Of a stretch of 64,000 nucleotides of DNA, positions 1 to 64,000 are shown piece after piece (within the stretch, counting starts at the first letter, position 1; every line of letters starts with the position of its first letter). Source of the DNA: Pseudooceanicola aestuarii (GTDB lineage Bacteria > Pseudomonadota > Alphaproteobacteria > Rhodobacterales > Rhodobacteraceae); the NCBI RefSeq assembly GCF_010614805.1, contig NZ_JAAFZC010000001.1:372001-436000 (forward strand), in the 5' to 3' direction. The translations under genes were made by a program, and so were the position numbers. Under the pieces are notes generated by a model. It worked only from the letters and a program-made list of their open reading frames with translations. It had not been told where the DNA came from and made no database searches.

Positions 1-181
1 CAGTGCCACCCCCCATGCAATGCGCCATTCCTTCGCCACCCACCTGCTGAACGCGGGCGGCGATCTGCGGGCCATTCAGGAATTGCTGGGCCATGCCTCC
101 CTGTCCACGACTCAGGCCTATACCGCCGTGGACAACGCCCGGCTGATGGATGTCTACCGCAAGGCGCACCCCCGCGCCTGA
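1..181 (+). CDS. xerC: Tyrosine recombinase XerC, C-terminal end (partial)
   Basis: Only the last 59 codons lie in the window. XerC works with XerD at dif sites to resolve chromosome dimers. The visible part carries the second half of the catalytic set of tyrosine recombinases: [12 protein letters not shown] (the HxxR motif), LLGHAS (the Gly-His pair) and the nucleophile Tyr in STTQAYT. The ending [10 protein letters not shown] is typical of XerC rather than XerD. The reading frame begins at base 2 and stops with TGA at 179-181. The 47 bases that follow separate it from a convergent hydrolase gene. Confidence 0.9.
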
Positions 182-228
182 GAAAGATCCCGGACAGGAG
201 GGCCATCCCATCCGCCGCGCCCGCCCCC

Positions 229-942
229 CTACTTCAGCAGGTAGGGCATCGCCAGCCAGCGTTGCAGGGCCGCGCGCACGGTGTCGGGCTGTTCCAGCGT
301 CGGCAGGTGCCCCGCCCCATCCAGGACCGCCAGCTCCGCATCGGGGATCATCCTGGCCATGAACTCGTGACGGCTGGGTGGGGTCAGGGTGTCCGCGGCG
401 CCGCACAGGACCAGCGTCGGCGCCCGCAACCGCCGCAGCGCCGCCTGCTGGTCGCGGCGCCGTTGCAGCGCCCGGATCTGACGGGTCAGCACCTCGACGC
501 CAAGATCCATCCCCATCTTCACATAGCCATTCTGAAGATCGCGGCGCCGGGGCGTGTCGTCCAGCGCGTTCAGCGGCAGGGCGGCGCGCAGGGCGTCCTC
601 CAGCCGTCCGGCGCGGGCTTTGACCAGCAGCGCTTCCCGGTCGGCGGATTGCTGCGGCGTATCGGCCAATGGCGAGGTCGACAGGAGCGCCAGCCGGGTG
701 ATCCGCTGCGGCGCCTTGCGCACCATCTCCAGCGCGACACCACCGCCCAGATCGTAGGCCAGCAGGGCAAAGCGCTGCGGCAATTCGGACAGCAAGCTGT
801 CGGCAAAGGCCTCCATCCGGTCACCCCGTGTGGGCATGGCGATGGTCACGCAGCGTTCCGTCGCCATCGACCGCATCAGCGTGCCAAAGACCCGCGCATC
901 ACACATCAGGCCGGGAATCAGGACGAGGGGTTCGCTCATCAT
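229..942 (-). CDS. Alpha/beta hydrolase with atypical nucleophile elbow
   Basis: A 237-residue protein of the alpha/beta hydrolase fold; substrate unknown. The N-terminal LVLIPGLMCDARVF matches the oxyanion-hole strand of small esterases of this family. The acid (GAADTLTPP) and the histidine (GAGHLP near the C-terminus) are present. The nucleophile elbow reads AYDLGGG, so the usual serine (GxSxG) is replaced by aspartate, as in dehalogenases and epoxide hydrolases, although the rest does not look like them. Two ATG codons are adjacent at the start and neither has a strong Shine-Dalgarno sequence. The gene runs towards xerC and shows no operon link. Confidence 0.85.
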   Translation of the reverse strand: MMSEPLVLIPGLMCDARVFGTLMRSMATERCVTIAMPTRGDRMEAFADSLLSELPQRFALLAYDLGGGVALEMVRKAPQRITRLALLSTSPLADTPQQSADREALLVKARAGRLEDALRAALPLNALDDTPRRRDLQNGYVKMGMDLGVEVLTRQIRALQRRRDQQAALRRLRAPTLVLCGAADTLTPPSRHEFMARMIPDAELAVLDGAGHLPTLEQPDTVRAALQRWLAMPYLLK

Positions 943-1303
943 TCACTCGCTCAGGGATGCGGCCGCACGGTTACCGGATCGGGTCCGGGCGCGCGCCCAC
1001 GGAGGGGGCGGACGGGTCGGGGCACACAGCCGCATGGCGCACGGCCCGCCCCGCAGGATCAGGTGGCCACGGGCGGCCCCTTGCGCGGGCGCCCCGTGGG
1101 GAATGGCCCCCGGCTACCCTGCCCCGGTGACAGAGAACCCACCGGGCAGAGCGGACCAAGGGCCGGACTGCGCACAGTTTTTCAGATGCCACCGGAAACG
1201 CAAGACCCCCGGCGCAGAAGCCTGGCACGTGGCCCGGCGACCAGCCCCGGCGCCGCACCCACACGGCATGCGGCGTGGCATGGCGCCGTGCACCGGTCCG
1301 GCA
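943..1303. other. 361-bp gap between two leftward hydrolase genes
   Basis: No convincing gene is present. Open frames here are shadows of GC-rich sequence. The stretch holds one long hairpin (1119-1149) and probably the promoter of the hydrolase that starts at 942. I looked for cobalamin, FMN, TPP and SRP RNA signatures on both strands and did not see them. Confidence 0.5.
1119..1149 (-). terminator. Hairpin in gap, possible terminator
   Basis: Ten base pairs are formed by CTGCCC(C)GGTG and CACCGGGCAG with one bulged C and a 10-base loop. It lies 155 bases beyond the stop of the leftward hydrolase at 1304. No T-run follows on either strand, so a role in termination is only a possibility. Confidence 0.3.
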
Positions 1304-2050
1304 TCAGGGCTGGCTGACCTCCGCAATCGCCTGAGTCAGCAAGTCAAGGCATTCGGGGGTGGAGAACCGGTGATCGGCGCCCTTGACCAACGTCAGGCGG
1401 ATATCGGCGCCACGGGCGGCCTCCAGCAGGCGCATGGCCTTGTCGGTGGTCACATCCGTGTCCGCCGTACCCTGCAGGAAGCGCACGGGAAACGGCAGCT
1501 GGATCGGCGCGTCCAGCAACAGGTGATCGCGACCGTCCTCGATCAGGCGGCGGGTGATCGGATAGGGGCTGCCGTAATCCGAAGGGATGGCGATCCGCCC
1601 TTCCTTCATCAGCTTGGCGCGCAGAATGTCGTCGAACCCGGCCCACATACTGTCCTCGGTGAAATCGGGGGCGGCGGCGATGGTCACCAGCCCGGCGACG
1701 CGATCGGCCAAACGGGCGCACATCAGCAGGGAGATCCAGCCGCCCATGGACGACCCGACCAGGATCTGAGGCCCCTCCGTCAGCAGGGATATCGCGTCCT
1801 CGGCATCCTGTGCCCAGTCGCCGATGCAGCCGTCGGTGAAATTGCCGTTGCTTTCACCGTGGCCGGAATAGTCGAACCGCAGATAGGCGCGGCCCTGCGC
1901 CCGGCACCAATCCTCCAGATGCGTCGCCTTGGTGCCCTGCATGTCGGACATGAAACCGCCCAGGAACACCACCCCCGGCCCCTGTCCGGGCGTCTGGTGA
2001 TAGGCGATGCGGCGGCCCTGGGCATTGGTCAGGAACTGGGTTTCGGCCAT
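1304..2050 (-). CDS. Alpha/beta hydrolase (serine esterase/thioesterase-like)
   Basis: A 248-residue serine hydrolase. The start chosen is the ATG at 2050, which is preceded by GGGAGAGA; an upstream in-frame start would add 17 residues without a better ribosome site. Visible motifs: GVVFLGGFMSDM (oxyanion region), FDYSGHGES, the nucleophile elbow VGSSMGGW, the acid in QGTADTDV, and the terminal histidine in KGADHRFS. The GFxSDMxGxKA pattern resembles ABHD10-like acyl-protein thioesterases and related bacterial hydrolases, but the true substrate cannot be read from the sequence. It is a monocistronic leftward gene. Confidence 0.88.
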   Translation of the reverse strand: MAETQFLTNAQGRRIAYHQTPGQGPGVVFLGGFMSDMQGTKATHLEDWCRAQGRAYLRFDYSGHGESNGNFTDGCIGDWAQDAEDAISLLTEGPQILVGSSMGGWISLLMCARLADRVAGLVTIAAAPDFTEDSMWAGFDDILRAKLMKEGRIAIPSDYGSPYPITRRLIEDGRDHLLLDAPIQLPFPVRFLQGTADTDVTTDKAMRLLEAARGADIRLTLVKGADHRFSTPECLDLLTQAIAEVSQP

Positions 2051-2232
2051 GGTCTGTCTCTCCCGTTTCGGGTGGTCTTCCGTTGGGCGATGCAATGCCA
2101 TGGCGACATGATCAGGGGCAAGTGCGCGCGGTCATGATCAGGGCGGCGGGCGAAAGGCAGCAGGCAACGGCCCGCCGATGGCCCCCGCCACGGGCAAGGT
2201 GTGGCGGGCGGCCCTACCGCGGAACCCACTCG

Positions 2233-3522
2233 TCAGCCCTGCGTCTCCACCTCCTCCAGCAGGGCCAGCGCCAGCACTCCGCCGCACAGCGCCAGCGCCG
2301 CGAAACCGGCCAGCGCCCAGGCCGGCCCGATCAGGCTGAGCCCGCCACCGAACACGCCCGACACCAGCAGCAGCCCGCCGATCAGGGTGTTCGCCACGGC
2401 GGTATAGCGGCTGCGTGCGTCCTCCGGGGCCATATCCACCAGGTAGACCGACCGGCCCTGCCGCACCCCGTGATAGGCGATCATCAGCACGAACAGCACC
2501 ACCGGCCCGGCCCAGGCAGCCGCGCCCAGCCCCAGGCCGTGCAGCGCCAGCATCGCCGCCATCGCCATGCCGCCACCGAATCCCGAAGCCGCCAGCACCC
2601 GCCGTGACGACAGGTCCGCCAGCCGCCCCCAGACATAGGAGCTGACCAGCGAGGCGAACGCCGAGGCCAGCACCAGCGCCCCCAACCGGCCAAGGACGGC
2701 TCCGTCTTCGCCGCCAGCAAGAATCACCAGATACGGCGGCGCCAGCGCGGTGGAGACCAGCAGCCCCCGCACCAGCACGAAGCGGCGCAGCCGGGCGTCC
2801 TGCCGTAGCGGCGCCAGCAGCGCGGGCCGTCTGTCGCGGGCGGGGTGGCTGCGCTGTTCCTCCAGCGTCGCGAACAGCAGCGCGGCCATCAGCCAGAAGA
2901 TCCCGGCCAACGCGATCGCCGCCAGCACCGCGCCCCGGTCCTGCAACAGGCCCGACATCAGCAGCAGCGCAAAGCCTACCACCGCCACCGAAGCGACAGA
3001 CCCTGCCAATCCGGTAACCGCGCCGCGCCGCGTCTCCTCTACCGTCTTGCCCAGGATGTCCTTGAACGAGACCGAACACGCGGCACGCGCCAGCGCCAGC
3101 ACGGCCAGCAGCAGGCAGATCGCCAGCCCCGCCGCCGCCCCGTCCAGCCACAGCCCCGCCGCCGCGATGCCCAGCGCGGCCGAACCCTGCACCGCCGATC
3201 CCGCCGCCCACATCCATTTGCGCCGGCCCATCCGCGCCAGCCCGCCGGCCAGCAGGATCTGCGGCAGCAGGGCACCTGCCTCCCGGATCGGCACCAGCGC
3301 CCCGACATAAACGGCGGGCGCCCCCAGGGCAGACAACAGCCAGCTGAGGACAAGCTTCGGATCAATCAAACCGTCGGCCACCTTCGTCAGGGCCAGCGAC
3401 CCGACATGGCGCAGCCCGTTGCGAGCCTCTTGCCGGGGGGCGCTGGCGGCCTGCGTCAGGCTGGCGCCCGTGATCCGTGCGAAGAGCGCCCGGACAGGGC
3501 TGCGATTGCTGGCTTTGGTCAT
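2233..3522 (-). CDS. MFS family transporter
   Basis: A 429-residue protein with about 12 hydrophobic segments and the loop [13 protein letters not shown] between the first pairs of helices, as in major facilitator transporters. A basic central loop ([13 protein letters not shown], about residue 220) splits the two six-helix halves. A second loop contains [12 protein letters not shown], the symmetry-related copy of the conserved loop. The substrate is unknown. The gene diverges from thrS, with about 100 bases between the two starts, so the two promoters share this short region. Confidence 0.85.
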
Positions 3523-3625
3523 GCGGCCCTCGGTTGACTTTGCGTGCAGGTCCGATCACTTAGGGCGCGCAACAAAACCCGCAACCCGGCGTTCCGTGGG
3601 CGCCAAACTGACGAGGAGGCCGCAA

Positions 3626-5572
3626 ATGGCTCAGATCTCCCTCAAATTTCCTGACGGCAATACGAAGGCGGTCCCGCAAGGGATCACCCCGGCGGAAGTT
3701 GCCGCCGATATCTCCAAGTCGCTGGCCAAGAAGGCGATCAGCGCCACCGTGAACGGGGCGCATCACGATCTGCAATGGCCCATCGACGCGGATGCGGAGA
3801 TCGCCATTCACACCATGCAGGACGACGCCCCCGCGCTGGAGCTGATCCGTCATGATCTGGCGCATATCATGGCCCGCGCGGTGCAGGAGCTGTGGCCCGA
3901 CGTCAAAGTCACCATCGGCCCGGTGCGGGATGCCGGCTGGTTCTACGATTTCGACCGGGAAGAACCGTTCACCCCCGAGGATCTGGGCGCCATCGAGGCC
4001 AAGATGAAGGAAATCATCAACGCCCGCGACCCCGTCCGAACCGAAGTCTGGGACCGCGCCCGCGCGATCCAGCATTACAAGGATGCGGGCGAGCCGTTCA
4101 AGGTGGAGCTGATCGAACGCATCCCCGGCGATGAGCCGATCCGCATGTACTGGCACGGCGACTGGCAGGATCTGTGCCGTGGCCCGCACCTTCAACATAC
4201 CGGCCAGGTCCCCGCCGATGCGTTCAAGCTGATGCATGTCGCCGGCGCCTATTGGCTGGGCGACAGTTCCCGCCCGATGCTGCAACGGATCTACGGTGTG
4301 GCCTTCCGCAACCGCAACGACCTGAAGGCCCACCTGACCATGCTGGAGGAGGCCGCCAAACGCGACCACCGCAAGCTGGGCCGGGAGATGGATCTGTTCC
4401 ACATGCAGGAGGAAGCGCCGGGCCAGATCTTCTGGCACGCGGACGGCTGGAAGATCTACACGACCTTGCAGGACTACATGCGCCGCAAGCAGGAAAAGGG
4501 CGGCTATGTGGAGGTCAACACCCCCCAGGTCGTCAACCGCAAGCTGTGGGAGGCCTCGGGCCACTGGGACAATTACCAGGAGCACATGTTCATCGTCGAG
4601 GTGGACGAGGAACATGCCCGCGAAAAGACGGTCAACGCGCTCAAGCCGATGAACTGCCCCTGCCACGTGCAGATCTTCAACCACGGGCTGAAATCCTATC
4701 GCGACCTGCCGCTGCGGATGGCGGAGTTCGGCTCCTGCGCGCGGTACGAGCCCTCGGGCGCGTTGCATGGCATCATGCGGGTGCGCGGCTTTACCCAGGA
4801 TGACGCGCATATTTTCTGCACCCCCGATCAGATCGAGGCGGAAACCCGGAAGTTCATCGAATTCCTGGCCGATATCTACGCCGAACTGGGCTTTACCGAC
4901 TGGTCGGTGAAACTGTCCACCCGCCCGGACAAACGGATCGGCAGCGAAGAGGAATGGGATCGGGTGGAAGCAGCCCTGGGCAACGCCACCCGCGCGGCAG
5001 GATACGATTACACGATCAACGAGGGCGAAGGCGCCTTTTACGGGCCCAAGCTGGAATTCGTCCTGACCGATGCCATCGGCCGGGATTGGCAATGCGGCAC
5101 GTTCCAGGTGGATCCCAACCTGCCGGAACGGCTGGGCGCCTCCTATATCGGTGCCGACGGGGAAAAACACCGCCCCGTCATGCTGCACCGCGCTGTCGTC
5201 GGCTCGTTCGAGCGGTTCCTGGGTATCCTGATAGAGAACTATTCCGGCAAGCTGCCGCTGTGGCTGGCGCCCCGGCAGGTGGTCGTGGCCGCGATCGTGT
5301 CGGATGCGGATGAGTATTGCGAAACCGTCGCCGCGCGCCTGCGCGCCGCCGGGATCCGGGCCGAAACCGACCTGCGGAACGAGAAGATCAACTACAAGGT
5401 CCGCGAACATTCCGTCGGCAAGGTGCCCTATATCCTGGCCTGCGGCATGAAGGAGGTGGAGGAGGGCACCGTCTCCACCCGCAAACTGGGGGAAAAGCAG
5501 ACCCGCACCCAGACCGTGGACGAGATCGTCGCCCAGCTGGTTGACGAAGCCAGGGCGCCCGACCTGCGCTGA
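3626..5572 (+). CDS. thrS: Threonine--tRNA ligase
   Basis: A 648-residue class II aminoacyl-tRNA synthetase that charges tRNA-Thr. It has the full layout: TGS domain (residues 1-60), editing domain with [12 protein letters not shown], catalytic core, and C-terminal anticodon-binding domain. Zinc ligands are seen in MNCPCH (about residue 340), QDDAHIF and [13 protein letters not shown]. The ATG at 3626 has a strong GAGGAGG site; the open frame extends upstream but without family similarity. It is followed by a strong terminator at 5628 and appears monocistronic. Confidence 0.98.
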
Positions 5573-5627
5573 GGGCTGCACCGGGCGCCGGCACGGGACC
5601 GCCCGCCCGCATTGATGCGCCGTGACC

Positions 5628-5662
5628 GGGCGCGCCCTTTGCCCGGGCGCGCCCCTTCTTTT
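5628..5662 (+). terminator. Rho-independent terminator of thrS
   Basis: The 10-mer GGGCGCGCCC occurs at 5628-5637 and again at 5645-5654, with a 7-base loop between. Because each copy is self-complementary, they form a strong stem, followed by CTTCTTTT. The position, 56 bases after the thrS stop, fits. Confidence 0.8.
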
Positions 5663-6147
5663 GACCGCGATCTGCCAATTGCCTCCACCTTGCGGGGGGA
5701 TTGCGGACTGTGGGCAAGCCCCCCCTCTGGGCGCCCTTTGCCCGGGGCTGGGCGGGCCGGTTCTTCCTGTGCCCGCACCGCAGACAAGGCGGCACCCATC
5801 GCCCGCGAAACCCTGTCATGCGGGGTGTCCGGGCGCCGATGCGGGGCGGCGCGGGGTATCTTTTCGATAACGTCGCCCCCGCGGGCGCCTGCCGCAGCGC
5901 AGAAAGATCCGCAAAGACTGAAACATTCCCGCGCAGGAATGTTGCGATCCTCCCACGCGGGCGTGAGCTGCGCGGAAAACCGCCCATGTTTACAGGCCCG
6001 GACACGGTAATGGTTTTCACGCCGAATGACGTGCGCTGACGGCCGCGTGAATGACGGGCTCGTGAGTGGTTCGTCAGCGCCTCCGCCTTCTACCGTTTTG
6101 GCAGGTGCACCGCTGCTGGTGCCCCGACGAAACAAAGGGAGATGACC
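5663..6147 (+). promoter_or_regulatory. 485-bp leader of the bufferin-type operon
   Basis: This non-coding stretch follows the thrS terminator and leads into the exported precursor gene at 6148. Small open frames here lack ribosome sites and family resemblance. It contains a perfect 8-6-8 inverted repeat (5922-5943). I could not assign a -35/-10 pair with confidence, and no known riboswitch is evident. The length suggests control at a distance or an unrecognised small RNA. Confidence 0.45.
5922..5943. promoter_or_regulatory. Perfect 8-6-8 inverted repeat, candidate operator
   Basis: AACATTCC and GGAATGTT flank a 6-base CGCGCA spacer. It stands out as an AT-richer palindrome in a GC-rich leader, 205 bases before the precursor gene. 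No T-run follows, so a terminator is unlikely. A regulator binding site for the downstream operon is an inference from position only. Confidence 0.4.
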
Positions 6148-6474
6148 ATGTCCAATTCGACCAAGACCGCCGCCATCGCGGGTGCCTTCGCCGCTGCCCT
6201 CGCCGCCCAGGTGGCCACCCCCGCCCATGCCGCAGAGAACGTGAAATGCTACGGCGTGTCGCTGGCCGGAGAGAACGATTGCGCCGCCGGGCCGGGCACG
6301 ACCTGTGCCGGCACCTCCAAGGTGGATTACCAGGGCAACGCCTGGACACTCGTTCAGGACGGCACCTGCGAAAGCGACAGCCCGACCCTGGCCGACGGCA
6401 CCAGCATGATGCTGCCCGACGGCAAGATGGGCAGCCTGGCCGCGCTGGAACGCGACCTGCCGATGGAGGGCTGA
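6148..6474 (+). CDS. bufA1: Bufferin-type metallophore precursor (DUF2282, BufA1-like)
   Basis: A 108-residue exported peptide. Residues 1-28 form a signal peptide ending ATPAHA. The mature part carries four cysteines in the DUF2282 pattern: [22 protein letters not shown], and DGTC, with the conserved KVDYQGNAW between the last two. In the characterised BufA1 family these cysteines are modified by the DUF692 enzyme encoded next door and the product binds copper in the periplasm; this is family knowledge, not shown here. The start is the ATG at 6148, spaced seven bases from AAGGGA; an ATG two codons upstream is too close. It is the first gene of a four-gene operon. Confidence 0.88.
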
Positions 6475-6593
6475 CCGCCAGGCGGCGCGCCATTCCCCAT
6501 CCGGGCGCGCCGCACCCCGGCCCCGCCGCCATCCCACGGGCGCCGGGGCCACCCCGCTCACCGCTCACCGTCCACCCTGCCGGAGGTTCCCCG

Positions 6594-7445
6594 ATGTTCG
6601 ACACGCCCCAACCCTGTCTGCCCGCCCTGCCCGGCGTCGGATACAAGGCGCAGCACTACCTGGATATCCTGTCGAATCCCGCGCCCGTCGGCTGGCTGGA
6701 AATCCACGCCGAGAACTACATGGGCGATGGCGGGCGCCCGATCGCCCAACTGCGGCACCTGGCGGAGCGGTTCCCCATTTCGGTCCATGGCGTCGGCCTG
6801 TCGATCGGCGGCGAGGCACCTCTTGATCCCGACCACCTGGCCCGACTGAAACAACTGTGCGACTGGCTGGACCCGGCCAGCTTTTCCGAACATCTGGCCT
6901 GGTCGACCCATGAGGGGGCCTTTCTGAACGATCTCCTGCCGCTGCCTTATACCGCCGCCACGCTGACCCGCGTCGCCGATCATATCGACCAGGTGCAGGA
7001 AAACCTGGGCCGCCGGATGCTGCTGGAGAACCCGTCCTCCTACCTGGCCTTCGCCGACAGCGAGATGACAGAGACCGATTTCCTGCGCGAGATCACCCGA
7101 CGCACCGGCTGTGGCCTGTTGCTGGACGTGAACAACGTCTTCGTCTCGGCCACCAACCTTGGCCTGGACGCGCGCGATTACGTGGCCGATTTTCCGATGG
7201 ACGCCGTGGGCGAGATCCACCTTGGCGGCCATGACGAGGATGCCGACGATGCCGGCCGCCCCCTGTTGATCGACAGCCACGGGGCAGAGGTGGCAGACCC
7301 GGTCTGGAGCCTGCTGGACCTAGTGCTGGACCAGGCCGGACCACGCCCTGTGCTGATCGAATGGGACACCGACGTGCCCAGCTGGCCGGTCCTGGCGGCA
7401 GAGGCAAGGCGCGCCGAACGTGCCCTGGCGCGGATACCCGCATGA
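6594..7445 (+). CDS. bufB: DUF692 multinuclear non-heme iron oxidase (BufB/MbnB-like)
   Basis: A 283-residue TIM-barrel enzyme of the MNIO family, which oxidises cysteines of ribosomal peptides. Candidate metal ligands and conserved motifs are visible in order: GVGYK near the N-terminus, [48 protein letters not shown] and IEWDTD. The ATG at 6594 follows GGAGG. It lies 119 bases after the precursor gene and overlaps the next gene by four bases. Expected substrate: the four-cysteine precursor at 6148. The protein is cytoplasmic, so modification would occur before export. Confidence 0.92.
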
Positions 7446-8197
7446 CCAGCCCGCAAGCCGCGTTCCGCACGGCCGTGCTGAACCCGCAGGCGCCAGTTCC
7501 CGAGGGGCTGACCGATGGCCAGGGTGGCAGCGCCGGTCGCCGCTTTGCCGTGTATCGCAACAATGTCGCCGTGAGCCTGACCGACGCCCTGCTGGAAGGA
7601 TTTCCGGCCCTGACCGCGCTTCTGGGGCGCGACAACATGCGAACCCTGGCGGGGCGGTTCCTGCGGGATTGTCCGCCGACCACGCCGCTGATGTCGCGCT
7701 ACGGCACGGACCTGCCCGAATATCTGCGCGATTTCGCGCCGCTGGCGCATGTGGGGTCGCTGCCCGACCTGGCGCGGCTGGAACTGGCGCTGCGCCAATC
7801 CTACCACGCCGCCGACCACAGCCCCGCCGATCCCGACCGGCTGGGCGCGCTGGACGGCGCCGACCTGGCACGCGCGCGGCTGCGGCTGGCGCCGTCCTTG
7901 CGGCTGATCCGGTCCGATTGGCCGGTGCATGACATCCGCCTGCACGCGCTGGACCCGGCGCATCCCGCCCCCGCACGCCAGGCCCAGGACATCGTGGTCC
8001 TGCGCCCCGCCTACGACCCTCAGCCCCGGCTGCTACCGCCCGGTGGCGGCGCCTTCCTGGCCGCTGTTCTGGACGGTGTCCCCCTTGCCACCGCGCTGGA
8101 AACCGCCATGGCCGAGGCACCGGATTTCGACCTGACCGCCCTGCTGTCCCTGCTGCTGGGCGCCGGCGCCCTGACCGATGTGGAGATCACGCCATGA
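7442..8197 (+). CDS. bufC: DUF2063 partner protein (BufC/HvfC-like)
   Basis: A 251-residue protein of the DUF2063 family that accompanies DUF692 enzymes. Its N-terminal part has the family signature [18 protein letters not shown] (about residues 33-50), followed by FPALTALLG and [11 protein letters not shown]. The family is thought to recruit the peptide to the oxidase, as MbnC does with MbnB. The start ATG overlaps the bufB stop (ATGA), and the end overlaps the DoxX gene in the same way, which indicates translational coupling and a fixed stoichiometry with the oxidase. Confidence 0.9.
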
Positions 8198-8781
8198 CCG
8201 ACCCGACGCAACCGCTCTCCCGGATGGAACCGATCCTGCCCCTGCTGGCACGGTTCCTGTTTGCCGCTGTCTTGCTGCCCTATTACTGGGCCTCCGCCAT
8301 GACCAAGACGGGCGCGGGGCTGCTGGGCGTCTTCTCGCCCTCGCTGGGGGCCTATGCACAGATCTTTCCCCGCCAGATGGAAGCCGCGGGCTACGATGCC
8401 AGCCAGCTGGGTCTGCTACAATGGGCGGTGGTGGTGGCCGGCACTCTGGCCGAATTCATCCTGCCCGCCCTGATCGTGCTGGGTCTGCTGACGCGGCTGT
8501 CGGCGTTGGCAATGATCGGCTTTGTCACCGTGCAGACCCTGACGGATCTGTATGGTCACGGTGGCATCGCCCACGCCGAGACGCTGGGCGCGTGGTTCGA
8601 CCGGGCGCCCGACGGGCTGATCCTGGATCAACGCGGGCTGTGGTTTCTGCTGCTGATGCTGCTGGTGGTCAAGGGCGGCGGCGCCCTGTCGCTGGACGCG
8701 CTGCTGTTCAGAAATGCGGTTTCGGCTCATCCGGCTGACCGGCGGCCAGCGCCAGCAGCGCCGCGACCACGCAGAAGCTGA
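8194..8781 (+). CDS. DoxX family inner-membrane protein
   Basis: A 195-residue membrane protein with about four hydrophobic segments and a DoxX-type first helix (LARFLFAAVLLPYYWASAMTK). DoxX proteins are frequent last genes of bufferin-type operons; their role there may be redox or membrane related and is not settled. It starts inside the bufC stop codon (ATGA). Its last 74 bases overlap the convergent gene that ends at 8708, so its C-terminal tail HPADRRPAPAAPRPRRS is read opposite another coding region. Confidence 0.85.
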   Translation: MTDPTQPLSRMEPILPLLARFLFAAVLLPYYWASAMTKTGAGLLGVFSPSLGAYAQIFPRQMEAAGYDASQLGLLQWAVVVAGTLAEFILPALIVLGLLTRLSALAMIGFVTVQTLTDLYGHGGIAHAETLGAWFDRAPDGLILDQRGLWFLLLMLLVVKGGGALSLDALLFRNAVSAHPADRRPAPAAPRPRRS

Positions 8782-9076
8782 TCGGAAAGATGGTGAACAG
8801 GCCCAGGCCATAGCCCATGTACATGCCCCCTGCACCCGCCAGCATCAGGATGCCGCCCCAAAGCGCCCGGACCTTGGCCATACCCGCACCCGCCAGCGCC
8901 AGGATCGGTGACACCACTCCGGCGGCCCGCACGAGCGGAACATTTTCAACCTGTTGAAACAGGCCGTCAACCTCGCCAACGGCATTCACCGCCTCGGTGT
9001 AGCCATAGCTGAGGAACCCGACGACCAGCCCCATCAGCCCCCCGATCACGCCCAATATCAGTGCGGCGTTGCGCAT
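8708..9076 (-). CDS. Small four-helix membrane protein, unknown
   Basis: A 122-residue protein not recognised beyond its membrane nature. Four hydrophobic segments are visible: ALILGVIGGLMGLVVGFLSY at the N-terminus, VVSPILALAGAGM, LWGGILMLAGAGGMYMGYGL, and a C-terminal SFCVVAALLALAAG. The start ATG at 9076 follows GGAGGGG; the open frame extends upstream but would overlap the neighbour without a better start. The gene converges on the DoxX gene with a 74-base overlap. The ArsC-like gene upstream ends only 14 bases away, so the two may be cotranscribed. Confidence 0.75.
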   Translation of the reverse strand: MRNAALILGVIGGLMGLVVGFLSYGYTEAVNAVGEVDGLFQQVENVPLVRAAGVVSPILALAGAGMAKVRALWGGILMLAGAGGMYMGYGLGLFTIFPISFCVVAALLALAAGQPDEPKPHF

Positions 9077-9090
9077 GTGCCCCTCCGTCG

Positions 9091-9438
9091 TCAAATGTCC
9101 GCTGATGCCGTCAGGGCGGTGCGGGTGTCGTCTGTCCACCCCAGATAGAGATCGTCGCCCCGAATGATAAGGGGGCGTTTCATCAGCTTGGGGTATTCCG
9201 CCAACAAGTCCAGCGGTGGCCGCGCGCGCTCCTCGGCGTCCAGCCCGCGCCATGTCGTCGACCGCGCATTGAGCAGCGCCGCGCCGAACCGCTTTTCCGC
9301 CCGGGCCAGCAATGCGGCCGGCACCCCCTGCGCCTGCACATCTACAAGTTCAGCGTTTTCAATCGCTTTCACGCAGGCGCGCGTCGTGTCACAGGTTTTC
9401 AGCCCGTAGACGAGAATAGGGACAGAGCCGGTGGTCAT
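9091..9438 (-). CDS. ArsC/Spx-family reductase-like protein (YffB-like)
   Basis: A 115-residue thioredoxin-fold protein. VYGLKTCDTTRACVKAIE gives the family's N-terminal CDTTRAC pattern, and RPLIIRGDDLYLGW matches the RP(L/I) motif of arsenate reductase-related proteins. It lacks neighbours for arsenic resistance, so true arsenate reduction is doubtful; the YffB/Spx-like group is more likely. It reads leftwards from the shared intergenic region with cspA and could form a two-gene unit with the membrane protein downstream. Confidence 0.85.
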   Translation of the reverse strand: MTTGSVPILVYGLKTCDTTRACVKAIENAELVDVQAQGVPAALLARAEKRFGAALLNARSTTWRGLDAEERARPPLDLLAEYPKLMKRPLIIRGDDLYLGWTDDTRTALTASADI

Positions 9439-9478
9439 CAGATTAATCCTTTTGCACTTGGTCAGATCACTATCGGTT

Positions 9479-9507
9479 TTGCTTGCTTTTTACAAAAGCC
9501 CTGCAAT
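9479..9507 (+). promoter_or_regulatory. Possible promoter of cspA
   Basis: TTGCTT at 9479-9484 and TGCAAT at 9502-9507 are separated by 17 bases, in an AT-rich stretch 105 bases before the cold-shock gene. The match is partial. A leader of roughly 100 bases would fit cold-shock mRNAs, which often carry long 5' leaders. Confidence 0.3.
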
Positions 9508-9611
9508 CCTTGGCCATATGCCATGGGATTTCGGGGGGTCTCACGCCGGGACCGCTGCGGATCTTCGGCATGTCCCGCGATGCGGGTGGAACGGCAGAAG
9601 GAGACACGGGA

Positions 9612-9818
9612 ATGCCGACGGGCACCGTCAAATGGTTCAATACGACTAAAGGCTACGGCTTCATCGCCCCCGAAGGTGGCGGCAAGGACGTTTTCGTCCA
9701 CATCTCGGCTGTGGAGCGATCGGGGCTGACCGGCCTCGCCGACAATCAGAAGGTGGGCTACGAACTGGCCGAAGGGCGTGACGGCCGCGAAATGGCCAGC
9801 GATCTGACACTTCTGTAA
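9612..9818 (+). CDS. Cold shock protein, CspA family
   Basis: A 68-residue single OB-fold protein that binds single-stranded nucleic acid. Both RNP motifs are present: KGYGFIAP (RNP1) and DVFVHISAV (RNP2), preceded by GTVKWFN. The ATG at 9612 follows AGAAGGAGA at a good distance. The gene stands alone and ends in a hairpin terminator. Whether it is cold-induced or constitutive cannot be told from sequence. Confidence 0.95.
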   Translation: MPTGTVKWFNTTKGYGFIAPEGGGKDVFVHISAVERSGLTGLADNQKVGYELAEGRDGREMASDLTLL

Positions 9819-9820
9819 CC

Positions 9821-9855
9821 CACCGGCGCGGACGTTTTCGTCCCTCCGGTGTTGT
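9821..9855 (+). terminator. Terminator of cspA
   Basis: CACCGG pairs with CCGGTG and inside it GGACG pairs with CGTCC around a TTTT loop; TTGT follows the stem. It begins two bases after the cspA stop codon. Confidence 0.6.
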
Positions 9856-9865
9856 CAGAATCACT

Positions 9866-10192
9866 TCAGGCAGGGTCTTCCGAGCGAAGGCCCTGCCAAT
9901 GCTCTCCCATTGCAACGATGCAGGAGCGACCGCTGGCGTAGCTGACGACCAGCGTCCAATCGCCGTCCTCCGCTGTCCAGACCTCCATCACCTGCTCCGG
10001 CCCGCGCAGGCCCATGGCATGGCGCCGCGCCCGGTGGTGCACGGCCAGCCGCTGTTCCATTCGCGGCCGGGTGTCGCAAATGACATCGGCGATCGGCCCC
10101 GCGGCGCGGGCAGGCTGGGCAACGCACAGAAGCGGGGCGGCGATCACGGACAGGATCAGGTGATGCGGTGCAGGGATGGGGATGTGGAACAC
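9866..10192 (-). CDS. Exported small protein, unknown
   Basis: A 108-residue protein without a recognised family. The likely start is a GTG at 10192, preceded by AAAGGA; it gives a signal peptide VFHIPIPAPHHLILSVIAA...PARA followed by a mature part AGPIADVICDTRPRMEQ. The mature part has two cysteines (VICDT and GRSCIV), consistent with one disulfide in the periplasm, and ends in an acidic-aromatic core (QVMEVWTAEDGDWTLVVSY). Starts further upstream lack a ribosome site. A terminator of the neighbour at 10344 lies in its upstream gap. Confidence 0.65.
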   Translation of the reverse strand: MFHIPIPAPHHLILSVIAAPLLCVAQPARAAGPIADVICDTRPRMEQRLAVHHRARRHAMGLRGPEQVMEVWTAEDGDWTLVVSYASGRSCIVAMGEHWQGLRSEDPA

Positions 10193-10288
10193 GGCGGTCC
10201 TTTCGCAGCGCCGTTCGCGACCGGCGGGACCCTCAGTGTAACAGTTTGATGACAATCCACCGAGCGGCAATTGCCTTTCAACGCGAAA

Positions 10289-10312
10289 ACGCGCCGCGAA
10301 TCCGCGACGCGC
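10289..10312 (-). terminator. Terminator of the leftward gene ending at 10344
   Basis: On the minus strand GCGCGTCGCG pairs with CGCGGCGCGT (one G-U pair) around a GATT loop, followed by TTTCGCGTT. It lies 32 bases after the stop codon of the exported Cys protein. Confidence 0.7.
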
Positions 10313-10343
10313 CTGATCTGTCCGCCTGTCGAAGCGCGCTAAT

Positions 10344-10625
10344 TCAGGGCGATTTGGAGCCGTAGGTGGCGGGCGATTTGGAGCCGTCGTAGTAATAGCG
10401 CTTCGCCACGTGGCGTTTGCGTACCGGATGTCGGTTCCATTGCTGGTAGGTCGCCCCCTGATTGGGAGAGCCACAGCAGATCACGCCGTTGATTTGCACG
10501 GGTTGCAGACCATAGGGGCAATAATTCGCCGCCGCCGGATAGGGAAAAATCTTGGCGTCCATGGCGGCCGCCGGCGCGGCCAGCACCATCAGCGCGGCCG
10601 AGGCGCGGAAAAGGGATCTGAACAT
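10344..10625 (-). CDS. Exported small Cys-containing protein, unknown
   Basis: A 93-residue protein with a clear signal peptide (MFRSLFRASAALMVLAAPAAA). The mature domain has three cysteines (NYCPYGL and GVICCG) and then a basic linker RHPVRKRHVAKRYYY. The end repeats GSKSP twice, encoded by a 17-bp direct repeat. No function is known to me. The ATG at 10625 follows GAGGA; the open frame reaches further upstream but without an export signal. It is a single gene with its own terminator. Confidence 0.7.
   Translation of the reverse strand: MFRSLFRASAALMVLAAPAAAMDAKIFPYPAAANYCPYGLQPVQINGVICCGSPNQGATYQQWNRHPVRKRHVAKRYYYDGSKSPATYGSKSP
10347..10387. repeat. 17-bp direct repeat, period 24
   Basis: GGGCGATTTGGAGCCGT occurs at 10347-10363 and 10371-10387. 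It encodes the two GSKSP blocks at the C-terminus of the exported protein above. A recent in-frame duplication is the simplest reading. Confidence 0.8.
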
Positions 10626-10694
10626 TCTGGTCCTCGAAGTCGCTTTGGTCATCACGCGGATGTTAGCACCCAAGTTGCCAGAGGCGAAGAATTT

Positions 10695-11102
10695 TCACCC
10701 CGCGCGCCCCGCCAGACGCAGCAGCGCAACACCCGCCGCCGCCGCTCCGCCGGTCAGCAGGGTGCCCCAGGTCAGGTCCAGCAGCACCAGTTTCCACGAC
10801 CAGTCCCGCAGGGTGGCGAAATTTGTGAATTCATAGGTGCCATAGGCCAGCGCGCCCAGCAGCGCCCCGTTCAGGAACGCCTGCCCCACCGCGCCCTCCC
10901 GCAGCGCGGGAAGGGAGACGAACCAGACAAGCCCGCCGACGTAGAACAGGTAAAACAGCGCCGCCGGTCCCAGCCGCAGATCGTCCAGCAGGGCCTCGCC
11001 CAGATGTGCCTCGAACACTGGGCGCAGCACGGTCTTCAGCATGATCGCATCGACAGCCAGGAACAGCACGGCGGTCACGAGATAGAGGGCAACAGGGGTC
11101 AT
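10695..11102 (-). CDS. DUF2177 family membrane protein
   Basis: A 135-residue integral membrane protein of the DUF2177 family. It has four hydrophobic segments and the family's conserved pattern: LFLAVDAIMLKTVLRPVF near the N-terminus, AALFYLFYVGGLVWF in the middle, and GALLGALAYGTYEFTNFATLRDW then WGTLL towards the end. Function unknown. The ATG at 11102 follows GGAGAC. It lies 50 bases downstream of folA in the same direction, so it may be the last gene of a thyA-folA transcript. Confidence 0.85.
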   Translation of the reverse strand: MTPVALYLVTAVLFLAVDAIMLKTVLRPVFEAHLGEALLDDLRLGPAALFYLFYVGGLVWFVSLPALREGAVGQAFLNGALLGALAYGTYEFTNFATLRDWSWKLVLLDLTWGTLLTGGAAAAGVALLRLAGRAG

Positions 11103-11152
11103 GGGCGTCTCCGGCAGTGATGCGGGGAATACGCGCCGGCCTCCACGGCGGA

Positions 11153-11629
11153 TCAGTCTTTTCGCACCCATTCGCGCAGGGTGCAGCGCGGCGCCTCGGT
11201 CTGGATGACGCGGCTGTGGGCCACGACCCATTCAGGGCCGATCTCGGGAAAGAACGTGTCGGCATCTGGCACATCGACATCCACATCCGTCACCAGCAGC
11301 CGGTCGGCCTGCGGCAGCAACGCCTGGTAGATCCCCGCACCGCCAATGCCATAGAGACGGAAATACCCCTGGTCCCGCGCATGTTCCATCGCCGCATCCA
11401 GGTTGGCAAAGACCAGTGGCGCGCAATCGGGATCCGAGGAAATGACGATGTTCAACCGGTTCTTCAGCGGCGTGGCCGGCAGGCTGTTCCAGGTGCGCCG
11501 CCCCATGATGATCGCCCCGCCCAGCGTCTCCCTGGAAAAAGCGCGCAGATCCTCGGGCGCGTGCCAGGGGATCGTACCCTCCTTCCCTATGGCGCCGTTG
11601 CGCGATCGGGCGGCCACCAGCGCCAGCAT
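11153..11629 (-). CDS. folA: Dihydrofolate reductase
   Basis: A 158-residue enzyme that reduces dihydrofolate to tetrahydrofolate with NADPH. Family motifs: LVAARSRNGAIGKEGTIPWHAPEDL at the N-terminus, IIMGRRTWNSLP (NADPH binding), NIVISSD and YGIGGAGIYQALLP. The length is standard. Its start codon shares one base with the stop of thyA (TGATG), so the pair is translationally coupled; thymidylate synthase produces the dihydrofolate that this enzyme recycles. Confidence 0.97.
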   Translation of the reverse strand: MLALVAARSRNGAIGKEGTIPWHAPEDLRAFSRETLGGAIIMGRRTWNSLPATPLKNRLNIVISSDPDCAPLVFANLDAAMEHARDQGYFRLYGIGGAGIYQALLPQADRLLVTDVDVDVPDADTFFPEIGPEWVVAHSRVIQTEAPRCTLREWVRKD

Positions 11630-12420
11630 CAGACGGCCACCGGGGCGCGGATTGCGGGATCGGGATCATATCCGATGACCTCGAAATCCTCGAACCGGAA
11701 GTCGAACAGGCTGTCCACCTGTCGCCGGATCTGCACCTGCGGCAAGGGTTTGGGCGAGCGCGACAGCTGCTCCCGCACCTGGTCCATGTGGTTTGAATAG
11801 ATGTGCGCGTCGCCGATGGAATGGACAAAGGTGCCTGCCGCGTACCCCGTGACATGGGCCAGCATTTTCAGCAGCAGCGCATAGGAGGCGATGTTGAAGG
11901 GCACGCCCAGGAACATGTCGGCGCTGCGCTGGTAAAGTTGCAGGTGCATCCTGCCACCCAGGATACGCACCTGCCACAGCGTGTGGCAGGGTGGCAGCGC
12001 CATATCGGGCACGTCGGCGGGGTTCCAGGCCGATACGATCAGGCGTCGGCTGTCGGGGGTGGTGCGAATCGCCTCGACCAGATCCGCGATCTGGTCGATC
12101 TTGCCGTGCGGGCCGGGCCAGTGGCGCCACTGGTAGCCGTAAACCGGCCCCAGATCGCCGTTCTCATCGGCCCAGTCGTCCCAGATGGAAACACCGTTTT
12201 CCTTCAGGTAGCCGATGTTGGTGTCCCCGGCGAGGAACCAAAGCAATTCGTGAATGATCGATTTCAGGTGCAGTTTCTTGGTCGTGACCAGGGGAAAGCC
12301 CTGCGCCAGGTCAAACCGCATCTGCATCCCGAAAAAGGAGGTGGTGCCAGTGCCGGTGCGGTCGGTTGTGACCTCTCCGTCGCGCAGGATGGTGTTCAGG
12401 GCGTCATGATATTGCTGCAT
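11629..12420 (-). CDS. thyA: Thymidylate synthase
   Basis: A 263-residue enzyme that methylates dUMP to dTMP using methylene-tetrahydrofolate. The length and order match the E. coli type: [13 protein letters not shown] (phosphate-binding arginine region), [14 protein letters not shown], the catalytic cysteine in LPPCHTLWQ, and [20 protein letters not shown]. The start is the ATG at 12420; the open frame extends 19 codons upstream with no family match. It heads the thyA-folA pair and diverges from the FAD oxidase at 12542. Confidence 0.98.
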
Positions 12421-12541
12421 CGCAGGCTCCGGACCAGGGTTCGGCGCGGTATACGCAAGGACCGGTCGGATGGCCACCGGATCCGGCCCCTTGTGGTCGC
12501 AGCCTGCCGCGCGCTACCAGATGAGGCAAGAGGAGATCCCG

Positions 12542-13918
12542 ATGCCCCACGACACCCTGATCCAAGAGCTGCGCAGCTGGCTGGGCGACCGGCTAAGCAC
12601 CGGCCAATCCGTGCGCGACCTGCACAGCCGGGACGAAGCCTACAGCCCCGCCGCCCTGCCCGACGCCGTCGTCTTTCCCGAAACGACCGCGGAGGTCAGC
12701 CGCATCATGGCCGCCTGCCACGCCGCGCGCTGCCCCGTCGTGCCCTTTGGCGTCGGCACATCGCTGGAAGGGCACGTGGTGCCGATCCACGGCGGAATCA
12801 GCATGGATTTCAATCGCATGGACCGCGTGCTGGAAATCCATCCCGAGGACATGGACGCCGTGGTTCAGCCCGGCCTGACGCGGGAGGGGCTGAACACCGA
12901 ATTGCGCGCCACCGGGCTGATGTTCACCGTCGATCCCGGAGCCAATGCCACGCTGGGCGGCATGGCCGCCACGCGCGCCTCGGGCACCAATGCGGTGCGC
13001 TACGGCACAATGCGGGAGAACGTGCTGGCCCTGGAGGTCGTGCTGGCCGACGGTACGGTGATCGAGACCGGCAGCCGCGCCCGCAAAAGCGCAGCCGGCT
13101 ACGACCTGACGCATATGTTCGTCGGGTCGGAGGGGACGCTGGGCGTGATCACCCGCCTGACCGTCCGCCTGCATCCCCAACCCGAAACGATCATGGCCGC
13201 GACATGTGCCTTTGACGGGGTGGCGGGCGCGGTGGACGCGGTCATCGCCGCGATTCAGACCGGCATCCCCATGGCTCGGATCGAGCTGCTGGACGAGGTC
13301 CAGATGCAAGGGCTGAACCTCTACAACCCCGACATGTCGCTGCCGGAACTGCCGCATCTGTTTCTGGAGTTCCACGGCACTGAACGGAGCGTCGACGAAC
13401 AAGTGGCCCTGTTCCGCGACATCGCCACCGATCATGGCGGGCAGGATTTCCAATGGGCTGCGCGGGCGGAGGACCGCAACCGCCTGTGGCAGGCCCGCCA
13501 TCAGGCCTATTACGCGGGCCGGGCGCTGAAACCGGGATCGCAGGCGCTGGTCACCGATTGCTGTGTCCCGATCTCGGCGCTGGCCGAAAGCATCGCGGAG
13601 GCCAAGGCCGCGATCACCGCCTCCGGCCTCTGGGCGCCGATTCTGGGCCATGTGGGCGACGGCAATTTCCACCTGGTCATCCTGATTGACCCCGACAGCG
13701 CCGACGACCTGGCCTCCGCCCGCTCTCTGGCTGGTCGGATCAACGAGCTGGCCCTGCGGCTGGGGGGGACGATCACCGGCGAACACGGCATCGGCACGGG
13801 CAAGCTGGGCTACATGGCGGCCGAACATGGCCCTGCCCACCAGGTGATGGGCCGCCTGAAGGCAGCGCTGGACCCCCAGGGCATCCTGAACCCCGGCAAG
13901 GTCGTGCCACGGGGCTGA
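12542..13918 (+). CDS. FAD-linked oxidase, GlcD/D-lactate dehydrogenase type
   Basis: A 458-residue flavoenzyme of the PCMH-type FAD family. The FAD-binding part shows PFGVGTSLEGHVVP, DPGANATLGGMAATRASGTNAVRYGTM (given in parts) and GYDLTHMFVGSEGTLGV. The C-terminal part has HVGDGNFH (metal or substrate histidines) and GEHGIGTGK. These fit D-2-hydroxyacid dehydrogenases such as cytochrome-linked D-lactate dehydrogenase or glycolate oxidase subunit D. No glcE or glcF follows, which favours a stand-alone D-lactate dehydrogenase. The ATG at 12542 follows GAGGAGA. Confidence 0.9.
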   Translation: MPHDTLIQELRSWLGDRLSTGQSVRDLHSRDEAYSPAALPDAVVFPETTAEVSRIMAACHAARCPVVPFGVGTSLEGHVVPIHGGISMDFNRMDRVLEIHPEDMDAVVQPGLTREGLNTELRATGLMFTVDPGANATLGGMAATRASGTNAVRYGTMRENVLALEVVLADGTVIETGSRARKSAAGYDLTHMFVGSEGTLGVITRLTVRLHPQPETIMAATCAFDGVAGAVDAVIAAIQTGIPMARIELLDEVQMQGLNLYNPDMSLPELPHLFLEFHGTERSVDEQVALFRDIATDHGGQDFQWAARAEDRNRLWQARHQAYYAGRALKPGSQALVTDCCVPISALAESIAEAKAAITASGLWAPILGHVGDGNFHLVILIDPDSADDLASARSLAGRINELALRLGGTITGEHGIGTGKLGYMAAEHGPAHQVMGRLKAALDPQGILNPGKVVPRG

Positions 13919-14070
13919 TCCGCGATGGCGGCTGGCCGGCCGATAGGTGCCATTTCGTGACACCCCCCGCAGAAGCACCCGCCCGGCCATCGAAACGATT
14001 GACTATCGGCAATCTCCCGCCGATCCTGCCGGCAAGAGGGCAAAGCCCCGGAGCATATGAGGCAGTTTCA

Positions 14071-15135
14071 ATGATTTGGCGTAGCGCAATCGTGCTTTCC
14101 GTCGCCCTGAGCCTTGCGGCCTGCGGGAACGAGACGAATCCGTTCGACACGACGGAAGCAACCGACACCACCACCGACGAGGACACCACGACCGACGACG
14201 GTCTGGACCAGATCAACGGTGACAATGTCACCCTGCCCGGCACGGCGAATCCGACGCCCGACACCGGGCTGTACCGGTACGAGGAGATGACGGAGGACGG
14301 CGACGGCTTCGCCCTGCGTCCGATGTATTCGGCCTCCTCCGACACGTTCAGCTTTGACAACCTGGCCTTCGACGGCGCCAACCTGTTCAACCGCGACGAC
14401 GTGGTGCCCAGCCTTGGCCCGGCGGGGGGCAGCGGCCCTTTTGCCGTCTACGAGAACCCCGAAACCGTGACCGACCCGGTCAACGGCAAGGACATCGACC
14501 AGCTGCCCTACAAGGCGATCTACGCTGCCAGCACGTCGGGCGATACCGAGGTCGTCGTGGTGCGCACCGGCGGGTTCATCCCCTACGGCTTTGGCGGGTT
14601 CATCTACCAGCGCAACGACGGGGCCTCTGTCGTGATCCCGCAAACCGGCCAGGCCCGGTTCGAAGGCGCCTATGCCGGGTTGCGTGATTTCGACGGTCAG
14701 GGCGGTTTGGAATACACCGTGGCCAACATCACCGTCGACGTGGATTTCGAGGATTTCAATGGCGACAACGCCCAGGATGCGATTCGCGGTCGCATCTACG
14801 ACCGCCACGTCTATGACACCAACGGGACCGAGGTGACGCAGGACATCCTGGATGCGCTGACGGCGCAGAACGGCGTGACCTACAACAGCCTGCCGGTCCT
14901 GTTGATGGATATCGGACCCAACACGGTGGACGTGAACGGCGAGGCCTCGGGCACGCTGCAATCCACCATCGTCACCACCAGTGGCACCGAAGTTCTGGAA
15001 AGTGGCAGCTATTATGCCGTTCTCTCGGGTGCCGCCCCGGACGAGATCACGGGCGTGGTCGTGATCGAATCCTCCGATCCTCGGGTCGACGGCATCACCG
15101 TGCGTGAAACCGGCGCCTTCATCGCCGAACGCTGA
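14071..15135 (+). CDS. Lipoprotein with C-terminal TbpB-like barrel (probable Slam client)
   Basis: A 354-residue lipoprotein. The signal ends in the lipobox LSLAAC (Cys about 18), followed by a Thr/Asp-rich linker (TTEATDTTTDEDTTTDDG). The C-terminal half contains the pattern GGFIYQRNDG, ARFEGAYAGLRDFDGQGG and ITVDVDFEDFNGD, like the beta-barrel domain of transferrin-binding-protein-like lipoproteins. The next gene starts one base after its stop codon and encodes a Slam-type barrel, which in other bacteria moves such lipoproteins to the cell surface. What it binds is unknown. The ATG at 14071 is backed by GAGG and the lipobox position. Confidence 0.82.
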   Translation: MIWRSAIVLSVALSLAACGNETNPFDTTEATDTTTDEDTTTDDGLDQINGDNVTLPGTANPTPDTGLYRYEEMTEDGDGFALRPMYSASSDTFSFDNLAFDGANLFNRDDVVPSLGPAGGSGPFAVYENPETVTDPVNGKDIDQLPYKAIYAASTSGDTEVVVVRTGGFIPYGFGGFIYQRNDGASVVIPQTGQARFEGAYAGLRDFDGQGGLEYTVANITVDVDFEDFNGDNAQDAIRGRIYDRHVYDTNGTEVTQDILDALTAQNGVTYNSLPVLLMDIGPNTVDVNGEASGTLQSTIVTTSGTEVLESGSYYAVLSGAAPDEITGVVVIESSDPRVDGITVRETGAFIAER

Positions 15136-15136
15136 G

Positions 15137-16606
15137 ATGACGCGCGGCGCGCATCGCGATACTGGGCGGGCGCCTGCCCGCCTGGCAGGGGTGGTGGCGG
15201 TGGCGCTGGCCCTGACCGCGCCCGCCACCGCCCAATCTGCACCCCCGACCGCACCCCAAGTCCGACACCAGTCCGCGCCCCTGCCCGATGCCGCACTGAT
15301 CGCGCGAGCCGAGGCCGGGCAGGAGCTGTCCCCGCAACAGATGCGGCGGCTGGCGATCATCGCCGTGCGCACCCGGCAGCCGACGTTGGCCGACACCTTG
15401 ACCCAGGCCCTGCTGGCCCGAGATCCGGCAGATGTGGATGCGCTGATCCTGCGCGCCCGCGCCCTGCGCGACCTGGGCCGGGCAGACGAATCGCTGGCCC
15501 TGTCGCGCCGCGCCTGGGCGCTGGCCGACAGCGACGCGCAATCCTATACCGCCGCGATGACCCGTGCGCAGGCCCTGTCGTCGAACGGGCGACGCACCAT
15601 GGCGCAGTTCTGGCTGCGTCGCGCGATGGAGACCGCACCGGGCACCACCACCCGCAACCGCGCCCTGCGCGATTTCCGCTACCTGCGCGCCCGCAACCCC
15701 TGGGCGACAGAGCTGCGCTTTGGCGTCTCGCCCAGCAGCAATATCAACAATGGCAGCACCCATGACCGCATCACGATCGAGGGCCTGCCCTTCGAGCTGA
15801 CGCTGCTGGGCTCTGCCCGTGCGCTGTCGGGTACGGAGATCGACAGCGGCCTGTCCACCCGCTACCGGCTGGCCCAGACCGGCCAGCGCGCCGACGACCT
15901 GCTGTTTCGGCTCAGCCATCGCACCTATCGTCTTTCCGAAGAAGCGCGGCAATTGGCGCCCGGCACCTCTGGCACCGATTTTTCCGAGACAACGGCATCA
16001 CTTGGCTATGCACATTCGATCAAGCTGAATGACCGGGGCGAAGAGGCGACGCTGACCGCCCTGGCCGGGCGCAGCTGGTATGGCGGCGATCCCTACGGTG
16101 AATTCCTGCGCTTTCAGGCCACCCTGCGCAAACGTCCCGGCCCACGCGCGGCGGTGACAGGCGGGGCGTCGGTGGAATGGCGCGGCGGCCCGTTGGAGCC
16201 CGAGGCCGTGCGTGGCCAGGTCTCCCTGGGCTACAGCCATGCCTTGCAGGCGGGCGCGCGGCTTGGGCTCTATTCGGCCTATACGCTCAGCCAGTCCGGC
16301 GCCATCCGAGCCGATTTCCAGGAGCTGCGGGCGGGCGCCTCCCTGTCGCCAGCGCAGGCCTGGCACGGTCTGATGCCCCGGATCGCCCTGGACTGGCGGC
16401 ACCGCGATTACGACCGCTACAGCCTGTCCAGCACCGGCCGCCAGGACAGCGAGATTTCGGCCACGATCGAGGTGCAGTTCTCCAACCTGGACTACATGGG
16501 GTTCAACCCCGTGCTCAGTGTGGAGACGGCGCGCACCCGCTCCAACCTGGACCTGCATGACGCGCGCCGCAGCGGCATCGGCCTGACCATCCGTTCCGCC
16601 TTCTAG
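15137..16606 (+). CDS. Surface lipoprotein assembly modifier (Slam-like) outer-membrane protein
   Basis: A 489-residue protein with the two-part layout of Slam: a signal peptide (VVAVALALTAPATAQ), an N-terminal helical TPR-like region (about residues 40-180, with LILRARALRDLGRADESLAL), and a C-terminal beta-barrel of repeated amphipathic strands beginning at ATELRFGVSPSSNINNG. It ends ETARTRSNLDLHDARRSGIGLTIRSAF; the SN.DLHD pattern and the final Phe are typical of the DUF560 barrel. It starts right after the lipoprotein gene without its own good ribosome site, which implies coupling. The lipoprotein is the likely client. Confidence 0.85.
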   Translation: MTRGAHRDTGRAPARLAGVVAVALALTAPATAQSAPPTAPQVRHQSAPLPDAALIARAEAGQELSPQQMRRLAIIAVRTRQPTLADTLTQALLARDPADVDALILRARALRDLGRADESLALSRRAWALADSDAQSYTAAMTRAQALSSNGRRTMAQFWLRRAMETAPGTTTRNRALRDFRYLRARNPWATELRFGVSPSSNINNGSTHDRITIEGLPFELTLLGSARALSGTEIDSGLSTRYRLAQTGQRADDLLFRLSHRTYRLSEEARQLAPGTSGTDFSETTASLGYAHSIKLNDRGEEATLTALAGRSWYGGDPYGEFLRFQATLRKRPGPRAAVTGGASVEWRGGPLEPEAVRGQVSLGYSHALQAGARLGLYSAYTLSQSGAIRADFQELRAGASLSPAQAWHGLMPRIALDWRHRDYDRYSLSSTGRQDSEISATIEVQFSNLDYMGFNPVLSVETARTRSNLDLHDARRSGIGLTIRSAF

Positions 16607-16681
16607 GCTTTCCGCTCGACATGCCGAACGGCGGGATTAGGTTGCGCCCCAGTTCAACCGCCTGCGTGAAAAGGGGACGAC

Positions 16682-17110
16682 ATGCGCGTCAAGTATCTGC
16701 ATACCATGGTCCGGGTGAAGGACCTTGAGAAATCCATGGCCTTCTACAGCCTTCTTGGCCTGAAGGAGACCCGCCGCATCGACAGTGAGCAGGGCCGGTT
16801 CAGCCTGATTTTCATGGCGCCCGAAGGCCAGGAAGAATGCCCCGTGGAACTGACCTGGAACTGGGATGGCGACGAGGCCCTGCCCGATGACAGCCGGCAT
16901 TTCGGGCATCTCGCCTATGCGGTCGAAAATATCTACGAAATGTGCAAGCATCTTCAGGACAACGGTGTGACGATCAACCGTCCGCCGCGCGATGGCCACA
17001 TGGCCTTTGTCCGCTCTCCCGACAATATCTCGGTGGAGCTGTTGCAGGAGGGGGAGGCCCTGCCTCCCGAAGAGCCCTGGGCGAGCATGGAAAACACCGG
17101 GCACTGGTAG
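16682..17110 (+). CDS. gloA: Lactoylglutathione lyase (glyoxalase I)
   Basis: A 142-residue VOC-fold enzyme that converts the hemithioacetal of methylglyoxal and glutathione to S-lactoylglutathione. It follows the E. coli GloA pattern closely: LHTMVRVKDLEKSMAFY, VELTWNW, HFGHLAYAVENI and ISVELLQ, which hold the four metal ligands (His, Glu, His, Glu). The ATG at 16682 follows AAAAGGGGA. The last codons overlap the possible start region of the next gene, suggesting cotranscription. Confidence 0.92.
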   Translation: MRVKYLHTMVRVKDLEKSMAFYSLLGLKETRRIDSEQGRFSLIFMAPEGQEECPVELTWNWDGDEALPDDSRHFGHLAYAVENIYEMCKHLQDNGVTINRPPRDGHMAFVRSPDNISVELLQEGEALPPEEPWASMENTGHW

Positions 17111-17796
17111 GCCCGTTTCTGATCTGGCTGGCACTCGCCCCGTCGCTCGCGGCGGCGGAGTGCCGGCTGGCGCTGGCGCTGGCGGTCGATATCTCGGCCT
17201 CCGTGGATGCGGCGGAATACCGGATGCAGCGCGACGGGCTGGCTGCCGCGCTGGACCATGACGATGTCCGGCGCGCGATCCTTCAGGGCGCGCCCGGCCA
17301 TGTGGCGCTGATCGTCTATGAATGGTCGGGCCGCTACCAGCAGCAGGTGGTCCTGCCCTGGGCGGTGCTGGACAGCCCCCGCAGCATCGACATCGCCGTC
17401 GCCCGGCTGGCCGCCAGCCGCCGCAGCTATGACCAGTTCCCCACCGCCATGGGGTATGCGCTGGGCTATGGCGCGGGCCTGCTGAAAAAGGGGCCGGATT
17501 GCGCGCGCAGGGTGCTCGACATCTCCGGGGACGGAGAGAACAACGAAGGGTTCCACCCCGCGGCCGCCTATCGCAACTTCCCCTTCGAGGGTGTGACGGT
17601 GAACGGCCTGGCGATCCTGGGATCGGAGGCCGGGGTGGAAGAATACTACGACCGCAACGTGCCCCACGGGCCCGGCGCCTTTGTCGCGCGGGCCGCCGGT
17701 TTCGCCGACTTCCAATCCGCGATGACCCGAAAATTATTCAGAGAGATCAATGACCTGATGATTGGAATCCAAGGCGCGGCCCCTTGGCGCGGCTAG
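17104..17796 (+). CDS. DUF1194 von Willebrand A domain protein, exported
   Basis: About 230 residues. The mature region opens ECRLALALAVDISASVDAAEY, giving the metal site DxSxS of vWA domains, with SYDQFPTAMGYALGYG and RVLDISGDGENNEGF further on (the other metal-site loops). The signal peptide VGPFLIWLALAPSLAAA is plain. The frame has no ATG, GTG or TTG between a GTG at 16942, deep inside gloA, and the mature part. The best guesses are a CTG at 17104 overlapping the gloA stop, or a CTG at 17077, so the coordinate given is provisional. The protein is probably periplasmic; ligand unknown. Confidence 0.75.
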   Translation: MVGPFLIWLALAPSLAAAECRLALALAVDISASVDAAEYRMQRDGLAAALDHDDVRRAILQGAPGHVALIVYEWSGRYQQQVVLPWAVLDSPRSIDIAVARLAASRRSYDQFPTAMGYALGYGAGLLKKGPDCARRVLDISGDGENNEGFHPAAAYRNFPFEGVTVNGLAILGSEAGVEEYYDRNVPHGPGAFVARAAGFADFQSAMTRKLFREINDLMIGIQGAAPWRG

Positions 17797-17887
17797 CTGG
17801 CCGGCAGATCGACGCCACATGTCGCGGGCGGATCGAAAGGATCGGGCGAATCGCGGCCAGCCAGGCGTTCGCGACGGCTCCGCACGC

Positions 17888-18388
17888 TCAGTAGATATAC
17901 CGGATCTGCTCGCTCCAGAAACGTTCCATCCGGCGCAGGGAGGAGGTCACCCGGTCCAGCCCGTCGATACTCATTACCTCCTTTTCCTGCATGCTCATGG
18001 CGTGGCGTTGAAACAGCTCCGCCACCTTGTCGCGAACCTCCCGACCGCGCAGGGTCAGCCGGACGCGCACGGAACGGCGGTCGATCTCGCAGCGCTGGTG
18101 GTGCATGTAACCCAGGTCCACCAGTTTCTTCAGGTTGTAGCTGACGTTGCTGCCCTGGTAATAGCCACGGCTTTTCAGCTCTCCGGCGGTGACTTCGTTA
18201 TCGCCGACATTGAACAGCAACAGCGCCTGCACGGCATTGATTTCCAGCAGGCCGACCCGCTCGAACTCGTCCTTGATCACGTCCAGCAACAGCCGGTGCA
18301 TCCGTTCCACCAGGGCCAGCGCATCCACGTAGCTGCCCAGGAAGCCGTTCAGCTCGCTGCCGGGGGCGAAGGAATCGTGTATGGTCAT
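17888..18388 (-). CDS. ldtR: MarR-type regulator, LdtR-like
   Basis: A 166-residue winged-helix protein. The stretch ALVERMHRLLLDVIKDEFERVG, then NAVQALLLFNVGD, TAGELKSRGYYQGSNVSYNLKKLVDLGY and DRRSVRVRLT match LdtR, a MarR-family regulator of alphaproteobacteria linked in Liberibacter and Sinorhizobium to L,D-transpeptidase expression and osmotic tolerance. The ATG at 18388 follows GGCAGGAGA. No transpeptidase gene is nearby, so targets are elsewhere. AT-rich sequence around 18430-18455 on its upstream side probably holds its promoter. Confidence 0.75.
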   Translation of the reverse strand: MTIHDSFAPGSELNGFLGSYVDALALVERMHRLLLDVIKDEFERVGLLEINAVQALLLFNVGDNEVTAGELKSRGYYQGSNVSYNLKKLVDLGYMHHQRCEIDRRSVRVRLTLRGREVRDKVAELFQRHAMSMQEKEVMSIDGLDRVTSSLRRMERFWSEQIRYIY

Positions 18389-18478
18389 ATTCGTCTCCTG
18401 CCGTCTCCCACCGGGTGGAACCTCGGGCAAAATCACGAATATTGCGTTAAAATCAGGCCGCCTTCGACGGAAACGGAA

Positions 18479-18724
18479 TCAGGAGACCATCCGACCGATC
18501 AGCGGCGCATACTCCCCCGGCCCGGCGGCCTGGCCGCTGACCCATTGGTAAAGATCCTGATCATTCTCCGCCAGAAAGCGTTCGTAAAGGTCCAGGTCAT
18601 CGGCGGACAGGCTGTCCAGGTGGCTGTCGGCGAAGCGGGTCAGGATGATGTCCATTTCCTTGATCCCGCGCCGGATGGAACGCATGTACAGCCGCTTGCG
18701 GCGAATTTCAGGGGTCTCGCTCAT
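18479..18724 (-). CDS. sdhE: FAD assembly factor SdhE
   Basis: An 81-residue protein of the SdhE/SDHAF2 family that promotes covalent flavinylation of succinate dehydrogenase. The diagnostic motif RRGIKEMD is at residues 18-25, followed by the acidic helix DLDLYERFLAENDQDLYQW. Its start codon shares a base with the stop of the upstream HTH regulator (TGATG). The sdh genes themselves are not in this window. Confidence 0.92.
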   Translation of the reverse strand: MSETPEIRRKRLYMRSIRRGIKEMDIILTRFADSHLDSLSADDLDLYERFLAENDQDLYQWVSGQAAGPGEYAPLIGRMVS

Positions 18725-19116
18725 CAGATGCCGGGGTCCTTCAGCATGGTGCGCAGGCGCTTTTCCAACACCCCGAGACGGTCGGTCAAGGTGACCATCT
18801 GGGTGCGCAACTCACGGATTTCATTCAGGTTCGCGGTCACATCCGGGGGCAGGACCGTCTCGTCATGGGGCGGGGTCACGCCATCGCCCTCGCCGTTCAG
18901 CAGCCAGGTGAGCGACACGTTCAACAGTCCCGCCATGGTGGACAACTTGTTGGCGCGCGGCTCGCTCAGATCCTGCTCCCACGAACGCAGGGTGTTCAGC
19001 TTGATCCCCAGCCGGCGGGCCAGCTGCGTCTGGGTCATTCCGGCCGCCTCGCGGGCGGCTTCGATACGGTCACCGAAAGTGGCATTTTCGGCGGCAAACC
19101 AGTCGTCTGACATCAT
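18724..19116 (-). CDS. XRE-family HTH regulator
   Basis: A 130-residue DNA-binding protein. The helix-turn-helix spans FGDRIEAAREAAGMTQTQLARRLGIKLNTLRSWEQDLSEPR (given in parts: GMTQTQLARRLG and LNTLRSWEQ). The C-terminal part, NEIRELRTQMVTLTDRLGVLEKRL, is a likely coiled coil for dimerisation. Two adjacent ATG codons follow GGAGAGGG; the first (19116) is used here. A perfect palindrome lies 10 bases upstream of the start. It overlaps sdhE by one base, so both are probably one transcript. Confidence 0.88.
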   Translation of the reverse strand: MMSDDWFAAENATFGDRIEAAREAAGMTQTQLARRLGIKLNTLRSWEQDLSEPRANKLSTMAGLLNVSLTWLLNGEGDGVTPPHDETVLPPDVTANLNEIRELRTQMVTLTDRLGVLEKRLRTMLKDPGI

Positions 19117-19125
19117 TCCCTCTCC

Positions 19126-19145
19126 GCCGATCACGCTTGATCGGC
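19126..19145. promoter_or_regulatory. 8-4-8 palindrome, candidate operator of the HTH regulator
   Basis: GCCGATCA and TGATCGGC flank CGCT. The site sits in the 82-base divergent region between the HTH regulator and the aminotransferase gene, directly before the regulator's ribosome site. Autoregulation is the simplest reading; control of the aminotransferase is possible. Confidence 0.5.
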
Positions 19146-19162
19146 CTGTGCGCAATCCCTAA

Positions 19163-20400
<1,238 letters not shown>

Positions 20401-20401
<1 letters not shown>

Positions 20402-20814
20402 TGACGGGCGACCTGCCCTCCTATTACTTCCGCCTGCGGGAGAACGGCGCCTTCGTCTTTCGTGTGGGCGCCGAGGATCGCCAGCGGCGGTCCGAAATGG
20501 ACCAGATCGCCGTGGTCAACATCCGCAATGGCGAGGTGAAGCCGCATGGCGATCGCCAACTGACCGAAGCGGACGAACAGGCCATCGCCCGCTGGATGGT
20601 AGATCGTCGCGCGACATTGGCGGCGCGGGAGATGGAGGACATCTTCCGCCTTTCGGAACAGATGGGCCTCGCCGCCCATTGGGCGCAATCGCGCGCCACC
20701 GATGCCCAGCTGGAAGAGGTCACGGACGAGCTGCTGCTGGCCATGCATGACCTGCGCTCCCTGCTGGTTCGCAAGAAGGCGGAACGGCTGATGAAGAAGA
20801 CCGGGGAGACGTGA
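20401..20814 (+). CDS. Conserved hypothetical protein
   Basis: A 137-residue soluble protein I do not recognise. The N-terminal half looks like a small beta domain (YYFRLRENGAFVFRVGAED, then IAVVNIRNGEVKP), and the rest is helical with many charged residues, ending in KKAERLMKKTGET. The start codon shares one base with the stop of the aminotransferase (TGATG), so it is translated together with it. Confidence 0.75.
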
Positions 20815-20867
20815 GCCGAGGGGCCGGTCGGCGCGCCGGCCCGGCCCGTCAGCCACGCACCCGCGCG

Positions 20868-22238
20868 TCAGCCCGTCTGCGGCTGGGCCGCCAGCTGCGG
20901 CAGCACCGTGCGCCAGAACCGGCCCATCATCAGCACCCCGGCACAGGCCAGCCCCGTGGCCAGCCCCAACCAGATACCGACGCCGCCCCAATCCAGCACG
21001 AAGCCCAACACATAGGCCACTGGACAGCCGACAACCCAGTAGGACACCGCCGCGTAGATCATCGGCAACCGCGTGTCCTGCAATCCGCGCAGCAATCCCA
21101 GGGCCATGGCCTGGGCCGCATCCACCAGCTGGAACAGCGCCGAGGCGGCCAGCAGCAGCGTACCGATGGCGATCACTTCGGCTCGCGCCGGATCTCCCGG
21201 GTCCAGGAACAGGCCGATCAGAAACGCCGGCAGCGCCAGGTAGGCCACGATGGTAAAGGCCACGACGATCCCCGACATGGTGATCGCCACCACCGCACCG
21301 CGCCGGATCTCCGCCACCGCGCCGCGCCCGTGCAACCGGCCCACGCGCACCGTCGCAGCCTGGCTGAACCCCAGGTGCACCATGAAGATCAACGATGATA
21401 TCTGAAGCGCGATGCCATGCGCCGCAAGCGGCACTTCACCCAGCCAGCCCATCATGACGGAAGAGGCGGCGAACAGCCCGACCTCGGCCACCGTGGTGGT
21501 GCCGATGGGCCAACCCAGGCGGAACACCTGGCCGAAGGCCTCCCAATCGGGGCGCCACAGCCGTTGAAACAGCGCATGTTCCGGCGTCGCGATCTGGACG
21601 TAGATCACCAGGAAGATCAACGAGGCCAGGTGCATGACCAATGAGGCGATGGCCGCACCGGTGATCCCCAGCTCGGGGAAGCCCCAGGCACCGAAGATCA
21701 GCGCGTAGTTGAACAGCCCGTTGACCACCGCAGCCACCAGCATCGCCACAAGGACGACCTTGGTCCGTTCCAGTGCGGCAAGGTGGCTTTTCAGCACCAT
21801 CACCGCCAGCGCCGGGAAGATGCCCCAGCCCAGGATATCCAGGTAATCCGCCGCCAGCGCCGCCAGCTCGGGCTTCTGTCCCAGCAGGATCAGCAGCGGC
21901 TCCGCGCTCAGCAGGATGGGCAGGGTCAGCACGGCATAGAGCATGGACAGCCACAGGCTCATCCGGGTGACACGCCGGGCCTGCGTGGTGTCGCCGCGCC
22001 CTTCCGCCGCCGCGACCAGCGGCGTGACGGCAAAGGCAAAGCCGGACCCGAAGATGAACAGCACGAAGAACAGCGTCCCGGCCAGGATCTCGGCCGCCAG
22101 AACGGTCACGTCGTACCAGCCCAGCATCACCGCATCGGTCAGGGTGATGGCGAATTGCGCCAATTGCCCACCCGCAAGCGGCAGGCCCAGGGCCAGGGTC
22201 GCGACGGCGTGCTGTCGATATGTCATCGGTCCGGTCAT
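20868..22238 (-). CDS. MATE family efflux transporter
   Basis: A 456-residue membrane protein with about 12 helices arranged as two repeats. The N-terminal repeat begins LALGLPLAGGQLAQFAITLTDAVMLGW and the second repeat contains RLGWPIGTTTVAEVGLFAASSVMMGWLG, both typical of NorM-like multidrug and toxin extrusion pumps driven by Na+ or H+. The start at 22238 has no strong ribosome site; a second ATG is four codons downstream. The substrate is unknown. It diverges from parE. Confidence 0.9.
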   Translation of the reverse strand: MTGPMTYRQHAVATLALGLPLAGGQLAQFAITLTDAVMLGWYDVTVLAAEILAGTLFFVLFIFGSGFAFAVTPLVAAAEGRGDTTQARRVTRMSLWLSMLYAVLTLPILLSAEPLLILLGQKPELAALAADYLDILGWGIFPALAVMVLKSHLAALERTKVVLVAMLVAAVVNGLFNYALIFGAWGFPELGITGAAIASLVMHLASLIFLVIYVQIATPEHALFQRLWRPDWEAFGQVFRLGWPIGTTTVAEVGLFAASSVMMGWLGEVPLAAHGIALQISSLIFMVHLGFSQAATVRVGRLHGRGAVAEIRRGAVVAITMSGIVVAFTIVAYLALPAFLIGLFLDPGDPARAEVIAIGTLLLAASALFQLVDAAQAMALGLLRGLQDTRLPMIYAAVSYWVVGCPVAYVLGFVLDWGGVGIWLGLATGLACAGVLMMGRFWRTVLPQLAAQPQTG

Positions 22239-22448
22239 GCGCTGGCCATACGCCCCCGAACACAATCGGGCAAGACTGGCCCGGCGCCGATATCCGCAGC
22301 CGCGCTGCCGACCTTTCCGCAATGCGCCTTCCCCGTGCCGTCGGCCAGCAGCCGTGGCCCCTGCCGGGATGACGTGGCGCGGTTGGCCCTTTCAACGGGC
22401 GGCGCGGGCTGACATAATGTCCGCCACTCACATCGAACCGGGCAGATC

Positions 22449-24407
22449 ATGGCAGACGACCTCCTCGCCGGCGCGCAGCCGGACACGTATGATGCATCCT
22501 CCATCGAAGTGCTCGAAGGGCTGGAACCCGTGCGCAAGCGGCCCGGGATGTATATCGGCGGCACCGATGAACGGGCGCTGCATCACCTCGTGGCCGAGAT
22601 CCTCGACAATTCCATGGACGAGGCCGTCGCAGGCCATGCCTCCCGGATCGAGGTGGAGCTGCATGCCGACAATTCCATCACCATCCGCGACAACGGGCGC
22701 GGGATGCCCTTTGACCCGCATCCCAAGTTCCCCGGCAAATCCGCGCTGGAGGTGATCCTGTGCACCCTGCACGCGGGCGGCAAGTTCTCGGGCAAGGCCT
22801 ACGAGACCTCGGGCGGTCTGCACGGGGTTGGTGCCTCGGTGGTGAACGCCCTGTCGGACAAGATGGTCGTGCAGGTCGCGCGCGACCGCAAACTGGTGGA
22901 ACAGCGGTTCTCCCGAGGGATCCCGCAGGGCCCGCTTGAGGAAATCGGCGCCGCCCCGAACCGGCGCGGCACCACGACGATCTTTCATCCCGATGCGGAG
23001 ATCTTCGGCTCTCACAGGTTCAAGCCGGCGCGGCTGTTCAAATCCATCCGCTCCAAGGCCTATCTCTTTTCCGGCGTCGAGATCCGCTGGAAATCCGAAA
23101 TCGACGACGGCGAAACCCCGACCGAAGCGACGTTCCACTTTCCCGGCGGGTTGGCCGATTACCTGAACGAAACGCTGGCAGGCGCCACCGCCTATGCCGA
23201 CAATCCCTTTGCCGGGCGGGTCGATTTTCAGGAACGGTTCGGCGTGCCGGGCCGGGTGGAATGGGCGATCAACTGGACCCCCACCCGCGACGGATTCATT
23301 CAATCCTATTGCAACACGGTCCCCACCCCCGAGGGCGGCACCCATGTCATGGGCTTCTGGGCCGCGGTGCTGAAGGGCATCCGCGCCTATGGCGAGCTGG
23401 TCAACAACCGCAAGGCCGCCCAGATCACCCGCGACGATCTGTTGACCGGCGGCGCCGCGCTGGTGTCATGCTTTATCCGCGAACCGGAGTTCGTCGGCCA
23501 GACCAAGGACCGGCTGGCCACGGTAGAAGCCGCCAAACTGGTCGAGGGCGCGGTGCGCGACCATTTCGACACCTGGCTGGCCAATGACACCAAAAGTGCC
23601 GGTGCGATCCTGGATTTCCTGGTCCTGCGCGCCGAGGAACGGCTGCGCCGCAAGCAGGAGAAGGAGACGCAGCGCAAATCCGCCACCAAGAAGCTGCGCC
23701 TGCCGGGCAAGCTGACCGATTGCACCTCCAACACCCGCGACGGCACCGAATTGTTTCTGGTGGAAGGCGACAGCGCCGGCGGATCTGCCAAGATGGCGCG
23801 CGACCGCAAGACCCAGGCTCTGCTGCCCCTGCGCGGCAAGATCCTGAACGTACTGGGGGCGGCGTCCAACAAGATCGGATCCAACCAGGAAATCGCCGAC
23901 CTGTGTCAGGCCATTGGTGTCGGGCTGGGCAGCCGGTTCAACGTCGATGACCTGCGCTATGACAAGATCATCATCATGACCGACGCGGATGTCGACGGGG
24001 CGCATATCGCCTCGTTGCTGATGACCTTCTTCTTCACCCAGATGCGTCCGATGATCGACCGTGGCCACCTGTACCTGGCCTGCCCGCCGCTGTTCCGTCT
24101 GACCCAGGGCGCGAAACATGTCTACGCTCAGGACGAGGCCGAGCGCGATCGCTGGCTGGAATCGGGGCTGGGCGGGCGCGGCAAGATCGACGTCAGCCGG
24201 TTCAAGGGCCTGGGCGAAATGGATGCCAAGGATCTGAAGGTCACGACCATGGACCCCGACAGCCGCAAGCTGATCCGCGTCACCATCGACGAGGACGAGC
24301 CGGGCGAAACCGGCGACCTGGTGGAACGGCTGATGGGCAAGAAACCGGAATTGCGGTTCCAGTACATCCAGGAGAATGCCCGCTTCGTCGAGGAACTGGA
24401 CGTCTGA
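22449..24407 (+). CDS. parE: DNA topoisomerase IV subunit B
   Basis: A 652-residue ATPase subunit of the decatenase topoisomerase IV. GHKL motifs: VAEILDNSMDEAVAG, DNGRGMPFDPHP, and GGLHGVGASVVNALS. The Toprim part has VEGDSAGGSAKMARDR (about residue 435) and MTDADVDGAHIASLL. The short length (about 650, against about 800 for GyrB) and the ALEVILCTLHAGGKF sequence point to ParE. It is not next to parC here. The start ATG follows CGGGCAGATC, a weak site. Confidence 0.92.
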   Translation: MADDLLAGAQPDTYDASSIEVLEGLEPVRKRPGMYIGGTDERALHHLVAEILDNSMDEAVAGHASRIEVELHADNSITIRDNGRGMPFDPHPKFPGKSALEVILCTLHAGGKFSGKAYETSGGLHGVGASVVNALSDKMVVQVARDRKLVEQRFSRGIPQGPLEEIGAAPNRRGTTTIFHPDAEIFGSHRFKPARLFKSIRSKAYLFSGVEIRWKSEIDDGETPTEATFHFPGGLADYLNETLAGATAYADNPFAGRVDFQERFGVPGRVEWAINWTPTRDGFIQSYCNTVPTPEGGTHVMGFWAAVLKGIRAYGELVNNRKAAQITRDDLLTGGAALVSCFIREPEFVGQTKDRLATVEAAKLVEGAVRDHFDTWLANDTKSAGAILDFLVLRAEERLRRKQEKETQRKSATKKLRLPGKLTDCTSNTRDGTELFLVEGDSAGGSAKMARDRKTQALLPLRGKILNVLGAASNKIGSNQEIADLCQAIGVGLGSRFNVDDLRYDKIIIMTDADVDGAHIASLLMTFFFTQMRPMIDRGHLYLACPPLFRLTQGAKHVYAQDEAERDRWLESGLGGRGKIDVSRFKGLGEMDAKDLKVTTMDPDSRKLIRVTIDEDEPGETGDLVERLMGKKPELRFQYIQENARFVEELDV

Positions 24408-24690
24408 TCGAAACGGCCCTTGACCGGGCTGCGATTGGGAAAGGCCCGTGCAATCCGTCCGCCCCGGCGGCGTGTGACCCAGGTGGCGTATATTGCACGG
24501 GGTGGCGTTGACGATGCGCGCCGCCCCGGTCGCGAACATGCCGCAGCGTGTCAATGCCGCAACCAGAATCGTCCGGCCCGTGCCTGAATGTCGTCCAGGG
24601 TCGAGACAATGCAGGGGGCTCTGCCCCCTCTTGAGCCGTTGGCTCAATTCACCCCTGCGGTATTTCTGCCCGAAGGCGGTGGCCGGTTTT
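24408..24690. other. 283-bp convergent gap after parE
   Basis: No gene is visible. The right half carries two tandem hairpins (24611-24658). The long open frame that crosses this gap on the plus strand is the upstream extension of the zinc-finger gene at 25702 and runs opposite a real hydrolase gene. Confidence 0.5.
24611..24658. terminator. Tandem hairpins with alternative pairing
   Basis: GGGGGC-TCT-GCCCCC (24614-24628) is followed by TTGAGCC-GTT-GGCTCAA (24631-24647). Outer arms GCAGGGG (24611-24617) and CCCCTGC (24652-24658) can pair instead of the first stem. It lies between convergent genes, so it may end transcripts from either side, though no long T-run follows. Confidence 0.4.
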
Positions 24691-25581
24691 TCAGCCCGGC
24701 AGCCAGTCGCGCAGGATCCGGGCGATCCGCTGCGGTTGCTGGTGGATCAGCCAGTGGTCGGCGCCGGGGATCGTGACGCGGGTCAGGTCGGTGCAATAGG
24801 CCTCCAGCCCTTCGGTGGCCTCGGGGAGGAGAGCTGTGTCGGCCTCTCCCCAGATCAGCAGGTGGGGCATGGTCACCGGCAGGTGGTCCGGGCCGGGGAC
24901 CGACGCGTCGGCGGTCCGGCCCGGCTCGGGCACCACGATGGGCGAGGCGCGGTACCAGTTCAGCATCCCGCGCAGCCGCCCGGGGCGCGACCATTCCGCC
25001 AGGTAGCGGGCGCGGCGCGCGCCACTCAGCCAGGACATGTCCATGGCATGCCCGAAAAGGCCCAGCAGTCGGGCGTAGCCGTCGGCGGCCAGGTGCTCCT
25101 CTGCCCCGTCGCGACGCAGGGCGTGGAAATATTGCGAGGCTGCCGCCTGTGCCCCGCCCCGGTTCAACGCCCGCTGGAACGGGCCGGGATGCACACCGTT
25201 CAGGATCACCAGCCGCGCCACCAGGTCGGGCCGCGCAATGGCCAACCCATAGGCCACCGCCGCCCCCCAATCGTGGCCCAGCACGGTCAGCGGCGCGGTT
25301 TGTGGCGCCTCGGCGTCGAGCGCGCCGATCAGGGCCGCCATGTCGGCCACCAGATGCCGGGCCTTGTAGGCCGACACCTCTTCGGGCGCGGCGCTTTGGC
25401 CATAGCCACGCTGGTCGGGGGCGATGCAGTGGAACCTGTCGGCCAGCAGCGGCGCCAGGTCGTCCCAGGCAGCCCCGTATTCCGGGAATCCGTGCAGCAT
25501 CACCAGCCTCGGCAATCCTACCGCGCCCCATTCGCGCAGGTGTATCACCTGCCCGTCCAAGATCAGCTGCCGGTCGCGCAT
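24691..25581 (-). CDS. Alpha/beta hydrolase, epoxide hydrolase-like
   Basis: A 296-residue enzyme. The motifs are those of epoxide hydrolases and haloalkane dehalogenases: VMLHGFPEYGAAWDD (HGxP), APDQRGYGQS, and the Asp nucleophile in LGHDWGAAVAY. The acid follows in IWGEADTALL and the histidine in PGADHWLIHQQP. The cap region SWLSGARRARYLAEWSRPG is present. Start: ATG at 25581 with GGGGGG eight bases upstream; an ATG seven codons earlier is possible. Substrate unknown. Confidence 0.87.
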   Translation of the reverse strand: MRDRQLILDGQVIHLREWGAVGLPRLVMLHGFPEYGAAWDDLAPLLADRFHCIAPDQRGYGQSAAPEEVSAYKARHLVADMAALIGALDAEAPQTAPLTVLGHDWGAAVAYGLAIARPDLVARLVILNGVHPGPFQRALNRGGAQAAASQYFHALRRDGAEEHLAADGYARLLGLFGHAMDMSWLSGARRARYLAEWSRPGRLRGMLNWYRASPIVVPEPGRTADASVPGPDHLPVTMPHLLIWGEADTALLPEATEGLEAYCTDLTRVTIPGADHWLIHQQPQRIARILRDWLPG

Positions 25582-25701
25582 CGGCTGTTCCCCCCCGTTC
25601 ATCCGCCGGCGACGGTCCCCCGCGCGGGGGCGCATGTCAACGCCGCCCTTTGCCCGACAGCCCCGTGCCCCTATCTATGTCCCCAAGCAGGGAGACGTGT
25701 C

Positions 25702-25971
25702 ATGGCCGGAGGATGGAGCCGCGACGGCGCGGTCAGCGAACAGATTGAGGCTTCCATCGCGGAGGAACTGGCCCGGCTGAAAGCCCGCCCGACCCCGCAG
25801 GGCGCCAGCCTGACCCATTGCGCGGAATGCGATGAGCCGATCCCTGAGACCCGCCGCCAAGCGGTGCCGGGGGTAAAGCTGTGCATCGACTGCCAATCCG
25901 AACGTGACCCCCGCCGCATCGCGCGCGGCGGCTTCAACCGGCGCGGGTCCAAGGACAGCCAGCTGAAATAG
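25702..25971 (+). CDS. DksA/TraR-type C4 zinc-finger protein (YbiI-like)
   Basis: An 89-residue protein. The four zinc cysteines are in CAECDEPIPETRR and KLCIDCQ, the arrangement of the DksA/TraR C-terminal finger. It lacks the long coiled coil of true DksA, so it belongs with short forms such as YbiI and may bind RNA polymerase or something else. The ATG at 25702 follows GGGAGACGTGTC. The open frame extends far upstream but is opposite a real gene there. Confidence 0.85.
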   Translation: MAGGWSRDGAVSEQIEASIAEELARLKARPTPQGASLTHCAECDEPIPETRRQAVPGVKLCIDCQSERDPRRIARGGFNRRGSKDSQLK

Positions 25972-26067
25972 CGGCGACGGCGGAACCTTGCCGGGCATCG
26001 CCCGCCCTGGGGTGGCGCGACCATCAGCCCCTTTGCCGAACCCCGCGCGGAGGCTATCAGGGGCACC

Positions 26068-26751
26068 ATGGCATTGACCCGACGTACCCCCTTGGCTCTC
26101 CGCACCGCCTGCTGCCGCCTGCTGGCCGGCCTGGCCGCGGCCGCATTGTTTCAGGCATCCCCGCCCGCGCAGGCCCATCCTCATATCTTCATCGAGACGG
26201 CGCTGACCCTCCAGGTGGATACCGATGGGCAACTGACCGGGGTCGAGGTGTCCTGGGCCTACGACCAGATGTATTCGATGCTGGTGCTGGACGACATGGC
26301 GCTGGATCCCGAATATGATGGCGTGCTGACCGGCGCGGAGGAGGCCCGCTTGTCCGGCTTCGACCTGAACTGGATCGAAGGGTTCGAGGGCGATCTGTAC
26401 CTCGCCCGGGACGGTGCCCCCGTGGCGCTGGAAGCGCCGCAGAACCGGGGGGCGCAATTCGAGGACGGGCGCGTCGTGTCGCGCCATTTCCGCGCCTTGA
26501 CCACACCGGTTCCAGCGGCGGGCCTGACGGTCAAGGCCTATGACCCGTCCTTCTACACCGCCTATGACCTGGGCGGTGGCGTCACCGTCACCGGCCCTTG
26601 CCGCGCCGCGATCACCAAGCCGGTCCGGACCGATAGCTACGTCGCGCTGGCCGAGAAGATGGCAGAGCTGCCGCGCGACGCCGATGACGTGCCGCAAGTC
26701 GGCGAAACCTTCGCCGAAACGATCACCCTGACCTGCGGAGGCCGCACATGA
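26068..26751 (+). CDS. DUF1007 family protein
   Basis: A 227-residue protein with an N-terminal signal segment (LLAGLAAAALFQASPPAQA) and the family opening AHPHIFIETALTLQVD. DUF1007 proteins are exported and commonly paired with NicO-type metal transporters, perhaps supplying or trapping the metal ion; this role is inferred from gene pairing. Two cysteines (GPCRAA and LTCGG) flank the last part. The end overlaps the transporter gene by four bases (ATGA), indicating a coupled pair. Confidence 0.88.
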   Translation: MALTRRTPLALRTACCRLLAGLAAAALFQASPPAQAHPHIFIETALTLQVDTDGQLTGVEVSWAYDQMYSMLVLDDMALDPEYDGVLTGAEEARLSGFDLNWIEGFEGDLYLARDGAPVALEAPQNRGAQFEDGRVVSRHFRALTTPVPAAGLTVKAYDPSFYTAYDLGGGVTVTGPCRAAITKPVRTDSYVALAEKMAELPRDADDVPQVGETFAETITLTCGGRT

Positions 26752-27797
26752 CCCTGCTTCGCCAGACCGAGGATCGCACGGCACCCCGTCCGCTGTGGTT
26801 CCGCCTTTTGCCGGTGATCCCGCTGTTGGGGGCGCTGTGGATCGCCTGGCTGCTGTGGGGCCAGGGCGGCATGGCGCGGATCTCCGTCTGGGCGGCGGAG
26901 GGCCAGCGCGATGCGCAGAACGCCATGGCCGGCACGTTGCGGGCGTTGCGCGCGGGCGATCCGGCGGCGCTGAGTGCGCTGTTGGGCCTGTGCTTTACCT
27001 ATGGGTTCTTTCACGCGGCGGGGCCGGGCCATGGCAAGATCCTGATCGGCGGCTACGGGCTGGCGCGCCGGGTCAGCGCGTTGCGGCTGGCGGCGCTGGC
27101 GCTGGTCTCCAGCCTGGCGCAATCGGCCAGCGCGGTGATCCTGGTGCTGGCCGGGGTCTCGGCGCTGAATCTGTCGCGGGAGGCGCTGGTGGGCGTGACC
27201 GAGGATTGGCTGGCCCCGGCGTCCTATGGTGCGATCGCGCTGATCGGGCTTTGGCTGGCGTTTCGGGGCCTGCGGCGCCTGTGGCGCAGCCTGCGTCCGC
27301 AGGGCATGTCCCCTGGCGGTACCTCCCCTGGGGCCGGCGCCCGGGATCAAGTCCATGCGCATGACCTTGGCACCGATCCCGCTCACGGCCACACGCACGA
27401 CCACGGAGAGAACGGGACCTGCGAATGCGGTCACCGGCATGGCCCCACGGTCGAAGAGGCCGAGAACCTGCGATCCTTTCGCGAGGCTGTGCTGCTGATC
27501 GGGGCGATTGCCATGCGCCCCTGTACCGGTGCGTTGTTCCTGATGGTGCTGACTTGGCGGATGGACATCCTGGGAGCGGGAATCGCGGGCACCTTTGCCA
27601 TCGGGCTGGGCGTTGCGATGTTTACCGTCACGATCGCGCTGTTGTCGGTGTTCCTGCGCGCGGGAACGGCAGAGCGCCTTTCGGCCGCCCTGCCCGGAGC
27701 CCTCCGGCCCCGTCGAACACTCGCCCTGTTGGAATTGTTGGCCGGGGCGCTGATTGCCATCGCCTCCGGCCAACTTGTCCTTCAGGCGCTTGCCTGA
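26748..27797 (+). CDS. Nickel/cobalt transporter, NicO family
   Basis: A 349-residue membrane protein of the NicO/RcnA group. The family motif HAAGPGHGKILIGGYGLAR is about residue 90, and GAIAMRPCTGALFLMVLTWRMD in the second half. Between them a His- and Cys-rich loop (HAHDLGTDPAHGHTHDHGENGTCECGHRHG, in parts) about residues 202-231 is likely a metal-binding sensor or buffer. Direction of transport is not certain: RcnA exports, but DUF1007-linked forms may import. Ends three bases before a convergent gene. Confidence 0.88.
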   Translation: MTLLRQTEDRTAPRPLWFRLLPVIPLLGALWIAWLLWGQGGMARISVWAAEGQRDAQNAMAGTLRALRAGDPAALSALLGLCFTYGFFHAAGPGHGKILIGGYGLARRVSALRLAALALVSSLAQSASAVILVLAGVSALNLSREALVGVTEDWLAPASYGAIALIGLWLAFRGLRRLWRSLRPQGMSPGGTSPGAGARDQVHAHDLGTDPAHGHTHDHGENGTCECGHRHGPTVEEAENLRSFREAVLLIGAIAMRPCTGALFLMVLTWRMDILGAGIAGTFAIGLGVAMFTVTIALLSVFLRAGTAERLSAALPGALRPRRTLALLELLAGALIAIASGQLVLQALA

Positions 27798-27800
27798 TCC

Positions 27801-28520
27801 TCAGCGGCGTGTGCGACGTCCGTTCAGGGTCATCGCCCACTTTTCCTCAAGCTCCCAGGCGATGTCTTCGATCAGGGCGGCAGAGGTGTCGGTGGTCAGC
27901 ATACGGTATTCGGCCGTTTCTTCGCGCGTGATGCGGAACACCCGTTGCAGCATGTCCCCCACGGCGGGGCAGATGCACAGGGCGCCGTTGCTGGAGAACA
28001 CGATCTCGTCCTCGTCGAAATGCAGGGTCAGCACCTCGATCGGGGCGTCGGGGGCGCGGCGCGCGATGTCGCAGGTTCCGGCCAGTGCGCTGACCTGAAC
28101 CAGGACGAAGGGATCGCCCAAGGCGTTCTCTGCCGCGTCGCTTTCCACCAGCACGCCCTGGCGCGGCAGGACCAGCATTTCCTCGCGGTTGCCCAAGGCG
28201 CCGGCGGGCACGCAAAAGGGCTGGAACTGGCGCGGGCACAGCCCGTCGCCTTCCCACAGGCGGGTCCGCTTGATCGCGCGGACCTTGCGCAGGCCGTTGT
28301 CAAAGGTCAGGACCGCATCGCCTTCGCGGATGTTTTCGATCAGCTGCCAGCCGACCGAGGTGGCGACGCGGGTGCCGGCCAGAATGCCCGACACGGTGCC
28401 ACCCTCCGAGGAGGTGTCCGGTGATTTCAGAAGATCCGCCAGGAAGCCCGTGTCATATGCGCCGGTCGTTTCTGCCATCCTCTTTGTAGGTCTTTGCTTG
28501 TTCATGATTTCTGCAAACAT
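27801..28520 (-). CDS. Hint-domain protein
   Basis: About 239 residues. A Hint (hedgehog/intein) fold is indicated by SGILAGTRVATSVGWQLIENIREGDAVLTFDNGLRKVRAI (in parts) and the later LPRQGVLVESD and GTC segments. The position where self-processing Hint domains have a catalytic Cys or Ser is ILAGT here, with no cysteine, so autocleavage is doubtful. Such proteins are common in Rhodobacteraceae; function unclear. Start: ATG at 28520 with GGGAACGAG upstream; an ATG at 28478 next to AAAGAGG is an alternative. Confidence 0.72.
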   Translation of the reverse strand: MFAEIMNKQRPTKRMAETTGAYDTGFLADLLKSPDTSSEGGTVSGILAGTRVATSVGWQLIENIREGDAVLTFDNGLRKVRAIKRTRLWEGDGLCPRQFQPFCVPAGALGNREEMLVLPRQGVLVESDAAENALGDPFVLVQVSALAGTCDIARRAPDAPIEVLTLHFDEDEIVFSSNGALCICPAVGDMLQRVFRITREETAEYRMLTTDTSAALIEDIAWELEEKWAMTLNGRRTRR

Positions 28521-28687
28521 GTTCTCGTTCCCGATTAATAGCGCCGTTTTCGACTGTCTATGCAACCATTAGGGGTGTTCATTGCGACACAGCTTTGATC
28601 CGAATCTGACCCAATCGTGGCATTGTTTCCTGAACCGGCGCCAATCCGGCGTTTTGCACAGCTCGGAAGAATGGACAGAACTAATCG

Positions 28688-29338
28688 CTATTCCGGGGCG
28701 CTGTATTCAAATCTCGCGATATCTTCACAACACAGTTCCGATATGAAAATACGGTCGGATCTGGACAGATTGGCGCCCCCACTTGACACAGAACCGGACA
28801 GGTTGATGCGCGGCAGCGTCAGGGTGAAACCAAGATGACGCCAGAGCGGCACGGCATCCTCTTCGAATCGCTCCAACCGGATGTAAAGGCTGGATTTCTC
28901 CTCGCCTGCGCTGGTCGACAAATATGTGCGCGCCGGGTTTGCGCGTATGGATTTCGCAATTGCCGGATACCGAATGAACGCAGAAAAATCGAGCGCCTTC
29001 GACAGGTGAACGGCGGGATGATCGAACGATTGCAGACGGAGCCAATGGTAATAGCTGGAAAGCCGATCCCAAGGATTGCGCACCAGGGTAAAAATGAACA
29101 GGCTGTCCGTTTCCTGTGCGTCAACGAGGCCCTCCAGGTCTGCCAGGGTGGAATGCTTCCACAAACGGCCGCGCGTTTGGGCATCTTGCAACTTCCGGCG
29201 GCGCCTTTTCGCCTTTGGCGTGTCTCCCAGCATCAGGTCATCGCGCATTGCGCGACTTTCCAGAGCCAGCGCCATGGAGGTTCCGCCGGTCTTGGGGATG
29301 TGGATGAACAGAAAATTGCGGCCGCGCGACAGGATCAT
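28688..29338 (-). CDS. Sulfotransferase family protein
   Basis: A 216-residue protein with the two PAPS-binding signatures of sulfotransferase family 2: IHIPKTGGTSMALALE (5'-phosphosulfate loop, residues 13-28) and LVRNPWDRLSSYYHWL (3'-phosphate motif, about residue 85). The acceptor is unknown; cell-surface glycans are a usual target. Base composition is clearly lower in GC than its neighbours, which suggests acquisition by transfer. It reads leftwards towards the Hint gene, 167 bases away. Confidence 0.85.
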   Translation of the reverse strand: MILSRGRNFLFIHIPKTGGTSMALALESRAMRDDLMLGDTPKAKRRRRKLQDAQTRGRLWKHSTLADLEGLVDAQETDSLFIFTLVRNPWDRLSSYYHWLRLQSFDHPAVHLSKALDFSAFIRYPAIAKSIRANPARTYLSTSAGEEKSSLYIRLERFEEDAVPLWRHLGFTLTLPRINLSGSVSSGGANLSRSDRIFISELCCEDIARFEYSAPE

Positions 29339-29452
29339 GGCGCCACGTTAAGTCATCGTGTCCACCATAGGCACCCCCCGCCACGCGAAACCGTTCCCAG
29401 CCCCCCGTTCCTGCGCTATCCCGGTAGACATTAACAGGAGGAGACGAGACCG

Positions 29453-31081
29453 ATGGGCTGGATGGCTGACGAGACGGGCCTGGGCAAGACCCGCGCCAAT
29501 TACGTACCCCTCACCCCGCTGACCAACCTGCGCCGCGCGGCGATGATCTGGCCGGAGCGCGAAGCGCTGGTGCATGGCACCTTCCGCATCACCTATCGCG
29601 ATTACGCCCGGCGGGTCAGCCGCCTTGCCTCGGCGCTGATGGCGCGGGGCGTGGCATCAGGGGAAGTGGTGGCCACGATGCTGCCCAACCTGCCCGCCCA
29701 GGCAGAGGCGCATTTCGGCGTGCCCGCCTGCGGTGCGGTGCTGAACACGATAAACACCCGGCTGGAGGCGGGGACCGTGGCCTATATCCTGGACCATGGC
29801 GGGGCCAGGGTGCTGTTGATCGATCCGCAATTCCTCTCCGTGGCAGAGGAGGCGTTCACCCTGATGGAAGGCCCCGCTCCACTGGTGATCGAGGTGGCAG
29901 ATGACCAGTCGGGCTATCCCGCCGGAAGCAAATACACCGAATACGAGGCCCTTCTGGCAGAGGGCGATCCCGATTTCGACTGGATCATGCCCGAAGACGA
30001 GTGGGAGAGCATCGCCCTGAACTACACCTCCGGCACCACCGGCCGGCCCAAGGGCGTCGTCTATCACCATCGCGGCGCGCATCAGAACGCCATGGGCCAG
30101 ATCCTGTCCTGGCGGATGCAGCTATATCCGCGCTACCTGACCATCGTGCCGCTATTCCATTGCAACGGCTGGTGCCACACGTGGATGATCCCGCTGCTGG
30201 GCGGCACGCTGATCTGCTGCCGCGACATCACCGCCAGCGCTCTCTTCGACGCATTCGCGGACGAGGGGGTGACCCATTTCGGCGGCGCTCCGATCGTGCT
30301 GAACATGCTGATCAACGCGCGGGAGGAGGAGCGCCGCAGCTTCCCCCAGATGGTGGAGGTCTTTACCGCCGGGGCGCCGCCTGCCCCCGCGACCCTCGCG
30401 CGGATCGAACAGATGGGGTTCAACGTGACGCAGGTCTACGGGCTGACCGAAACCTACGGCCCCGCCACCGAATGCACCTGGGACGACGATCTGTGGGGTC
30501 ACCTGGAAGGCGACGACCGTGCCGCCGTCAAGGCCCGGCAGGGCGTGCCGATGCCGGCCTTTGATCAGATCACCGTGATGGACGACCGCATGACCCCGGT
30601 GGCCGCTGACGGCACGACGCAGGGAGAGATCATGTTTCGCGGCAACGGTGTGATGAAGGGCTATCTGAAGAACCCCGAAGCGACGGAGCAGGCCTTTGCC
30701 GGCGGGTATTTCCATTCCGGCGACATCGCCGTGTGCCATGCCGACGGATATGTCCAGATCGCCGATCGGGCCAAGGACATCATCATCTCCGGCGGGGAAA
30801 ACATCTCCTCGGTGGAGGTGGAGGGGGTGCTGATGGCGCATCCCGCCGTGTCGCTGTGCGCCGTGGTGGCGCAGGCCGATGACACGTGGGGCGAAGTCCC
30901 CTGCGCCTTTGTCGAGCTGAAGGAGGGACAGACCGGCGATGCCACCGAAATCATCGCCTTTGCCCGCAGCAGGCTGGCCGGGTTCAAGACGCCCAAGGCG
31001 GTGATCTTCGGCGAATTGCCCAAGACATCGACCGGCAAGATACAGAAATTCGAACTGCGCCGCCGGTTGCAGGCGGGCTGA
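29453..31081 (+). CDS. Acyl-CoA synthetase (AMP-forming)
   Basis: A 542-residue adenylating enzyme that activates a carboxylic acid to its CoA ester. Motifs: YTSGTTGRPKGVVYHH (phosphate loop, about residue 190), VYGLTETYGP, HSGDIAVCHADGY and the C-terminal lysine in LPKTSTGKIQKF. The start GLGKTRANYVPLTPLTNLRRAAMIWP matches the fatty- or aryl-acid activating group rather than acetyl- or propionyl-CoA synthetases. ATG at 29453 follows AGGAGGAGA. It stands alone after a divergent sulfotransferase gene. Confidence 0.93.
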   Translation: MGWMADETGLGKTRANYVPLTPLTNLRRAAMIWPEREALVHGTFRITYRDYARRVSRLASALMARGVASGEVVATMLPNLPAQAEAHFGVPACGAVLNTINTRLEAGTVAYILDHGGARVLLIDPQFLSVAEEAFTLMEGPAPLVIEVADDQSGYPAGSKYTEYEALLAEGDPDFDWIMPEDEWESIALNYTSGTTGRPKGVVYHHRGAHQNAMGQILSWRMQLYPRYLTIVPLFHCNGWCHTWMIPLLGGTLICCRDITASALFDAFADEGVTHFGGAPIVLNMLINAREEERRSFPQMVEVFTAGAPPAPATLARIEQMGFNVTQVYGLTETYGPATECTWDDDLWGHLEGDDRAAVKARQGVPMPAFDQITVMDDRMTPVAADGTTQGEIMFRGNGVMKGYLKNPEATEQAFAGGYFHSGDIAVCHADGYVQIADRAKDIIISGGENISSVEVEGVLMAHPAVSLCAVVAQADDTWGEVPCAFVELKEGQTGDATEIIAFARSRLAGFKTPKAVIFGELPKTSTGKIQKFELRRRLQAG

Positions 31082-31200
31082 GGCATGGCCCCCGGTGTCG
31101 GGGGCAACAGACGAGGGACCACGCGGTGCCGCACGCGATTGCGGCCCCGTACCGCCCCATGATACCCTGCCCCCGACCAAGAGGCGGAGCAGGCCCGGCG

Positions 31201-32226
31201 ATGACGGCTTTGACGGAGTATCAGCGGCTGGAGGCCGCGGGCCTGTGGCGCGCAGACGCCGGGGCACAGCGGCGCGACGTGATCGTCTCTCTGGGCGATG
31301 CGACGCTGATCCTCACCGACATGGCTGACCGGCCGCTGGCACATTGGTCGCTGGCTGCGCTGACCCGTGCCAATCCCGGCGAGGATCCGGCGATATACCA
31401 CCCCGACGGCGACCCGAACGAAACGCTGGAACTGGCCGGCGACGAGGCGGAGATGATCCGTTCTCTGGACCGTGTGCTGGCCTCGGTCGAGCGGCGAAGA
31501 CCCCGGCGCGGGCGCCTGCGGCTGGTGATCGTCACCCTGACCGTGCTGGTTCTGGCGCTGGCGGCCACATTGTGGTTGCCCGGCGCGCTGCAATCGCATG
31601 CCCTGTCCGTCCTGCCCCAGGTCAAGCGGGAGGAGATCGGCCGCCAGCTGCTGGGCGAGGTGCAGCGCCTCACCGGTCCGGCCTGCACGCAGGGCGGCGG
31701 GCAACAGGCGCTTGACCGGCTGGCGCAGCGCATCGCCGGCAACCGCCCCACGCCCGCGCTGCGGGTGATGCCACGGGGCGTTCGCACCTCGTTGCATCTG
31801 CCTGGCCGGGTGATCCTGCTGGATCGCGGCACCGTGGAAAACCACGAAGACCCCGAAATCACCGCCGGTTTCATCGTGGCAGAGCGGCTGCGCAGCCAGC
31901 AGGTCGATCCGATGGCCCGGCTGCTGGACCAGACCGGCCTGCGCGGCGCTGTCCGGCTGCTGACCACCGGCGCGCTCAGCGGCCCGCAGCTACGCCGTCA
32001 CGCCGAATGGCTCCTGGCCACGCCCGCCACCGCGCTGACCGATGCCGCCCTGCTCAAGGCTTTTGCCCGCGCCGGAATCCGCTCCACCCCCTATGCGCTG
32101 GCCCGCGATCCCTCCGGGGAGCAGGTGCTGGGCCTGATCGAGGCCGACCCCTTCCCCGGTGGCAGCGACGCGCCGATCCTGCGCGACGGCGACTGGCTGC
32201 GCCTGCAATCCATTTGCAGCGGCTGA
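31201..32226 (+). CDS. Membrane-anchored protein, unknown
   Basis: A 341-residue protein with no family that I recognise. A cytoplasmic N-terminal part of about 100 residues is followed by one hydrophobic helix (VIVTLTVLVLALAATLWLPGAL) after a basic patch RRRPRRGRLR, then a periplasmic domain of about 220 residues. The latter has two cysteines (GPACTQG and QSICSG). The start ATG at 31201 is preceded by GGAGCAGG. The gene is 119 bases downstream of the acyl-CoA synthetase, with a small GC hairpin between them. Confidence 0.75.
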   Translation: MTALTEYQRLEAAGLWRADAGAQRRDVIVSLGDATLILTDMADRPLAHWSLAALTRANPGEDPAIYHPDGDPNETLELAGDEAEMIRSLDRVLASVERRRPRRGRLRLVIVTLTVLVLALAATLWLPGALQSHALSVLPQVKREEIGRQLLGEVQRLTGPACTQGGGQQALDRLAQRIAGNRPTPALRVMPRGVRTSLHLPGRVILLDRGTVENHEDPEITAGFIVAERLRSQQVDPMARLLDQTGLRGAVRLLTTGALSGPQLRRHAEWLLATPATALTDAALLKAFARAGIRSTPYALARDPSGEQVLGLIEADPFPGGSDAPILRDGDWLRLQSICSG

Positions 32227-32348
32227 GCCTCGCCTGACAGCCCTTTGGCCCCGGCGCCGCATGGCCCGTCCGCCGCGTTCAGACGCCGCCCATATCCCTG
32301 CCCGATTTGCGGCCCCCCGCCAGCGGAGAATCAGCTATTCCGGCAATC

Positions 32349-33479
32349 ATGATGACGATGCCCCCCTTTGACACGCTTTATGCCGCGCTCTGCGCCCGCG
32401 ATGCCGCCTTCGAGGGGCGGGCCTGGGTCGGCGTGACCTCCACCGGGATATTCTGCCGCCTGACCTGCCCGGCGCGCAAACCCAAGGCGGCGAATTGTCG
32501 GTTCCTTCCTTCGGTCGCGCGCTGCATGGAGGAGGGGTACCGCCCCTGCAAACGCTGCCACCCGCTGCGTCCGGCCGGGACCGCCGATCCGTTGATCGCC
32601 AAGCTGGTCACGGCGTTGGAAGCCACGCCGGACCGACGCTGGACCGAGCGCTGCGTGGCGGCGATGGGGCATGACCCTTCGACCGTGCGGCGGGTGTTCA
32701 AACGCCACTACGGGATGACCTTTCTGGACATGGCGCGCCAGACCCGCCTGCGTCGCGGCTTCGAGGCGCTGAAGGCCGGGGAGCGTGTCATCGACGCCCA
32801 GCTGGAGGCCGGGTTTGACAGCGCCAGCGGATTTCGGACAGCCTTTGCGCGGCTATTGGGCGTAGCGCCGGGGCATTTGACCGGACAGGAATTGCTGCGC
32901 GCCGACTGGATCGCCACCCCGCTGGGGCCGATGATCGCCGTGGCCGATCAGCGCAGCCTGCACCTGCTGGAGTTCCTTGACCGCAAAGCCCTGCCGGCCG
33001 AGCTGAAGAAGCTGCGCGCGGCGGCGCGTGGTTCCCTGGGCCTGGGCCGCCTGCCGCCCACCGACTGGATCGCCACGGAGCTGGAGCGCTATTTCGCCGG
33101 ACACCTTGGCCGGTTCGAGACGCCGGTGACCTTGCACGGCACGCCCTTTGCCCGGCAGGTCTGGCAGGCCTTGCGTGAGATCCCCGCCGGGGAGACGCGC
33201 AGCTATTCCCGCATCGCCCGACAGATCGGCCGGCCCGAGGCGGTGCGCGCCGTCGCCCGTGCCAACGGAACCAACCAGCTGGCGTTGATCGTGCCCTGCC
33301 ACCGGGTGATCGGCTCCGACGGATCGCTGACCGGCTATGGCGGCGGGCTGTGGCGCAAGGAACGGCTGATCGCGCTGGAACGCCAGTCCGGGGCCGGGGG
33401 CGGTGTCGAAACCGACAGCACGATCAGCAGCGGTACAGAAGATCAGGCGACGCCAAACCCCGACGTCGCCGCGCAATAG
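32349..33479 (+). CDS. ada: Ada-type methyltransferase/transcriptional activator, three-domain
   Basis: A 376-residue protein with the complete Ada layout. Residues 1-80 form the zinc domain with four cysteines (FCRLTCPAR and PCKRC), which takes methyl groups from phosphotriesters and switches the protein on as an activator. An AraC-type HTH follows (TVRRVFKRHYGMTFLDMARQ). The C-terminal domain repairs O6-methylguanine with the acceptor in LIVPCHRVIGSDG. The start region has three in-frame ATGs (32349, 32352, 32358) without a strong ribosome site. A second, shorter Ada-like gene is at 40824. Confidence 0.93.
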   Translation: MMTMPPFDTLYAALCARDAAFEGRAWVGVTSTGIFCRLTCPARKPKAANCRFLPSVARCMEEGYRPCKRCHPLRPAGTADPLIAKLVTALEATPDRRWTERCVAAMGHDPSTVRRVFKRHYGMTFLDMARQTRLRRGFEALKAGERVIDAQLEAGFDSASGFRTAFARLLGVAPGHLTGQELLRADWIATPLGPMIAVADQRSLHLLEFLDRKALPAELKKLRAAARGSLGLGRLPPTDWIATELERYFAGHLGRFETPVTLHGTPFARQVWQALREIPAGETRSYSRIARQIGRPEAVRAVARANGTNQLALIVPCHRVIGSDGSLTGYGGGLWRKERLIALERQSGAGGGVETDSTISSGTEDQATPNPDVAAQ

Positions 33480-33560
33480 GCGCCTGCTGCACGGCACGAC
33501 CGCAGCACAAACCAAAGGCGTGGGAGGTTGCGGCACGAGATCCTGATGCCACGTGCAGCG

Positions 33561-33598
33561 GCGGCGTCGCGACGATCGAGTCCGCTACTCGACGCCGC
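33561..33598 (+). terminator. Hairpin after ada
   Basis: GCGGCGTCG (33561-33569) pairs with CGACGCCGC (33590-33598); the loop itself can form CGAGT-CCGCT-ACTCG. It lies 82 bases after the ada stop. No T-run follows. Confidence 0.4.
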
Positions 33599-33623
33599 GA
33601 TGTGCCCCAACCCGGACAAGCAA

Positions 33624-33648
33624 ACGGCGGGCCGCGATGGCCCGCCGT
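33624..33648 (-). terminator. Terminator of the leftward gene ending at 33689
   Basis: ACGGCGGGCC and GGCCCGCCGT form a perfect 10-bp stem with a 5-base loop. On the minus strand the stem is followed by TTGCTTG. It lies 40 bases after the stop codon of that gene. Confidence 0.65.
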
Positions 33649-33688
33649 CGTGATGGCTTCGACCGGACGCCCCCCCCAGCGCGCGATC

Positions 33689-35083
33689 CTAGCGCAGGCT
33701 GCCCGGCGCGATCTGCGGATAGGGAGTGCGCGCCGCCGGCGCCTGGTAGCCCGGCAGGTTCGGGGCGCGGCCCGCTCCGGCATGGCTGCGCACGGCCCGG
33801 TTGACCACGCGCACGCCCGCGCTTCGCCCCACGCCCTGGCTGGAGACGATCGGCGCACGCATCGCCTGACCCGGCGGCGGGATGTAGAAGCCCACGCTAT
33901 GCGGATTGGCCCCAGCCTGCGCCCGGCGCGGATCGCCCTGCGGCACGGCTTCCACGCGGACCAGACGGCGGGGCACCTCCTGGGTCCAGATCGCGTCCAT
34001 CTGCGCCTTGCCGGCAAAGGTCTGCATCGCGCGATAGGGGTTCAGGCGATCATCCTCGAACGCGGGTTTGTAGCCCTTGGGAACGCGGACGCCCGTGGTC
34101 GACAACACCCGGTTCTCGTAGACATGGCGCGGCATGATCGTGGCGCGCGGGCTGACCTGATGCGGCTGCACCACGCGCGCGGGCACGACGCGCCGCACCT
34201 CTGTCCGGGGCACCGTCGTCAGGGCAATGCGCGGCGCGGGAGCATAGTCCGCCTGCGGCACGGGCAGCGCGCCGGGCGTCCGCGACCCGGCGGCGACCCG
34301 CACCGGGTAATCCGATGGGCCGCAATTCACCGTGTACCGCCCGCCATGGGTCGACACGTAGCGCCGGCCCACCGGTGACAGGTTCGGACAGGCCACGCCC
34401 CCCTGGGCGATGGGCGCACGGTCACGGACCGGGGCCATCGGGGCGGGCGCATGGACAACGCGCGGCGCGGGGGACGGGGCGATGGACACGCGGCGATAGC
34501 CGGGCTGGGCGCTCACGGCCGCGCCGCGATAGCTGGGGCGCGGTACGCTGGCGGACGGGGCGGGGCGATTGACCTGCGGCGTGGTGCGCAGCTGCACGAT
34601 CCGGCCCTCGGGCTTCATCGCGCGGACGCTGGCGATACGCTGCGGCGTCCGCACCACCGGCAGCGGCTTGGAGGACGGCATCTGCCGGGTGGTGGCGCGG
34701 GCCTGCGCGCGCGGCTGCGCCGCAGTGCCGGTGGTGGCGGCAGGCGCGGATTTCCCGCCGATTTCGGGGGCGGCCGCCGTGATTGTTACCGGCGCCGGGC
34801 CCGAAGGTTTCTGCGCCGGGGCCCCGGCATTGGCGATCTCCGTGGGTTTGAACCCGCAGATCACCTTGCGATTGCGCGCCACGCGCGGCACCCAGGTGGT
34901 CGCGCCATCGACGCCCGCCCGGACATAGACACAGCCCTTGCTGTCCACGTATTGCTTGCCCGCGAAACTGGCGGGCGGGAATTCCGCCGGGCCGTCATCG
35001 CTGCGCAGGCTTTGCGCGTTGAGCGCCGTACCACCCAGCGAGGCCGCCACCAGGCACAGCGTCGCGAATTTCAGAAACTTCAT
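33689..35083 (-). CDS. Large exported Pro/Arg-rich protein, unknown
   Basis: A 464-residue exported protein. The signal peptide is MKFLKFATLCLVAASLGGTALNA. Residues about 35-80 form a conserved module (FAGKQYVDSKGCVYVRAG, then TTWVPRVARNRKVICG) with two cysteines. A second similar module is near the middle (GRRYVSTHGGRYTVNCGPSDYPVRV). The rest is low-complexity, rich in Ala, Pro, Arg and Val, and likely disordered. The C-terminus ends in PYPQIAPGSLR. Function unknown; an envelope or cell-wall role is possible. Three ATG codons stand in a row; the last (35083) has the best spacing from GGGGG. Confidence 0.72.
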   Translation of the reverse strand: MKFLKFATLCLVAASLGGTALNAQSLRSDDGPAEFPPASFAGKQYVDSKGCVYVRAGVDGATTWVPRVARNRKVICGFKPTEIANAGAPAQKPSGPAPVTITAAAPEIGGKSAPAATTGTAAQPRAQARATTRQMPSSKPLPVVRTPQRIASVRAMKPEGRIVQLRTTPQVNRPAPSASVPRPSYRGAAVSAQPGYRRVSIAPSPAPRVVHAPAPMAPVRDRAPIAQGGVACPNLSPVGRRYVSTHGGRYTVNCGPSDYPVRVAAGSRTPGALPVPQADYAPAPRIALTTVPRTEVRRVVPARVVQPHQVSPRATIMPRHVYENRVLSTTGVRVPKGYKPAFEDDRLNPYRAMQTFAGKAQMDAIWTQEVPRRLVRVEAVPQGDPRRAQAGANPHSVGFYIPPPGQAMRAPIVSSQGVGRSAGVRVVNRAVRSHAGAGRAPNLPGYQAPAARTPYPQIAPGSLR

Positions 35084-35148
35084 CATCATCCCCCGCAGAT
35101 GCAGCTTGGAGTGTGACAAAATTCCGCCTGTGAGTAAAGCGCCCCCGC

Positions 35149-35790
35149 CTATTTCGTGCCGAACATCCGGTCCCCTGCATCGCCAAGTCCGGGAACGATA
35201 TAACCCTTTTCATTCAAGTGGCTGTCCAGCGACGCGGTGATGATGGGCACGTCTGGATGGGCCTCCTGCATCCGCTTCACCCCTTCGGGGGCGGCCAGCA
35301 GGCACATGAACCGGATATTGGTCGCGCCGGCGTCTTTCAACAATTGCACGGCGGCCGCGGAACTGTTGCCGGTGGCCAGCATCGGGTCCAGCGCGATGAC
35401 CAGTCGATTCTGCATCTCGTCGGGCACCTTGAAGTAATATTGCACCGGTTGCAGGGTTTCTTCGTCCCGGTACAGCCCGACAAAGCCGACCCGCGCCGCC
35501 GGGATCAGCTCCAGTACGCCGTCCAGCAGCCCGTTGCCCGCCCGCAGGATGGAGATCAGAGCCAGTTTCTTCCCGTCCAGAACCGGGGCGTCCATCGGCT
35601 CCATCGGGGTATCGATGCGCATGGTGGTCATGTCCAGGTTGCGCGTCGCCTCGTAGGCCAGCAACTGGCTGATCTCCCGCAGCAGGCGCCGGAACCCCCC
35701 GGTCGAGGTATCGGCCTTGCGCATGAACGAGAGTTTGTGCTGCACCAGCGGATGTTTCACCACGGTGAGGTTGTTGAATTCTTCGGACAT
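35149..35790 (-). CDS. upp: Uracil phosphoribosyltransferase
   Basis: A 213-residue enzyme that joins uracil and PRPP to give UMP. Diagnostic parts: [15 protein letters not shown] at the N-terminus, [24 protein letters not shown], and the PRPP loop [16 protein letters not shown]. The final [15 protein letters not shown] matches the family end. Its start codon shares one base with the stop of add (TGATG). It is the last gene of the salvage operon and recovers the uracil released by pyrimidine nucleoside phosphorolysis. Confidence 0.96.
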
Positions 35791-36788
35791 CAGGCGGTCT
35801 CCAGCTTCTTGGCGATCTGGACTTTCGTGTCCTCGTTGCAGAAGGCCGCGTCAAGGGCGGTGCGGGCGATTTGCGCGAACGCCTCGGCCTCCCAGCCAAA
35901 AGCGCGGTGCAGGGCATCGTATTCCTGCGCCATGGTGGTGTGAAAGAACGGCGGATCGTCGGTAGAGACGGTGATCCTCACTCCCGCCTCCTGCAACATG
36001 CGGATCGGGTGGCGCGCCACATCCGGGTAGAGGCCCAGCGACACGTTGGAGCCAGGGCAGACCTCCAGCACGATGCCGTCGCGGGCCAGCCGTTTCACCA
36101 GGGCGGGATCCTCGATCGCGCGGACACCGTGGCCGATGCGTTCGACGCGCAGATCATCCAGCGCCTCGACCACCGAGCGTGGACCGCCCCATTCGCCCGC
36201 ATGGACGGTCAGGCGCAGCCCGGCCTCCCGTGCCAGGTCATAGGACCAGGCGAAGTCGCGCGGGCGGCCCTTCCCCTCATCGCCGCCCATGCCGTAGCCG
36301 ACGATCCAGTCGCCCGCCGTCTCCGCCGCACACAGCGCGGCGCGTTTCGCCTGCTCCGGGCCGAAATGGCGCACGCAGGTGACGATGCCGCGCAACACGA
36401 TGCCGTGGGCGCGTTCGGCGGCATCCGCTGCCTCCCGAATGGCGGCAAGGTATTCGCGCCAGGCGCCAACGTCGCCACCGCCGCAGAAATCCGGCGAGAT
36501 GAAGCTTTCGGTGTAGATCACGCCGTTGGCGGCGCTTTCTTCCAGGATCGCGGTGGTCAGGCGGGCATAATCCTCCGGCGTCTTCAGAACGGCGGTGGCG
36601 GCCTCGTAAACCTGGAGGAAATGCACGAAGTCGCGAAAGGCATAATTCCCCGCCTCGTCAAACACTCCTTCCAGGTTCACCGATTTCTCCTGACCCAGAC
36701 GGCGGATGAAATCGGGCGGGGCGGCGCCCTCGTGATGCAGGTGCAGCTCCAGCTTGGGCAGGGCGGCGAAATCCATGGGTTCGGTCAA
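35790..36788 (-). CDS. add: Adenosine deaminase
   Basis: A 332-residue zinc hydrolase that deaminates adenosine and deoxyadenosine. Metal and active-site motifs: [13 protein letters not shown] (HxH), [18 protein letters not shown] and [10 protein letters not shown]. The start is probably the TTG at 36788: it overlaps the deoB stop in a TTGA junction and has AAGGAG at good spacing; an ATG four codons later (36776) has none. It is the fourth gene of the cdd-deoA-deoB-add-upp operon. Adenine deaminase type 2 proteins are close relatives and cannot be fully excluded. Confidence 0.9.
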
Positions 36789-37996
36789 ATCAGACTCCTT
36801 CCCGGCCCTTGGGCGGGCACGTCCAGATGGGCGGCGACGGTAGCGGCGACATCGGCAAAGGCGCATTGCCCCCCGGCCCCTTGCCCCAGCCCGGCGATCA
36901 GCACCGGAACCCGTTCGCGGGTGTGGTCGGTGCCGGGCCAGGTCGGGTCGTTGCCATGGTCGGCGGTGATCAGCAGCATGTCACCGGGGCGCAGCCGGTC
37001 CAGCAGTTGCCCGACACCAGCGTCGAACCATTCCAGCGCGCGGGCATAGCCCGAGACATCGCGCCGATGGCCATAAAGACTGTCGAATTCTACGAAATTG
37101 GCAAAGGTCAGGCTGCCGTCCCCGGCCTCCTCCGTCAAGCGGAGGAGGTGTTCCATCAACAGCGCATCCGGCCCCTTGGCCACATCGCTGATCCCCCGCA
37201 TGGAGAAGATATCGCCGATCTTGCCCACCGCGTGAACCGTCCGCCCTGCGCTGGTGACCCAGTCGCACAGCGTGGGCGCGGGCGGGGCGATGGCGAAATC
37301 GCGGCGGTTGGCAGTGCGGGTGAACGCCCCTGGCACGCCGACAAAGGGGCGGGAGATCACGCGCCCGACCTTCATCGCATGCAGCGTCGGCGCCAGATCG
37401 GCACAGAGGCGTTGCAGCCGATCGAGGCCGAAACTCTCTTCATGCGCGGCGATCTGGAACACGCTGTCGGCAGAGGTATAGCAGATTGGCCAGCCGTCAC
37501 GCATATGCGCCGCGCCATGTTCGGCGATGATCGCGGTGCCGGAGGCGTGGCAATTGCCGTGAAGGCCGTCGGTCCCGGCCAGGCGGCAAACGTCTGCCAC
37601 CAGATCGTCGGGGAAGGCAGGGCCGGTGTCGGGAAAGTAGTGCCAATCCCAGGGCACCGGAACGCCGGCCAGTTCCCAATGGCCCGAGGGCGTGTCCTTG
37701 CCGCGGCTGATCTCGCTGGCGGCGGCATGGATGCCGCGCCGGGGCGCGCCCAGGCCCGGCGGCGTCTCTCCGGTGGCCAGCGCGCTGGCGGCGCCCAGGC
37801 CCAGACTGTCGAGATGCGGCAGCCGCAGCGGGCCGCTGCGGCCGTCCTCGGCCCGACCCTCGGCACAGGCCTGGGCGATATGGGCCAGCGTGTTGGCACC
37901 CGTGTCGGGCAGGTGCCCGTTGAAGAATTGATCGGCATCCGGCGCGCCGCCGATACCGACGCTGTCCATCACCACCAGAAAGGCCCGTGCCATCAT
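36785..37996 (-). CDS. deoB: Phosphopentomutase
   Basis: A 403-residue metal-dependent mutase that converts (deoxy)ribose 1-phosphate to 5-phosphate. It belongs to the alkaline phosphatase superfamily: [15 protein letters not shown] near the N-terminus carries the first metal Asp, and [20 protein letters not shown] near the C-terminus the others. The internal [14 protein letters not shown] segment is typical. The start overlaps the deoA stop (ATGA). It takes the product of thymidine phosphorylase towards acetaldehyde and glyceraldehyde 3-phosphate. Confidence 0.97.
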
Positions 37997-39345
37997 CCCA
38001 CCCTTTCGTGCACCAGCGGCGGCGTGTCTTCGGCCACCGGGCCCAGCGTGATCGCGGCATGGACGGCGGCCACCGCCCGATCCGCCGCATCTTCCCGCGC
38101 CGCGTGAACCTGCGCAAGGGGCTGTCCGGCCTCCACCCATGTGCCCAGCCGGGGAAGCCCGGCCAGGCCGACGGCGGGGTTGATCACATCGCCCTCGACC
38201 TGGCGTCCGCCGCCCAGGGCGACGACGGCGAGGCCCAGAGCCTCCCCCTGCATGGCGGCGACGTAGCCGGCGCGCGGGGCCGGGACTTCGCGGATCACCG
38301 GCGCCTCGGGCAAGGATTGCGTCCAGCTGCCGGCGAAATCCTGCGGCCCGCCCATCGCGGCAACCATACGTGCGAAATTCTCGGCGGCGCGCCCGTCATC
38401 AATGGCGATGCGCATTCGGTCGGCGCCGTCCTGCGCGTCCTCGGCCAGACCGGCGCCGGCCAACACTTCGCCCCCCAGCCGGGCGGACAGGTCCAGCAGC
38501 GGCCCCCGGGATTGCCCGGTCAGCACGCGCATGACCTCGGCCACCTCCAGCGCGTTTCCCAGCGCGGGGGCCAGCGGCTGGTTCATGTCGGTGATCAGGG
38601 CGACCGTCGGGCAATCGGCCGCATTGGCGGTGGAGACGAGCGCCCCGGCCAGGGCGCGCGCGTCCGCCAGCGTCTTCATGAAGGCGCCGGTGCCGATCTT
38701 GACGTCCAGCACCAGCCCCTCCAGCCCCGCCGCCAGCTTCTTGGACAGGATGGAGGCGGTGATCAGATCCAGGCTTTCCACCGTCGCGGTGACGTCGCGC
38801 ACGGCATATAGCCGCCGGTCCGCAGGCGCGATGTCCCCGGTGGCCGAGACGATGGCACAGCCCACATCCCCCACCACCCGGCGAAAACGCTGTTCGGTCA
38901 GCTGGGTCGACAGGCCCGGTATCGCCTCCATCTTGTCCAGCGTGCCGCCGGTATGGCCCAGCCCCCGGCCGGAAATCATCGGCACATAGGCGCCGCAAGC
39001 CGCCAGCGCGGGTGCCAGCACCAGCGAAGTGCAATCGCCCACCCCGCCGGTCGAATGCTTGTCCAGTACCGGGCCAGGCAGATCCCAGCCCAGGACATCG
39101 CCACTGTCGCGCATCGCCAGCGTGAGGGCGACGCGCCCGTCATCCCCCAGCCCGTTCAGCAGCGCGGCCATGGCAAAGGCACCGGCCTGCGCATCGCTGA
39201 CCGTGCCATCCGCCAGGCCGCGCGCAAACCAGTCCAGCGCGGCACGGTCGGGCCGCTGACCATCGCGCAGCCGGGCCAGGATGGCGCGGGCGCTTGGCGT
39301 GCCCGTGGCAGGCACGCCACCGGGCGCATCACCGGGGACGGCCAT
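37993..39345 (-). CDS. deoA: Thymidine phosphorylase
   Basis: A 450-residue enzyme that splits thymidine and deoxyuridine with phosphate. Motifs: [11 protein letters not shown] (phosphate binding), [38 protein letters not shown], and [13 protein letters not shown]. The N-terminal helical domain begins [14 protein letters not shown] ([20 protein letters not shown]). The start codon overlaps the cdd stop by one base, and the end overlaps deoB. The length is slightly above E. coli DeoA. Confidence 0.97.
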
Positions 39346-39740
39346 CAGGCGCGATCCATATGGCCTGCCTCGAACCGGCCGGGCAGCAACTCTGCCACGC
39401 TCATCACCGTTTCGGCGCCATCGGTGGTGAACAGGCGCACCGCCACGTCCGGCGCCGCGAATTCCGCGATCTTCTGCCGGCAGCCACCGCAGGGCGGCAC
39501 GGGGCTGGGGCTGTCGGCGATCACGCAGATCTCGGCGATTGCGGTGTCACCCGCCGCGATCATCGCCGCGATGGCTCCGGCCTCGGCGCAGGTCCCCTCG
39601 GGATAGGCGACATTCTCGACATTGCAGCCGACATGGGTGTTGCCGTCGGTGCTGCGCAGGGCGGCGCCGACCTTGAAGTTGGAATAGGGCGCATGGGCAT
39701 TCAGCCGCACGTCCCGAGCCGCATTGCGCAGGTCTGTCAT
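39345..39740 (-). CDS. cdd: Cytidine deaminase
   Basis: A 131-residue zinc enzyme that deaminates cytidine and deoxycytidine. The tetrameric type is shown by its length and by the zinc motif TCAEAGAIAAM with PPCGGCRQKI (CxE...PCxxC). HAPYSNFKVGAAL and GCNVENVAYPEG are also diagnostic. The ATG at 39740 follows GGAGG. It is the first gene of the nucleoside salvage operon, so the promoter should lie in the 150 bases before it, which also hold the OmpA gene's terminator. Confidence 0.96.
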   Translation of the reverse strand: MTDLRNAARDVRLNAHAPYSNFKVGAALRSTDGNTHVGCNVENVAYPEGTCAEAGAIAAMIAAGDTAIAEICVIADSPSPVPPCGGCRQKIAEFAAPDVAVRLFTTDGAETVMSVAELLPGRFEAGHMDRA

Positions 39741-39896
39741 GGGATCCTCCGTTTGGGCCAATCTCAACAGGCCGGGCGCGGTTGGCAAGGCCCGCGTGAG
39801 GTTTCGTGTCCCTGCCGTCGCGTTCCCGCCCTGATGCCCGATCAAGGCGCCCCCCCTGCGTACGGGGCAGGAAAAGATAAAGGGTCCCAAAACGCG

Positions 39897-39926
39897 AAAC
39901 GCCCCGACCGAGGGGGCGGGGCGTTT
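39897..39926 (-). terminator. Terminator of the OmpA-family gene
   Basis: AAACGCCCCG and CGGGGCGTTT form a perfect 10-bp stem around a 10-base loop. On the minus strand TTTCGCGTTTTGGG follows. It lies 24 bases after the stop codon at 39951. Confidence 0.8.
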
Positions 39927-39950
39927 GCATCCGGTCCGGGACGGCCCGGA

Positions 39951-40601
39951 TCAGGTCGTGGGCAGGATCACGATCTCCACCCGGCGGTTCTGGGCGCGGC
40001 CATCGGGCGTCAGGTTCGACGCGCGGGGCTGGTCCTCGCCCCGGCCAAAGGCCTGAACGCGAGAGGACGAGACGCCGTTGGACAGCAGGACACTCGCGAC
40101 CGAATTGGCGCGGCGGGCGGACAGCTGTTGGTTATAGGAGGCCTCGCCAGTGTTGTCGGTATGGCCGATCACCTGAACGGTGGTCTGCGGATACTGGTTG
40201 AGCGAGGCGGCAACGGTGCGCAGATCGGTGCGCAGCGTGCCCGTCAGCTCGGCACTGTCGGTGGCGAACAGGATGTCCTGCGGCATGGTCACGACCAGGC
40301 GATCGCCGGTGTTGACGATCTGCACGTTGCCGCCCAGATCGCGGCGCAGTTCCGCTTCCTGCTTGTCCAGGAAGGAGCCGTAGGCCGCGCCGGCGATGCC
40401 GCCCGCGACGGCGCCGATGGCCGCGCCCTTGCCCTTGTCATCGCTGACGATGGCGCCGGTGGCCGCGCCCAGCAACGCGCCAAGACCAGCGCCGCCACGG
40501 GTGTTGCGGTAGCCGTCATTGGCGGTGGTTTCGGCGCAGGCGCCCAGCGCCAGCAGCGCGGCGCCCGACAGCGCCAGGATCGGTTTGCGATTGGTAATCA
40601 T
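39951..40601 (-). CDS. OmpA-family lipoprotein with glycine zipper (YiaD-like)
   Basis: A 216-residue outer-membrane lipoprotein. The signal ends in ALLALGAC (lipobox). A glycine-zipper stretch follows (GGAGLGALLGAATGAIV and GAAIGAVAGGIAGAAYG), and the last 110 residues are the OmpA peptidoglycan-binding domain (VQVIGHTDNTGEASYNQQLSARRA and NRRVEIVI). It anchors the outer membrane to the wall. The ATG at 40601 follows AAAGGG; a longer open frame upstream lacks an export signal. Confidence 0.92.
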   Translation of the reverse strand: MITNRKPILALSGAALLALGACAETTANDGYRNTRGGAGLGALLGAATGAIVSDDKGKGAAIGAVAGGIAGAAYGSFLDKQEAELRRDLGGNVQIVNTGDRLVVTMPQDILFATDSAELTGTLRTDLRTVAASLNQYPQTTVQVIGHTDNTGEASYNQQLSARRANSVASVLLSNGVSSSRVQAFGRGEDQPRASNLTPDGRAQNRRVEIVILPTT

Positions 40602-40823
40602 CTCTGCCCTTTCATGTTCGGCCCTGCGGTCGGGCCTCTCCATGTCCATATCCATATCCCAGGCGGCGCGCAGCCCCCCGTCCGGAATGAACAACGCGCG
40701 AGCTTTCGGCTGGTTCCCGCCCACGCCACGAATTTTCCGCATCTCGGGGCACAAGGCCAAGCCCATGGGGGGAAGTTGCCCCCCCTCCCCCGCTCGCAGG
40801 ACGACGGGCAGGGGCGGGTGGCG

Positions 40824-41714
40824 CTACCCCGCCTCGGCCCGCGCGCTTTCCCAGGCCAGCATGGCGCGTTTCACCGGCAGGCCCCAGTGATAGCCCCCCA
40901 GCGCGCCGCCCTTGCGCAGGGCCCGGTGGCAGGGAATCAGCCAGCTGACCGGGTTTCGCCCCACCGCCGTGCCGACCGCCCGCTGGGCGCGGGGATGGCC
41001 GATGGCGCGGGCGATCTCGGAATAGGTGGTGACATGGCCGCTGGGCACGGTCAGCAAGGCCTCCCAGACCTTGATCTGGAAGGGCGCGCCCAACAGGTGC
41101 AACCGCGTCTCCCCCCGCTGGGCCATCGCGGCGGCGACCCATGGGGCGATGGCGTCAGGATCTTCGGTCAGCGTGGCGCGGGGCCAGCGCGCGGCCATGT
41201 CGGCCATCGCCGCATCGCGCCCCATTTCGGCGGTGAAGGCCAGACCGCAAAGGCCGCGAACGGACGCCATGGCCAGCACCTCCCCGAAGGGGCTGTCAAA
41301 CCAGCCCCAGCGCAGCGTCAGCCCCGCCCCGCCTCGGGCGTATTCGCCGGGGCTCATCGCCTCCCAGCGCAGAAACAGATCATGCAGGCGCCCGGACCCG
41401 GACAGCCCGGCGCCCAGCGCCGCTTCCACCGTGGAGAACCGCGCCGACAACAGCCGCCGCGCCTGTCCCAACGCCAGGTATTGTTGATAGCGTTTCGGCG
41501 AAATCCCGGCCCAGGCGGAAAAGATGCGCTGAAAATGCGCCGGGCTCATCCCCATGCGGGCGGCGAGGTCTTCAAGCGACAGCGGCGTGTCGGCCGCGTC
41601 GATCTCTTCGATGGCGCGGCGGATGACGTGGTAGTGGTAGCCGTCCTCCGACGTGGCCGACGCCAGGGCGGGCGCGTTGTGCAGGGGGGCGGCTGGTGCG
41701 GGTGCGGCGGGCAT
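40824..41714 (-). CDS. AraC-methyltransferase protein, Ada-like without zinc domain
   Basis: A 296-residue protein with an AraC-type HTH (SLEDLAARMGMSPAHFQRIFSAWAGISP, in parts) fused to an O6-methylguanine-DNA methyltransferase domain with the acceptor in SWLIPCHRALRKGG. The N-terminal phosphotriester domain of Ada is missing, so it cannot be switched by methylphosphotriesters in the usual way. ATG at 41714 follows AAAGGAGA. It diverges from nth, a base-excision repair gene, with 122 bases between. The full-length Ada is at 32349. Confidence 0.92.
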   Translation of the reverse strand: MPAAPAPAAPLHNAPALASATSEDGYHYHVIRRAIEEIDAADTPLSLEDLAARMGMSPAHFQRIFSAWAGISPKRYQQYLALGQARRLLSARFSTVEAALGAGLSGSGRLHDLFLRWEAMSPGEYARGGAGLTLRWGWFDSPFGEVLAMASVRGLCGLAFTAEMGRDAAMADMAARWPRATLTEDPDAIAPWVAAAMAQRGETRLHLLGAPFQIKVWEALLTVPSGHVTTYSEIARAIGHPRAQRAVGTAVGRNPVSWLIPCHRALRKGGALGGYHWGLPVKRAMLAWESARAEAG

Positions 41715-41836
41715 GGCGATCTCCTTTCGGGCAGGTTACGCCCTGCGGCGCCACCGCGCGACCCGCTTCTTGCGGGTTCGGAGCAGTGCTGGCCGGACCG
41801 CTTGTCAGACGGGTCGGGACACGGCATAGCAGGACC

Positions 41837-42481
41837 ATGGCCCGTCAACTCTCCTACCCCGTCATGCGCGAGATCTTCGCGCGGTTCCACGCAGCCGAAC
41901 CCGAACCCAAGGGGGAGCTGAACCACGTCAACGCCTATACCCTGGTGGTGGCCGTCGCCCTGTCTGCCCAGGCCACCGACGCCGGTGTCAACCGCGCCAC
42001 GGCAGAGCTGTTCCGCATCGCCGACACGCCCGAGAAGATGCTGGCGCTGGGCGAGGAAGGCGTGACCGAACATATCAAGACCATCGGCCTGTTCCGTCAG
42101 AAGGCGAAGAACGTGATCAAACTGTCGCGCATTCTGGTGGAGGAGTATGGCGGCGAGGTGCCCAATTCCCGCGCCGCCCTGCAATCCCTGCCCGGCGTCG
42201 GGCGCAAGACCGCGAACGTGGTGTTGAACATGTGGTGGCACTACCCGGCGCAGGCGGTGGATACCCATATCTTCCGCCTGGGCAATCGCAGCGGCATCGC
42301 ACCCGGCAAGGATGTCGTGGCCGTGGAACGCGCGATCGAGGACAACGTGCCCGCCGATTACCAATTACACGCGCATCACTGGATGATTCTGCACGGACGC
42401 TATACCTGCGTGGCGCGAAAACCCAAATGCGCGGCCTGCCTGATCCGCGATCTCTGCCTGTACGAGGAGAAGACCCTGTGA
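41837..42481 (+). CDS. nth: Endonuclease III
   Basis: A 214-residue DNA glycosylase/AP lyase for oxidised pyrimidines. The helix-hairpin-helix LPGVGRKTANVVLNMWW contains the catalytic lysine; VDTHIFRLGNR has the catalytic Asp. The C-terminal iron-sulfur cluster cysteines are spaced C-X6-C-X2-C-X5-C (CVARKPKCAACLIRDLC). The ATG at 41837 follows AGCAGGACC. Its stop overlaps the GTG of the next gene (GTGA). Confidence 0.96.
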   Translation: MARQLSYPVMREIFARFHAAEPEPKGELNHVNAYTLVVAVALSAQATDAGVNRATAELFRIADTPEKMLALGEEGVTEHIKTIGLFRQKAKNVIKLSRILVEEYGGEVPNSRAALQSLPGVGRKTANVVLNMWWHYPAQAVDTHIFRLGNRSGIAPGKDVVAVERAIEDNVPADYQLHAHHWMILHGRYTCVARKPKCAACLIRDLCLYEEKTL

Positions 42482-43464
42482 CCCGATATGACGTGATCGG
42501 CATCGGCAATGCCATTGTCGACGTGATCAGCCAAAGCGACGATCAATTCCTGGACTTGATGGGCATTCAGAAGGGCATCATGCAGCTGGTCGAACGCGAC
42601 CGGGGCGAGATGCTGTATGGCGCCATGGAGAACCGCCGTCAGGCGCCGGGCGGTTCGGTCGCGAACACGCTGGCGGGGCTGGGAAATCTGGGCCTGAAAA
42701 CCGGGTTCATCGGCCGGGTGCGCGATGATGCACTGGGCCAGTTCTACGCGCGCGAAATGGCCGAGGACGGCACCGATTTCGTCAACGCGCCGGTGGCGGG
42801 CGGGGAGTTGCCGACCTCCCGCTCGATGATTTTCGTCTCCCCCGACGGGGAGCGGTCGATGAACACCTATCTGGGCATCTCGGCGGAGCTGGGGCCGGAG
42901 GACGTGGCGGAAGAGGTGGCAGCCAATGCCGCCCTGCTGTTCCTTGAGGGGTATCTCTACGACAAGGACAAGGGGAAAGCCGCGTTCGAAACGGCGGCCC
43001 GCCTGACCCGCGCCGCCGGTGGCAAGGCCGGGATCGCCCTGTCCGATCCGTTCTGCGTGGATCGCCACCGCGCCGATTTCCGCCAGCTGGTAACCGAGCT
43101 GGACTACGTGATCGGCAATGAACACGAGTGGAAATCGCTGTACGAGGTGGCGGATCTGGAAGACGCGCTGACCGCCGCCGCCGCCGATTGCGGGCTGGTC
43201 GTCTGCACCCGTTCCGGCCAGGACGTGGTCCTGCTGCGCGGGGCGGAGCGGGTCGTGGTGCCGGTGACCGAAGTGGTGCCGGTGGATGCCACCGGCGCGG
43301 GCGACCTGTTCGCGGCCGGGTTCCTCTATGGCCTGGCCACCGGGACGGATCTGGCCACTGCGGGCCGGATGGGCTGTGTCGCGGCGGCGGAGGTGATCTC
43401 CCATTACGGCGCCCGGCCGGAGGGCGACCTGACCGCGCTGTTCCAGGCGGAGGGGCTGCTGTAA
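42478..43464 (+). CDS. PfkB-family kinase, adenosine kinase-like
   Basis: A 328-residue ribokinase-fold enzyme. GGSVANTLAGLGNLGLKTGFIGRV binds the sugar and DATGAGDLFAAGFLYG holds the catalytic Asp and anion hole. The opening YDVIGIGNAIVDVI and the overall length fit the group annotated as adenosine kinase in alphaproteobacteria; the substrate needs testing because PfkB specificity is hard to predict. The start is a GTG at 42478 that overlaps the nth stop codon. Confidence 0.88.
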   Translation: MTRYDVIGIGNAIVDVISQSDDQFLDLMGIQKGIMQLVERDRGEMLYGAMENRRQAPGGSVANTLAGLGNLGLKTGFIGRVRDDALGQFYAREMAEDGTDFVNAPVAGGELPTSRSMIFVSPDGERSMNTYLGISAELGPEDVAEEVAANAALLFLEGYLYDKDKGKAAFETAARLTRAAGGKAGIALSDPFCVDRHRADFRQLVTELDYVIGNEHEWKSLYEVADLEDALTAAAADCGLVVCTRSGQDVVLLRGAERVVVPVTEVVPVDATGAGDLFAAGFLYGLATGTDLATAGRMGCVAAAEVISHYGARPEGDLTALFQAEGLL

Positions 43465-43649
43465 CGCCCCCCCTTCTACGGGACTATGTGCGAAAAGGCG
43501 CGGTGGGGGCCGGTGTGCGCCAACTGATCCCACGGCGGGGGTGCTGCGATCCCGTCCGCAGCCCCTTGCCCCCAGGGGCCAAAGCACGGGTCAGCCGCGC
43601 CGGGGCAGCGCCCGCACCCATTCAGCGCGCCTATCGCACCGTGACGCGG

Positions 43650-43680
43650 GGCCTGGCCGGGCAATCCCCTCGGCCAGGCC
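43650..43680. terminator. Hairpin between convergent genes
   Basis: GGCCTGGCCG and CGGCCAGGCC form a perfect 10-bp stem with an 11-base loop, 3 bases from the lpxK stop codon. The plus side is followed by TGTCTATT. It may serve both lpxK and the kinase gene. Confidence 0.5.
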
Positions 43681-43683
43681 TGT

Positions 43684-44679
43684 CTATTCCGGCAGGAGGC
43701 GTTCCAGTGCCGCATCCAATGGCGCGGGGTCGTCAAGGCGCAGCCGCACCGGCAGGGTCAACACCTGCTGCTGCAAGGCGCGCGGCAGGCGCACCGCGTC
43801 CTTCTCCGTCGTGACCAGCTGCGCGCCCTGGCGGGCCGCATCATGCAGCAGGCGCTGCATCAGGGCCGGGCTCAGCGGTTGGTGATCGGCCAGTGCCTCC
43901 GTCTGAAGCAGATCGGCACCGAGGCCACGCAACGTGGCAAAGAACTTCGCCGGATGGCCGATCCCCGCAAAGGCCAGCACCGGCAGCCCATGCCAGTCCA
44001 TCCCGGTCTGCAACGGGGTCAGAGCGCCACGCAGTCGGGTCATGTCGCGGGCATCAGGCCAGCGGGTGGCGAACCGCTCCTGCGCCACGGCGGCGCCGAT
44101 GGTCAGCAGCAGGTCGGCCCGCGCCAGCCCGCTGGCCACCGGCTCCCGCAGGGGGCCGGCGGGGATACAGCGCTGATTGCCGAAACCGCGCTCGGCATCG
44201 GCCACGATGATCGACAGATCCTTGGCCAGTGCGGGATCCTGGAACCCGTCGTCCAGGATCAGCACCTGCGCGCCGGCGGCCACCGCCGCACGGGCCGTAG
44301 CGGCCCGGTCCCCTCCCACCCAGCAGGGCGCAAAAGCGGCCAGCAGCAGCGGTTCGTCCCCGGTGTCGGCGGCGGTATGGCGGGCCGGATCGACGCGGGT
44401 CGGCGCCGTGATCCGCCCCCCGTATCCGCGCGAAACGACATGCGCCGCCACGCCGCGCCGCGACAGCGCCTCCAGCAGCGCAATCACGGTGGGGGTCTTG
44501 CCGGTACCGCCGGCATTCAGGTTGCCGACACAGATCACTGGCGCGCCGGGGCGGATCGGCCGGCCGCGCGCCAACCGCCGGGCCGTGGCGCGGCCAAAAG
44601 CCGCGCCCAGCGGCGACAGCAGCCGGGCGGCCAGGCCGGGCGCCGTGACCGGGCGGTTCCAGAAATCGGGCGCGCGCAT
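43684..44679 (-). CDS. lpxK: Tetraacyldisaccharide 4'-kinase
   Basis: A 331-residue membrane-associated kinase that adds the 4'-phosphate to the lipid A precursor. The Walker A is at about residue 56 ([11 protein letters not shown]), preceded by PVICVGNLN, and VSRGYGG and DDGFQDPAL follow (the DxD-like catalytic region). The N-terminal helix [21 protein letters not shown] is the usual membrane anchor. The start codon shares a base with the waaA-like stop, so it is cotranscribed with that gene. Confidence 0.95.
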
Positions 44680-45965
44680 CAGCCTGCCTGCCTTTCGTCG
44701 ATCGTTGCCGCGATCCAGTCCATCACCGCGTCCGTGACCTCCGCCCCCTGGGTAACAACCTCCCAGCCGGCACTGGCCATCTCCGCCGCCGCATCGGGGG
44801 CCGACAGGCGGATCACTGCATTGGCCAGACCTTCCGCATCACGGATCAGCGCGGCGGCACCGGCGCGGACCAGGCGGGAATAGGCTTCCATATGGGCGGG
44901 GATATGCGGCCCGTAGATCACTGCCGACCCCAGCGCCGCGGGGGCAAAGGGATCCAGCCCTGACATGCCGCGATGCAGCGACCCGGCCATGAAGGTAACG
45001 GGGCACAGACGATACCACAGCCCCATCTCGCCCGCCGTGTCCGCCAGCAGGATCTGGGTCTCGTCCGTGGGCATCGCACCGTCGGACCATTGCTCCGCCC
45101 GCCAACCACCATCGCGCAGCATCGCCGCGATCGCGGTGCCCTGGGCCGGGTCGTCGGGGACCAGCACCAGCAACAGCCGATGCGCCAGCCGGGAGGCGCG
45201 ACGGTGCGCCTCCAGCACCACCGACAGCTCTTCTTGCGCCACCTGCGCGGCCAGCCAAAGCGGCCGCCCCTCCAGGTCGGCGGCCAGCTGGTCGCGCAGT
45301 TCCGCATCGCCGGACAGGGCCGGACCCGCGTCCTGCAACGGGCCGGTGACGGTGATCCGCCCCGGCTGCGCGCCCAGCCGTTCCAGCCGCCGCCGGGCAT
45401 TGCCCGACACCGCGAAAATGGCGGCGAAGTTATCCAGCACGCTGCGGCTCATGTCCGGCAGCCAGCGCAGGCGGGCGTCATCGAACCCGGCCGCCTCCGC
45501 CTCCACCAGAAGTGCGGGGATGCCCCGCTTGCCGGTGAGGGTCAGCAGCGCGGGGCGCAGGTTGCCATGCGCCCAAAGGCACAGATCCGGCTGCCAATGA
45601 TCCAGAAAGGCGCGGACCGCGCGCGTTTCCTCGGGCGGGGCGGACCGGTGAAGGATCTCCATGTTCTCCAGCCCGTCACGATCGGGCCGGGGCGGCACAA
45701 TATCCCCGGCGGCAGGACCATCGGCCGGATCGTCGCGCGGCCCCTCGCCGCCGCCTGCCGGGTCATGGGTCATCAGCACCGTCGCATCGGCCCAGGACTG
45801 GTGCAGGCGGTGAACCAGCTGCATCAGCGCGACCTGGCGCGCGGCGGGCGGGCAATGCAGCCAGATCAGCGGGCCGCGCGGGCGGGCCTGCGCCTCCCCC
45901 CTACGGGGACGGCGCGCCCGCCCGGCGAGCGCCATGTAGGCCGCCAGGCTGACCGAGCGGGGCAC
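44679..45965 (-). CDS. Kdo transferase-like glycosyltransferase, divergent
   Basis: A 428-residue GT-B protein related to WaaA, which adds Kdo to lipid A. The C-terminal half is recognisable ([58 protein letters not shown], in parts). The usual N-terminal membrane helix is absent. The usual HxxSVGE loop, with the catalytic Glu, is here [15 protein letters not shown]. It could be a second, altered transferase. The start is a GTG at 45965 with a weak ribosome site. It lies between a DUF4170 gene and lpxK in one operon. Confidence 0.8.
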
Positions 45966-45971
45966 CCGCGC

Positions 45972-46211
45972 CTAGCCGAGTTCTTCGGTCGGCGAGGCGG
46001 CGGCTTCCTCGTCGCGCAGGCGGTGCAGATGGGCGATGAAATAGCGCATATGAGCATTGTCCACGGTGCGCTGCGCCTCGGCCTTCCAGGCGTCATAGGC
46101 GGTAGCGTAATCTGGGAAGATGCCGACGATGTGGATATCCTCGACATCCTTGAAGGTGGATTTGGTCGGATCGACCAGCTCACCGCCGAAGACAAGGTGA
46201 AGGCGCTGCAT
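45972..46211 (-). CDS. DUF4170 family protein
   Basis: A 79-residue soluble protein. LHLVFGGELVDP and VHIVGIF-like (IHIVGIFPDYATAYDAWKAEAQRTVDNAHMRYFIAHLHR, in parts) match DUF4170, a family of small alphaproteobacterial proteins of unknown function often placed beside lipopolysaccharide genes. ATG at 46211 follows AAAGGAA. It starts the leftward unit DUF4170-waaA-like-lpxK. Confidence 0.88.
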   Translation of the reverse strand: MQRLHLVFGGELVDPTKSTFKDVEDIHIVGIFPDYATAYDAWKAEAQRTVDNAHMRYFIAHLHRLRDEEAAASPTEELG

Positions 46212-46420
46212 GTGCCGCTTCCTTTCGGGTTGGGGCATGGGATGGGCGCAACCTGCGCAGAAGGCGTGTGCGGGTCAAGGGCGCGACGGTCAAGAGGGGG
46301 TGGCAGGGGATGCCCGACAAGGGGGCGCGAGCCGATCCGGTGCCGGGACGCCGGACCCCACTTCTCACCGTCGCGAAAGTGGTTTAATGCTAAACTACCC
46401 ACCGGAGGGAAGGACACCCG

Positions 46421-48703
46421 ATGAGCACGCCATCTTCCAAGGACGCACTGCGCGCCGCCGCGCTGGCCTATCACCGGCTGCCCAAGCCCGGCAAGCTTGA
46501 GGTCCGCGCCACCAAGCCGCTGGCCAATGGCCGCGACCTCAGCCTGGCCTATTCGCCCGGCGTGGCGGAGGCCTGCCTGGATATCCGCGACGACGCCCAG
46601 ACCGCCCGCGACTACACCGCGCGCGGCAACCTGGTGGCAGTGATCTCCAACGGCTCCGCCGTGCTGGGGCTGGGCAATATCGGCGCGCTGGCATCGAAAC
46701 CGGTGATGGAGGGCAAGGCCGTCCTGTTCAAGAAATTCGCCGGCATAGATTGTTTCGACATCGAGGTCGACGAGACCGACCCCGAAAAGCTGGCCGATAT
46801 CGTCTGTGCCCTCGCCCCGACCTTTGGCGCCGTGAACCTGGAGGACATCAAGGCGCCCGATTGCTTCATCGTGGAAAAGATCTGCCGCGAGCGGATGAAC
46901 ATCCCCGTGTTTCACGACGACCAGCACGGCACCGCCATCGTGGTCGGCGCCGCCGCCACCAATGCCCTGCACGTCGCCGGCAAGCGGTTCGAAGACATCA
47001 AGATCGTGTCCACCGGTGGCGGGGCGGCGGGAATCGCCTGCCTGAACATGCTGCTGAAACTGGGCGTACGACGCGAAAACGTATGGCTGTGCGACATTCA
47101 CGGGCTGATCCACACGGGCCGCGAGGAGGACATGACCCCGCAAAAGGCCGCCTATGCCCAGTCCACCGACCTGCGCACCCTGGACGAGGCCATCGAGGGC
47201 GCCGATCTGTTCCTGGGCCTGTCCGGGCCCGAGGTTCTGAGCCCCGAAATGGTCGGCCGCATGGCCAGCCGGCCGATCATCTTCGCCCTGGCGAACCCCA
47301 CGCCCGAGATCATGCCCGAGGCCGCGCGCGCGGTCGCCCCCGATGCGATCATCGCCACGGGGCGCAGCGATTTTCCGAACCAGGTCAACAATGTCCTGTG
47401 CTTCCCCTTCATCTTCCGGGGGGCGCTTGACGTGGGCGCGACGGAGATCAACGACGAGATGCAGATCGCCTGCATCGAGGGCATCGCCGCCCTGGCCCGG
47501 GCCACCACCAGCGCCGAGGCCGCCGCCGCCTATCGTGGCGAGACGCTGACCTTTGGCGCCGATTACCTGATCCCGAAACCCTTTGACCCGCGTCTGTCGG
47601 GGGTCGTTTCCGTCGCCGTGGCCAAGGCGGCGATGGACAGCGGCGTAGCCACCCGCCCGATCGAGGATCTGGACGCCTATCGCCAGAGGCTGAATTCCTC
47701 GGTCTACAAATCCGCGCTGTTGATGCGCCCGGTTTTCGACGCCGCGCGCACCGCCTCGCGCCGGATCGTCTTTGCCGAGGGTGAGGACGAGCGCGTGCTG
47801 CGCGCCGCCCAGGCGATCCTGGAGGAAACCACCGAACACCCGATCCTGATCGGCCGCCCCGACGTGATCGCCCACCGCTGCACCCGCCACGGGCTGAAGA
47901 TCCGTCCGGGACAGGATTTCCACGTGGTTAACCCCGAAAACGACCCCCGCTACCGCGATTACTGGGGCACATATCACCAGATCATGGAGCGGCGCGGCGT
48001 CACCCCCGACCTCGCCCGCGCCATCATGCGTACCAACACCACCGCCATCGGCGCCGTCATGGTCCGGCGGGAAGAGGCCGACAGCCTGATCTGCGGCACC
48101 TTCGGGGAATACGGCTGGCATCTGAACTACATCCAGCAGGTGCTGGGCAGCCCGACGCAGCGCCCGCATGGTGCGCTGTCGATGATGATAATGGAAGACG
48201 GGCCGCTGTTTCTGGCGGACACCCATTGTCACGCCGAGCCCAGCCCCGCCCAGATCGCGGAAGCGGCGATCGGCGCCGCGCGGCACGTCCGCCGCTTTGG
48301 ATTGAAACCCTCGATCGCCCTGTGCGGGCGGTCGCAATTCGGCAACCAGGACACCGGCACGGCCCAGCGCCTGCGCGCCGCGATGGAGATCCTGGACAGC
48401 GCGCCGCGCGATTTCATCTACGAGGGCGAAATGAACATCGATACCGCCCTGGACGCCGATCTGCGCCAGCGCGTCTTTCCCGGCGCGCGGTTGGAAATGA
48501 ATGCAAATGTGCTGATCTTTGCCCATTCCGATGCCGCATCCGGTGTGCGCAACATCCTGAAGATGAAGGGCGGCGGGCTGGAAGTCGGGCCGATCCTGAT
48601 GGGCATGGGCAATTGCGCGCATATCGTCAGCTCCTCCATCACCTCGCGGGGGTTGCTGAACATGGCCGCCATCGCGGGCACGCCGGTTTCGCATTACGGC
48701 TGA
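46421..48703 (+). CDS. maeB: NADP-malic enzyme fused to phosphotransacetylase-like domain
   Basis: A 760-residue protein that decarboxylates malate to pyruvate. The malic enzyme part covers about residues 1-430 ([43 protein letters not shown]). The C-terminal 330 residues resemble phosphate acetyltransferase ([43 protein letters not shown]) and usually act as a regulatory rather than catalytic domain. ATG at 46421 follows GGAGGGAAGGA. Confidence 0.97.
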
Positions 48704-48741
48704 TCGGATCGGGAGGCCGGGTCACGGCGACTTAGCAGATT

Positions 48742-48768
48742 TTTGCAAAGTCGCCACTTCTTTGCCAA
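48742..48768. promoter_or_regulatory. TTTGCAAA box pair before prpE (first)
   Basis: TTTGCAAA at 48742-48749 and TTTGCCAA at 48761-48768. Read on the minus strand the first site is ACTTTGCAAA, a close match to binding sites of ScfR/RamB regulators, which sense short-chain acyl-CoAs. Located about 160 bases before the prpE start. Confidence 0.6.
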
Positions 48769-48789
48769 TCCCTGAATATTCCCGTCGGG

Positions 48790-48841
48790 TTTGCAAAAAT
48801 TTGCAGGTCCGAAAGGTTATGGATTGCAAACTTCTTGCACC
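48790..48841. promoter_or_regulatory. TTTGCAAA boxes before prpE (second cluster)
   Basis: TTTGCAAA (48790-48797), TTTGCAGG (48800-48807), ATTGCAAA (48823-48830) and CTTGCACC (48834-48841). Full and degenerate half-sites alternate. Together with the pair at 48742 this makes six sites in 100 bases, in the gap between maeB and prpE, so the propionate gene is the likely target. Confidence 0.6.
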
Positions 48842-48926
48842 AAAACCTTCCCCGCGCGGGCTGGCCTCTTGCCCCTGCCCGCGCCCTGTCGCACCCTTCC
48901 CCGAAATGCTCAGGGAGGAGAAAGCC

Positions 48927-50819
48927 ATGGGATACAAGGACGTCTACGCGGCCTGGCAATCGGACCCCGAAGCCTTCTGGATGAAGGCGGCGGAGGCCAT
49001 CGACTGGGATCGCAAGCCCAGCCGCGCGCTGAATGACGACAATGCCCCGCTGTACGAATGGTATACCGACAGCATGGTCAACACCTGCTGGAACGCCGTC
49101 GACCGCCACGTCGAGGCCGGGCGCGGCGAACAGGCCGCGATCATCTACGACAGCCCGATCACCAGCACCAAGCGCACGATCAGCTTTGCCGAGCTGCGCA
49201 ACCGCGTCGCCAGCCTGGCCGGCGCCCTGCGCGCCAAGGGCGTGGAGAAGGGCGACCGCGTCATCATCTACATGCCGATGATTCCCGAAACCATGGAGGC
49301 GATGCTGGCCTGCGCGCGCATCGGCGCAGTGCATTCGGTGGTCTTTGGCGGCTTTGCCAGCCACGAACTGGCCGTGCGCATCGACGACGCCAAACCCAAG
49401 GCGATCATCGCCGCCTCCTGTGGGGTCGAACCGGGGCGCGTGGTGCATTACAAACCGCTGCTCGACGGGGCTATAGAACAGGCCACGCACAAGCCCGATT
49501 TCTGCGTCATCTTCCAGCGCGAACAGGAGGTCGCCAAGCTGGTAGAGGGGCGCGACGTCAATTGGCACGGCTTCCAATATGGTGTGGAACCCGCCGATTG
49601 CCTGCCGGTAGAGGGCGACCACCCGGCCTATATCCTGTATACCTCCGGCACGACGGGCCAACCCAAGGGCGTCGTGCGCGCCACCGCCGGGCACCTGGTG
49701 GCGCTGAACTGGTCGATGAAGAACATCTATGACGTCGATCCGGGGGAGGTGTTCTGGGCCGCCTCCGACGTGGGTTGGGTCGTCGGGCACAGCTACATTT
49801 GCTATGGCCCTCTCATCCACGGCAACACCACCGTCCTGTTCGAGGGCAAGCCCGTGGGCACCCCGGATGCCGGCACCTTCTGGCGGGTGATCTCGGAGCA
49901 CAAGGTCAAGAGCTTCTTCACCGCGCCCACCGCGTTTCGCGCCGTGAAACGCGAGGATCCCAAGGGAGAGTTCATCGCGAAATACGACCTGTCTTGCCTG
50001 AAGGCGGTCTTTCTGGCCGGGGAACGCGCCGATCCAGACACGATCGAATGGGCGCAGAAGACGTTGGGCAAACCGGTCTACGACCATTGGTGGCAGACGG
50101 AAACCGGCTGGACCATCGCCGGGATGCCCGCCGGGATCGAGAAATTGCCGGTCAAGGTCGGCTCCCCCTCCGTGCCGATGCCCGGCTACGACGTGCAGAT
50201 CCTCGACGAGGCCGGCAACGAGATGCCAGCCGGCGAGCTGGGCGCGATCGCGGTGAAGTTGCCCCTGCCTCCCGGCACCTTGCCGACGCTGTGGAATGCC
50301 GAAGCCCGGTTCCGCAAATCCTACCTCGATCATTTTCCCGGCTATTACGAGACGGGCGACGCCGGGATGAAGGACGCCGACGGCTACCTGTGGATCATGG
50401 CGCGCACCGATGACGTGATCAACGTCGCCGGTCACCGCCTGTCCACCGGCGCGATGGAGGAGGTCCTTGCCGCCCACCCCGACGTCGCCGAAACCGCCGT
50501 GATCGGCGTCAGCGATCCGCTGAAGGGACAGATGCCCGTGGGCTTTGTCTGCCTGACCAAGGGGGTGAACCGCCCCGAGGCCGAGATTTCGGCCGAATGC
50601 GTGCAGATGGTGCGCGACCGCATCGGTCCGGTCGCCGCGTTCAAGCTGACGGTGGTGGTGGACCGACTGCCCAAGACACGGTCGGGCAAGATCCTGCGCG
50701 CGACCATGGTCAAGATCGCCGATGGCGAAACGTTCAAGATGCCTGCCACTATCGACGACCCTGAAGTGCTGGACGAGATCACCGTGGCGCTGCGCGGCAT
50801 CGGCTACGCCGGGGGCTGA
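48927..50819 (+). CDS. prpE: Propionate--CoA ligase
   Basis: A 630-residue AMP-forming acyl-CoA synthetase of the acetyl/propionyl group. The opening YKDVYAAWQSDPEAFW and AIDWDRKPSRALN are typical of PrpE. Other motifs: ILYTSGTTGQPKGVVR (about residue 237), HWWQTETGW, ETGDAGMKDADGYLWIMARTDDVINVAGHRLSTG (in parts), and the terminal lysine in LPKTRSGKILR. ATG at 48927 follows GGGAGGAGAAA. Propionyl-CoA made here would feed the ethylmalonyl-CoA or methylmalonyl-CoA routes. Confidence 0.95.
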   Translation: MGYKDVYAAWQSDPEAFWMKAAEAIDWDRKPSRALNDDNAPLYEWYTDSMVNTCWNAVDRHVEAGRGEQAAIIYDSPITSTKRTISFAELRNRVASLAGALRAKGVEKGDRVIIYMPMIPETMEAMLACARIGAVHSVVFGGFASHELAVRIDDAKPKAIIAASCGVEPGRVVHYKPLLDGAIEQATHKPDFCVIFQREQEVAKLVEGRDVNWHGFQYGVEPADCLPVEGDHPAYILYTSGTTGQPKGVVRATAGHLVALNWSMKNIYDVDPGEVFWAASDVGWVVGHSYICYGPLIHGNTTVLFEGKPVGTPDAGTFWRVISEHKVKSFFTAPTAFRAVKREDPKGEFIAKYDLSCLKAVFLAGERADPDTIEWAQKTLGKPVYDHWWQTETGWTIAGMPAGIEKLPVKVGSPSVPMPGYDVQILDEAGNEMPAGELGAIAVKLPLPPGTLPTLWNAEARFRKSYLDHFPGYYETGDAGMKDADGYLWIMARTDDVINVAGHRLSTGAMEEVLAAHPDVAETAVIGVSDPLKGQMPVGFVCLTKGVNRPEAEISAECVQMVRDRIGPVAAFKLTVVVDRLPKTRSGKILRATMVKIADGETFKMPATIDDPEVLDEITVALRGIGYAGG

Positions 50820-50882
50820 GTGGCGACCGGGTGGGGCATCGCCCTGCCCTGACATCGGCTCAAATCCGCCCCGCCCCGCCCC

Positions 50883-50919
<37 letters not shown>

Positions 50920-50935
50920 AACGCCGGACACGAAA

Positions 50936-50966
50936 CGGCCGCCGGAAGATATCCCTCCGGCGGCCG
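50936..50966. terminator. Strong hairpin between prpE and the CsbD gene
   Basis: CGGCCGCCGGA and TCCGGCGGCCG form a perfect 11-bp stem around a 9-base loop (AGATATCCC). The convergent gene position suits a shared terminator; GAAATT on one side and TTTCG on the minus strand give modest tails. Confidence 0.65.
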
Positions 50967-51029
50967 GAAATTGGACAGGCCGAATTGGACGGGCCGGGGG
51001 GCAGGATCATCCTGCCGCCGCCTATCCGT

Positions 51030-51236
51030 TCATTCAGCGGGCTGACGGGTCACGAAGGCGTCAACCTGACGCTCCGCCTCGTCCTTGGCAACGCCGTAGC
51101 GTTCCTGGATCTTGCCGACCAGTTGCTGGCGGTTGCCTTGGGCCTGATCCAGATCGTCATTGGTCAGCTTGCCCCATTCTTCCTGGACGTTGCCTTTGAA
51201 CTGCTTCCAATTGCCTTCGATGCGGTCCCAATTCAT
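51030..51236 (-). CDS. CsbD family stress protein
   Basis: A 68-residue hydrophilic protein. MNWDRIEGNWKQFKGNVQEEWGKLTND is the CsbD signature, followed by the second helical repeat QLVGKIQERYG. Family members are strongly induced in general stress; their action is unknown. ATG at 51236 follows AGGAGGC. A match to an extracytoplasmic-sigma promoter lies 47 bases upstream, in keeping with stress control. Confidence 0.93.
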   Translation of the reverse strand: MNWDRIEGNWKQFKGNVQEEWGKLTNDDLDQAQGNRQQLVGKIQERYGVAKDEAERQVDAFVTRQPAE

Positions 51237-51282
51237 GTGAGCCTCCTGTGATGATGGTGCGCGTCCTGCGCTTCATCCCCAC

Positions 51283-51308
51283 AACGTGTTTGGGGCGGGC
51301 AGAGTTCC
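51283..51308 (-). promoter_or_regulatory. GGAAC-N17-CGTT promoter of the CsbD gene
   Basis: On the minus strand GGAAC (51308-51304) and CGTT (51286-51283) are separated by exactly 17 bases. This is the consensus of the alphaproteobacterial general stress sigma factor EcfG. The spacing to the CsbD start (47 bases from the -10) is normal. Confidence 0.55.
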
Positions 51309-51433
51309 CCGACGCGGCCCCGATCTACAGGTCTTTCACGGCCCGTCGGCCGGACCCAGCCGATACAGACACAACGCATGTCCCGCAGCACAGGCCAGCC
51401 GCCCCTCCCCCCCGGCGAAAGCGACACCCGGCC

Positions 51434-52195
51434 TCAGACGAATTGCTCCCGGATCAAGCGTTCCTCAAGCCCGTGGCCGGGATCGAACAGGATGCGGTGA
51501 GAGACCTCCGGTTCCGACCGCACCTCCACCGAGGTGACGTTGCGCACCGACCGGTTGTCGGCATCGGCCATGACCGGGCGTTTCTCCGGCTCCAGCACAT
51601 CGAACCGCACCGATGCCGTCTTGGGCAGCAGCGCCCCGCGCCAACGGCGGGGACGGAACGGCGCGATGGCGGTCAGGGCCAGCACGTCAGAGCCGATCGG
51701 CAGTATGGGCCCGTGAGCGGAGTAATTATAGGCGGTGGACCCGGCCGGGGTGGCGATCAGCGCCCCGTCGCAGACCAGCTCTTCCATCCGCAACTTGCCA
51801 TCCACAGTGATCTTCAACTTGGCCGCCTGCGGGCCGGCACGCAGCAACGAGACCTCGTTGATGGCCAGCCCCGCGATGACGCGGCCATCGGCGCGGGTGG
51901 CGCGCATGGCCAGCGGGTTGATCACCTCTTCCTGGGCGAGGCCCAGCCGTTCGACCAGGCCGTCAGCATCATAGGCGTTCATCAGGAACCCCACGGTGCC
52001 CCGGTTCATGCCGTAGACGGGTGCCGGCAGGTGCTGGGTGCGGTGCAGCGTGGCCAGCATGAACCCGTCGCCGCCCAAGGCCACGATCACGTCGGCCTCC
52101 GCCTCGGGGACCGCGCCATAGCGGCGGGTCAGTTCTTCCCTGGCACCGTTGGCCAATTGGCCCCGGCTGGCCACGAAGGCAAGCTTTATGGTCAT
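51434..52195 (-). CDS. nadK: NAD kinase
   Basis: A 253-residue enzyme that makes NADP from NAD and ATP. The motif VALGGDGFML (GGDG) is at about residue 42; GMNRGTVGFLMNA, INEVSLLRAG and TPAGSTAYNYSAHGPILP are the other conserved stretches. The last region with ATP-binding Asp is also visible. ATG at 52195 follows GAGGGGG. It diverges from glyA. Confidence 0.96.
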   Translation of the reverse strand: MTIKLAFVASRGQLANGAREELTRRYGAVPEAEADVIVALGGDGFMLATLHRTQHLPAPVYGMNRGTVGFLMNAYDADGLVERLGLAQEEVINPLAMRATRADGRVIAGLAINEVSLLRAGPQAAKLKITVDGKLRMEELVCDGALIATPAGSTAYNYSAHGPILPIGSDVLALTAIAPFRPRRWRGALLPKTASVRFDVLEPEKRPVMADADNRSVRNVTSVEVRSEPEVSHRILFDPGHGLEERLIREQFV

Positions 52196-52402
52196 GGCAC
52201 CCCCTCTTGCGGTTCCGGTCCGGCCAGGGGCCCCGGTTTCCAAAGCCCGACATTGCGTTCCGAAACAAGCACACCTGTCCGGCAAGGGCCAGCCCCGCGC
52301 CGATCCGCACCGCTTTCGCCCTGCGACGTGACGCTTTCGCCCCTTCCGCCCGCCGTGGCAAACGGATAGGACGCTGGCAACAGCTCAGTCAGGAGATTAG
52401 CC

Positions 52403-53686
52403 ATGAAAACCGCCGGTTTCTTCAGTGCCCCGCTTTCGGAGCGGGATCCCGAAATCTTTGGATCCATCCGTGACGAACTGGGCCGCCAGCGCGACGAGAT
52501 CGAGCTGATCGCCTCGGAGAACATCGTCAGCGCCGCCGTGCTGGAGGCTCAGGGCTCCATCATGACGAACAAATATGCCGAAGGGTATCCGGGCAAGCGG
52601 TATTACGGCGGCTGCCAGTTCGTCGATGTGGCCGAAACCCTGGCCATCGAACGGGCCAAGGAATTGTTCGGCGCCAACTTTGCCAACGTGCAGCCCAATT
52701 CCGGCAGCCAGATGAACCAGGCGGTGTTCCTGGCGCTGCTGCAACCGGGCGACACCTTCATGGGGCTGGACCTGAATTCCGGCGGCCACCTGACCCACGG
52801 CTCTCCGGTGAACATGTCGGGCAAATGGTTCAACGTCGTCTCCTACGGCGTGCGCCAGCAAGATGAACTGCTGGACATGGAGGAAGTCCGCGCCAAGGCG
52901 CTGGAGCACAAGCCCAAGCTGATCCTGGCGGGCGGCACCGCCTATTCCCGCGTCTGGGACTGGCAGGCCTTCCGCGAGATCGCGGACGAGGTCGGCGCCA
53001 TCCTGATGGTGGACATGGCCCATATCGCGGGCCTGGTCGCGGGCGGGGTGCACCCCTCGCCGGTGGGGATCGCGGATGTGGTGACCTCCACCACCCACAA
53101 ATCCCTGCGCGGTCCGCGTGGCGGCATCATCCTGACCAATGACGAGGCGATCGCCAAGAAGGTGAATTCCGCCGTCTTCCCCGGTCTTCAGGGTGGCCCG
53201 CTGATGCATGTGATCGCGGCCAAGGCCGTCGCCTTCCGCGAGGCGCTGCAACCGGAGTTCAAGGATTACGCCGCCCAGGTCGTAAAGAACGCCCAGGCCA
53301 TGGCCGATCAGTTGATGAAAGGCGGTATCAACATCGTCTCCGGCGGCACCGACAACCACCTGTGCCTGGCAGACCTGCGGCCCAAGGGCGTGACCGGCAA
53401 GGCCGCGGAGGCGGCCCTGGGCCGGGCGCATATCACCTGCAACAAGAACGGTGTCCCCTTCGATCCCGAGAAACCCTTTGTCACCTCCGGCGTGCGGCTG
53501 GGCGCGCCCGCCGGTACCACCCGTGGCTTCGCCGAGGCGGAATTCCGCCAGATCGCCGATTGGATCGTCCAGGTCGTCGATGGCCTGGCCGCCAACGGCG
53601 AGGATGGGAACACCGAGGTCGAGGCCAAAGTCCGCGAGGAGGTTGCAACCCTCTGCGCACGCTTCCCCCTTTACCCCGAGATGTAA
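52403..53686 (+). CDS. glyA: Serine hydroxymethyltransferase
   Basis: A 427-residue PLP enzyme that interconverts serine and glycine with tetrahydrofolate. Motifs: [28 protein letters not shown], the PLP lysine in [14 protein letters not shown] (about residue 230), and [17 protein letters not shown] at 52403 follows AGGAGA. The 207-base divergent gap with nadK contains two copies of GCTTTCGCCC 22 bases apart, of unknown meaning. A terminator follows at 53713. Confidence 0.98.
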
Positions 53687-53712
53687 GGCGGCGCTGCCTG
53701 CCGGATGCCTGG

Positions 53713-53747
53713 ATGCCGTCCCCGGATCGGGGGCGGCATTCTGCGTT
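53713..53747 (+). terminator. Terminator of glyA
   Basis: An 11-bp stem (one G-U pair) ATGCCGTCCCC / GGGGGCGGCAT with a 5-base loop begins 27 bases after the glyA stop and is followed by TCTGCGTTT. Confidence 0.7.
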
Positions 53748-53876
53748 TGCGGCCCGCGCAGGGTCCACGCGACGGCTGACTGGACGGCGCCCCGCAGGGC
53801 GCGACAGCTGCGGAACCGGGGTGGCCGCGCCGGGCGCCTCTTGCACCCGATCGCGCGCGCGTATACCGGTTTTTCC

Positions 53877-54815
53877 ATGCGGATCGTGCGGGATTATCAA
53901 TACACCACCGACAGCGATCGCGGCGCCTCTGCCGCGATTGGCAATTTCGATGGCGTCCACCTGGGCCACCAGACCGTGATCGACATCGCTCGAAGCGAGG
54001 CCACACGCCTGGACGCGCCCCTTGGCGTGCTGACGTTCGAACCCCATCCGCGCGAGGTCTTTGCCCCCGACGCCCCGCCCTTTCGCCTGACCGGCCCCGC
54101 CGCGCGGGCGCACCGGCTGGAAAAACTGGGCGTCGATGTCCTTTACGAGCTGAATTTCAACAAGGCGCTCGCCTCGCTCTCGCCCGAGGATTTCATCGAC
54201 CGGGTGATCTGCGAGGGGCTGGGCCTGCGCCATGTCGTCGTCGGCGCGGATTTCCACTTCGGAAAGGGCCGGGCCGGCAACGTCGAGACGCTGCGCGCCC
54301 ATGGCGCCGAACGCGGTTTTGGTGTGTCGGTGGCGGAGCTGCTGGCCGGCGATACGGGGGAGATTTCCTCCACCGCGATCCGCAAGGCGCTGGCCGAGGG
54401 ACGCCCCCGCGACGCCGCCGCGATGCTGGGCCATTGGCACCGGATGGAGGGGCGCGTGGTGCGCGGCGACCAGCGTGGCCGCGACCTGGGCTATCCCACC
54501 GCGAACATGTCCATCGACGGGCTGCACCAACCGAAATTCGGCGTTTATGCCGTTCTGGCCGACGTGCTGGACGGGCCGCATCGGGGCAGCTACCAGGGTG
54601 CCGCTTCGCTGGGCCTGCGCCCGACCTTTGGCGGGACCGTACCGAACCTTGAAACCTATCTGTTTGATTTCAAGGGTGATCTCTATGGCAGCGAGATGTC
54701 CGTGGCGCTGATCGACTACCTGCGCCCGGAAGAGAAATTCGACAGCCTCGACGCGCTGATCGCCCGTATGGACGCGGATTGCACCCGCGCCCGGCAGATC
54801 CTGTCCGACGTATGA
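53877..54815 (+). CDS. ribF: Bifunctional riboflavin kinase/FMN adenylyltransferase
   Basis: A 312-residue enzyme that phosphorylates riboflavin and adenylates FMN to FAD. The N-terminal adenylyltransferase has AIGNFDGVHLGHQTVID (residue 20 on) and VVGADFHFGKGRAG; the C-terminal kinase has GRDLGYPTANM (about residue 204) and LRPTFGG. There is no clear ribosome site before the ATG at 53877. Its stop overlaps the next start (ATGA). Confidence 0.95.
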   Translation: MRIVRDYQYTTDSDRGASAAIGNFDGVHLGHQTVIDIARSEATRLDAPLGVLTFEPHPREVFAPDAPPFRLTGPAARAHRLEKLGVDVLYELNFNKALASLSPEDFIDRVICEGLGLRHVVVGADFHFGKGRAGNVETLRAHGAERGFGVSVAELLAGDTGEISSTAIRKALAEGRPRDAAAMLGHWHRMEGRVVRGDQRGRDLGYPTANMSIDGLHQPKFGVYAVLADVLDGPHRGSYQGAASLGLRPTFGGTVPNLETYLFDFKGDLYGSEMSVALIDYLRPEEKFDSLDALIARMDADCTRARQILSDV

Positions 54816-55285
54816 CCGACGACCCCATCGACCGCAGCGGGTTGCGCCCGCGCTTCTGGGAAACCGTGCCGCTGAACCGCATGACGACGCCGGAATGGGA
54901 GGCGCTGTGCGACGGCTGCGGCAAATGCTGCCTGAACAAGCTGGAGGACGAGGACACCGGGGAGGTCGCCCTGACCCGCGTCGCCTGCCGTCTGCTGGAC
55001 GACAGCACCTGCCGTTGCGCGAAATACCCCATCCGCCACCAATTCGTGCCGGAATGCATCTCGCTGACGCCTGCGACGCTGGACCAGCACATGTACTGGA
55101 TGCCGCAGACCTGCGCCTATCGTCTGCTGTGGGAGGGGCGGCCGCTGTACCCCTGGCATCCGCTGATCACCGGCGATCCCGACAGCGTGCACCGGGCGGG
55201 CGTTTCCATGCAGAACCGCACCGTCCCGGAATTCGAGATCCACGAGGACGATTGGGAAGACCATATCATAGAGGAGCCGCTGTAG
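54812..55285 (+). CDS. YcgN/UPF0260 family protein
   Basis: A 157-residue Cys-rich protein. Cysteines are in CDGCGKCCLNKLEDE, ACRLLDDSTCRCAKYP, VPECISL and PQTCAYRLL, the pattern of the UPF0260/YkgJ zinc/iron-chelating family. Function unknown. It starts within the ribF stop codon and ends immediately before the threonine aldolase gene (stop and start are adjacent), so ribF, this gene and the aldolase form one unit. Confidence 0.92.
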   Translation: MTDDPIDRSGLRPRFWETVPLNRMTTPEWEALCDGCGKCCLNKLEDEDTGEVALTRVACRLLDDSTCRCAKYPIRHQFVPECISLTPATLDQHMYWMPQTCAYRLLWEGRPLYPWHPLITGDPDSVHRAGVSMQNRTVPEFEIHEDDWEDHIIEEPL

Positions 55286-56329
55286 ATGTTCTTTGCCTCG
55301 GATAACGCCGGCCCGGCACATCCCGCCATCCTGTCCGCGCTGGGCGCGGCCAACACCGGCTTTGCCTCCGGCTACGGGGCCGATCCGCTGACCATCGCCG
55401 TCACCCAGCAGCTGCGCGAGATTTTCGAAGCGCCCGAAGCATCGGTCCATCTGGTGGCGACGGGCACGGCGGCGAATGCGCTGGCGCTGGCCACGCTGGC
55501 CAATCCGTGGGACACGATTTTCTGCACCCCCGATGCGCATATCCAGCAGGACGAATGCAACGCGCCGGAATTCTTCGCCGGCGGAGCCAAGCTGACGCTG
55601 GTCGGCACCGGCGACAAACTGACCCCCGACACCCTGCGCACCGCCGTCGCGGCCGAGCAGAGCCGGGGCGTGCACGGCCCGCAACGCGGCCCGGTTGCGA
55701 TCACGCAGGCGACGGAACGTGGCCGCATCTACAGCGTGGCCGAGATCACCGAACTGACCGCCGTGGCGCGCGAATTCGGCATCCCCGCCCATCTGGACGG
55801 GGCGCGGTTCGCCAATGCGCTGGTGGCTCTGAACTGCACCCCCGCCGACATGACCTGGCGCGCCGGCGTCGATGCCGTCAGCTTTGGCGGGACCAAGAAC
55901 GGCTGCCTGGGGGTGGAGGCGGTGATCTTCTTCGACCCCGCCCGCGCCTGGGAATTCGAACTGCGGCGCAAACGCGGGGCGCATCTTTTCTCCAAGCATC
56001 GATTCCTGGCGGCGCAGATGCAGGCCTACCTGACCGACGGGCTTTGGCTGGACCTGGCGCGGCGCGCCAACGCCTCCATGGCGCGGCTCGCCGACGGGCT
56101 GCGCGGCATCGAGGGGGTGCGCTTTACCGCCGAACCGCAGGCCAACATGCTGTTCCCCGAAATCCCTCGCCATATGCATGATCGCCTGCAAGCGGCCGGC
56201 GCGGTCTATTACCTGTGGGACGGGGCGGAGACCGGCGCGCCGGAGGATCGCCTGACCCTGCGGCTGGTGACCGACTGGTCCCTGCCCGAAGCGGAGATCG
56301 ACCGCTTCCTGTCGCTGGCCCGAGGGTGA
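55286..56329 (+). CDS. Low-specificity threonine aldolase-like PLP lyase
   Basis: A 347-residue fold-type I PLP enzyme that would cleave threonine or allo-threonine to glycine and acetaldehyde. SDNAGPAHPAIL begins the family; VATGTAANALALATL binds the cofactor phosphate, IPAHLDGARFANAL holds the PLP Asp, and the lysine is in SFGGTKNGCLGVEAV. It lies close to glyA, another source of glycine. The ATG directly follows the TAG of the preceding gene. Confidence 0.92.
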   Translation: MFFASDNAGPAHPAILSALGAANTGFASGYGADPLTIAVTQQLREIFEAPEASVHLVATGTAANALALATLANPWDTIFCTPDAHIQQDECNAPEFFAGGAKLTLVGTGDKLTPDTLRTAVAAEQSRGVHGPQRGPVAITQATERGRIYSVAEITELTAVAREFGIPAHLDGARFANALVALNCTPADMTWRAGVDAVSFGGTKNGCLGVEAVIFFDPARAWEFELRRKRGAHLFSKHRFLAAQMQAYLTDGLWLDLARRANASMARLADGLRGIEGVRFTAEPQANMLFPEIPRHMHDRLQAAGAVYYLWDGAETGAPEDRLTLRLVTDWSLPEAEIDRFLSLARG

Positions 56330-56385
56330 GGTCCGCGTAGCCCCGCCCAGGGCAGGGTCGCCCGGCATCGGCCCACCCTTCGGCC

Positions 56386-57198
56386 CTATGGTTGGTCCAG
56401 AAACCCGCGTATCGACGCCGCCACCGGGACGGGATGGGTGATCGGCGCCATATGCGCCGCACCCGCGATCACCACCCGGCGGCTGTCGGGGATACGGCGA
56501 TCCAGACCCTCGTGAATCCTGGTGATATGGGGCGGGCTTTCGGCGCCTTCGATCAGCAGGGTCGGCACCGGCATCGCGGCGATCAGGCCCCGCGCCAGGA
56601 TCCCCTCCGGATCGCCGTTGTTGGAGACCTGCACCGCTGCGATCAGCGGCATCCGGCTGATCAGGGCATCGCGCTGATGCGGCTCCATCGCGGCCCAGTC
56701 GCGACCATCGCCCCAATCGGCGTGAAAGGCGCGGGCGGCTTCCTCCATCCGGCCATCGGCCAACAATCGGTTGAACTCCCCGTCAGGATCGACAGAGGCC
56801 GTGCCATCGGCCAGCGCAACACCAAAGAAAACCGCCTCGATCAGAGTGAGAGACGCAATCCGCCCCCGCGTTTCCCGCGCTGCCAGCCGCAGCGCGGCGG
56901 TGGCGCCAAAGGAATGGCCGATCAGGTGCACCGGACCGCGCGCCGACATCGCGTCCAGGAAATCGTCACCCACGTCGCAGACGACATCCTGGTACATCGT
57001 CGCGCCGTCCCAATCGCCGCTTTTTCCATGGCCCGGCAGATCGAACGCCTGCATCGCCAGCCGGTCATCCAGCGCCGCCGCGACGCCCTTCCAGGCGCCG
57101 GAATGAGCCAGCGAGCAATGGATCAGCAATGCGGGATCGGCACCCCGCCCCATCTCGCGCCAATGGATCGGGACGCCCCCGCGCATGTCGTCGGGCAT
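56386..57198 (-). CDS. Alpha/beta hydrolase (serine)
   Basis: A 270-residue serine hydrolase. Motifs: LLIHCSLAHSGAWKG (oxyanion region), FDLPGHGKS, the nucleophile elbow LIGHSFGATAAL, and the histidine in AGAAHMAPITHP. Substrate unknown. The ATG at 57198 shares its A with the stop TAA of the isomerase gene upstream, so both are translated from one message. It converges on the threonine aldolase gene. Confidence 0.88.
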   Translation of the reverse strand: MPDDMRGGVPIHWREMGRGADPALLIHCSLAHSGAWKGVAAALDDRLAMQAFDLPGHGKSGDWDGATMYQDVVCDVGDDFLDAMSARGPVHLIGHSFGATAALRLAARETRGRIASLTLIEAVFFGVALADGTASVDPDGEFNRLLADGRMEEAARAFHADWGDGRDWAAMEPHQRDALISRMPLIAAVQVSNNGDPEGILARGLIAAMPVPTLLIEGAESPPHITRIHEGLDRRIPDSRRVVIAGAAHMAPITHPVPVAASIRGFLDQP

Positions 57199-57797
57199 TA
57201 CAGGTCGCCTGCCAGGAACGCGTCCAGATCGTCCAGCCGGTCCTGCCCCCAGAACCGTTCCGCCCCGTCGACGATATAGAAGGGCGACCCGAAGACACCG
57301 TTCGTGATCGCCGCCTCGGTATTGCGCTCGTAGATCTGGGCACCCGTCAGCAACCCGCTGTCGGCCAACCCGGCATCGAACCCGGCCGCGCGCAGGCAAT
57401 CGCGGATCACGTCGTCCTGCGCCACGTCGCGTTCCTGCGCCCAGCAGGCCCCCAGGATACTCTGCACGAGCGTGCCGACATCGCCGCCGCCCGCTGCCTG
57501 CGCGGCGATGATGGCATAGGAGGACGGCGCCGGGTTGGTCGGGAAATGCGCCGGATGGGTGGTCAGTGGCAGCCCGGTCTTGACCTGCGCGCGCCGCAGC
57601 TCCTGGAGGCGGTAATCCTGGCGGGCCGCGGGACGCTCGCCCAGCGGCAGCCCCCCGGTGGCGGAAAAGACGCGGCCCAGATCGACGGGCTTGTAAGTGA
57701 CCGTGGCTGAATGCCGCGCCGCGATCTCCTCCAGCCGGGTACCGGCAAGGTAGGCCCAGGGAGAGATTGTCACAAAATAATAATCGATATGGGGCAT
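57198..57797 (-). CDS. DsbA-family protein, 2-hydroxychromene-2-carboxylate isomerase-like
   Basis: A 199-residue thioredoxin/GST-kappa-fold protein. The N-terminus [19 protein letters not shown] matches the SPxAYL catalytic loop of HCCA isomerases, which use glutathione. [26 protein letters not shown] near the C-terminus (in parts, [10 protein letters not shown] and FWGQDRL) is typical. No aromatic degradation genes are nearby, so its substrate is open. ATG at 57797 has no strong site. Confidence 0.9.
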
Positions 57798-57901
57798 GGT
57801 CGGCGAATTTCCTGCTGTCGTCGGTTTGGCAAGACCGTAGCCGGGTGCTAAGCGGGGATCAACGTCACGAATCTGTCATCCGCGGACCGGAGCGCCCTCC
57901 C

Positions 57902-58915
57902 ATGAACATCATCGAGCCCAAGCTCATCGCGGGGAATTCAAACCTTCCCCTCGCAAAGTCCATTGCACGGCGTATGTCCATGCATCGTGGCGTCAATGTC
58001 GGCCTGGTAGACGCCAGGGTCGAACGTTTCAACGACGGCGAAATCTTCGTCGAAGTGTTCGAGAATGTCCGCGGTGAGGACATGTTCATCATCCAGAGCA
58101 CGTCGAACCCCGCCAATGACAACCTGATGGAACTGCTGATCATGACCGACGCGCTGCGCCGGTCCTCCGCCCAGCGGATCACGGCGGTGGTGCCCTATTT
58201 CGGCTATGCCCGCCAGGACCGCCGGACCAAGGCGCGGACCCCGATCAGCGCCAAGCTGGTGGCCAACATGATGGTCGAAGCCGGAATCGAACGGGTGCTG
58301 ACCATGGATCTGCATGCCGCGCAAATCCAGGGGTTCTTCGATATTCCGGTCGACAACCTCTATGCCTCGCCGATCTTTGCGCTCGACATCAAGGAGGGGT
58401 TCAAGGACCGGCTGAAGGACATCATGGTCGTCTCCCCCGATGTCGGCGGCGTGGCCCGTGCCCGCGAACTGGCGAAACGGATCAACGCGCCCTTGTCCAT
58501 CGTCGACAAGCGTCGGGAAAAGCCCGGCGAAATCGCCGAGATGACCGTGATCGGCGATGTGAAGGACAAGATCTGCATCATCGTGGACGACATGTGCGAC
58601 ACCGCCGGCACGCTGTGCAAGGCCGCGGAACTGCTGATGGATTACGGCGCTCAGGAGGTGCATTCCTACATTTCCCACGGCGTGCTGTCCGGCCCGGCCG
58701 TGGAACGGATCACCAATTCGGTGATGGGTTCACTGGTGATCACCGATTCGATCTCGCCCAGCCAGCCGGTGCAGGATTGCGAGAAGATCCGCGTGCTGCC
58801 CACCGCACCGATCTTCGCACAGGCCATCCTGAACATCTGGAACGGCACCTCCGTCTCCTCCCTTTTCGAGACGGAGACGCTGGAACCCGTTTACGAAGGC
58901 TACTTCCGCAGCTGA
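57902..58915 (+). CDS. prs: Ribose-phosphate pyrophosphokinase
   Basis: A 337-residue enzyme that makes PRPP from ribose 5-phosphate and ATP. Motifs: [19 protein letters not shown] (flexible ATP loop), [19 protein letters not shown] and the PRPP loop [18 protein letters not shown]. The PRPP feeds nucleotide synthesis and the upp reaction encoded in this window. ATG at 57902; GGAG lies 11 bases upstream. It diverges from the isomerase gene. Confidence 0.98.
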
Positions 58916-59003
58916 CATTGGCCGGGCGCGCGCCCTTGCCCGGACAACGCCTGCGCTGCCGATGCCCTGCCTGCCCCGCTTCGTCCGCGATCAGCGGGGC
59001 GCG

Positions 59004-59453
59004 CTACCGGCGGGCGGCGAAGAAGTCGCGCAGCAGGGCGGCGCATTCGGCCTCCGCGATGCCATCCACGACTTCGGGGACGTGATGCGATTGCGGATGG
59101 CTGAACACCCGCGCCCCATGTGCCACGCCGCCCGATTTCGGGTCCGACGCCCCGTAACAGACCCGCGCGATCCGGGCCGCTGCGATCACCGCCGCGCACA
59201 TGGCACAAGGTTCCAGCGTCACGTATAGCACATGATCCGGCAGCCGTTCCGCCCCGGTCGCGGCGCAGGCGGTGCGGATCACCAGCATCTCGGCATGGGC
59301 CGAGGGGTCGGACAATTCCCGCGTCCGGTTCCCCGCCCGCGCCACCACCCGCCCCCCCGGATCGACCAGCACGGCACCCACCGGGACCTCGCCACGGGCG
59401 GCGGCCGCGCGGGCTTCCTCCAGCGCCAGGGACATATGCGAGACAAAGGTCAT
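59004..59453 (-). CDS. tadA: tRNA adenosine(34) deaminase
   Basis: A 149-residue zinc deaminase that forms inosine at the wobble base of tRNA-Arg. Zinc motifs: SAHAEMLVIRTA (HAE, about residue 53) and LEPCAMCAAVI. GEVPVGAVLVDP and YGASDPKSGGVAHG are also diagnostic. ATG at 59453 follows AAGGGGA. It shares a 62-base divergent region with rluB. Confidence 0.95.
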   Translation of the reverse strand: MTFVSHMSLALEEARAAAARGEVPVGAVLVDPGGRVVARAGNRTRELSDPSAHAEMLVIRTACAATGAERLPDHVLYVTLEPCAMCAAVIAAARIARVCYGASDPKSGGVAHGARVFSHPQSHHVPEVVDGIAEAECAALLRDFFAARR

Positions 59454-59515
59454 TCCCCTTCCCTGCCCCGCGATCGCCGCTTCCGCAAGGGGCGCGGACG
59501 TTGTATGCGAGAGGG

Positions 59516-60697
59516 ATGAGCCGCACCCCTTCCCGCCCGCCGAAACCCGCCGCCGATGTCACACCCGCAGCCGCCACCCGCCCCGGGGAGCGGATCGCCA
59601 AGGTGCTGGCCCGTGCCGGCGTCGCCTCTCGTCGCGAGGCGGAAAAGATGATCGAGGCGGGGCGGATCAGCGTCAACGGCACCATCATCGACCGCGCCGC
59701 CCTGAACGTCACCGATCGCGATCGCGTCGCCGTGGATGGCCGCCCGATCGACGCGCCCGAACCGGCGCGGCTGTGGCTCTATCACAAACCCACCGGGCTG
59801 GTGACCACCACGAAGGACGAACAGGGCCGCCCGACGATCTACGACGACCTGCCGGAGGACCTGCCCCGCGTCATGTCCGTGGGCCGGCTGGATCTGAATT
59901 CCGAAGGACTGCTGCTGCTGACCAACGATGGCGGCGTGAAACGCAAGATGGAGCTGCCGTCAACGGGCTGGATGCGCAAGTACCGCGTCCGGGTCAAGGG
60001 CAGCCCGACCGACACGATGCTGGAACCCTTGCGCCAGGGCGTGGTGATCGACCGCGAATCGTTTCAACCGATGCTTGTGACCCTCGACCGCCAGCAAGGG
60101 GCCAACGCCTGGCTGACCGTCGGCCTGCGCGAGGGGCGCAACCGGGAGATCCGCCGCGCGATGGAACATGTCGGCCTCAGCGTGAACCGGTTGATCCGCA
60201 TTTCCTACGGCCCGTTCCAGCTGGGCCAGCTGAAGCCCGGCGCGGTAGAGGAGGTCCGCCCCCGCGTGCTACGCGATCAACTGGGAGAAGAGACCCCACC
60301 CGAAGATAGCCCGCCCCCGCGCAAACGCCTGCCGCGCAAGGCCAGCCGTGCCGGGAAACCCGGCGCCGTTCCCATGGCCAGCGGCAAGGGCGGCGCCCGC
60401 AACAAGCCCGCCCCCGGCAAGGGGCCTGGCAAGGGGCAGGGTCAGCGCGCGGAAACGGAGGACACAGGCCGGCCCGGCGGCAAGGTCTTCGGCGCACGCC
60501 GGTTCTCCAGCGGGACGAAGGGCATCGATAGCGCCGCCAAGGGCCCCGGTGGCCGCCCGGATCGCGGTGAACGCGCCGACCGGCCCGACGGGCCGGGCAA
60601 GGAGGGGACGGGCATTCGCCGCCCCGGCGGATCGGGGGCCAGGCCACGCGGACCGGGTGGCAAGCCACGCGTGACGCGACGTAACCGCGACTCCTGA
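59516..60697 (+). CDS. rluB: 23S rRNA pseudouridine synthase, RluB type
   Basis: A 393-residue protein. The S4 domain (IAKVLARAGVASRREAEKMIEAGRISVNG, in parts) is followed by the catalytic domain with the Asp in GRLDLNSEGLLLLTNDG and REGRNREIRRAMEH. Residues about 255-393 form a long tail rich in Lys, Arg, Gly and Pro, probably disordered and RNA-binding. ATG at 59516 abuts GAGAGGG, so the ribosome site spacing is unusually short. RluE/F-type specificity cannot be excluded. Confidence 0.92.
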   Translation: MSRTPSRPPKPAADVTPAAATRPGERIAKVLARAGVASRREAEKMIEAGRISVNGTIIDRAALNVTDRDRVAVDGRPIDAPEPARLWLYHKPTGLVTTTKDEQGRPTIYDDLPEDLPRVMSVGRLDLNSEGLLLLTNDGGVKRKMELPSTGWMRKYRVRVKGSPTDTMLEPLRQGVVIDRESFQPMLVTLDRQQGANAWLTVGLREGRNREIRRAMEHVGLSVNRLIRISYGPFQLGQLKPGAVEEVRPRVLRDQLGEETPPEDSPPPRKRLPRKASRAGKPGAVPMASGKGGARNKPAPGKGPGKGQGQRAETEDTGRPGGKVFGARRFSSGTKGIDSAAKGPGGRPDRGERADRPDGPGKEGTGIRRPGGSGARPRGPGGKPRVTRRNRDS

Positions 60698-60772
60698 CGC
60701 AGAGGGCCGGCGCATCGCTGGCCCCCCGCCGCTGCCGCACCTACCTTGCGCGCGACAGACAGGGAGGCCCTC

Positions 60773-61564
60773 ATGAAATTTGTCGAGACCGAAACCCGTG
60801 GCGCGCTGCGCCTCATCACCCTTTCCCGGCCGGAAGCGAAGAACGCGCTGAACGCCGACCTCTGCGCTCAGCTGCTGGACGCGCTGAACGACGCCGCCGC
60901 CGATCCAGCCGTGCGGGCCGTGGTGCTGACCGGCGCCGACGGCACCTTCTGCGTCGGTGGCGACGTCAAGGCGTTCAACGCCGGTGACTGGCGCAACGTC
61001 CCCGCAGAGGACCGGCAGGCCCAGCTGCGCGGCCGGATGGAGCTGTCCCGCGTCATCCACGAGATGGAAAAGCCGGTCGTTGCCGCGATCGAGGGCGCCG
61101 CCGCCGGTGCCGGGCTGTCCATCGCGCTGGCCTGCGATTTCCGCGTCTGCGCCGCTACGGCCAAGATCACCACCGCCTTTGCCAAGGTCGGGCTGTCGGG
61201 CGATTTCGGCGGCACCTGGTTCATGACCCAACTGATCGGCGCCGCCCTGGCCCGGGAGCTGTACCTGTTCTCCCCGATCCTGTCGGGGAAGGAGGCCGAT
61301 GCCATCGGCCTGATGACCCAGTCGGTGGATGACGGCACCGCGCTGGAACATGCGCTGGAGATGGCCGAACAGCTGTCGCGCGGGCCGACGCTGGCCTATG
61401 GCCGGATGAAGTCGAACCTGAACGCCGCCGCCAATGGCGCAACCCTGGCGGAGGTGATGGATCTGGAGGCCGCGAACCACACCGCATCCACCGGCACCGC
61501 AGATCACAAGGAAGCCGCCGCCGCCTTTGTCGAGAAACGGCGCCCGAACTTCACCGGCAGCTAG
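60773..61564 (+). CDS. Enoyl-CoA hydratase/isomerase
   Basis: A 263-residue crotonase-fold protein. LTGADGTFCVGGDVKAFN and AAIEGAAAGAGLSIALACDFRVCA form the oxyanion hole. The substrate may be a fatty or branched-chain enoyl-CoA. In the region where hydratases carry a second catalytic Glu/Asp it reads AFAKVGLSGDFGGTW. ATG at 60773 follows AGGGAGG. It appears monocistronic. Confidence 0.92.
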   Translation: MKFVETETRGALRLITLSRPEAKNALNADLCAQLLDALNDAAADPAVRAVVLTGADGTFCVGGDVKAFNAGDWRNVPAEDRQAQLRGRMELSRVIHEMEKPVVAAIEGAAAGAGLSIALACDFRVCAATAKITTAFAKVGLSGDFGGTWFMTQLIGAALARELYLFSPILSGKEADAIGLMTQSVDDGTALEHALEMAEQLSRGPTLAYGRMKSNLNAAANGATLAEVMDLEAANHTASTGTADHKEAAAAFVEKRRPNFTGS

Positions 61565-61619
61565 GCAGGCGGGCCGACCTCCGGCGCGGGGCGACCGTTG
61601 CCGGCCCGCGCCGGACAGG

Positions 61620-62366
61620 TCAGCCGCCCAGCATCTCCCGCAGGCGGACGCGTTCGGCACGGTCCAGGCCGATCGTCTCCAGGTAGGTCGCCGCCCCGCC
61701 GTGCTGTGTGTCCAGGTGATCCAGCGTCCGCTCCATCGTCGCGGGGTCGGAGGACAGGATGCGGGCCGTGCGCTCAGGCGAATTCCCCCGCCCTTCGATA
61801 TGGGTGCGCAGCACCTCCATCAACGAGGCGCCGAGTGTCGAGGTCAGGGCGTATTCGGCGATCACGTCCTGACGCGCTACCCCCGCGTTCTCCAGCAGAA
61901 GCGCGGCGGTCAACCCGGTGCGATCCTTGCCCGCTGTACAGTGAAAATAGGCGATACCGTCGTCCTCCACCTCGGCGATGGCGCGCAGGGTACGGGCGAT
62001 ATTGGCCCCGCAATCGTCCAGCGCCATGCGATAGCGTGCGCCGATGTCGAATTCGTCCGCATGAGCGCGCGGCAGGTGGTCGATCGGGGCCAGCCCGTCG
62101 AACAGCGGGATGTTCAGGTAGGTCACACCCGCCACATCGGCCAGCGGATTGGGCGCGGCGTCGATTTCCGTGTCGCGGCGCAGGTCGATGATACGGCGCA
62201 GCCCGCGCGCGCGCGCGGCGTCCAGATCCTCCGCCGACAGATCCTGCAAGGCATCGCCGCGCCAGATCGCATCGGCCCGGGTGACCCCGCCGACGGACAG
62301 GGGATGGCCGCCCAGGCAGCGCATGTTGTGGGCCCCGGCATAGGGCAGGCGGGTGATCTCGGGCAT
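61620..62366 (-). CDS. Tyrosine phosphatase family protein
   Basis: A 248-residue phosphatase. The active-site loop is YFHCTAGKDRTGLTAALLL, the HCxxGKDRTG motif of bacterial lipid/tyrosine phosphatases of the DUF/PTP-SIWI-like group. The N-terminus reads NMRCLGGHPLSVGGVTRAD and IIDLRRDTEI, both usual in this family. Substrate (phosphotyrosine or phosphoinositide) unknown. ATG at 62366 follows CGGAGGA. Confidence 0.9.
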   Translation of the reverse strand: MPEITRLPYAGAHNMRCLGGHPLSVGGVTRADAIWRGDALQDLSAEDLDAARARGLRRIIDLRRDTEIDAAPNPLADVAGVTYLNIPLFDGLAPIDHLPRAHADEFDIGARYRMALDDCGANIARTLRAIAEVEDDGIAYFHCTAGKDRTGLTAALLLENAGVARQDVIAEYALTSTLGASLMEVLRTHIEGRGNSPERTARILSSDPATMERTLDHLDTQHGGAATYLETIGLDRAERVRLREMLGG

Positions 62367-62584
62367 GGGTCTGGTCCTCCGGTGGGTTGGCGCAACCTCC
62401 CCCCTGCGGATCGGGATGGCAAGGGGCAGGCGCCGGCCGCCGGGGGCCAAACCCTGTGCAGCGCGTGAATTTTTCATGACACGCCCGGCGCGCAACCGGC
62501 ATCGGTGCCTGCCGAAATCCTTGCGCCATGCAGCGCCAGCGCGTACCGGAGAACAGGGGTGTGATCAGGCGGAGGGCCAGGGCA

Positions 62585-63355
62585 ATGCAGATCGGGATCA
62601 GCCATCAGCGGGGGCCGACGGATCCGGGCCGGGGGCCGGTGCGCGTGGGCTGGTTTCTGAACAAGACTGAGGCCCCGGTGATCTACGATCCGCCGCGCCG
62701 GGTGAATTCCCGCGACGCCCGGCGCGATCACGCGAAATCCGCCGCCCGCTGCCCCGCCGTCCTGAACCTGGAAACCCGCTACTTCGAGGTGCCCTGCCCC
62801 TATGACCTGAACCTTGGCTTTGCCCGCGACGCCGCGGGCAAGCCGATGTTGCGCAACCTCTCGGGCGGTCAAAGCAGCGTGCGCGGCTCCAAGCTGGGGC
62901 AGAAGATCCACGTGGTGCGCGAGGCCGAATGGCGCTATCCCGACCGGCCGACGATCCAGATGGGCCTGCCCTATGTCTTCATCGCGGACGAGCCCGTCTA
63001 TCTGTCGCAGCTGGACGCCTACATGCATTACAGCCGCACGCCGCGCCCCGGCACGATCTTTGGCGGGCGCTACCCGATCGACCTGTGGCCGCGTCCGCTG
63101 ATGTGGGCGTTCGAATGGCACGATATCGACACGCCGCTGGTGATCCGCCGGGGGGAGCCGCTGTTCTATTGCCAGTTCGAGGCCGACGGCCCCGACCGCG
63201 CCGTCCAGCTGGTGGAGGCCGAGAAGACGCCCGAGCTGGAAACCTATCTGGATCATATCAGCGGGGCGGTGAACTATGTCAGCCAGACCTTCTCCCTGTT
63301 CGACGCCGCAGCGCGGGTAAGACCGGATAAGCTTCTGAAAGTACGAGAAAAATGA
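62585..63355 (+). CDS. Conserved hypothetical protein
   Basis: A 256-residue soluble protein that I do not recognise. It has VGWFLNKTEAPVIYDPP near the start, FEVPCPYDLNLGFARDA, a central aromatic region (WPRPLMWAFEWHDIDTPL) and GEPLFYCQFEADG. No signal peptide or membrane segment. The ATG at 62585 follows GGAGGG. It overlaps the next gene by four bases (ATGA), so the two are likely to work together; the partner looks glycosyltransferase-like. Confidence 0.75.
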   Translation: MQIGISHQRGPTDPGRGPVRVGWFLNKTEAPVIYDPPRRVNSRDARRDHAKSAARCPAVLNLETRYFEVPCPYDLNLGFARDAAGKPMLRNLSGGQSSVRGSKLGQKIHVVREAEWRYPDRPTIQMGLPYVFIADEPVYLSQLDAYMHYSRTPRPGTIFGGRYPIDLWPRPLMWAFEWHDIDTPLVIRRGEPLFYCQFEADGPDRAVQLVEAEKTPELETYLDHISGAVNYVSQTFSLFDAAARVRPDKLLKVREK

Positions 63356-64000
63356 CGGAAGACGCCACGCCGGAAGAGCGTCTGAACCGCGCCCGCGCGG
63401 CCTTTGGCGAGGGGCGGATATCGGCCGCGTGGGAGGCGATCGCCCCGCTGCGGTCCGGGCGCGATGGCCTGCCCCCTGCTCAGGCGCGGGAGCTGGATTA
63501 CCTGGTCCTGGGCTGCGCCGTCTACCACACCGGCGACCTGAATGCCGCGCGTGTTCTGAACGCCCGGCTCAGCGCGGATCAGTGGCGCCCGATGCGCTAT
63601 CGGCTCAGCCTGCGGCTGCGCGATCCGGCCACGGCAAAGCGGCTGCGCAGCCATCCCGCCGTCACCCCGCAGGAGGCCGAGGACTTCCGCACCTCCGCCG
63701 GGCTGCACGAGATCTGGGCAAATCGCTACGGTCTCGGCTTCCCCCTCTATGCGCGCAGGTTTGCCGCGATCAACTTCCCCAAGGTTCTGCCGGGATCGCT
63801 GGACCACGCCCCCCTGACCGACGATCCGACCCGCGACGTGGATCTGATCGTACTGGAACAGGGGCTGGGGGACGTGCTGTTCCACATGGCCCATATCAAG
63901 GCCGAGGGGCACCATGCGCGCAGCACCTTTACCGGGCTGGCGAAATACGCGCCGCTGGTCGGGCGGTTCTTCCCGGAGGCGACATTCCTGCCGCTGGAGA
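63352..64000 (+). CDS. TPR/glycosyltransferase-like protein, 5' part (partial)
   Basis: The first 216 codons are present; the gene runs off the window. The N-terminal part is helical and resembles a TPR array (RLNRARAAFGEGRISAAWEAI and LDYLVLGCAVYHTGDLNAARVLN). Then DVDLIVLEQGLGDVLFHMAHIKAEG resembles the EQGLGDxLxF motif that opens the glycosyltransferase family 9-like domain in TPR proteins. A role in surface glycan or flagellin glycosylation is a guess. The start overlaps the upstream gene (ATGA). Confidence 0.7.
   Translation, partial: MTEDATPEERLNRARAAFGEGRISAAWEAIAPLRSGRDGLPPAQARELDYLVLGCAVYHTGDLNAARVLNARLSADQWRPMRYRLSLRLRDPATAKRLRSHPAVTPQEAEDFRTSAGLHEIWANRYGLGFPLYARRFAAINFPKVLPGSLDHAPLTDDPTRDVDLIVLEQGLGDVLFHMAHIKAEGHHARSTFTGLAKYAPLVGRFFPEATFLPLE

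Follow-up and report, generated by a model that had tools for sequence, protein, structure and literature searches.

Anatomy of the operon

The stretch of the Pseudooceanicola aestuarii genome analysed here (64,000 nt, hereafter the window) carries an operon for a bufferin, a member of a large family of peptides that bind copper. Its four genes, bufA, bufB, bufC and doxX, lie in a row on the + strand (Table 1), and their Pfam and NCBIfam families agree with the assignment made in an earlier note on this DNA; the ATGA overlaps that the note had placed at both junctions were seen at 7442-7445 (bufB/bufC) and 8194-8197 (bufC/doxX). For bufA, the ATG at 6148 has a GGGAG at the normal distance while the ATG at 6142 has none, and 119 nt separate the end of this gene from bufB. 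At its 3' end, doxX (8194-8781) runs into a reading frame of the opposite strand that converges on it (8711-9253). Precursor, MNIO, DUF2063 and DoxX genes make up the Buf1 core cluster as described in PMC12452194, and the operon is a complete, intact and ordinary Buf1 (DUF2282) bufferin operon, of a known and common kind; what is new at the locus is a conserved double dyad and a missing sigma-F switch.

Table 1. Features of the bufferin operon and its upstream region, in window coordinates
Feature	Position	Strand	Description and evidence
29-bp double dyad TGACGGCCGCGTGAATGACGGGCTCGTGA	6037..6065	+	Proposed operator of the bufferin operon; 19/19 specified bases
-10-like hexamer TACCGT	6091..6096	+	25 bp behind the dyad
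bufA	6148..6474	+	Buf1 precursor, 108 aa; PF10048 (DUF2282) E 1.9e-21, 76.2 vs 22.4 bits
GC-rich hairpin	6482..6513	+	10-bp stem; in the bufA-bufB gap
bufB	6594..7445	+	Multinuclear non-haem iron oxidase (MNIO); PF05114 (MbnB_TglH_ChrH) E 2.2e-105; NCBIfam MNIO_BufB 380.7 vs 310
bufC	7442..8197	+	DUF2063 partner protein; PF09836 E 1.9e-22
doxX	8194..8781	+	Membrane protein; PF07681 (DoxX) E 7.3e-5, 23.8 bits vs cut-off 23.6 (marginal)

The earlier note had also reported that no copper exporter or copper regulator gene is nearby, and by name none was found in a Pfam scan (E ≤ 1e-5) of 53 other window proteins, all but three of the 55 other called ORFs being covered and several of the scanned proteins giving no Pfam match. 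Elsewhere in the genome there are copper-ATPase-type genes, four of them above the cut-off, and a genome search returned one MNIO gene and one DUF2282 gene, with no second copy of either. The window contains no Rfam family at the gathering threshold and no tRNA. About 17 kb from the operon, a DUF1007 gene is followed without a gap by a gene for a NicO-type nickel transporter (26068-27794), and two Ada-type proteins, each with an AraC-like HTH and a 6-O-methylguanine DNA methyltransferase domain, are encoded about 7 kb apart at 32349-33476 and 40827-41714.

A set of 120 loci was made up of the window, 39 loci obtained with DUF2282 and 80 obtained with BufB, so that each group holds its search gene by construction; nine of the loci repeat a genome of the genus. 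In this set, matches at E ≤ 1e-3 were obtained for bufB in 120, for bufC in 120 (the match in L047 is doubtful, being in the same frame as bufB), for bufA in 119 and for doxX in 113. DUF2282 is present in 85 of 120 family genomes and in 19 of the 21 other genomes of the genus. Four loci (L037, L089, L113 and L121) carry a tandem pair of bufA copies ahead of bufB. On the other hand, the operon looks broken in one sister genome, G015 (L259; G015:C1:2207000-2220000, 6108-9193), which keeps sigF-nrsF, bufC and doxX; no DUF2282/bufA match was found at this locus, and the BufB match covers 219 of 283 residues and overlaps sigF.

The precursor and its maturation proteins

The four cysteines of the precursor, which the earlier note had recognised as a DUF2282 pattern, are Cys34, Cys45, Cys53 and Cys74. 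Conservation of this pattern in homologues had been named beforehand as a test of that reading, and none of the 107 distinct precursors, taken from the 118 loci where a precursor could be read, departs from four cysteines; 103 of them have the spacing 11-8-21. As for which cysteines are modified, the note had called this unknown for the species; the matter is less open than that, since the published Buf1 scheme puts the modification on the central cysteines and a disulfide between the outer pair (Antoine et al. 2025, PMC12452194), although here the assignment goes by analogy. On that analogy, thiooxazoles are to be expected at Cys45 and Cys53, and a disulfide between Cys34 and Cys74. Read by eye, the N-terminus has the pattern of a Sec-type signal peptide, with K6, an alanine-rich stretch and AHA at 26-28, and the signal is probably cut after AHA, at residue 28. 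With the mature peptide taken to start at residue 29, its calculated average mass is 8132.9 Da in the unmodified, reduced form; two thiooxazoles would bring this to about 8124.9 Da, and an added disulfide to about 8122.8 Da. BufA has no NCBIfam match above the cut-off (only BufA2, at 23 vs 60); some of its relatives carry the source name 'BufA1 family periplasmic bufferin-type metallophore'. An AlphaFold model of BufA was set aside because its pLDDT is only 64.4.

The precursor ends in a tail with the motif GSLxxLxRDLP, and the more general form G[SAG][LMP]xx[LQ]xRDxP occurs in 95 of the 107 distinct precursors. The 12 without it comprise nine from outside the family, some with near matches, and three variant tails (L041, L081 and L114). 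Over 70 aligned sequences, G95 and D103 do not vary and S96, L97, L100, R102 and P105 hardly do, while the linker between the last cysteine and the motif varies in length (offset 9 to 24). A short motif on such a loose tether suggests a docking site, perhaps for BufC. The signal peptide, not the tail, is named as a part of precursor recognition in the account of PMC12452194 seen by us. For a precursor with a signal peptide in place of the usual leader, this conserved C-terminal motif is a candidate for the feature that the maturases recognise.

BufB could be aligned to three MNIOs of solved structure, 3bww, TglH and MbnB. Nine of its residues, the putative iron ligands and base (H65, H100, E145, D178, H209, D227, H229, E256 and D258), align with 3bww, and each has a conservation of 1.00 (rounded) among 120 sequences, duplicates counted. 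The RRE domain expected of a Buf1 DUF2063 partner was not recovered for BufC by a profile search against PDB sequences. The AlphaFold model of DoxX (pLDDT 87.8) has long predicted helices at 14-38, 74-96, 100-121 and 144-160, and R20, K38, E87, R101, D118, H122, D145, R147 and D168 are invariant in 68 sequences. No solved relative of DoxX was found by sequence profile, and Foldseek gave no match at E ≤ 0.001. A role of DoxX as a thiol oxidoreductase is disfavoured because most homologues (96 of 111, the window's included) have no cysteine at all.

Downstream of bufA, a stem of at least 8 bp is predicted within 75 nt of the gene in 19 of 20 genus loci and in 65 of 68 other loci, with a z below -2 against dinucleotide shuffles in 14 of the 20 and 55 of the 68. 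Few of 31 examples then run into T runs, which makes a full terminator less likely; judged from its sequence, the hairpin would more readily be a message-stability or partial-stop element.

A missing sigma-F switch

In Caulobacter vibrioides, CC3254-CC3257 encode DUF2282, DUF692, DUF2063 and DoxX proteins in the same order as in the window and are described as being under sigma-F, with the promoter GTAACC-N16-CGAA (PMC3511200); the window, by contrast, has neither an adjoining sigF-nrsF nor such a promoter. In Pseudooceanicola the usual order is thrS, divergent sigF-nrsF and then bufABC-doxX. Both sigF and nrsF were found by tblastn (two sigF and two nrsF protein queries) at 18 of 20 genus loci with the operon, the two loci without them being the window and G012. 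The 18 loci resemble the window in the operon itself and mostly in the neighbours, with thrS upstream and ArsC-like and DUF2177 genes downstream, and differ from it in their divergent sigF-nrsF, in a strict sigma-F promoter (GTAAC-N-CGAA; 17 of 18, L063 failing) and in having a single dyad only.

The same queries gave no hit to sigF or nrsF in the 64-kb window, where the best matches to GTAACC-N16-CGAA have three mismatches (at -147 and -42) and the strict pattern is absent. Genome-wide, NrsF is below the cut-off in P. aestuarii (20.8 vs 26.8 bits; genome 99.95% complete) and above it in 19 of 22 genus genomes, the other two without it being G012 (77% complete) and G020 (66%). The absence of the regulator beside the operon is unusual for the genus. 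G012 looks like a second case, though its genome is incomplete. The sigF-nrsF cassette is not confined to Pseudooceanicola, since two loci from other genera of the same family (L036 and L040) carry it, with a sigma-F promoter, beside bufA.

A gyrB tree places the window among sigF genomes, beside its nearest kin by this gene, G004 (98/98), which bears sigF, and places G012 beside G009 (98/99). Single-gene trees disagree: in the thrS tree the window stands beside L059, and the operon tree leaves its place open. Considering the gyrB placement, the simplest explanation would be a loss of sigF-nrsF, or an exchange of the control region, in the window's lineage.

A conserved double dyad upstream of bufA

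Just upstream of the region originally noted (6148..8781) lies a double dyad of the pattern TSACG-N4-CGTGA-N2-SACG-N4-CGTGA. The motif came from a dyad count on 87 upstream regions outside the genus, the window not among them, which yielded GTGA/CACG pairs at fixed spacing. It was scored on 80 loci beyond the genus, 11 of them in same-family genomes and the other 69 in named relatives without an individual check of family. At least 16 of 19 specified bases are reached by 69 of the 80, with 11 below 16 and nine below 15, the nine including L036 and L040, where sigF-nrsF is present; these counts are not independent, because most of the loci had also served to define the motif. By comparison, no control piece out of 400 scores above 14, and no dinucleotide shuffle of the window's upstream region out of 2000 above 15. 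None of nine loci outside the family has the double dyad (14 at most).

The window itself and whole-genome searches provide the better test, with the proviso that the genomes searched may repeat species among the loci. In the P. aestuarii genome, the bufA site is the only place within two mismatches of the pattern, and at three mismatches there are 14 further places versus one for a backward control pattern. A site with no more than two mismatches occurs in 82 of 120 family genomes, and 13 match the backward control (by eye). Among the matches listed for these genomes, all 14 exact sites precede a same-strand DUF2282 match (by eye), and of 21 one-mismatch sites 13 lie upstream of DUF2282, one lies between bufA and bufB and seven lie elsewhere. 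The site between bufA and bufB is at about 1500-1529 of L185, in G108.

Alignment of 70 loci revealed a TAnnnT-like box at +54 (+54, +55 and +59 favour T/A, A and T) but no -35 that stands out, which is what an activator site would lead one to expect. As a single dyad, TSACG-N4-CGTGA occurs at 14 distinct places in the P. aestuarii genome, two of them being the bufA pair and five being intergenic by an ORF heuristic, and reading the surroundings of the three intergenic sites away from bufA revealed no obvious copper genes. Five P-type ATPase loci contain a single copy of the looser TSAC-N6-GTGA between them; it lies in L158, where the ATPase itself scores under the cut-off. One perfect dyad, TCAC-N6-GTGA, is retained at each of the 18 sigF-bearing loci of the genus and at L040, but not at L036. 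A literature search (open-licence literature, not full texts, with one query unspecific) found no published description of the double dyad.

It seems unlikely to us that the 29-bp dyad is a carry-over or a DNA or RNA structure with no protein operator in it, the operon being constitutive or read through from thrS. Such a reading could draw on the lack of an identified regulator and on G004 having both sigF-nrsF and a sigma-F promoter, but the dyad has invariant bases, fixed spacing and a fixed distance to the -10-like box across the 70 loci, its exact sites listed in the 120 family genomes all precede DUF2282, and thrS ends about 575 nt upstream of the operon, which speaks against read-through.

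Relation to known systems and proposed mechanism

The genes, their homology and conservation, the element and the absence of sigF-nrsF, as observed above, fit an overall explanation that we hold with considerable confidence: a Buf1 operon with thiooxazole chemistry, export and copper binding, driven by an activator at the dyad instead of by sigma-F. BufA would be made with a Sec signal peptide. By analogy with published relatives, the BufB iron oxidase together with BufC would convert Cys45 and Cys53 to 5-thiooxazoles in the cytosol; the peptide would then be exported by Sec, with the signal cut near residue 28, and would bind excess copper in the periplasm as a mature peptide of about 80 residues in which Cys34 and Cys74 form a disulfide. 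Going by the anatomy of the locus, the double dyad next to the -35 region would drive expression via a putative activator, not via sigma-F as in sister species, and the hairpin would probably let the cell keep more bufA than bufBC message.

Related systems share parts of this arrangement. Buf2, oxazolin and fontiphorin (captophorins) likewise combine an MNIO with a DUF2063 partner, according to PMC12668002, which describes the oxazolin and fontiphorin products as 5-thiooxazole and gives a mass change of 4 Da per modified cysteine for fontiphorin, as well as a band near 305 nm (Gadgil et al. 2025). Their precursors differ from the window's DUF2282 in having 6 or 12 cysteines (Buf2, as given in PMC12452194) or EGKCG repeats. 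The Legionella and Cupriavidus GIG operons have the four gene families of the window and are described as metal-responsive (PMC5413113), while their hosts and promoter are different and it is the response to gold and copper that was studied in them. For Legionella, the same source discusses a metal regulator without a name and some role of RpoS. Among the papers cited here, no dedicated regulator of bufferin operons other than sigma-F is given a name.

These comparisons bear on whether copper is the main target. We consider it quite improbable that the system is of bufferin type with another metal or stress as its main target: the control region of the window does differ from the sigma-F type, Caulobacter sigma-F and DUF2282 operons respond to chromium and cadmium in the account of PMC3511200, GIG operons respond to gold as well as copper (PMC5413113) and other metals are discussed by Antoine et al. 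(PMC12452194), but the core sequence of the window belongs to the same Buf1 family as that of Caulobacter, for which the latter source states copper chelation and improved growth in excess copper. A reading in which the operon has lost its sigma-F switch and is now decaying in P. aestuarii is very improbable, given four full-length genes, conserved active-site residues and an exact upstream element, in spite of NrsF falling below the cut-off genome-wide, the absence of sigF and nrsF from the window and the state of the locus in sister genome G015.

For the history of an activator at the dyad, we put forward a reading whose chances we rate as evenly balanced. The candidate regulator of the double dyad would be the older bufferin switch in Rhodobacterales relatives, acting almost only on this operon; Pseudooceanicola, together with at least two other same-family genomes, would have added sigma-F/NrsF on top of the older switch and in most cases kept one dyad; and the window's lineage, having lost sigF-nrsF or exchanged its control region, would now depend on the older switch. 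Most sister species have their bufferin operon under sigma-F; the window presents one that lacks such control. The dyad offers a bait for the missing regulator, and since two states of one promoter occur in one genus, the regulation is directly testable.
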